Source: Oscillospiraceae bacterium (GTDB lineage: Bacteria; Bacillota_A; Clostridia; Oscillospirales; Oscillospiraceae). From it: DNA of 24,814 bases. Made by a program: the position numbers and the translations under genes. The notes below the pieces were generated by a model. That model did not search any database. It was not told the DNA's origin and saw nothing but the letters and a program-made list of their open reading frames with translations. The DNA is taken from the NCBI GenBank assembly GCA_015068175.1, contig SVLA01000012.1, forward strand, positions 1 to 24,814, in the 5' to 3' direction. Shown piece after piece: positions 1 to 24,814 of this stretch. Numbering within the stretch: position 1 is the stretch's first letter; each line of letters starts with the position of its first letter.

Positions 1-52
1 CTGTATACTCTACTTGCGTTTTGTTATGTGTCACGACTTAATTTTACGCCAA

Positions 53-91
53 CGCCCGGCTCTTGTACAGAGCCGGGCGCTGAATTTTTTT
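53..91 (+). terminator. Intrinsic terminator at left edge
   Basis: An 11-bp perfect stem (CGCCCGGCTCT at 53-63, AGAGCCGGGCG at 69-79) with a TGTAC loop is followed by CTGAA and a run of seven T at 85-91. This is a textbook rho-independent terminator for plus-strand transcription entering from outside the window. The gene it serves is not in the window. Confidence 0.8.
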
Positions 92-92
92 A

Positions 93-123
93 GGGCTGCC
101 TCACTTTCTTAATGAGACAGCCC
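93..123. terminator. Second hairpin, possible terminator
   Basis: GGGCTG-C-CTCA (93-103) pairs with TGAG-A-CAGCCC (113-123) with one C/A mismatch around a 9-nt loop. On the plus strand it is followed by a short CTTTG. It lies just beyond the stop codon of the minus-strand gene at 156-758, so it may end that transcript, but on that strand the hairpin is followed by A residues rather than T. The assignment is weak. Confidence 0.35.
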
Positions 124-155
124 CTTTGTAATGTGGGGTCTGTTGCGGCCGCCCA

Positions 156-758
156 TTATTCCAGGACCATCCGGCCGAAATCGTCAGGCTGGTGAAAGTT
201 GGGCTTTTCGCCGGTGCAGGGATTCCAGGCCAAATAATGGGGGTTTACGGTGTGATCGCCGCACTTGTAGCAGTTGGCCCGGATCGCCCTGCCGGATTCC
301 AAAGAGAGATCCGGGCAGAACATCCGGACAAAGGCCCAGGGGATCTTGTAAAAGATCTCCCATCCCTCCGGTGTTTTGTTCCCGTGGAACGAAAATGTCC
401 TGACGGCATCGTCGGGAAGCAACCGCACAGCCGTGCCGTCGCTGCCGTGGAGGCCCAGGAAAAGGCATCCGTTCAAATTCCACTCGAAATTGATATATTG
501 CCGGCTGTGGGCCTGGGGCCGGAAGAAAAATTCCATACAGCTATCCTGACAGACCGGGGAAAGCGGATCGGTCAGTTCCGCCCGGATATGCCGCTCCGTG
601 GCGATCTGATGGATGTAAAGGCCCGTTTCGTCATAGCAGAGCTGCTGCTCCATGCGGATGCCAGCATCCGGCAGCCAAAGGATCTCATCGACGCTGAGCC
701 GGGGAATGGCAGACCAATCCGGGACGTTGCGAATTTTGGTGATGGTATATTCTTTCAT
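156..758 (-). CDS. CBM9-like carbohydrate-binding-fold protein
   Basis: A 200-residue protein consisting almost entirely of one domain that resembles the carbohydrate-binding family 9-like fold. Telling stretches are CQDSCMEFFFRP (about 69-80), YINFEWNLNG, the aromatic-rich YKIPWAF, and the C-terminal run with YKCGD, PHYLAWNP and EKPNFHQPDDFG. No signal peptide, membrane segment or catalytic domain is visible, so it is probably cytoplasmic. Family relatives are stand-alone proteins found in gut Clostridia and Bacteroidetes whose ligand is usually unknown; sugar binding is inferred only from the fold. The start is the only ATG in place and is preceded by a weak GAGAAACC. The gene is downstream of, and on the same strand as, the Crp/Fnr regulator, with a 340-base gap from start codon to the regulator's stop region that contains a degenerate palindrome (895-907). 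The family call is fairly secure, the function is not. Confidence 0.75.
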   Translation of the reverse strand: MKEYTITKIRNVPDWSAIPRLSVDEILWLPDAGIRMEQQLCYDETGLYIHQIATERHIRAELTDPLSPVCQDSCMEFFFRPQAHSRQYINFEWNLNGCLFLGLHGSDGTAVRLLPDDAVRTFSFHGNKTPEGWEIFYKIPWAFVRMFCPDLSLESGRAIRANCYKCGDHTVNPHYLAWNPCTGEKPNFHQPDDFGRMVLE

Positions 759-779
759 AGGTTTCTCAATGGGCGGCGA

Positions 780-869
780 TCAAAGAAGGGAAGACTTTTG
801 CCTTTTGGCGGCGCATTGCGCCGTTTCGGGAGCAGTCGGGCAGAATGTCCGGCGAAGGATGATTCGCAG
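780..869 (-). CDS. Possible 29-codon ORF with non-ATG start
   Basis: On the minus strand an AAGGAGAG sequence (875-882) lies a few bases before a CTG at 869-867 that opens 29 codons ending in TGA (782-780). The putative peptide is basic and contains two Cys residues (…RRTFCPT…QCAAKRQKS…). It contains the hairpin CGGCGC-ATT-GCGCCG (809-823). A strong ribosome binding site without an ATG is the only positive evidence. It could equally be an interspersed intergenic repeat or untranslated leader of the 156-758 gene. Treat as a candidate only. Confidence 0.2.
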   Translation of the reverse strand: MRIILRRTFCPTAPETAQCAAKRQKSSLL

Positions 870-894
870 TAATCTCTCCTTGGACCCTGTTTTT

Positions 895-907
895 GTTAAC
901 TTATCAC
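895..907. promoter_or_regulatory. Degenerate Crp/Fnr-like palindrome
   Basis: GTTA-ACTTA-TCAC, or GTGATAAGTTAAC read on the minus strand, matches the 6889-6901 site at 10 of 13 positions. It lies inside the larger imperfect repeat TTGTTA-N5-TCACAA (893-909). It sits downstream of the regulator gene and about 140 bases before the CBM9-like gene. No good -10 hexamer is found at the 22-23 nt distance seen at the other sites, so this is the weakest member. Confidence 0.35.
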
Positions 908-972
908 AATGGACACCGCAAAATGAATGCAAAAGCAGATGAAAGCAGGGAAGGGCTGAATCGCCCCGGAGC

Positions 973-1632
973 TTATTCTGCGCAAAGTTTCTGCAATTTC
1001 GATTTGTCGGTGATCTCGATGGCGCCCCGGGTCAGCTTTACCATGCCCTCGCCCTGGAAATACCGGAGCATTCTCGTCACCACTTCCCGGGCGGTACCCA
1101 TGTGGTTGGCGATGCGCTCGTGGGTGATCTTCAGTTCGGGGTTGCCTTCGATGGCCACTTCCTCCAGCAAAAAGGCTGCCAGCCGCTTGTCGAAACTCTT
1201 CCACATGATCTGCTCCATGAGCCACATCAGCTCGGAAAAATTGCCGCTGATGAGACTGTTGGCATAATTGGCCACGGCCAGGGACTCGTCCACCAGATTT
1301 TTGAACAGGCAGGCAGGGATGCTCCAGAATTGGGTATCCTTTTCCGCCTCGATCATGGCGTTCATCTGCAGATCCGGCATGACGCAGGAAGCGCTGAGCA
1401 GACTGACATCGTATTCAAACAATCTTCCGATGGTGATCTCCCGGCCGTCTTCGGACAGCACATAGGCCCTGAGCTGGCCGCTGCGGACTATCACAAGGCC
1501 CAGGCATTCGGTGCTGCTGTCGTGGATATGGGTTCCTTTTTTCACGCTGCGGAATTCAATGACCTCCGCCACCTGGCGCTGCTGAGCGGCATTCAATTTA
1601 TCCCAAAAGGGAATATATTCTATAAACTCCAT
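973..1632 (-). CDS. Crp/Fnr-family transcriptional regulator
   Basis: A 219-residue protein of normal family length. Residues about 1-125 form a cyclic-nucleotide-binding-like beta-roll (…VKKGTHIHD…GLVIVRSGQLRAYVLSEDGREITIGRL…). A dimerisation helix follows, then a C-terminal winged helix-turn-helix (about 165-210, LKITHERIANHMGTAREVV…). The recognition helix carries R182-E183-x-x-x-R187, the same spacing as R180-E181-R185 of E. coli CRP, which read GTGA half-sites. The four cysteines (43, 83, 108, 217) do not form the N-terminal Fe-S pattern of FNR, so the effector is unknown. A good AAGGAGG (1640-1646) lies 7 bases before the ATG. The gene is divergent from trxA across a shared region holding the GTGA-N5-TCAC palindrome. 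A redox-related activator role is inferred from that context and from the matching palindrome at the flavodiiron promoter. Confidence 0.9.
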   Translation of the reverse strand: MEFIEYIPFWDKLNAAQQRQVAEVIEFRSVKKGTHIHDSSTECLGLVIVRSGQLRAYVLSEDGREITIGRLFEYDVSLLSASCVMPDLQMNAMIEAEKDTQFWSIPACLFKNLVDESLAVANYANSLISGNFSELMWLMEQIMWKSFDKRLAAFLLEEVAIEGNPELKITHERIANHMGTAREVVTRMLRYFQGEGMVKLTRGAIEITDKSKLQKLCAE

Positions 1633-1653
1633 GGCCTTGCCTCCTTTTTCCTT

Positions 1654-1682
1654 ATTATAGTACAGTTTTGCGGAAAAGTATA
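1654..1682 (-). promoter_or_regulatory. Promoter candidates for the Crp/Fnr gene
   Basis: Minus-strand TATAAT (1659-1654) is one -10 candidate; it would place the 1700-1712 palindrome near -59, close to the class I activator position. An alternative -10, TATACT (1682-1677), would place the palindrome near -36, over the -35 region, suggesting autorepression. The sequence does not decide between them; the first leaves a very short leader that begins about at the ribosome binding site. Confidence 0.4.
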
Positions 1683-1699
1683 GATTCTTTTTTATAATG

Positions 1700-1712
1700 G
1701 TGACAATATCAC
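1700..1712. promoter_or_regulatory. Crp/Fnr-type operator upstream of trxA
   Basis: Perfect 4-bp arms GTGA and TCAC flank CAATA. The palindrome centre (1706) is 41 bases before the start predicted from the trxA -10 box. The plus strand reads GTGACAATATCACGGAAA; the minus strand of the 6889-6901 site reads GTGACTTTATCACGGAAA, identical at 16 of 18 positions. See finding. Confidence 0.6.
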
Positions 1713-1734
1713 GGAAAGCGGCGCCGCAGTTGGG

Positions 1735-1740
1735 TATAAT
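1735..1740 (+). promoter_or_regulatory. trxA -10 box (TATAAT) without -35
   Basis: A consensus TATAAT preceded by TGGG. The hexamer at the -35 position is CGGAAA, far from TTGACA, which fits a promoter that needs an activator bound just upstream. The predicted start is about 1747. Confidence 0.55.
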
Positions 1741-1768
1741 ACAGAAAAAAGGAAAGGAAATTACAATT

Positions 1769-2092
1769 ATGGCATCTTTGGATTTGACTTACGGAGATTT
1801 TCAGGCCCTGGCCCGGGAGGAAAAACCGGTCCTGGTGGATTTTTGGGCCCCCTGGTGCAGTTATTGCCGCCGGATCGGCCCGGCGTACGAAAAAATCGCG
1901 GAGGAATTTGGGGAGGAACTGGTGGTGGCCAAGGTCAATATCGACAATGAACCCCGGTTTGCAGACGCCGAACAGATCGAAGTGATCCCCACCCTGGTGC
2001 TGTACCGGGGCGGCAAGGCTCTGGGTTCCGTGGTGGCGCCGACCTCCAAGGGCGCCATTGAATCCTTCATCCGGGAAACGCTGGAGAAATGA
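1769..2092 (+). CDS. trxA: Thioredoxin
   Basis: A 107-residue single-domain thioredoxin. Residues 20-35 give the fold signature PVLVDFWAPWCSYCRR with redox cysteines C30 and C33; the cis-proline motif is VIPTLVLY, and the protein ends in the usual amphipathic helix. The active site is W-C-S-Y-C instead of W-C-G-P-C, which should shift its redox potential (inference). The ATG at 1769 is preferred over an in-frame upstream start at 1697 because GGAAAGGA (1751-1758) lies about 10 bases before it and the -10 box at 1735-1740 would fall inside the longer version. The gene lies 9 bases before trxB, which is probably co-transcribed. The pair forms an NADPH-dependent cytoplasmic disulfide reductase system, divergent from a Crp/Fnr regulator. 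Confidence 0.95.
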   Translation: MASLDLTYGDFQALAREEKPVLVDFWAPWCSYCRRIGPAYEKIAEEFGEELVVAKVNIDNEPRFADAEQIEVIPTLVLYRGGKALGSVVAPTSKGAIESFIRETLEK

Positions 2093-2101
2093 GGAACGGC
2101 C

Positions 2102-3028
2102 ATGAAGACCTATGATATGATCGTGATCGGCGGCGGACCCGGCGGCTACACTGCCGCCCTCTATGCCGTCCGGGCGGGACTGACGGCGCTGGTGGTGGAA
2201 AAATTATCCGCCGGCGGTCAGATGGCCCTGACCCATATGATCGACAATTATCCCGGCTTCCCCGATGGGGTGGACGGTTTTGAACTGGGCCAGCGGATGC
2301 AGCAGCAGGCGGAGCGCTTCGGGGCGGAAACGGCCCTGGCGGAAGTTCAGCGGCTGGAGCTGACGGGGCCGGTGAAGGCGGTCCACACCGACAGCGGCAC
2401 CTTTTATGCCAAGACCCTGGTCATGGCCACCGGCGCCGACCCCCGGCCCCTGGGATTGCCGGAGGAGGGAGCCCTGCGGAGCCGGGGGATCCACTATTGC
2501 GCCGCCTGCGACGGGATGTTCTACCGGGGTAAGACCGTGGTGGTGGTGGGCGGCGGCAACTCCGCCGTGGCCGATGCGCTGGTTTTGAGCCGGGTGGCCG
2601 CAAAGGTGATCCTGGTCCACCGGCGGGATGCCCTCCGGGCCTCCAAAGTGTACCACCGATCCCTGGCGGCGGCAGAAAATGTGGAATTCCGCTGGAACAG
2701 CCAGGTGATCCGGGTCCTTCAGGACGGGAAAGTGGTGGGCGTACGGCTCCGGGACGTGGAAAGCGGCGCGGAAACGGACCTGGCCTGCGACGGCGTGTTC
2801 GTCAGCATCGGCCGGGCACCGGCATCGGCCCTGGTGGCGGGCCAGGTGGCCTTGGATGAGGGCGGATATATTGTGGCCGGCGAGTCCACCGAGACCAGTG
2901 TCCCCGGGGTTTATGCCATCGGTGACGTGCGGACCAAAGCCGTGCGGCAGGTGGTCACCGCCGTAGCCGACGGCGCCGTGGCGGTCCATGCCGCCGAGGA
3001 ATACCTGGCATTGAAAAGCGGAACGTAA
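2102..3028 (+). CDS. trxB: Thioredoxin reductase
   Basis: A 308-residue low-molecular-weight thioredoxin reductase of standard length. It has the N-terminal FAD Rossmann motif GGGPGGYTAA (about 10-19), the FAD-associated GGQM…HMIDNYPGFPDGVDGFEL stretch, the redox pair C133-A-A-C136 in HYCAACDG (usually CATC), the NADPH motif GGGNSA (150-155) with VHRRD, and the C-terminal FAD site GVYAIGDVR. It transfers electrons from NADPH through FAD and the cysteine pair to the adjacent thioredoxin. Its ribosome binding sequence GAGGAAC overlaps the trxA stop codon, so the two are translationally close and probably one operon. A hairpin terminator follows. VHRRD favours NADPH. A related NADH- or ferredoxin-dependent flavoprotein disulfide reductase is a less likely alternative. 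Confidence 0.95.
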   Translation: MKTYDMIVIGGGPGGYTAALYAVRAGLTALVVEKLSAGGQMALTHMIDNYPGFPDGVDGFELGQRMQQQAERFGAETALAEVQRLELTGPVKAVHTDSGTFYAKTLVMATGADPRPLGLPEEGALRSRGIHYCAACDGMFYRGKTVVVVGGGNSAVADALVLSRVAAKVILVHRRDALRASKVYHRSLAAAENVEFRWNSQVIRVLQDGKVVGVRLRDVESGAETDLACDGVFVSIGRAPASALVAGQVALDEGGYIVAGESTETSVPGVYAIGDVRTKAVRQVVTAVADGAVAVHAAEEYLALKSGT

Positions 3029-3038
3029 TATGCAGTCG

Positions 3039-3073
3039 GTGGGTCGGTCCCCTTGGGCCGACCCACTTTCTTC
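3039..3073 (+). terminator. Terminator after trxAB
   Basis: GTGGGTCGG (3039-3047) pairs with CCGACCCAC (3058-3066); the inner CCC/GGG can extend the stem past a bulged T. TTTCTTCTT follows directly. Confidence 0.8.
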
Positions 3074-3102
3074 TTGCATTTTGCGCCCCGTTGTCGTAAA
3101 CT
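3074..3102 (+). promoter_or_regulatory. Putative promoter of tatD-like operon
   Basis: TTGCAT (3074-3079) and TAAACT (3097-3102) are separated by 17 bases, each matching four of six consensus positions. It lies between the trxAB terminator and the TatD-type gene. Confidence 0.45.
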
Positions 3103-3134
3103 GAATAGCAGAAAAAGGAAAGGAGGCGGTGGCT

Positions 3135-4004
3135 ATGATCATCGATTCCCACGCCCACTATTATCACCGGGCGTTCCATGGGGAATTTCAGTACCTGGAA
3201 GGCCGGGATGACGGATTTGCCATCCGGGAAGGGAACCTGGAGGGCATGGTGGCGGAAATGGACCGGCAGGGGATCCGCATGTGGATCGAACCGTCCATCG
3301 AACTGGAGCGGATCGATGCCCAATTGGCCCTGGCCCAGCGGTTTGACAGTCGGGTGCGGCTGGCCTTGGGGGTCCATCCCCAGCATTGCACCATGGAAAA
3401 CTGGCAGCAGCGGCACCGCCTGGAGGAATACATCGCCCGGACGCCCATGGTTGCCGTGGGCGAAACAGGATTTGATTTCCATCGGGACCCCAGCCAATGG
3501 GACGGCACGGCCCAAAAACTGTGGTTTGAATATCAGATCGGTCTGGCCCACCAGTTGGACCTGCCCCTGATCCTCCACATTCGCCAGGCCCATGAGGAGG
3601 CCATGGCGGTCCTGCGCCAACACCGATCCATGCTCCACGGCGGCGTGGCCCATTGTTTCGGCGGCGATCACCGGGAGGCCATGGACCTGGTGGACCTGGG
3701 ATTCACCCTGGGCATCGGCGGCCGGCTGCTGCAGGAGGAACCGGCCCTGGCCGACGCGGTGGCCCGGGTGCCCCTGGAGGCGCTGCTGGTGGAGACCGAT
3801 GCCCCCTACGTTCTGCCCTCGGCGGGCCTGAAGAAAAAAGAGAAGAATAAGATCCGCAATTCCTCCCTGATCCTGCCGTCGGTGCTGCGTGAGATCGCCC
3901 GGCTCCGGGACACGGATGTGGAAACGGTGGAAAAAGCGGTATTGGAAAACACCTGCCGGGTGTTCCGGCTGACGGAAGGAGAGCTGTATGGAACTGAAGA
4001 ATAA
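3135..4004 (+). CDS. TatD-family metal-dependent hydrolase
   Basis: A 289-residue TIM-barrel amidohydrolase of the TatD type. The metal ligands are visible: H6 and H8 in DSHAH, E110 in VAVGETGFDFH, H148 in LILHIR, H173 in GGVAHCFGG and D222 in the family signature VETDAPYV. LALGVHPQH is also typical. Family members are cytoplasmic metal-dependent DNases/3'-5' exonucleases, some with D-aminoacyl-tRNA deacylase or other hydrolase activity; the exact substrate cannot be told from sequence. The ATG at 3135 is chosen over a GTG at 3129 because AGGAGG (3121-3126) gives 8-base spacing only for the ATG. The 3' end overlaps the SGNH hydrolase gene by 17 bases, so they form one operon. A promoter-like pair lies at 3074-3102. 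Confidence 0.88.
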   Translation: MIIDSHAHYYHRAFHGEFQYLEGRDDGFAIREGNLEGMVAEMDRQGIRMWIEPSIELERIDAQLALAQRFDSRVRLALGVHPQHCTMENWQQRHRLEEYIARTPMVAVGETGFDFHRDPSQWDGTAQKLWFEYQIGLAHQLDLPLILHIRQAHEEAMAVLRQHRSMLHGGVAHCFGGDHREAMDLVDLGFTLGIGGRLLQEEPALADAVARVPLEALLVETDAPYVLPSAGLKKKEKNKIRNSSLILPSVLREIARLRDTDVETVEKAVLENTCRVFRLTEGELYGTEE

Positions 4005-4641
4005 GAAGCTCGCCTTTTTAGGCGACAGCATTACCGAAGGCTGCGGCGTTGCCCACATCAAGGATGCATTCTGGAATCGGATCGGAGAGCGCACCGGGGC
4101 CCAGGTCTTTGGCTACGGCATCGGCGGCACCCGGATCGCGGCCCAGCGGGACCGCCTGGAGCCCATCGACACCCTCCATTTCCACACCCGGGTGGAGGAG
4201 ATGATCCCCGATGCGGATGTGATCGTGGTTTTTGGCGGCACCAATGATTTCGGCCACGGGGATGCGCCCCTGGGCACCATGGCCGACCGGAGTGACGACA
4301 CCTTCTACGGCGGCTTCCATCTGCTGATCGAAAAGCTGATCGCCCGCTATCCGGAGGGGCAGATCCTGCTGTTGACCCCTATGCACCGCCTGGGAGAAGA
4401 GGACACCTCCCGGAATGACCGGGGCCTGCCCCGGACCGGGGACCTAAAAACCTACGTCCGGGCCATCCGGGAGATCGCGGAATACTACGGCCTGCCGGTG
4501 GTGGATCTGTTCGCCCATTGCCCCATCCAGCCGGCGGTGGCGCTGCAGCGGGAAAAATATATGCCCGACGGCCTCCACCCCAACGAAGCGGGCCATGAAT
4601 TGATCGCCCGGCGGGTCCTGACCGCCCTCCAGGCGCTGTAA
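3988..4641 (+). CDS. SGNH/GDSL-family hydrolase (esterase/lipase-like)
   Basis: A 217-residue single-domain SGNH hydrolase with all four blocks: nucleophile S14 in LGDSITEG, oxyanion glycine in YGIGGTR (about 43-49), N86 in VVFGGTNDF, and D194 and H197 in DGLHPNEAGH. There is no signal peptide, so it acts in the cytoplasm. Family members hydrolyse ester or acetyl groups on sugars, lipids or thioesters; the substrate here is unknown. Its start (GGAGAGCTG before ATG) lies inside the TatD-type gene in another frame, implying translational coupling. A strong bidirectional terminator follows the stop codon. The family assignment is firm; a role in removing acetyl groups from carbohydrates is only one possibility. 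Confidence 0.9.
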   Translation: MELKNKKLAFLGDSITEGCGVAHIKDAFWNRIGERTGAQVFGYGIGGTRIAAQRDRLEPIDTLHFHTRVEEMIPDADVIVVFGGTNDFGHGDAPLGTMADRSDDTFYGGFHLLIEKLIARYPEGQILLLTPMHRLGEEDTSRNDRGLPRTGDLKTYVRAIREIAEYYGLPVVDLFAHCPIQPAVALQREKYMPDGLHPNEAGHELIARRVLTALQAL

Positions 4642-4650
4642 ACAAAACGG

Positions 4651-4680
4651 AAAGCAGTCTCCGGCCGGAGACTGCTTTCT
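4651..4680. terminator. Perfect bidirectional terminator
   Basis: AAAGCAGTCTCCGG is immediately followed by its exact reverse complement (4651-4678), with AAAACGG on the left and TTCTTAT on the right. It lies between the ends of two converging genes (stops at 4641 and 4701) and can serve both. Confidence 0.85.
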
Positions 4681-4700
4681 TATATGGATCTGCGGGAAGC

Positions 4701-6077
4701 TCAGCGATCCTCAAAGGCCCACAAGGTCTCCCGGATCACTTCGCTGACGGTGGGATGGGGGAAAATGATCTGCCGCCCGTCGGTCACCCGGAATTGGGCC
4801 TCGATCATTTCCGCGGCGCCCCAGATCATCTCCCCGGCGGGACCGCCCATGAGATGGACCCCCAGGATGGTCCGCCGCTTTTTGTCCACGATGATCTTGC
4901 ACAGACCGTCGCCGCCCTCGTTTTCCGCCACGAACCGGCCGGAATGGCGCATGGACAGCTTCCGGACTTCATAATCGATGCCTTTGGCCCGGCAGTCTTC
5001 CTCGCTGCGGCCCACGGTGGCCACCTCCGGCAGGGTGTAGATCACCGCCGGATTGGCGTGATACCGCATGGCGTCGGCCTTCCCCAAAATGTGATTCACC
5101 GCCACTTCCGCTTCCCGATAGGCGGTGTGGGCCAGCATATGGTGGCCGTTCACGTCGCCCACGGCGTAGACCCCGACCACGTTGGTGCGGCCCTGAGGAT
5201 CCGTAGGAATGCCCTTGCTGTCAAATTTGACCCCGATCTTCTCCAGCCCCAGGCCATGGACATTGGGCCGCCGGCCGATGGACAGCAGGACATTGTCCGC
5301 CTCGATGGCCACAGCATTTCCCTGACCGTCCTCCGCCCGGACCAGACCCGGTTCCACCGCCAGGCACTTGTGGCTCAGCAGAAAACGGATGCCCTTTTTC
5401 TCCAGGGCCTTCTGCAGCATCTTTCCGATCTCGCCGTCGGTGGCGCCGGCGATATGGTCCAGCATCTCGATGACGGTGACCTCCGCCCCGGCGGTGGCAT
5501 AGTAGGCCGCCATTTCCAGGCCGATGACGCCGCCGCCGATGACGGTCAGCCGTTTGGGCACCTGGGTCAGGTCCAGGATCTCCCGGCTGGTCAGCACGAA
5601 ATCACCCAGCAGTTCCTGCATACCGGGGATGGGCGGCACCGCCGCAGAAGATCCGGTGGCGATGATCAGATTTTTACCCACATATTCCTGCCCGCCGGCA
5701 GAAATCAGGAATCCGTCCCCGGTTTTCCCGGTGATGACCGCTTCCGCCGCCGCCACCGTCACCCCGGCGCTCTTCATCTTGTGCCCCACGCCGGCCACCA
5801 AACTGCGGACCACCTTGTTCTTCCGGGCGATGACCCGTCCCTGATCCAGCTTGACGTTGCTGCAATCCACGCCGTAAAGGTCGCTGTGGAGGGCGTGTTC
5901 ATAGGTTTTTGCGGAGTGCAGCAGGGTCTTGGTGGGGATGCAGCCCTCATTCAGACACACGCCGCCCAATGCCCGTTTTTCGAAAACCAGGGTCTTCAGC
6001 CCTGCCCGGGCGGCCCGTTCCGCGGCCTGATAGCCGCCGGGACCGCCGCCAATGACGATCAGATCGTACCGTTCCAT
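4701..6077 (-). CDS. lpdA: Dihydrolipoyl dehydrogenase-type flavoprotein disulfide reductase
   Basis: A 458-residue pyridine nucleotide-disulfide oxidoreductase. It has the N-terminal FAD motif IGGGPGGYQAA (9-19), the redox pair C41 and C46 in GGVCLNEGCIPTK, the second Rossmann motif GGGVIGLEMA, the FAD motif VYAVGDVNG, and the C-terminal catalytic H441-E446 dyad in PHPTVSE. C-x4-C with IPTK is typical of dihydrolipoyl dehydrogenase, which reoxidises lipoyl groups of 2-oxoacid dehydrogenase or glycine cleavage complexes with NAD+. There is no N-terminal lipoyl domain, and no partner E1/E2 or gcv genes are nearby, so the complex it serves is unknown. The gene begins 4 bases after the end of the upstream SDR gene and is surely co-transcribed with it. 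The operon appears controlled by the palindrome at 6889-6901. Confidence 0.92.
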   Translation of the reverse strand: MERYDLIVIGGGPGGYQAAERAARAGLKTLVFEKRALGGVCLNEGCIPTKTLLHSAKTYEHALHSDLYGVDCSNVKLDQGRVIARKNKVVRSLVAGVGHKMKSAGVTVAAAEAVITGKTGDGFLISAGGQEYVGKNLIIATGSSAAVPPIPGMQELLGDFVLTSREILDLTQVPKRLTVIGGGVIGLEMAAYYATAGAEVTVIEMLDHIAGATDGEIGKMLQKALEKKGIRFLLSHKCLAVEPGLVRAEDGQGNAVAIEADNVLLSIGRRPNVHGLGLEKIGVKFDSKGIPTDPQGRTNVVGVYAVGDVNGHHMLAHTAYREAEVAVNHILGKADAMRYHANPAVIYTLPEVATVGRSEEDCRAKGIDYEVRKLSMRHSGRFVAENEGGDGLCKIIVDKKRRTILGVHLMGGPAGEMIWGAAEMIEAQFRVTDGRQIIFPHPTVSEVIRETLWAFEDR

Positions 6078-6081
6078 GACC

Positions 6082-6828
6082 TCAGCTCCTTGCCAAACCG
6101 TCCACGCTCAACACCACGCCGGTGATATAGCTGGCTTCCTCCGATGCCAAAAACAGAAACGCGTTGGCAATGTCCTCCGGCTGACCCAGCCGCCGCAGGG
6201 GGATCTGTCGGATCATGGGCTCGATGACCTCTTTGGGCACCGCTTTCATCATGTCCGTCTCCGTGATGCCCGGCGCCACGGCGTTGACCCGGATACCCTT
6301 GGGGCCCAGCTCCCGGGCCAGGGACAAAGTCATGCCGTTGACGGCGAACTTGGAAGCCGGATAAGCAAAGCCGGCGGGCTGGCCGTAAAGGCTGACCATG
6401 GAGGAGGTGTTCAGGATCACACCGGTGCCCCGGGCGGCCATGCTTTCCGCCGCCACCCGGGTGGCGGTGAATATGCCCTTCACATTCAGGTCCATCACCT
6501 TGTCAAAAGTCTCTTCATTATAATTCATCAGAGGCGTGCTTTCGGAAATGCCGGCGTTGTTCACCAGAATGTCGATGGAGCCGAACTGCTCCTCCACCTG
6601 GGCGAAGGCTGTTCTCACACTTTCCAGACTGGTCAGATCCGGGCTGATGCCCCCTACGGCGGCGCCGGGATACTGCGCCCGCAGCCGGGCGGCGGCTTTT
6701 TCCGCGTTGGCCGCGGTGCTGGCGGTGATGATCACGGCGGCGCCCTCCTGCAGGAATTTCTCTGCGGTGGCCAGGCCGATCCCCCGGCTGCCGCCGGTGA
6801 TGACCGCAACTTTATTGCTCAATCTCAT
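6082..6828 (-). CDS. SDR-family oxidoreductase, FabG-like
   Basis: A 248-residue classical short-chain dehydrogenase/reductase. It shows the cofactor motif TGGSRGIG (11-18), NNAG (90-93), N115, catalytic S143, Y156 and K160 in YPASK, and the PG motif in VNAVAPGITETDM. Length and pattern match 3-oxoacyl-ACP reductase (FabG) and its many relatives; the C-terminus reads VDGLARS instead of the common VDGG. No other fatty-acid genes are near, so a role in primary fatty-acid synthesis is not supported; it could reduce another keto/hydroxy substrate. AAGGAGG precedes the ATG by a normal distance. It is first in a two-gene operon with lpdA and diverges from the flavodiiron gene. Its -10 box TAAAAT (6866-6861) lies 22 bases from the palindrome. 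Confidence 0.88.
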   Translation of the reverse strand: MRLSNKVAVITGGSRGIGLATAEKFLQEGAAVIITASTAANAEKAAARLRAQYPGAAVGGISPDLTSLESVRTAFAQVEEQFGSIDILVNNAGISESTPLMNYNEETFDKVMDLNVKGIFTATRVAAESMAARGTGVILNTSSMVSLYGQPAGFAYPASKFAVNGMTLSLARELGPKGIRVNAVAPGITETDMMKAVPKEVIEPMIRQIPLRRLGQPEDIANAFLFLASEEASYITGVVLSVDGLARS

Positions 6829-6860
6829 GGAATGTTCCTCCTTATTTTTATTGTGGTTTC

Positions 6861-6866
6861 ATTTTA
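6861..6866 (-). promoter_or_regulatory. SDR-lpdA -10 box
   Basis: On the minus strand the hexamer reads TAAAAT, 22 bases downstream of the GTGA-N5-TCAC palindrome, with CGGAAA at the -35 position, as at trxA. The predicted start is about 6854, putting the palindrome centre at -41. Confidence 0.5.
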
Positions 6867-6888
6867 TCCAAAGATTCACAGAATTTCC

Positions 6889-6901
6889 GTGATAAAGTCA
6901 C
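6889..6901. promoter_or_regulatory. Crp/Fnr-type operator between divergent SDR and flavodiiron genes
   Basis: GTGA-TAAAG-TCAC, with perfect arms. It is centred at 6895, which is -42 from the predicted flavodiiron start (about 6937) and -41 from the predicted SDR start. One palindrome thus sits at the class II activator position of both divergent promoters. Confidence 0.6.
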
Positions 6902-6930
6902 TGTACAAGTCATGGAAAAATGTGTATAAT
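6902..6930 (+). promoter_or_regulatory. Promoter of flavodiiron gene
   Basis: TGTACA (6902-6907) and TATAAT (6925-6930) are separated by 17 bases, with a TGTG before the -10 box. The -35 hexamer touches the palindrome. Confidence 0.65.
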
Positions 6931-6962
6931 GCAATCACCAAAACCAAAAAGGAGCGACCGCT

Positions 6963-8753
6963 ATGACCGTAACCAATGATATTCGATACATCGGTGTCAA
7001 TGACCACCGTGTAGACCTGTTTGAGGGCCAGTATGCAGTGCCCAACGGCATGTCCTACAATTCCTATGTGATCCTGGATGACAAGATCGCCGTCATGGAT
7101 ACCGTAGACCAGAACTTTACCCACGAGTGGCTGGACAATCTGCAGAAGGTCCTGGGAGACCGGAAACCCGATTACCTGGTGGTCCAGCACATGGAGCCGG
7201 ACCATTCCGCCAATATCGATAAGTTCCTGAACTTCTATCCGGAGACCGTGGTGGTCTCCTCCGTCAAGGCTTTCGCCATGATGAAGAATTTCTTCGGCAC
7301 CGACTATGCCGACCGCCGCCTGGTGGTGGGGGAGGGCGACAGCCTGAACCTGGGCAAGCACGTTCTGCATTTTGTGGCCGCCCCCATGGTCCATTGGCCC
7401 GAAGTCATCGTTACTTATGATTCCTATGAGAAGGTCCTCTTTTCCGCCGACGGCTTCGGCAAGTTCGGCGCTCTGGATGTGGAGGAGCCCTGGGATTGCG
7501 AAGCCCGCCGCTACTACATCGGCATCGTGGGCAAGTACGGCTCCCAGGTCCAGGCCCTGCTGAAGAAGGCCGCCACATTGGACATCTCCATCATCTGCCC
7601 CCTCCACGGTCCCGTGCTGAAGGAAAACCTGGGCCATTACCTGAATAAGTATGACATCTGGTCCTCTTACCGGGTGGAGAGCGAAGGCGTGGTCATCGCC
7701 TATACCTCCGTCTACGGCAACACCAAGGCCGCCGTGGAACTGCTGGCTGAGAAGCTGACGGAAAAGGGCTGCCCCAAAGTGGTGATCCATGACCTGGCCC
7801 GGACCGACATGGCCGAAGCGGTGGAAGATGCCTTCCGTTACGGCAAACTGGTGCTGGCCACCACCACCTATAACGCCGACATTTTCCCCTTCATGAAGGA
7901 ATACATCCACCATCTGACGGAGCGGAACTTCCAGAACCGTACCGTGGCCCTGATGGAGAACGGCTCCTGGGCGCCCCTGGCCGCCAAGGTCATGCGGGGC
8001 ATGTTCGAGAAGTCCAGGAATATCACCTTCACCGATACCACCGTCCGGATCCTCTCCGCCCTCAGCGACGAGAGCCGGGGCCAGATCGAGGCCATGGCCG
8101 CCGAGCTGTGCCAGGAGTACCTGGCCCGGCAGGATGCCACCGCCAACAAAAACGACCTGAACGCCCTGTTCAATATCGGCTACGGTCTGTATGTGGTCAC
8201 CTCCAACGACGGCCAGAAGGACAACGGCCTCATCGTCAACACCGTCACCCAGGTCACCAATACCCCCAACCGCATCGCCGTCACCATCAATAAGGCCAAT
8301 TACTCCCACCACGTCATCCGCCAGACCGGCATCATGAATGTCAACTGCCTGGATGTGTCTGCCCCCTTCTCCGTTTTTGAGAATTACGGCTTCCGCAGCG
8401 GCCGCACCGCCGATAAGTTCGAGGGCGTCCGGGAACTGCGCAGCGACAACGGCCTGCGGTTCCTGCCCATGTACATCAATTCCTTCATGAGCCTGAAGGT
8501 GGAGGACTATGTGGACCTGGGGACCCACGGCATATTTATCTGCGCCGTCACCGAGGCCCGGGTCATGTCCGATAAGGAGACCATGACCTATACCTACTAC
8601 CAGCACAACGTCAAGCCCCAGCCCCAGACCGAGGGCAAGAAGGGCTACGTCTGCAAGGTCTGCGGCTGGGTCTACGAGGGTGAGGAACTGCCCGATGACA
8701 TCGTCTGCCCGCTGTGCAAGCACGGCGCCGCCGATTTTGAACCCATCGCCTGA
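6963..8753 (+). CDS. Flavodiiron protein fused to flavin reductase and rubredoxin
   Basis: A 596-residue cytoplasmic oxygen/nitric-oxide-reducing protein in four parts. Residues 1-245 are the metallo-beta-lactamase-like diiron domain with the full ligand set H76-x-E78-x-D80-H81, H144, D163 and H225. Residues about 248-395 are a flavodoxin-like FMN domain (YTSVYGNTKAAVE). Residues about 405-540 resemble a flavin reductase split-barrel (LYVVTSNDGQKDNGLIVNTV). Residues 559-596 are a rubredoxin with C564-x-x-C567 and C582-x-x-C585. The family reduces O2 to water or NO to N2O with electrons from rubredoxin or NAD(P)H; here donor modules are built into one chain. AAAGGAG precedes the ATG. It is transcribed alone and ends at a terminator. 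Codon usage is very biased (nearly all AAG, C-ending), suggesting high expression. O2 versus NO preference cannot be told from sequence. Confidence 0.95.
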   Translation: MTVTNDIRYIGVNDHRVDLFEGQYAVPNGMSYNSYVILDDKIAVMDTVDQNFTHEWLDNLQKVLGDRKPDYLVVQHMEPDHSANIDKFLNFYPETVVVSSVKAFAMMKNFFGTDYADRRLVVGEGDSLNLGKHVLHFVAAPMVHWPEVIVTYDSYEKVLFSADGFGKFGALDVEEPWDCEARRYYIGIVGKYGSQVQALLKKAATLDISIICPLHGPVLKENLGHYLNKYDIWSSYRVESEGVVIAYTSVYGNTKAAVELLAEKLTEKGCPKVVIHDLARTDMAEAVEDAFRYGKLVLATTTYNADIFPFMKEYIHHLTERNFQNRTVALMENGSWAPLAAKVMRGMFEKSRNITFTDTTVRILSALSDESRGQIEAMAAELCQEYLARQDATANKNDLNALFNIGYGLYVVTSNDGQKDNGLIVNTVTQVTNTPNRIAVTINKANYSHHVIRQTGIMNVNCLDVSAPFSVFENYGFRSGRTADKFEGVRELRSDNGLRFLPMYINSFMSLKVEDYVDLGTHGIFICAVTEARVMSDKETMTYTYYQHNVKPQPQTEGKKGYVCKVCGWVYEGEELPDDIVCPLCKHGAADFEPIA

Positions 8754-8770
8754 TCCTGAAAACCGTACCC

Positions 8771-8796
8771 AAAGCCCCGCCATCCGGCGGGGCTTT
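8771..8796 (+). terminator. Terminator after flavodiiron gene
   Basis: AAAGCCCCGCC (8771-8781), loop ATCC, and GGCGGGGCTTT (8786-8796) form an 11-bp perfect stem. The T tract is partly inside the stem. Confidence 0.8.
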
Positions 8797-8826
8797 CCCC
8801 TGTTCGGCATCTTTTGGGGATAATCA

Positions 8827-8854
8827 TTGCATTTTCCCTGAACTCTGCTATAAT
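8827..8854 (+). promoter_or_regulatory. Promoter of MATE gene, flanked by inverted repeat
   Basis: TTGCAT (8827-8832) and TATAAT (8849-8854) have a 16-base spacer. An 8-bp inverted repeat, GGATAATC (8818-8825) and GATTATCC (8861-8868), brackets the promoter and could be paired operator half-sites. Confidence 0.6.
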
Positions 8855-8883
8855 AGTAAAGATTATCCTGAAAGGATCTTGTT

Positions 8884-9822
8884 ATGCTGAAACGATACAT
8901 CGGAGACCGGGCATTTTATCGCCGGGTCATGGCCGTGGTCCTGCCCATTATGACCCAAAACGCCATCACCAATTTCGTGTGGCTGTTGGATAATGTCATG
9001 GTAGGCCAGGTGGGCCAGATCCCTATGAGCGGCGTGTCCATCGTCAACCAATTGCTTTTTGTATTTAATCTGTGCGTGTTCGGTGCCACCTCCGGTGCCG
9101 GTATCTTCACCGCCCAGTTTTTCGGTAATGATGACCAGGAAGGCATCCGCTACACCTTCCGTTTCAAGGTGGCGGTCTGCCTGCTGGTGAGCCTTGCAGG
9201 CATCGGCGTATTTGTGTTCGGTGCCGATAGCCTCATCGGTCTGTACCTGACGGGTGAAGGCGACCCGGCGGATGCCGCCGCCATTTTGGCCTACGGTCGG
9301 GAATATTTGTCCGTCATGCTGGTGGGCCTGGTGCCTTTTGCCCTCAGCAATGCCTACGCCGGCACTCTCCGGGAAACGGGTCAGACCGTGGTGCCTATGA
9401 TCAGCGGTCTGGTGGCGGTGGCGGTGAACCTGGTGCTGAATTTCGTCCTGATCTTCGGTGCCTTCGGCCTGCCGGCCCTGGGCGTGGTGGGCGCTGCCTG
9501 GGCGACGGTGACCTCCCGGTTTGTGGAACTGGCCATCGTGGCCTTTTGGACCCACCGACACGGAGACCGCCATCCCTTCATCCGGGATGCTTACCGCTCC
9601 CTGGCCATTCCCCGAAAATTGCTGGGCCGCATCATTGCCAAGGGCGCCCCGCTGATGGTCAACGAATTTTTGTGGGCGGCCGGCATGGCCACCTTGAACC
9701 AATGCTATTCCACCTGCGGCCTGGATGTGGTGCCGGCGGCCAATATCAACTCCGCCATCTATAACCTGGCCGGCGTGGGCTATATGGCCATGGGCAACGC
9801 CGTGGGCATCATCATGGGCTAA
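8884..9822 (+). CDS. MATE-family efflux transporter, N-terminal part (in-frame stop)
   Basis: 312 residues covering roughly the first eight membrane segments of a MATE multidrug/toxin exporter. Typical stretches are LPIMTQNAITNFVWLLDNVMVGQVG near the N-terminus, GIFTAQFFGNDD, and NAYAGTLRETGQTVVPMISG. The reading frame stops at TAA (9820-9822) within the conserved second-half motif that would read VGIIMG-[stop]-MLGAGASE. Most MATE proteins have Gln at this point, so one C-to-T change (CAA to TAA) explains the stop. The same frame continues intact for 148 more codons to 10269. The full length would be 461 codons, normal for the family. An intact protein would use a Na+ or H+ gradient to export organic cations or other drugs. 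As it stands the gene is either a very recent pseudogene, a readthrough case, or a sequencing error. A promoter lies at 8827-8854. Confidence 0.85.
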   Translation: MLKRYIGDRAFYRRVMAVVLPIMTQNAITNFVWLLDNVMVGQVGQIPMSGVSIVNQLLFVFNLCVFGATSGAGIFTAQFFGNDDQEGIRYTFRFKVAVCLLVSLAGIGVFVFGADSLIGLYLTGEGDPADAAAILAYGREYLSVMLVGLVPFALSNAYAGTLRETGQTVVPMISGLVAVAVNLVLNFVLIFGAFGLPALGVVGAAWATVTSRFVELAIVAFWTHRHGDRHPFIRDAYRSLAIPRKLLGRIIAKGAPLMVNEFLWAAGMATLNQCYSTCGLDVVPAANINSAIYNLAGVGYMAMGNAVGIIMG

Positions 9823-10269
9823 ATGCTGGGTGCCGGTGCGTCGGAAGTCCAACTGCGGGATACCAACCGCAAGCTGATCTTCACCTCCTGCCTGACCGGC
9901 GTGATCTTCGGCGGCCTTATGGCGGCCATTTCCGGGTTGTTCCCCGGGCTGTACAATGCCACCGAGGCGGTGCGGACCCTGGCCGCCGCCATGATCTGCA
10001 TCAGCGCCGTCATGATGCCCTTCAACGCCTATACCAATGCCTGCTATTTCACCCTCCGTTCCGGCGGCCAGACCTTCGTCACCTTCCTGTTTGACAGTTG
10101 CTTTGTCTGGGCGGTGTGCGTCCCCACAGCCTGGGCCCTGACCCAATTCACGGCCCTGCCCATCCTGCCGATCTACGCCATCCTGAACGCCATGGACCTG
10201 ATCAAATCCACCATCGGTGCCTGGATGCTGAAAAAGGGTCTTTGGATCCGGAATCTGACGCAGCAATAA
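9823..10269 (+). CDS. MATE-family efflux transporter, C-terminal part
   Basis: 148 codons in the same frame as, and directly following, the TAA of the upstream part. They encode the last four or so membrane segments of the MATE fold (LTGVIFGGLMAAISGLFPGLYN…, MMPFNAYTNACYFTLRSGGQTFVTFLFDSCFVWAVCVP…). An ATG abuts the stop (TAAATG), so re-initiation by terminating ribosomes is conceivable, though no good ribosome binding site precedes it. No second lesion is present, which argues the interruption is recent or tolerated. On its own this fragment should not transport. The gene is followed after 57 bases by mntP without a visible terminator, so both are probably on one transcript. Confidence 0.75.
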   Translation: MLGAGASEVQLRDTNRKLIFTSCLTGVIFGGLMAAISGLFPGLYNATEAVRTLAAAMICISAVMMPFNAYTNACYFTLRSGGQTFVTFLFDSCFVWAVCVPTAWALTQFTALPILPIYAILNAMDLIKSTIGAWMLKKGLWIRNLTQQ

Positions 10270-10281
10270 AGGGATCCGGCC

Positions 10282-10320
10282 ATGAAAGAACAGATTCCGC
10301 TGAACAAAAGAACGAGGTAA
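10282..10320 (+). CDS. 12-residue ORF upstream of mntP
   Basis: A short ATG-initiated frame encoding MKEQIPLNKRTR lies in the 57-base gap; its last codons contain the GAGGT used as ribosome binding site by mntP, and its stop is 6 bases before the mntP TTG. It could be a leader peptide that couples translation, or chance. Confidence 0.15.
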   Translation: MKEQIPLNKRTR

Positions 10321-10326
10321 TGATAC

Positions 10327-10908
10327 TTGGAACTGAATTTTCAATTTTTCCTGAACAGCATCCTTCTGGGCGTGGGTCTTGCCATGGATGCCTTCTCCGT
10401 GGCCATGGCCAACGGCCTTAACGAACCGAAAATGAAGCAGGGCAAGATCTGCGGCATCGCCGGCCTGTTCGGTCTGTTCCAGGGCCTGATGCCCTTGATC
10501 GGCTGGATCTGCATCCACACGGTCATGCAGTATTTCACCGCCCTGGAGAAGCTGATCCCCTGGATTGCCCTGGGCCTGCTGAGCTACATCGGCGGTAAAA
10601 TGGTCCTGGACGGCCTCCATCCCGATGCGGAGGAGACCAAACCCGGCGTGGGGTTTGCGGCGTTGGTGGTCCAGGGCATCGCCACTTCCATCGATGCCCT
10701 CAGCGTGGGCTTCACCATTGCCGACCACGACCTGCCGGCGGCGGTGCTGGCCGCGGCCATCATTGCGGCGGTGACGGTGGTCATCTGCTACGCCGGCGTC
10801 ATCATCGGCAAGACCGTGGGAAATAAGATCGCAGGCAAAGCCGGTATTTTCGGCGGTGTGCTTCTGATCCTCATCGGCCTGGAGATCTTCATCTCCGGCG
10901 TATTTTGA
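10327..10908 (+). CDS. mntP: Manganese efflux pump MntP-type
   Basis: A 193-residue inner-membrane protein with six predicted membrane segments formed by two related halves. Each half carries the family signature: GLAMDAFSVAMANG (D21) and GIATSIDALSVGF (D123); GGKMVLDGL also matches. MntP exports Mn2+ to prevent manganese toxicity. The only suitable start is TTG (10327), because GAGGT (10314-10318) sits 8 bases before it and no in-frame ATG lies nearby upstream. MntP genes elsewhere are often controlled by a yybP-ykoY manganese riboswitch; the 57-base gap here is too short for one and none is seen, so expression probably comes from the MATE promoter. A perfect terminator follows. Confidence 0.92.
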   Translation: MELNFQFFLNSILLGVGLAMDAFSVAMANGLNEPKMKQGKICGIAGLFGLFQGLMPLIGWICIHTVMQYFTALEKLIPWIALGLLSYIGGKMVLDGLHPDAEETKPGVGFAALVVQGIATSIDALSVGFTIADHDLPAAVLAAAIIAAVTVVICYAGVIIGKTVGNKIAGKAGIFGGVLLILIGLEIFISGVF

Positions 10909-10920
10909 ACATATGGCCCT

Positions 10921-10948
10921 CCCGGTGGACATTGGTCCACCGGGTTTT
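10921..10948 (+). terminator. Terminator after mntP
   Basis: CCCGGTGGAC, loop ATTG, GTCCACCGGG and then TTTT: a 10-bp perfect stem with a short T run. Confidence 0.88.
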
Positions 10949-10982
10949 GCTGTCTGTATCGCAATATTTCCCCGGCGGACGA

Positions 10983-11011
10983 TTGACAGCTACCTATGGA
11001 AGCGGTATAAT
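10983..11011 (+). promoter_or_regulatory. Consensus sigma-A promoter for cohesin/protease operon
   Basis: TTGACA (10983-10988), 17-base spacer, TATAAT (11006-11011): both boxes are perfect consensus. This should be a strong promoter for the two-gene operon. The leader of about 50 bases has no obvious riboswitch. Confidence 0.85.
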
Positions 11012-11069
11012 GGGGAAGTATCATGGCACCCGGCGGACAAGGCCGGCTGCCGCGCGAGGAGGAAATAGC

Positions 11070-11681
11070 ATGGTAAGAAAAATGACAGCCCTGCTGATGG
11101 CAGCGGCGCTGATCATGGCCCTGACTGCGGCGGTCTCCGCTGCGGAAAACGGCCAGGCATGGCTGGTGGTGGAACCCGATGAAGGCACCACCGTGTCCCT
11201 GAAGGTAGATACCGCCGTCACCGACGGTGTCATCACGGTTACATATGATGCCGCGGCGCTGACCTACGGCGGCATTACGGTGGCGGAAGGCCAGGTGGCC
11301 AATTACGCCGTCAATGCCCAGACCCCCGGCACCCTGCGGATCGGCTGGGTAGGCCCCGGCGCGGAAGTGCCCGCGGACGGCGCCGTCCTGATCACCCTGG
11401 AGTTCACCGGCACGGAACAGACCAATTCCGTGACCATGACCGGCACGGTCCATTGTGCCGACGGCGCCGACCTGACCCTGGGTCAGACCCAGGTCCTGGA
11501 AAAGCCGGTGCCCCCCACAACGGCACCCACGACGCCTTCCGAGACCCAGAAACCCACGGAAGGCGACGACAGCCCCTCCGTGGAGACCGGCGACCGTTCC
11601 ATGGTCCCGGCGGCGGTAATCGCGGCCCTGCTGGCACTGACCGGCACCGCGCTGATGGTTAAGAGGGGGTGGCAGAGATGA
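11070..11681 (+). CDS. Cohesin-like domain surface protein with C-terminal membrane anchor
   Basis: A 203-residue exported protein. Residues 1-24 form a signal peptide (MVRK…AAVSA). Residues about 30-137 resemble a cohesin-type beta-sandwich: VSLKVDTAVTDGVITVTYDAAALTYGGITVAEG, then GTLRIGWVGPGAEVPADGAVLITLEFTG. A Pro/Thr-rich linker (about 145-170) precedes V171-E-T-G-D, a hydrophobic segment (179-197) and the basic tail KRGWQR. This tail has the shape of a sortase sorting signal, but the LPxTG proline position is Val, so simple membrane anchoring is equally possible. The ATG at 11070 is chosen because GAGGAGG (11056-11062) is 7 bases before it and the signal peptide starts there; longer frames lack both. 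The stop overlaps the next start as ATGA. The neighbour carries a dockerin-like module, so this protein may be its cell-surface receptor (inference). Confidence 0.75.
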   Translation: MVRKMTALLMAAALIMALTAAVSAAENGQAWLVVEPDEGTTVSLKVDTAVTDGVITVTYDAAALTYGGITVAEGQVANYAVNAQTPGTLRIGWVGPGAEVPADGAVLITLEFTGTEQTNSVTMTGTVHCADGADLTLGQTQVLEKPVPPTTAPTTPSETQKPTEGDDSPSVETGDRSMVPAAVIAALLALTGTALMVKRGWQR

Positions 11682-14600
11682 TGAAGAGATTTTTTGCCGC
11701 CGCGCTGGTTCTGTGTCTGCTGCTGAGCTGGGGCCTGAGCGGCACCGTCAGCGCCGTTTCCACGGACCGGCTGGCTTTTGAAAAACTCACCGGCAGCCGG
11801 AAGGATCTGAGCATCCTCCAGGGCAATTCCGCGGCGGACCTGGCTATTGAGAAGTCCATGGTGGACCGGCAGGGCATGGTGGAAGTGTTCATCGTTATGG
11901 AAGGCAAGTCCGTCCTGGAGCAGGACCCCCTTGCCCAGCCTGACGAAGATACCCTGGCCGCGGCTGAAAAGCTGGAGCAGGCCCAGGCCAAGATCATCGA
12001 CCGCATCCGGGAGAAGGTCCTGGACGGCGCCGAGCTGGAGATCAGTTATGGCTATACCTGGCTGTTCAACGGCGTGGCCGCCCGGGTCCCCTATGCCCGG
12101 CTGGACGACATCCGGAACGTAGCCGGCGTTCAGCAGGTGGTGGTGGCCCCCAAGTATGAAGCCTGCGAGACCGCGCCCGCCCAGGGCGGCGCTTCCGTCT
12201 ATACCGTCAGCGACGGCATCATGATCGGCCGTGAAGATACCTGGGCCGGCGGCTATACCGGCATGGGCATCAAGATCGCCGTTATCGATACGGGCCTGGA
12301 TGTGGACCATCAGAATTTCCAGGCGCTGCCCGAGGAAAAACTGACCAAGGATTCCGCGTCTCTGGAGTCCGTGGCGGCGGTGCTGGGCGAATTGAACGCC
12401 AGCGTCCGCTACCCCGGCTTGAAGGCCGAGGATGTTTACCACAATACCAAGGTGGTTTTCGGCTTCAACTACGGTGACGACAACACCGACGTGACTCACG
12501 ACAACGACGGCCAGGGCACCCACGGCACCCACGTTGCCGGCATTGCCGCCGCCAACCGGGTGGAAGGTTCCGATGTTGTGGGCGTGGCCCCGGACGCGCA
12601 GCTTTACATCATGAAGATCTTCGGCGGCAAGCGGGCCGGTGTGGCCACGGATATCGTGGCCGCGTTGGAAGACGCCCTGCTGCTGGGGGCCGACGTGGTC
12701 AACATGAGCCTGGGCACAAATGCCGGCTTCACGGAGAACGCCGACGAATTTATCAATACCATTTATGAGCGGGTGGCCCTGACCGGTACGGTCCTGTCCG
12801 CTTCCGCCGGCAACAACTACACCGCTGGTATGTACAACAACTGGGGCACCAATTCCAACCTGACCACCAACCCCGATAACGCGGTGGTGGGCGAGCCGTC
12901 CACCTACGGCAGCCCCATGAGCGTGGCCAGCGTGGAGAACCTGATGATCCAGCGCCACTATATCCAGGTCAGCGACGGCTATAAGATGGCCTTCAACGAG
13001 ACCTCCGCCTCCTATGGCCTGCCTTCCGTGCTGGACATGGCGGGCGAATATGAGCTGGCTGCCGTCCCCGGCAATGGCGAAGCGGCGGATTATGAAGGCC
13101 TGGATGTGGCCGGCAAGATTGTCCTGGTCCAGCGCGGCGTCATCAACTTCAGCGACAAAGTCCAGAACGCGGAAAATGCCGGCGCCGTGGGCTGCCTGGT
13201 GTATAACAATGTCAGCGGCGAGTTTGGCATGGACCTGACGGGCTGTGAAGCTGCCATCCCCGCCGCCTCCATCTCCATGGAAGACGGCCAGCGCCTCATC
13301 GGCCAGATGGAAAGCGGCGCTTTGAAGGTCTCCTTCCCCCAGGAAACCACCTCCATGGTCAGTCCCTACGCCTGGCAGATGAGCGACTTCTCCTCCTGGG
13401 GCGTGGCCCCGGACCTGACTCTGGAGCCGGACATCACCGCCCCCGGCGGCAATATCTACTCCACCATTATGGACGGCGAATATGCCGTCATGAGCGGCAC
13501 CTCCATGGCCGCGCCCAATATCGCCGGCATCTCCGCCCTGGTGCTGCAGTATGTCCGGGAGCATTTTGACGATCCCGACCAGTACCGCGCCCTGGTGCAG
13601 AATCTGCTGGTCAGTACCGCATCGCCCCTGCCTTATGATACGGAGGGACTGTTCTTCTCCCCCCGTCAGCAGGGTTCCGGCCTGGCCAACGCCTTCGACA
13701 GCATCCGCAGCCATGCCTACCTGACCGTGGCCGGCGCCGATGTGCCCAAGGTCTCCCTGGGGGACGATGCCCAGCGCACCGGCAAGTACGGCTTCAGCTT
13801 CCAGGTGACCAATTTTGGCACCGAGGCCCTGTTCTACAAGCTCCATACCGTGGCCCAGACCGAAGGCTACTCCGAGGACCCCGCCTATGAAGGCAAGTAT
13901 TTCATGTCCTCCACCCCCTACGGCCTGACGGCCCTCACCGGCGAAAACTCCGATGCCATGGTCCTGACCTATGACCTGGACGGCGACGGCGATACCGACT
14001 CCCGGGATGCCTACCTGACCTGGCAGAAGGCCGGCAGCGGCGAAAAGTCCGCCGACGAATTCCGCTACGACCTCAACGGCGATTCTTCCGTCAATTCCGA
14101 CGACGTGCAGGACTACCTGAATGCCCTGGTGGGCCTGGATTCCGATGCGGATCTGGAAGATACGGTCCTGCAGGTCCCCGCCGGCGAGACCGTGGAAGTC
14201 CATGTGGACGTGGAACTGTCCGCCGAGGACCGGACCTACCTGGATACATACTACACCAACGGCGGTTATGTGGAAGGCTTCACCTTCCTGACCTCCTGCG
14301 GCGCCATGGATGTGGACCTGAGCCTGCCCTACCTGGCCTACTACGGCAGTTGGGACGAGCCCCCCATGCTGGATGACGGCAACTACTGGGATCTGCTGAA
14401 CGCCGAGGAAGGCGAAGTGGTGGGCAACCAGTATTACCACACGCTGTTTACCAACTTCTACGGCTACGAGTCCTACGTCTACCCCGGCTTCAACGTCTAT
14501 TCCGAGGACGTGGTCTTTGATCCCGCCCACATTTCCGTATCCCCCAACGGCGACGGCTATTTCGACACTGTGGACGATATCTACACCTCTCTGCTGAGAA

Positions 14601-17464
14601 ATGCCGCCACCACCACTTACCGCTATACCAATATGGCCACCGGCGAAGTGTACTATGAGCAGACCGTGGAGCTGGTTTCCAAGAGCGTCTATAACGCCAA
14701 TTATGACCAGATCATCCCCAATGTCTACACCTGGTACAGCGAAGAGATCCTCATGTGGGATTGGCTGAAGGCAGACGGAACCGCCCTGGACAACAATACC
14801 AACCTGCTGCTGGAAGTGGAAGTGGTGGGCGCCTACGAAGGCGCTACCCCCGAGATCTGGTCCGTGCCCATCTTCGTGGACCTGACCGGCCCCGAACTTC
14901 TGGAGCTGACCCGGCAGACCAACAGCCTCACCGGCGAAGTGACCCTGCACCTGTCTTTCCGGGATAACCACTATGTCTCCGCCGTTGCGCTGATGAACAG
15001 CAGCGGTTCCGAGAGCTACCACATCTCCGTGCCGGAAGATCCGGAGCCTGCGGCTGACGGCTACCGCTATTACGAGATGGACATTGACATCACCGGCCTG
15101 ACCGGCAAGCTGTCCGTGATCCTGGACGATTACGCCATGAACCAGGTCAGCTATGCCATGAACCTGGGCGGCGAGGGTACGCCCTACGGCCAGTTGGTGG
15201 GTTATCAGTACAACTTCATCGACGGTATCAACGGCTGGGTCTCCTTCGATCCCGAGGCCGACCTGGTGACCCCGGAAGCACCGGCCACCGAACCCACCGA
15301 AGAGGGTGATGAGACCGTTCCCACTTCCAAGCCCAGAGATCCTTATTACAAGGTCAATGAAGTGCAGATCACCATGGACGAGATGAATTTCGTCTGCGCC
15401 GAATATGTGGGCGGCTTCGTCTACGCCCAGACCGAGACCGGCGACTTCTATGGCTTCCGCTATACGGATATGCTGAAGGACACCTTCGCTCTGGAGATGT
15501 ACTACATCACCACATTGGACTATGTCTACCAGGATCTGGCCTATGACTACAGCACCGGCCAGCTCTGCGGCCTGAATACCTGGGAGGATGAAGGCGGCTA
15601 TCCCTATTCCGCCGTGTATACCATCAACATCCACGGTGAATATGTGGATCAGCAGACCGACAAGAAGTATGCCCCCTATGAGGAATACTGGGCCTACCAG
15701 CGCGGCGGCCTCTACGGTCTGTGCATGGCCATCGATGACCAGGGTACCATCTACATCCTGGGTACCAACTACAGCAATAACAACGCCACGGAGCTGTGGA
15801 CTTCCTATGAGGACCGGAACTACGGCACCTTGTTCAAGTCCCTGATGACCCTGGATGTGTCCATGGACTACCTGCAATCCATGACCTGGGATCATAACGA
15901 TGAGACCATCTATTGGGCCCGTTTCGACGGCCATGGCGCCTATTCCCACGAAAGCGCCCTGTATCGCATCGATGTGGATACCCTGACCTATGAACAGATC
16001 GGCGAACTGGACGGCGAAGTCTGCGCCCTGTTCTCCCCCCTGACGGAAGAAACGGCCGCGAAACCCGCCCACGGCAATCTGCCGGTGGTGGATACCTCCG
16101 TGGTGGCCCTGCCCAGACTGCGGACCACGGTGGCCACCATGAACGTGGGCAGCACCATCAACCTGGTCTATGACCTGGATCCCTGGTATTCCGACCATAA
16201 GGAAGTGGTCTGGAGCACCAGCGATGCCAATGTGGCAACGGTGGACCAGGAGGGCAACGTCCTGGCTGTGGGCACCGGCGAAGCCCGGATCAAGGTGGCC
16301 AACAAGGCCGATCCCACGAAGTATACCGTCTGCACCGTCCAGGTCAGCGCCCTGACGCTGAAGCTGGAAGGCATCATCTCCGCCCAGGGCGCGGGCCTGG
16401 GCAACGCCGGCGGTACCAGCACCTACGTCTTTGACATGGTGGAAGGCATTTCCACCTTCGGCACCACCCATGTGATCACCGCCACGGAGGATAAGAACTA
16501 CGGCCTGAGCCTGGCCACCTCCGTCCTGGGCCGGGGTTCCATCTGGGCCTGCGAGTGGGGCAACACCGGCATGGTCTACCAGATCGACGCCGCCACCGGC
16601 GAGGTCCTGGATGTGCTGCAGCCCATCTGCGGCGATATGCTCTTCGGCATGACGTATAACGAGGAACTGGATACCTTTGCGGGGATCATGGATATGTACC
16701 TGTATGTGGATCTGGAGCTGACCCATGAGGAGCAGGAGAAGATCATGGCATCCCGTGAGGGCAACGAATTTACCTACCACAAGCTGAACCTGCTGCCTTA
16801 TCTGCTGGATGCCCATGGCGGCTTCATCACCAACGAGACCGGCCAGGGTGCCTCCAGCGAGATCGTCATGTGCGGCATTACCACCATCCCCGAGCCTTAC
16901 ACCTATGTGGATACCGGCCTGGACTTCCTGGGCAATTCCACGACCTATCCCGCGGAGTACACCTCCACCCAGACCTTTGTGATCCTGGATAACGTGGGCC
17001 GGCTGTGGTATATTGACGAGATCTGCAATATGACCAAGTCCGGCAACTATTTCAGAGGCGCGGATGGAAAACGGATCTCCGCCAAGCGCTACGGCGTTCT
17101 GTCCCTGGAGAATGAGGACGGCACCTATAACGTCTTCAACATCCGGGCCATCGAGGAAACGGGCCTGACGGATATGTTCCGCGGCGGCAACATGCCCCGG
17201 ATCACCTACCACTTCTCCGACATCGAGTATGCCGGCAAGACGGCGGACGGCGCCAATATGTTCGCCCTGAGTCTGTATGACTACTGGAACAACGGCACCA
17301 CCAATGAGCTGTATCTGTGCGTGGCGGAGCGTACCAGCTACGATCCCACCACCGGCCTGACCAGCGTGCTGAGCGATGGCCGGCTGTATGACCTGGGCGA
17401 CACGGGCAAGTACAATATCATTGCATCCATCCACTCCGCCGAAGTCCTGGGCGGCATCGACTGA
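11678..17464 (+). CDS. Giant secreted subtilisin-like (S8) protease with PA, dockerin-like and Big2 domains
   Basis: A 1,928-residue exported serine protease, lactocepin-like. After a signal peptide (1-25) and an I9-type propeptide region (about 65-160) comes the S8 domain with D204 (AVIDTG), H282 (GTHGTHVAG), oxyanion N379 (SAGNN) and S609 (SGTSMAAP). A PA domain is inserted at about 433-548. Residues 766-815 carry two Ca-binding dockerin-like loops (D766-x-D-G-D-G-D and D798-x-N-G-D), 32 residues apart. An Fn3-like region (SPNGDGYFD, FVDLTGPE) follows, then a Thr/Glu/Pro linker, a propeller-like segment, a Big2 domain (about 1483-1558) and a beta-rich C-terminus. There is no C-terminal sorting signal or membrane segment, so attachment to the cell must come from elsewhere; the cohesin-like protein encoded just upstream (ATGA overlap) is the obvious candidate. 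The ATG at 11678 is preferred over GTG 11669 because GAGGGGG is 8 bases before it. Its role is probably degradation of extracellular protein. Confidence 0.9.
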   Translation: MMKRFFAAALVLCLLLSWGLSGTVSAVSTDRLAFEKLTGSRKDLSILQGNSAADLAIEKSMVDRQGMVEVFIVMEGKSVLEQDPLAQPDEDTLAAAEKLEQAQAKIIDRIREKVLDGAELEISYGYTWLFNGVAARVPYARLDDIRNVAGVQQVVVAPKYEACETAPAQGGASVYTVSDGIMIGREDTWAGGYTGMGIKIAVIDTGLDVDHQNFQALPEEKLTKDSASLESVAAVLGELNASVRYPGLKAEDVYHNTKVVFGFNYGDDNTDVTHDNDGQGTHGTHVAGIAAANRVEGSDVVGVAPDAQLYIMKIFGGKRAGVATDIVAALEDALLLGADVVNMSLGTNAGFTENADEFINTIYERVALTGTVLSASAGNNYTAGMYNNWGTNSNLTTNPDNAVVGEPSTYGSPMSVASVENLMIQRHYIQVSDGYKMAFNETSASYGLPSVLDMAGEYELAAVPGNGEAADYEGLDVAGKIVLVQRGVINFSDKVQNAENAGAVGCLVYNNVSGEFGMDLTGCEAAIPAASISMEDGQRLIGQMESGALKVSFPQETTSMVSPYAWQMSDFSSWGVAPDLTLEPDITAPGGNIYSTIMDGEYAVMSGTSMAAPNIAGISALVLQYVREHFDDPDQYRALVQNLLVSTASPLPYDTEGLFFSPRQQGSGLANAFDSIRSHAYLTVAGADVPKVSLGDDAQRTGKYGFSFQVTNFGTEALFYKLHTVAQTEGYSEDPAYEGKYFMSSTPYGLTALTGENSDAMVLTYDLDGDGDTDSRDAYLTWQKAGSGEKSADEFRYDLNGDSSVNSDDVQDYLNALVGLDSDADLEDTVLQVPAGETVEVHVDVELSAEDRTYLDTYYTNGGYVEGFTFLTSCGAMDVDLSLPYLAYYGSWDEPPMLDDGNYWDLLNAEEGEVVGNQYYHTLFTNFYGYESYVYPGFNVYSEDVVFDPAHISVSPNGDGYFDTVDDIYTSLLRNAATTTYRYTNMATGEVYYEQTVELVSKSVYNANYDQIIPNVYTWYSEEILMWDWLKADGTALDNNTNLLLEVEVVGAYEGATPEIWSVPIFVDLTGPELLELTRQTNSLTGEVTLHLSFRDNHYVSAVALMNSSGSESYHISVPEDPEPAADGYRYYEMDIDITGLTGKLSVILDDYAMNQVSYAMNLGGEGTPYGQLVGYQYNFIDGINGWVSFDPEADLVTPEAPATEPTEEGDETVPTSKPRDPYYKVNEVQITMDEMNFVCAEYVGGFVYAQTETGDFYGFRYTDMLKDTFALEMYYITTLDYVYQDLAYDYSTGQLCGLNTWEDEGGYPYSAVYTINIHGEYVDQQTDKKYAPYEEYWAYQRGGLYGLCMAIDDQGTIYILGTNYSNNNATELWTSYEDRNYGTLFKSLMTLDVSMDYLQSMTWDHNDETIYWARFDGHGAYSHESALYRIDVDTLTYEQIGELDGEVCALFSPLTEETAAKPAHGNLPVVDTSVVALPRLRTTVATMNVGSTINLVYDLDPWYSDHKEVVWSTSDANVATVDQEGNVLAVGTGEARIKVANKADPTKYTVCTVQVSALTLKLEGIISAQGAGLGNAGGTSTYVFDMVEGISTFGTTHVITATEDKNYGLSLATSVLGRGSIWACEWGNTGMVYQIDAATGEVLDVLQPICGDMLFGMTYNEELDTFAGIMDMYLYVDLELTHEEQEKIMASREGNEFTYHKLNLLPYLLDAHGGFITNETGQGASSEIVMCGITTIPEPYTYVDTGLDFLGNSTTYPAEYTSTQTFVILDNVGRLWYIDEICNMTKSGNYFRGADGKRISAKRYGVLSLENEDGTYNVFNIRAIEETGLTDMFRGGNMPRITYHFSDIEYAGKTADGANMFALSLYDYWNNGTTNELYLCVAERTSYDPTTGLTSVLSDGRLYDLGDTGKYNIIASIHSAEVLGGID

Positions 17465-17481
17465 GGACAAACAACCACCAG

Positions 17482-17513
17482 GGGCGCGGCTTCGGCCGCG
17501 CCCTTCCGCTTTT
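17482..17513 (+). terminator. Terminator after protease gene
   Basis: GGGCGCGGC (17482-17490), tetraloop TTCG, GCCGCGCCC (17495-17503), then TTCCGCTTTT. Confidence 0.8.
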
Positions 17514-17584
17514 GGGCCGGAGAGGGAAAAATGCAGATTTTTCGCCGCCGTGGGGACAAAAGGGGAAGTTTTTCGGGGAAGCTG

Positions 17585-17614
17585 TTGACGAACCATGGAG
17601 AAACGTGCTATAAT
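17585..17614 (+). promoter_or_regulatory. Promoter of Clp-FtsH fusion gene
   Basis: TTGACG (17585-17590), 18-base spacer and TATAAT (17609-17614) with a TGC extended -10 element. No Crp/Fnr-type palindrome is seen here. Confidence 0.7.
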
Positions 17615-17655
17615 GCATAATGGTATATTATATTACACACGGAAAGGTGAGATAT

Positions 17656-20600
17656 ATGTCTGTACAAAATGATCAGTTGCTGAACAAGATCGTTGAGCAT
17701 GCCCGGCAGGTGGGCAGCAAGAAGAATTATCCCCTGACGGCGGAGCGCTATCTGGTGGCCCTGGTGGACGTGCTGGATGGCAGCTATCCTCTGGAGGGAG
17801 CCGATCTGGAAGCGGTACAGAAGATCTTCCGGGACATCGGCGTGGATGTGCACCGTCTGAAGCGGCTGCTGCTGGGCCATATCGAAGGCGGCCGCAGCAT
17901 GGTGTATCTGGATGACCTGTACATGAAAAAGAAGATGAGCGAAGCACAGCAGAAGGCCGCCGCCGCGGCCCAGCCGTATCTGACGGCGGAAGTGCTGCTG
18001 CGCTGCATCCTGGAGGATCCCACCGACGCCATCCGGGACTCCGTGAAGGAAGCGGTGGCATCTGCCTCCAAGCCTGCCGACAGCGGCAACGGCGCCCCGG
18101 CGGATAATGCCGACCCCTTCCGGACCATTATGGCCAATTTCCGGGCGGAGCAGAAGCCTCAGGACGGCGCCCCCATCAACATCGGCGGCGCACCCAAGCC
18201 CGAAGGCGGCCAGCCTGCCGATGACAAGCCCAAGGCCCCCAAGAAGGCCGAGCCTGCCCAGAAGAACATCGTGGAGCAGCTCACCGAGGAGACCAAGGAA
18301 CTGCAGAAGAAGCTGGCGGAAGTGATCGTGGGCCAGGATAACGCCATCAACGTGGTGGCCTCCGGCTATTTCCAGCACAAGCTGCTGGCCCTGACCGACC
18401 GGAAGCGGGAGCGCCCCAGCGCCACCTTCCTTTTCGCCGGCCCTCCGGGCGTTGGCAAGACCTTCCTGGCGGAGACTTTTGCCAAGAACCTGGGCCTGCC
18501 CTTCAGCCGCTTCGACATGAGTGAATATTCCGACAACGAAGCCAACGTGGAATTCGCCGGCTCTCCCAAGATCTATAAGGATTCCAAACCCGGCAACGTC
18601 ACCAACTTCGTTGCCACCAATCCCCGCTGCGTGCTGCTGTTCGATGAGATCGAAAAGGCCCACATCAACGTCATCCATCTGTTCCTGCAGATCCTGGATG
18701 CGGGCCGCCTGCGGGACAGCCATACCAATGACGAAGTGTCCTTCAAGGATGCCATCATGATCTTCACCACCAACGCCGGCAAGAATCTCTACGAAGATTC
18801 CGACACGGGCGATTTCTCCGCCCTGAGCCGGAAGGTGATCCTGAAGGCCCTGCAGAAGGACGTGAACCCCACCACCGGCGTGCCCTTCTTCCCCGCCGCC
18901 ATCTGCTCCCGTTTTGCCACCGGCAACGTGGTCATGTTCAACCACATGGCCGCCCACAGCCTGTGCCAGATCGCCAAGCGGGAGATCCGCCGTCAGGCCG
19001 ACAATTTCGGCACCGAGATCGGCATCGACATCGACATCGAGGAGCAGGTCTATTCCGCATTGCTGTTCGCCGAGGGCGGCGCAGCCGATGCCCGTACGGT
19101 CCGCAGCCGTGCCGAGACCTTCTTCAACAACGAGCTGTATGAGCTGTTCCGTCTGGTGAGCGCCGCTTCCAACACCGGCAGCCTGAGCCAGATCGACAAG
19201 ATCCACATCAGCGTGGACCTGCCCGAAGGCAATCCCGAGCTGATGGATATGTTCGTTGGCCGCACGGAGCCCGATGTGCTGGTGTTCTCTTCCGCGGAAG
19301 TGGGCGCGCTGTGCGCCTCCAAGACCGACCGCTGCAAGTTCCATACCGCCTCCACCGTGGATGCCGCCAAGGAGATCCTGGGCAAGAAAGACATCAAGGT
19401 GGTCCTGCTGGATCCCAACTTCGGCGGCAAGGGCGAGGCCAAGGGGTACCTGAACATCGAAGATATGGACTCCGTGTCCCGTGACTTCTTCCACTACCTG
19501 CGGGAGAAGGAGGGCAGCCTGCCCACCTTCCTGCTGCAGACCGAAGAGCGGACCTACGGCATGGAAGAAAAGGTCTCCTACCTGCGGCAGGGCATGCGCG
19601 GTGTCATCACCGTCACCGCCGGGGACGACGATTTCGCCGACGAGATCAACCTGATCTGCAGCAACCTCCATCAGCAGCTCAGCATGAATAAGCTGGCCAA
19701 GGCCAATAAGCTGGTGAATTTCGAGACCGCCCAGACCCTGAATGAGGCCGGCAATGTGGCCTACATCCGTCTGTTCGACTTTGAGATGGCCGTGGCCCTG
19801 GATCCCGAGGATTCCGGCAGCATCCTCAGCAGCGTCTCCAAGCCCAATGTCCGCTTTGACCAGGTCATCGGTGCCGACGACGCCAAGAAGGAACTGCAGT
19901 ATTTCGTGGAATATTTGAAGAACCCCAAGAAGTTCCTGGAAAGCGGCGCCAGCGCACCCAAGGGCGTGCTGCTGTACGGCCCTCCGGGTACCGGCAAGAC
20001 CCTGCTGGCCAAGGCCATGGCCAGCGAGTCCGATGTGACCTTCATCACCGCCGAGGGCAACCAGTTCCTGAAGAAGTACGTGGGCGAAGGCCCCGAAAAG
20101 GTCCATGAGCTGTTCCGCACCGCCCGGAAATATGCCCCCTCCATCGTGTTCATCGATGAGATCGATGCCATCGCCAAGGAGCGCAACGGCGGTAATGACG
20201 GCAGCTCCCAGGTGTCTTCCGCCACCCTGACCGCCCTGCTGACGGAGATGGACGGCTTCAAGAAGGATGCCACCAAGCCTGTGTTCGTGCTGGCGGCCAC
20301 CAATTTCGACGTGGAACCCGGCTCTCCCAAGAGCCTGGATGCGGCTCTGATGCGCCGCTTTGACCGTCGGGTGCTGATCGACCTGCCCAATAAGAACGAC
20401 CGCGTCCGCTACCTGAAGATGAAGCTGGCGGAGCATGTGGCCTTTGACGTCAGCGATGCCAAGATCGACAGCATTGCCGTCCGTGCCACCGGCATGAGCC
20501 TGGCCTCCCTGGAGTCCGTTGTGGAGCTGGCGCTGCGCAGCGTCCTGCGCCAGGGCAACGGTAAGGTGGACGACGAAGTATTTGACGAAGCCTTCGAGCT

Positions 20601-21177
20601 GTTCAACAGCGGCGAGAAGAAGCAGTGGGATCCCAGAGAGCTGGAGCGCACCGCCCGCCATGAGGCCGGCCATGCCTTCCTGTACTGGAAGAGCGGCAAC
20701 TGCCCCAGCTATGTGACGGTGGTGGCCCGCGGCAACCACGGCGGCTATATGCAGCACGGCGATACGGAGCAGAAGGGCAGCTATTCCCGTCAGGATCTGT
20801 TGGATCTGATCCGCACCTCCCTGGCCGGCCGGGCTGCGGAGATCGTATATTACGGACCCGAGGGCGGAATGACCACCGGCGCTTCCGGCGACCTGGCTTC
20901 CGCTACCCGCCGGGCACGGAACATGATCTGCCGCTACGGCATGAGCGAGCAGTTCGGCCTGGCGGTCATCGATGAGGATATCGCCCGGGGCGGCGAGCTG
21001 GCGGACGAAGTCCGGGCCGCTGTCAATGAGATCCTGGCCCGGGAACTGGAGAACACCATTGCCCTCATCGAGGCCAACCGTGCCGCGGTGGATGCCCTGG
21101 TGGAGGCTCTGCTGACCAAGAACCATCTGTCCGGCGACGAGATCGATGCGATCTTCAGCGCCCACGCGACGAAGTAA
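17656..21177 (+). CDS. Soluble double AAA+ zinc protease: ClpN, Clp-type AAA+, receiver-like domain, FtsH-type AAA+ and M41
   Basis: A 1,173-residue protein with an unusual order. Residues about 1-130 hold two Clp_N-like repeats (YPLTAERYLVALVD and PYLTAEVLLRCILED). After a Pro/Ala/Gly linker, about 215-510 is a ClpA/B D2-like AAA+ module with Walker A GPPGVGKT (262-269), Walker B D330-E331 and an SRF arginine finger. Residues about 540-660 alternate strands and helices like a response-regulator receiver, with D586 in VVLLDPNF, but SS replaces the usual acidic pair. Then come an FtsH-like AAA+ (Walker A 775-782, Walker B D834-E835, pore loop KKYVG) and an M41 peptidase with H1002-E-A-G-H1006 and D1079 in TTGASGDLASAT. 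FtsH normally has two N-terminal membrane helices; none is seen, so it should be cytosolic. ATG 17656 follows AAAGGTGA; an upstream in-frame start lacks this. It is a single gene with its own promoter and terminator. Probable role: ATP-driven proteolysis with a second unfolding or assembly motor. Confidence 0.9.
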   Translation: MSVQNDQLLNKIVEHARQVGSKKNYPLTAERYLVALVDVLDGSYPLEGADLEAVQKIFRDIGVDVHRLKRLLLGHIEGGRSMVYLDDLYMKKKMSEAQQKAAAAAQPYLTAEVLLRCILEDPTDAIRDSVKEAVASASKPADSGNGAPADNADPFRTIMANFRAEQKPQDGAPINIGGAPKPEGGQPADDKPKAPKKAEPAQKNIVEQLTEETKELQKKLAEVIVGQDNAINVVASGYFQHKLLALTDRKRERPSATFLFAGPPGVGKTFLAETFAKNLGLPFSRFDMSEYSDNEANVEFAGSPKIYKDSKPGNVTNFVATNPRCVLLFDEIEKAHINVIHLFLQILDAGRLRDSHTNDEVSFKDAIMIFTTNAGKNLYEDSDTGDFSALSRKVILKALQKDVNPTTGVPFFPAAICSRFATGNVVMFNHMAAHSLCQIAKREIRRQADNFGTEIGIDIDIEEQVYSALLFAEGGAADARTVRSRAETFFNNELYELFRLVSAASNTGSLSQIDKIHISVDLPEGNPELMDMFVGRTEPDVLVFSSAEVGALCASKTDRCKFHTASTVDAAKEILGKKDIKVVLLDPNFGGKGEAKGYLNIEDMDSVSRDFFHYLREKEGSLPTFLLQTEERTYGMEEKVSYLRQGMRGVITVTAGDDDFADEINLICSNLHQQLSMNKLAKANKLVNFETAQTLNEAGNVAYIRLFDFEMAVALDPEDSGSILSSVSKPNVRFDQVIGADDAKKELQYFVEYLKNPKKFLESGASAPKGVLLYGPPGTGKTLLAKAMASESDVTFITAEGNQFLKKYVGEGPEKVHELFRTARKYAPSIVFIDEIDAIAKERNGGNDGSSQVSSATLTALLTEMDGFKKDATKPVFVLAATNFDVEPGSPKSLDAALMRRFDRRVLIDLPNKNDRVRYLKMKLAEHVAFDVSDAKIDSIAVRATGMSLASLESVVELALRSVLRQGNGKVDDEVFDEAFELFNSGEKKQWDPRELERTARHEAGHAFLYWKSGNCPSYVTVVARGNHGGYMQHGDTEQKGSYSRQDLLDLIRTSLAGRAAEIVYYGPEGGMTTGASGDLASATRRARNMICRYGMSEQFGLAVIDEDIARGGELADEVRAAVNEILARELENTIALIEANRAAVDALVEALLTKNHLSGDEIDAIFSAHATK

Positions 21178-21195
21178 ATCCCACCCCCAAAACCC

Positions 21196-21220
21196 AAGGC
21201 CCCGCTTTCGCGGGGCCTTT
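21196..21220 (+). terminator. Terminator after Clp-FtsH fusion gene
   Basis: AAGGCCCCGC (21196-21205), loop TTTC, GCGGGGCCTT (21210-21219) and one more T. A 10-bp perfect stem. Confidence 0.82.
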
Positions 21221-21291
21221 CCGGCTTCAAAAGGGGCGGTAAATGCGGTGAAATTCCCGCCGCCTCTGCGAAAAAGCCTCCCCCGGAGGGT

Positions 21292-21310
21292 TATGGTATT
21301 TGGAGCCATA
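21292..21310. promoter_or_regulatory. Inverted repeat upstream of rtcB
   Basis: TATGG and CCATA separated by 9 bases lie 21 bases before the rtcB start. CATACT (21307-21312) could be a -10 box but no -35 is recognisable. Possible operator; weak. Confidence 0.25.
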
Positions 21311-21331
21311 CTGTGAAAGAGGTGAAGGAAA

Positions 21332-22417
21332 ATGGCATATGATTTGATGATTTACACGGACAATGTGGAGCCGGCGGCGGTGAATCAGATCTACAATCTG
21401 ATGACCCAACCCCCGTTCCGGGGTTCCAAGGTCCGGATCATGCCGGATGTCCATGTGGGCAGCGGCTGCGTGGTGGGGTTCACGGCCACCATGGGGGACA
21501 AGGTGATCCCCAACGTCATCGGCGTGGACATCGGCTGCGGAATGCTGACGGTGGAATTGGGCAAGGCGGATGTGTATCCGGCGGCCCTGGACGGTTTCAT
21601 CCGGGCCCAGATCCCGGCGGGCAGCGCCCTGCACAAGGACTACGGCGATGTGGATTTCGTGAAAAAGCTGCGCTGTTTCGGGGAGCTGCGGGATACGGAC
21701 CGGGTGTTCCGTTCCATGGGCACCCTGGGGGGCGGCAACCACTTTATAGAGCTGGATCGGGACGAAGAGGGAAATACCTATCTGGTGATCCATTCCGGCT
21801 CCCGAAATTTGGGCACCCAGGTGGCCAAATACTACCAGAAAAAGGCCGTGGATCTGTGCAAAAACGACCCGGCCCGCAGCAAGATCCCGGCGGACTACTG
21901 CTATCTGCAGGGGGCAGAGGCGGAAGATTATCTCCACGATATGCGTATCTGCCAGGAATTTGCGGTCCGTAACCGCCTGACCATGGCAGAGCGGATCTTG
22001 AAGCACCTGGGGATCTCCAAGGCCACCCGCTTCGAGACCATGCATAATTTCATCGATGAGGAGAATATCATCCGCAAGGGCGCCATTCCCGCCCACCGGG
22101 GCCAGAAGGTGCTGATCCCCATGAATATGCGGGACGGCTGTCTCATTGCCGAAGGCAGAGGCAACCCGGATTGGAATTGTTCCGCCCCCCACGGCGCCGG
22201 CCGGCTGGTGAGCCGGGCGGAGGCCAAGGAACTGTTCACGGTGGAGGAATATCAGGCCGCCATGGCCGGGATCTATACCACCTCCGCCAACCGCTCCACC
22301 ATTGATGAATCCCCCATGGCCTACAAACCCATGGCGCAGATCCTGGGCCTCATCGGCCCCACGGTCACCGTCCTGAAGGTGATCAAACCCATCTACAACT
22401 TTAAGGCAGGAAACTGA
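21332..22417 (+). CDS. rtcB: RtcB-family RNA ligase
   Basis: A 361-residue RtcB-type 3'-phosphate RNA ligase, somewhat shorter than E. coli RtcB (408). Conserved metal and nucleotide positions are present: D39 and H41 in MPDVHVGSG, D66 and C69 in GVDIGCGM, N136 and H137 in TLGGGNHFIEL, H154 in VIHSGSRNLG, H238 in MHNF, and the guanylated histidine H287 in APHGAGR. RtcB joins RNA 2',3'-cyclic phosphate or 3'-phosphate ends to 5'-hydroxyl ends using GTP and Mn2+, for RNA repair or tRNA splicing. GAAGGAAA precedes the ATG. No archease gene and no RtcR regulator are nearby. The next gene starts one base after its stop, so they are translationally coupled. mntP in the same window is functionally unconnected apart from the shared metal. 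Confidence 0.94.
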   Translation: MAYDLMIYTDNVEPAAVNQIYNLMTQPPFRGSKVRIMPDVHVGSGCVVGFTATMGDKVIPNVIGVDIGCGMLTVELGKADVYPAALDGFIRAQIPAGSALHKDYGDVDFVKKLRCFGELRDTDRVFRSMGTLGGGNHFIELDRDEEGNTYLVIHSGSRNLGTQVAKYYQKKAVDLCKNDPARSKIPADYCYLQGAEAEDYLHDMRICQEFAVRNRLTMAERILKHLGISKATRFETMHNFIDEENIIRKGAIPAHRGQKVLIPMNMRDGCLIAEGRGNPDWNCSAPHGAGRLVSRAEAKELFTVEEYQAAMAGIYTTSANRSTIDESPMAYKPMAQILGLIGPTVTVLKVIKPIYNFKAGN

Positions 22418-22418
22418 T

Positions 22419-22946
22419 ATGAACATGACCGTAACAATGGGCCGCCTTCCCGCTGGCTCCGGGGAAGATCAGGCTTTGGAATGGCTGGTGCTGGAGCGGC
22501 GGGCAGACCGGATGCTGCTGGTCAGCAAGCATTGCCTGGCGGAGCGGCCCTTCCATGGGGCCGGCGCCGTCACCTGGGCGGAGTGCGATCTGCGGCGGTG
22601 GCTCCGGGACATGGAAGAGGAATGGTTCACGGAAGAGGAACGCGCCCGGATCCTGACCGCCCGGCTGGAAACCTCGGTCCAATGCTGTTTTGACGACGAT
22701 GAGGTGCCGACGGATGAAGGTATGGCAACGGAGGACCGGTTCTTTTTGCTGTCGGCCCATGAAGCCTTGCGGTATTTTTCTGATGACAACGCCCGGCAAT
22801 GTGACGGCGGCTGGTGGCTCCGCAGCCGGGGTTATTCCCCCGGCTATGCCGCCGATGTATTGCCCAACGGCGAGGTCTGCGGTACCGGCGAGGAAGTGTA
22901 CGAGGACGGCGGTGTCCGGCCGGCCATGTGGGTGCGGAACTCCTGA
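22419..22946 (+). CDS. DUF6273-like protein
   Basis: A 175-residue protein with no signal peptide or membrane segment. An N-terminal stretch WLVLERRADRMLLVSKHCL is followed by WAECDLRRWLRDM…WFTEEERARIL. The C-terminal half reads FFLLSAHEALRYF, GGWWLRSRGY, AADVLPNGEV and GVRPAMWV. This order (workable setting-like beta strand, WLR helix, SxxE…YF, WWLRS, V-x-x-x-G, VRPAxW) is the pattern I associate with the DUF6273 domain common in gut Firmicutes, where it is often joined to zinc-ribbon or repeat regions. Its function is unknown. The overall shape resembles C-type-lectin-like or formylglycine-generating-enzyme-like folds, but this is only a suggestion. The start is one base after the rtcB stop, with AAGGCAGG (22402-22409) as ribosome binding site inside rtcB, so it is co-translated with the RNA ligase. 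Confidence 0.75.
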   Translation: MNMTVTMGRLPAGSGEDQALEWLVLERRADRMLLVSKHCLAERPFHGAGAVTWAECDLRRWLRDMEEEWFTEEERARILTARLETSVQCCFDDDEVPTDEGMATEDRFFLLSAHEALRYFSDDNARQCDGGWWLRSRGYSPGYAADVLPNGEVCGTGEEVYEDGGVRPAMWVRNS

Positions 22947-22974
22947 ATTTTTTGTAAACCTTGGGCCCGTTTTG

Positions 22975-23003
22975 TTGACAAAAAATGGAGCGTGAATTAA
23001 GAT
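22975..23003 (+). promoter_or_regulatory. Promoter of htrA-like gene
   Basis: Perfect TTGACA (22975-22980), 17-base spacer and TAAGAT (22998-23003). Confidence 0.65.
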
Positions 23004-23050
23004 AAACGGGACAAGATAATGTCATACAGCGGATCCAAGGAGGAAAAGCG

Positions 23051-24631
23051 ATGAATGAACAGGAAAACGGTCTGCCTTTGGGCGATGAGACCCCGGAGGT
23101 CCCCGTTCTGCCGGAGGGACCGGCGGTGACCGAGGAAACGGTGCCGGCGGAACCGATGGAGGAACTGCCTGCCGAACCGGTGGAAGAAGTCCCGGGGGAG
23201 CCGGCAGAGGAACTGCCCGAAGAACCGGCGGAACCGGTGGCGGAAGAGACCGCCGGGGAAGTGCCCGGGATCCGTTTTGAGATTTTTGAAGAAGGCGCGG
23301 TGCCGGCAGAGACCCCCAAAAAGCCGAAAGTCCGGAAGAAATTCCCCTGGATCCCGGTGCTGGTGGGATTGCTGATCCTGGCGGTGATCGCGGAGGGCGT
23401 ACTGCTGGCCGGCGCATTCCGCAAAGGCAGCAGCATCGTCAGCACCGCCATCAATGACCGGGGCGAGCTGGTGGTGACCTACTCCAACGGCGCCCAGGAA
23501 AACCTGGGCAAAGTGGTGGGCGCCGACGGCAGCGACGGCAAGGACGGCATGGACGGCGCGGACGGCACCGGCGGCAGCGCGGCAGCCATGGATGTGACCA
23601 AGGCGGTCCGCAACGGCCTGCGCAGCTCTGTCAGCGTGTATTGCGTTTTTGAGAAGACCGGGATGAACGGCCGCCCCACGGAGTATTCCTCCGCCGGCTC
23701 CGGCGTCATCTATCGGCTGAACCGCTCCGAGGGCGATGCCTTCATCATCACCAACTACCATGTGGTCTACGACCGGGAGTGCAACACCAAGGACGGCATT
23801 GCTAAGGAGATCAACGTGCTGCTCTACGGCTCGGAATTCTCCGGCATGGAGATGAAGGCCACCTATGTGGGCGGCTCCATGTATTATGACATCGCCATTT
23901 TGCGGCTGGAAGACTGCGGGGCCCTGAAGAGTGAGGAACTCACCGCCGTCACCATGGCAGACTCCGATCTTTTGCAGGCCGGCGCCACGGCCATTGCCAT
24001 CGGCAATGCGGAAGCCTCCGGCATTTCCACCTCCTTCGGCGTGGTCAGCGTGCCTTCGGAGTATATCACCATGACCGGCGCCGACGGTAAAACCTCCGTG
24101 GACTACCGGGTCATCCGGGTGGACGCGGCGGTGAACCACGGTAACTCCGGCGGCGGCCTCTTTGACGGCACCGGCCGGCTCATCGGTATCGTTAACGCCA
24201 AGACCGTGGATGACGAAGTGGAGAACATCGGCTACGCCCTGCCCTCCAACGTGGTCAAGGCGGTGGCGGACAACATCATCGACTTCTGCTACGGCAAAAA
24301 TTGCACCAGCGTCATGCGGCCCATCCTGGGCGTGACCATTACCACCACCGAATCCAAGGCGGAATACACGGAAAACGGCGTGTTCATCCGGGAGACCATC
24401 GTGATCTACGAGGTCAGCCCCGGCCAGATCGGCAGCGTATTCCAGGTGGATGACGAGCTGGTGTCCATGACCCTCAACGGCGTCACCAAAATGATCTCCC
24501 AGCGGCACCATGTGATCGACACCATGGTCACCAGCCGCCCCGGCGACGTGGTGGATTTCGTCATCATCCGCGACGGCAAGCAGATGACGGTGTCCGTGAC
24601 CATTACGGAAGGCTGCCTGACGGCCTACTAA
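23051..24631 (+). CDS. Membrane-anchored HtrA/DegP-like serine protease with PDZ domain
   Basis: A 526-residue protein. Residues 1-95 form a very acidic, proline-rich cytoplasmic tail built of repeated EEP/EPxEE units, ending in a basic KKPKVRKK. A membrane helix (99-122) follows, so the protease faces outward. Residues about 138-156 (GELVVTYSNGAQENLGKVVG) lead into a short collagen-like run of five G-x-D triplets (157-171). The S1C trypsin-like domain has H237 (ITNYHVV), D280 (YYDIAIL) and S366 (HGNSGGG; the common form is GNSGGP). The C-terminal 100 residues (LGVTITTTE…VSPGQIGSVFQVDDELVSM…IIRDGKQ) are a PDZ domain. HtrA proteases degrade or refold damaged extracytoplasmic proteins. AAGGAGG (23037-23043) is 7 bases before the ATG. 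It has its own promoter and terminator; the long acidic tail is unusual and may be a cytoplasmic sensing or spacing region. Confidence 0.93.
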   Translation: MNEQENGLPLGDETPEVPVLPEGPAVTEETVPAEPMEELPAEPVEEVPGEPAEELPEEPAEPVAEETAGEVPGIRFEIFEEGAVPAETPKKPKVRKKFPWIPVLVGLLILAVIAEGVLLAGAFRKGSSIVSTAINDRGELVVTYSNGAQENLGKVVGADGSDGKDGMDGADGTGGSAAAMDVTKAVRNGLRSSVSVYCVFEKTGMNGRPTEYSSAGSGVIYRLNRSEGDAFIITNYHVVYDRECNTKDGIAKEINVLLYGSEFSGMEMKATYVGGSMYYDIAILRLEDCGALKSEELTAVTMADSDLLQAGATAIAIGNAEASGISTSFGVVSVPSEYITMTGADGKTSVDYRVIRVDAAVNHGNSGGGLFDGTGRLIGIVNAKTVDDEVENIGYALPSNVVKAVADNIIDFCYGKNCTSVMRPILGVTITTTESKAEYTENGVFIRETIVIYEVSPGQIGSVFQVDDELVSMTLNGVTKMISQRHHVIDTMVTSRPGDVVDFVIIRDGKQMTVSVTITEGCLTAY

Positions 24632-24643
24632 AATCAAAAAAAG

Positions 24644-24690
24644 ACTGTCATTCCGAACCGGCGCAGGCCAGATCGGAATGACAGTTTTGT
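24644..24690 (+). terminator. Terminator after htrA-like gene
   Basis: ACTGTCATTCCGA (24644-24656) and TCGGAATGACAGT (24673-24685) form a 13-bp perfect stem around a 16-nt loop, followed by TTTGT and preceded by a run of A. Probably works in both directions. Confidence 0.85.
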
Positions 24691-24708
24691 TTGGTTGACC
24701 AAAGTTAA

Positions 24709-24733
24709 CCACCGGCTCTGCCGGTGGCAAAAA
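24709..24733. other. Unassigned strong hairpin at right edge
   Basis: CCACCGGC (24709-24716), loop TCT, GCCGGTGG (24720-24727), then CAAAAAAAT. On the minus strand it is preceded by seven T and an ATTTTTTTG. Such CCACCGG hairpins often mark ends of IS200/IS605-type elements, but no transposase is visible before the window ends; a terminator for a gene beyond the edge is also possible. A second small hairpin, GTGGT-TTGCCG-ACCAC (24791-24806), follows. No gene can be called in 24691-24814. Confidence 0.35.
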
Positions 24734-24814
24734 AATAGCTTCTAGCGAGGAGTAAAGTAGACAAGAAAAAAGCTCCCCATTATAGTAGAAGTGGTTTGCC
24801 GACCACACAACTAC

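What the first reader, a model, noticed from the sequence alone, without database searches (positions are those of the whole stretch)
17656..21177. Soluble Clp-type plus FtsH-type double AAA+ protease with an embedded receiver-like domain
Seen: one uninterrupted frame carries two Clp_N-like repeats, a ClpA/B-like AAA+ module (Walker A 262-269, D330-E331), a middle region about 540-660, an FtsH-like AAA+ module (775-782, D834-E835) and an M41 HEAGH peptidase with its third ligand. Known: Clp ATPases act with separate ClpP rings and FtsH is a membrane-bound hexamer with its own protease; the two are normally separate proteins. Inference: this is a self-contained cytosolic unfoldase-protease with two motors. 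The middle region looks like a degenerate receiver (strand VLVF with SS in place of the acidic pair, VVLLD586, then PTFLLQT and GMRGVITV), so it may be a signal-input or partner-docking domain. A shared ring carrying two different AAA+ tiers would be new architecture.
Basis: partly seen in the sequence, partly recalled or inferred. Interest (0 to 1): 0.78.

Follow-up and report, generated by a model that had tools for sequence, protein, structure and literature searches.

The report
Two-motor Clp–FtsH fusion protease
A single soluble gut-bacterial protein joins a Clp-type unfolding motor, an inserted receiver-like domain and a complete FtsH-type motor with its own zinc protease; it belongs to an apparently undescribed family whose neighbours in other genomes include a channel-like protein with ryanodine-receptor domains and a defence-type nuclease.

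Summary
One intact frame (17656-21177) encodes 1,173 aa: helical, weakly Clp_N-like N-domain; AAA+ module matching Clp D2; receiver-fold domain (536-682); FtsH-type AAA+; M41 peptidase. No transmembrane segment was seen. Key Walker, arginine-finger, HExxH and third-zinc-ligand residues are identical in all 67 aligned sequences. The receiver call is supported (19 of 22 PDB profile hits are receivers, best E only 0.014), but receiver chemistry is mostly lost: D586 persists in 64 of 67. In the model the receiver sits in the closing beta-hairpin of the first motor's lid. The architecture is a real family in gut Clostridia (115 of 120 listed hits align over 97% or more of the query), unnamed in the papers I could search; ordinary FtsH coexists in 18 of 20 genomes. 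In 15 of 20 named-genome loci the gene lies beside a CASTOR/TrkA-like channel protein with RyR domains, a CARF-PDDEXK nuclease, YbjN-like proteins or a lone RyR protein; 0 of 18 ordinary-FtsH loci of the same genomes do. I read it as a self-contained two-motor protease, possibly the proteolytic arm of a nucleotide-signalled conflict system. In this window those partners are absent; an RtcB-like gene follows. No activity is shown.

The parts
17585..17614 (+). sigma-70-like promoter TTGACG-18-TATAAT with TG before the -10
   Evidence: 11 of 12 consensus letters; consensus match only
17641..17651 (+). ribosome-binding-site-like ggaaaggtgag
   Evidence: read from sequence
17656..21177 (+). Clp-FtsH two-motor protease, 1173 aa
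17656..18069 (+). helical N-domain, Clp_N-like (residues 1-138)
   Evidence: seven predicted helices; weak Clp_N and ClpC2 matches
18070..18252 (+). disordered, poorly conserved linker (139-199)
   Evidence: pLDDT under 50 at 139-198; 12% mean pairwise identity
18259..19215 (+). AAA+ module 1, Clp D2-like, large domain and most of lid (202-520)
19261..19701 (+). pseudo-receiver domain, in the model inserted in the lid of module 1 (536-682)
19411..19413 (+). D586, the receiver phospho-acceptor position
   Evidence: D in 64 of 67
19450..19464 (+). family-specific LNxED motif (599-603) in the loop after strand 3
   Evidence: L, N, E and D identical in 67 of 67
19708..19794 (+). returning beta-hairpin (685-713), first strand reaching the last strand of Clp D2 in 27 of 30 Clp-type rows
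19831..20625 (+). AAA+ module 2, FtsH type (726-990)
20626..21165 (+). M41 zinc peptidase (991-1170)
   Evidence: PF01434 109.7 bits; HExxH at 20659-20673 and third ligand D1079 at 20890-20892, 67 of 67
21196..21219 (+). GC hairpin after the stop codon, terminator-like but with a short T run
   Evidence: -24.5 kcal/mol, z -3.08; not among the sites
21332..22417 (+). RtcB-like RNA ligase family gene, possible partner
   Evidence: PF01139 209 bits; 76% identical gene follows the protease in L001

Best explanation
The gene makes a self-contained, cytosolic, ATP-dependent zinc protease. Inferred working: six chains stack a Clp D2-type ring on an FtsH-type ring that closes on the M41 chamber, so the Clp-type tier takes the place of FtsH's membrane anchor. 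The Clp_N-like domain and the pseudo-receiver on the lid of the first motor receive substrates, adaptors or a regulatory partner; tier 1 starts unfolding, tier 2 pulls the chain in, and M41 cuts it. It is an extra protease beside the housekeeping FtsH. In many relatives it is co-encoded with what looks like a signal-gated module (RCK channel-like protein with RyR domains, CARF nuclease, YbjN-like proteins), so I think it most likely degrades regulators or targets in a stress or anti-parasite response. Shown: domains, intact motifs, family, neighbours. Inferred: hexamer, threading, regulation, biological role. About 0.8 for the two-motor protease, about 0.4 for the signalling role.
For: Catalytic and motor residues identical in 67 of 67 aligned sequences, including R419, R901, R904 (arginine-finger positions, assigned from recall), R480 (sensor 2); pore position 307 is aromatic in 67 of 67 and 808 in 63 of 67. 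Mean pairwise identity is highest in the motors (66.9% and 72.2%) and lowest in the N-domain (25.7%) and linker (12.0%), as for a fixed machine with a variable input end. In distant kin the N-domain is absent (L029) or replaced (L060). The ClpP-binding IGL/IGF loop (recalled) is not recognisable in the alignment with Clp D2. Ordinary FtsH also present in 18 of 20 genomes. Neighbours: 15 of 20 fusion loci against 0 of 18 ordinary-FtsH loci of the same genomes with up to about 8 kb flanks, and 15 of 20 against 0 of 31 with short flanks. The channel-like gene F1 follows the protease at -8 to +33 nt in 10 loci.
Against: No activity, oligomer or substrate is known. The full-length model is a monomer with pTM 0.62, so the mutual placing of domains is unsure. 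The window itself lacks F1, CARF, YbjN and RyR genes and the gene looks monocistronic. Five of 20 loci lack these neighbours. F1 also occurs where the protease was not found: 3 of 6 genomes in a sample of 297, and in two of the three genomes with both they lie on different contigs. The YbjN label is not clustered on the protease tree (8 changes against a shuffled mean of 8.0).
Confidence: 0.7

Rival explanations
1. An ordinary extra proteostasis protease with no link to defence: the neighbours in other genomes are shared stress genes, and in this window it works alone or with the RtcB-like ligase.
For: Promoter-like site and hairpin of its own in the window; five of 20 loci have none of F1, F2, F3 or F5; the window groups with L015 and L017, which lack them; RtcB-like gene downstream in the window and L001.
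Against: 15 of 20 against 0 of 18 in same-genome controls; near-zero or overlapping spacing to F1 in 10 loci; F1 clustered on the tree (9 of 500 shuffles as low). None of this shows defence as such.
Confidence: 0.35
2. The first AAA+ ring is not a threading motor but an assembly and regulatory platform: it holds six FtsH modules together in place of membrane anchors and senses the partner bound to the pseudo-receiver.
For: It occupies the position of FtsH's membrane part; the receiver lies in its lid in the model; the Clp GYVG pore loop (visible) is changed to a KVYK-like one.
Against: All tallied ATPase residues and an aromatic pore residue are kept in 67 of 67.
Confidence: 0.25
3. A true phospho-receiver: D586 is phosphorylated and switches the protease on.
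For: D in 64 of 67; receiver fold and profile matches; E602 and D603, invariant, could stand in for the missing acidic pair.
Against: Acidic pair and conserved lysine are missing, T629 is T in 32 of 67; the distant L060 has no aspartate there (LISLK).
Confidence: 0.08

Closest known systems
FtsH / m-AAA / i-AAA proteases (M41)
   Different: No transmembrane anchor seen; a whole Clp-type motor and receiver in front; 365 bits against the NCBIfam cut-off of 600; two residues shorter before the RFDR motif than the FtsH-like L022
ClpA / ClpB / ClpC (Hsp100)
   Same: Module 1 matches D2 best; Clp_N-like N-domain (weak)
   Different: No D1 found; carries its own metalloprotease instead of docking to ClpP; receiver in the lid
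CRISPR-associated Lon protease CalpL
   Same: A protease linked to cyclic-nucleotide signalling (starts of abstracts seen in the listing)
   Different: Lon and SAVED domains, type III CRISPR; here the link is genome context in relatives only
FtsH ternary conflict systems (PMC7159879; passages seen)
   Same: Double AAA+ protein with FtsH-type motor in predicted conflict loci
   Different: There both modules are FtsH-type, the first is inactive, partners are MoxR and vWA; the term M41 does not occur in that text
IetA/IetS anti-phage pair
   Same: Module 2 scores with IetA models (1.4e-44), and an S8 protease gene lies upstream in the window
   Different: The score is probably general AAA similarity; the window's S8 protein has PA and Big_2 domains and a weak dockerin match, as in surface proteins, and a GC hairpin (z only -1.86) stands between the two genes

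Membership tests
FtsH (NCBIfam TIGR01241) | FtsH-type AAA+ joined to M41 with HExxH and third zinc ligand | tested here: met
FtsH (NCBIfam TIGR01241) | score over the family cut-off | tested here: not met
   365.2 against 600 bits
FtsH (NCBIfam TIGR01241) | N-terminal membrane anchor | tested here: not met
   highest 19-residue hydropathy mean 1.31, at residue 1135; a hydropathy scan, no dedicated predictor
ClpA/B/C (Hsp100 class I) | two Clp-type AAA+ modules, D1 and D2 | tested here: not met
   only a D2-like module found; ClpA 171 against 993 bits
ClpA/B/C (Hsp100 class I) | Clp_N domain | tested here: inconclusive
   2 of 21 members match Clp_N weakly; ClpC2 E 0.0092
ClpA/B/C (Hsp100 class I) | ClpP-docking loop | tested here: inconclusive
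   not recognisable in one alignment; motif recalled
Response-regulator receiver (PF00072) | (beta-alpha)5 fold and profile similarity | tested here: met
   predicted order of elements, profile matches; weak E-values, domain not folded alone
Response-regulator receiver (PF00072) | acidic pair, D, T/S and K active site | tested here: not met
   only D586 conserved, 64 of 67
Anti-phage defence system | protects against phage | not testable with these tools
   needs an experiment

The most novel reading that the evidence does not exclude
The family is the proteolytic arm of an undescribed immune system of gut Clostridia. An ADP-ribose-type or cyclic nucleotide signal opens a CASTOR/TrkA-like channel through its RyR domains and activates a CARF nuclease, while the two-motor protease, docked through its lid-inserted pseudo-receiver to YbjN-like or other adaptors, destroys phage or regulator proteins or resets the response.
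Probability: 0.25. Interest if true: 0.88.

Novelty: new variant of a known kind. Interest (0 to 1): 0.68.

Why it matters
AAA+ proteases are known either as separate motor and peptidase (Clp) or as one motor fused to its peptidase (FtsH, Lon). A natural soluble chain with two motors of different lineages over one M41 chamber would let one ask directly what a second motor adds, and would give a membrane-free FtsH-type chamber for study. A receiver inserted in a motor's lid suggests a simple way for partners to control an unfoldase. The neighbour pattern also points to a channel-like protein with ryanodine-receptor-like domains linked to a CARF nuclease, soon after RyR domains were reported to bind and cleave cyclic ADP-ribose immune signals (PMC13232231).

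Tried and rejected
Rejected: assembly artefact or chance frame (115 of the 120 listed hits, one of them the window's own, align over 97% or more of the query; the lowest is 80%). Rejected: membership of IetAS through the upstream S8 gene (surface-type protein; weak match to the S8 partner's model, E 0.0038). Not supported: phage or plasmid cargo (144 phage and 2,236 plasmid records match module 1 plus receiver somewhere, 0 of them over 80% of it). Tried without result: own genome (not held); literature naming such a fusion (ten searches: none seen in the listings; open-licence papers only). Cas10 in the 20 genomes: clear in G012 only (88.9 bits); three others are over the cut-off but weak, and the model also rings in E. 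coli, so whether a type III CRISPR signal feeds the CARF protein stays open. MAFFT alone did not place the lid hairpin; the insertion claim rests, where 27 of the 30 Clp, Hsp104 or Skd3 rows shown end at residues 694-703 and three (7ttr_A, 8yd1_C, 9jvp_D) end at 521-534. Genome counts are lower bounds, since only two or three candidates per genome were scored there. Rfam found nothing in the window.

Full report

Conservation. The alignment holds 67 sequences chosen for diversity: the window's own, 55 database proteins, and 11 of the 22 loci. Both Walker A lysines, both Walker B acid pairs, the arginine-finger and sensor-2 positions, HExxH and D1079 are identical in all 67. Pore position 307 is always aromatic and 808 is aromatic in 63 of 67. 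Both motors and the peptidase should therefore be active; this is inference.

The middle domain. Residues 536-682 form beta-alpha units in receiver order. A profile of 21 members finds 22 PDB sequences at E up to 10: 19 are receivers or response regulators, two are de novo designs and one is named VAL88; the best E is only 0.014. Single members match Response_reg (5 of 21) and OKR_DC_1_N (7 of 21) at E up to 10; the window's own segment matches nothing. Position 586 is D in 64 of 67, but the acidic pair and lysine are missing, while an LNxED motif in the next loop has its L, N, E and D invariant. ClpB D2 aligns across 206-698, so its last strand falls on residues after the receiver; 27 of the 30 Clp-type rows shown end at 694-703, three end at 521-534. 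I read the receiver as an insertion in the closing hairpin of the lid. This rests on a predicted model.

The N-terminus. Seven helices; weak Clp_N support. It is the least conserved folded part (25.7% mean pairwise identity). L029 lacks it and L060 has a different, longer N-terminus, while the rest of the chain is retained. I infer a swappable input module.

Family and spread. One search scored 7,988 candidates and found 7,590 matches, many of which must be other AAA+ proteins; of the 120 listed (one the window's own), 115 align over 97% or more of the query and the rest over 80-84%. Where a source gives a name it is 'AAA family ATPase' of Oscillospiraceae, Ruminococcaceae or Clostridia MAGs. 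In an even sample of the class of G018, 3 of 391 genomes (the centre included) match beyond the FtsH part. Family of G018: 6 of 297, one apparently cut by a contig end (G446) and one divergent with another N-terminus (G596, L060). Genus of G001: 3 of 61, two of them of a distant type (37% identity over 209-1168). Family of G005: 1 of 5, the centre. Searches scored only two candidates per genome, so these are lower bounds. All 20 genomes behind L001-L021 (L016 left out) hold an M41 gene, and 18 hold an ordinary FtsH besides the fusion; G015 and G016 show the fusion alone. Eight shorter relatives (943-1011 aa; P0242-P0249) appear with L029 as query.

Neighbours. By tblastn in 20 named-genome loci, with up to 8 kb of flank where the contig allows: YbjN-like F2 in 12, channel-like F1 in 10, CARF-PDDEXK F3 in 8, lone RyR F5 in 7, any of them in 15. 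In 18 ordinary-FtsH loci of the same genomes, cut to similar flanks, none was found (Fisher P 1e-6, kinship ignored). An earlier control with short flanks gave 15 of 20 against 0 of 31, 27 of the 31 from other genomes. Families are assigned on examples: YbjN 24.3 bits, cut-off 22, for one protein of the L005 pair and no match for the other; Card1_endonuc 27.9, cut-off 26.4, in L010 but 19.9 in L005; RyR 125.7, cut-off 27.4; CARF4-PDDEXK 5.4e-36. F1 starts -8 to +33 nt after the protease in 10 loci, one of them the fragment L016; in L010 it lies upstream. In 297 genomes of one family the fusion is in 6 and F1 in 6, both in 3 (hypergeometric P 9e-5, kinship ignored); they are adjacent in G018 only. 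On the tree F1 is clustered (5 changes, shuffled mean 8.1) and YbjN is not (8, 8.0); four tips there (L028, L057-L059) have short flanks, so their labels are unsure. Ten contig lengths recur in both 120-row lists.

The window itself. None of F1-F6 was found in the 24.8 kb. An RtcB-like gene follows, 76% identical to one in the same place in L001; it was not found in the other 19 fusion loci. The protease groups with L015 and L017 on the tree (support 96/97) and is nearest to L001 by path.

Verdict. A new variant of a known kind: an AAA+ protease with two motors of different descent and, in the model, a lid-inserted pseudo-receiver. The machine reading is strong on anatomy and untested in the laboratory. 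The signalling role is a lead from relatives, not from this window.

Noticed in passing
L005 11550-13820, L019 11663-14263; protein P0200: Protein family (named 'hypothetical protein' where a source names it) with hydrophobic N-terminal segments, a CASTOR/TrkA/GsuK-like RCK gating module and RyR-like domains: a possible signal-gated bacterial channel.
   Followed up: partly
L005 6416-7738, L010 11254-12534: CARF-PDDEXK (Card1-like) nuclease genes near the protease, in genomes mostly without a clear Cas10 match.
   Followed up: partly
L011 772-3231 and 13176-16367: Two TIR-domain proteins, one with WD40-like repeats, on either side of the protease.
   Followed up: no
L004 9107-11740: A second, distant M41 double-motor relative near the first (running off the contig), with a small gene upstream related to the DUF1292-like gene (just under cut-off) upstream of the relative in L029.
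   Followed up: no
L060 1-3969: Relative of the protease with a long unrelated N-terminal part instead of the Clp_N-like domain, and no aspartate at the receiver site.
   Followed up: no
window 21332-22417: Short RtcB-like ligase gene (361 aa), conserved next to the protease in L001.
   Followed up: partly
window 10905-17464: Cohesin-like gene (match under cut-off) followed by a 1931-aa subtilase with PA, Big_2 and a dockerin match under cut-off: a possible surface protease pair.
   Followed up: no
window 11483-17596 and 17608-21309, minus strand: Very long open frames opposite real genes; they look like GC-driven shadows.
   Followed up: no
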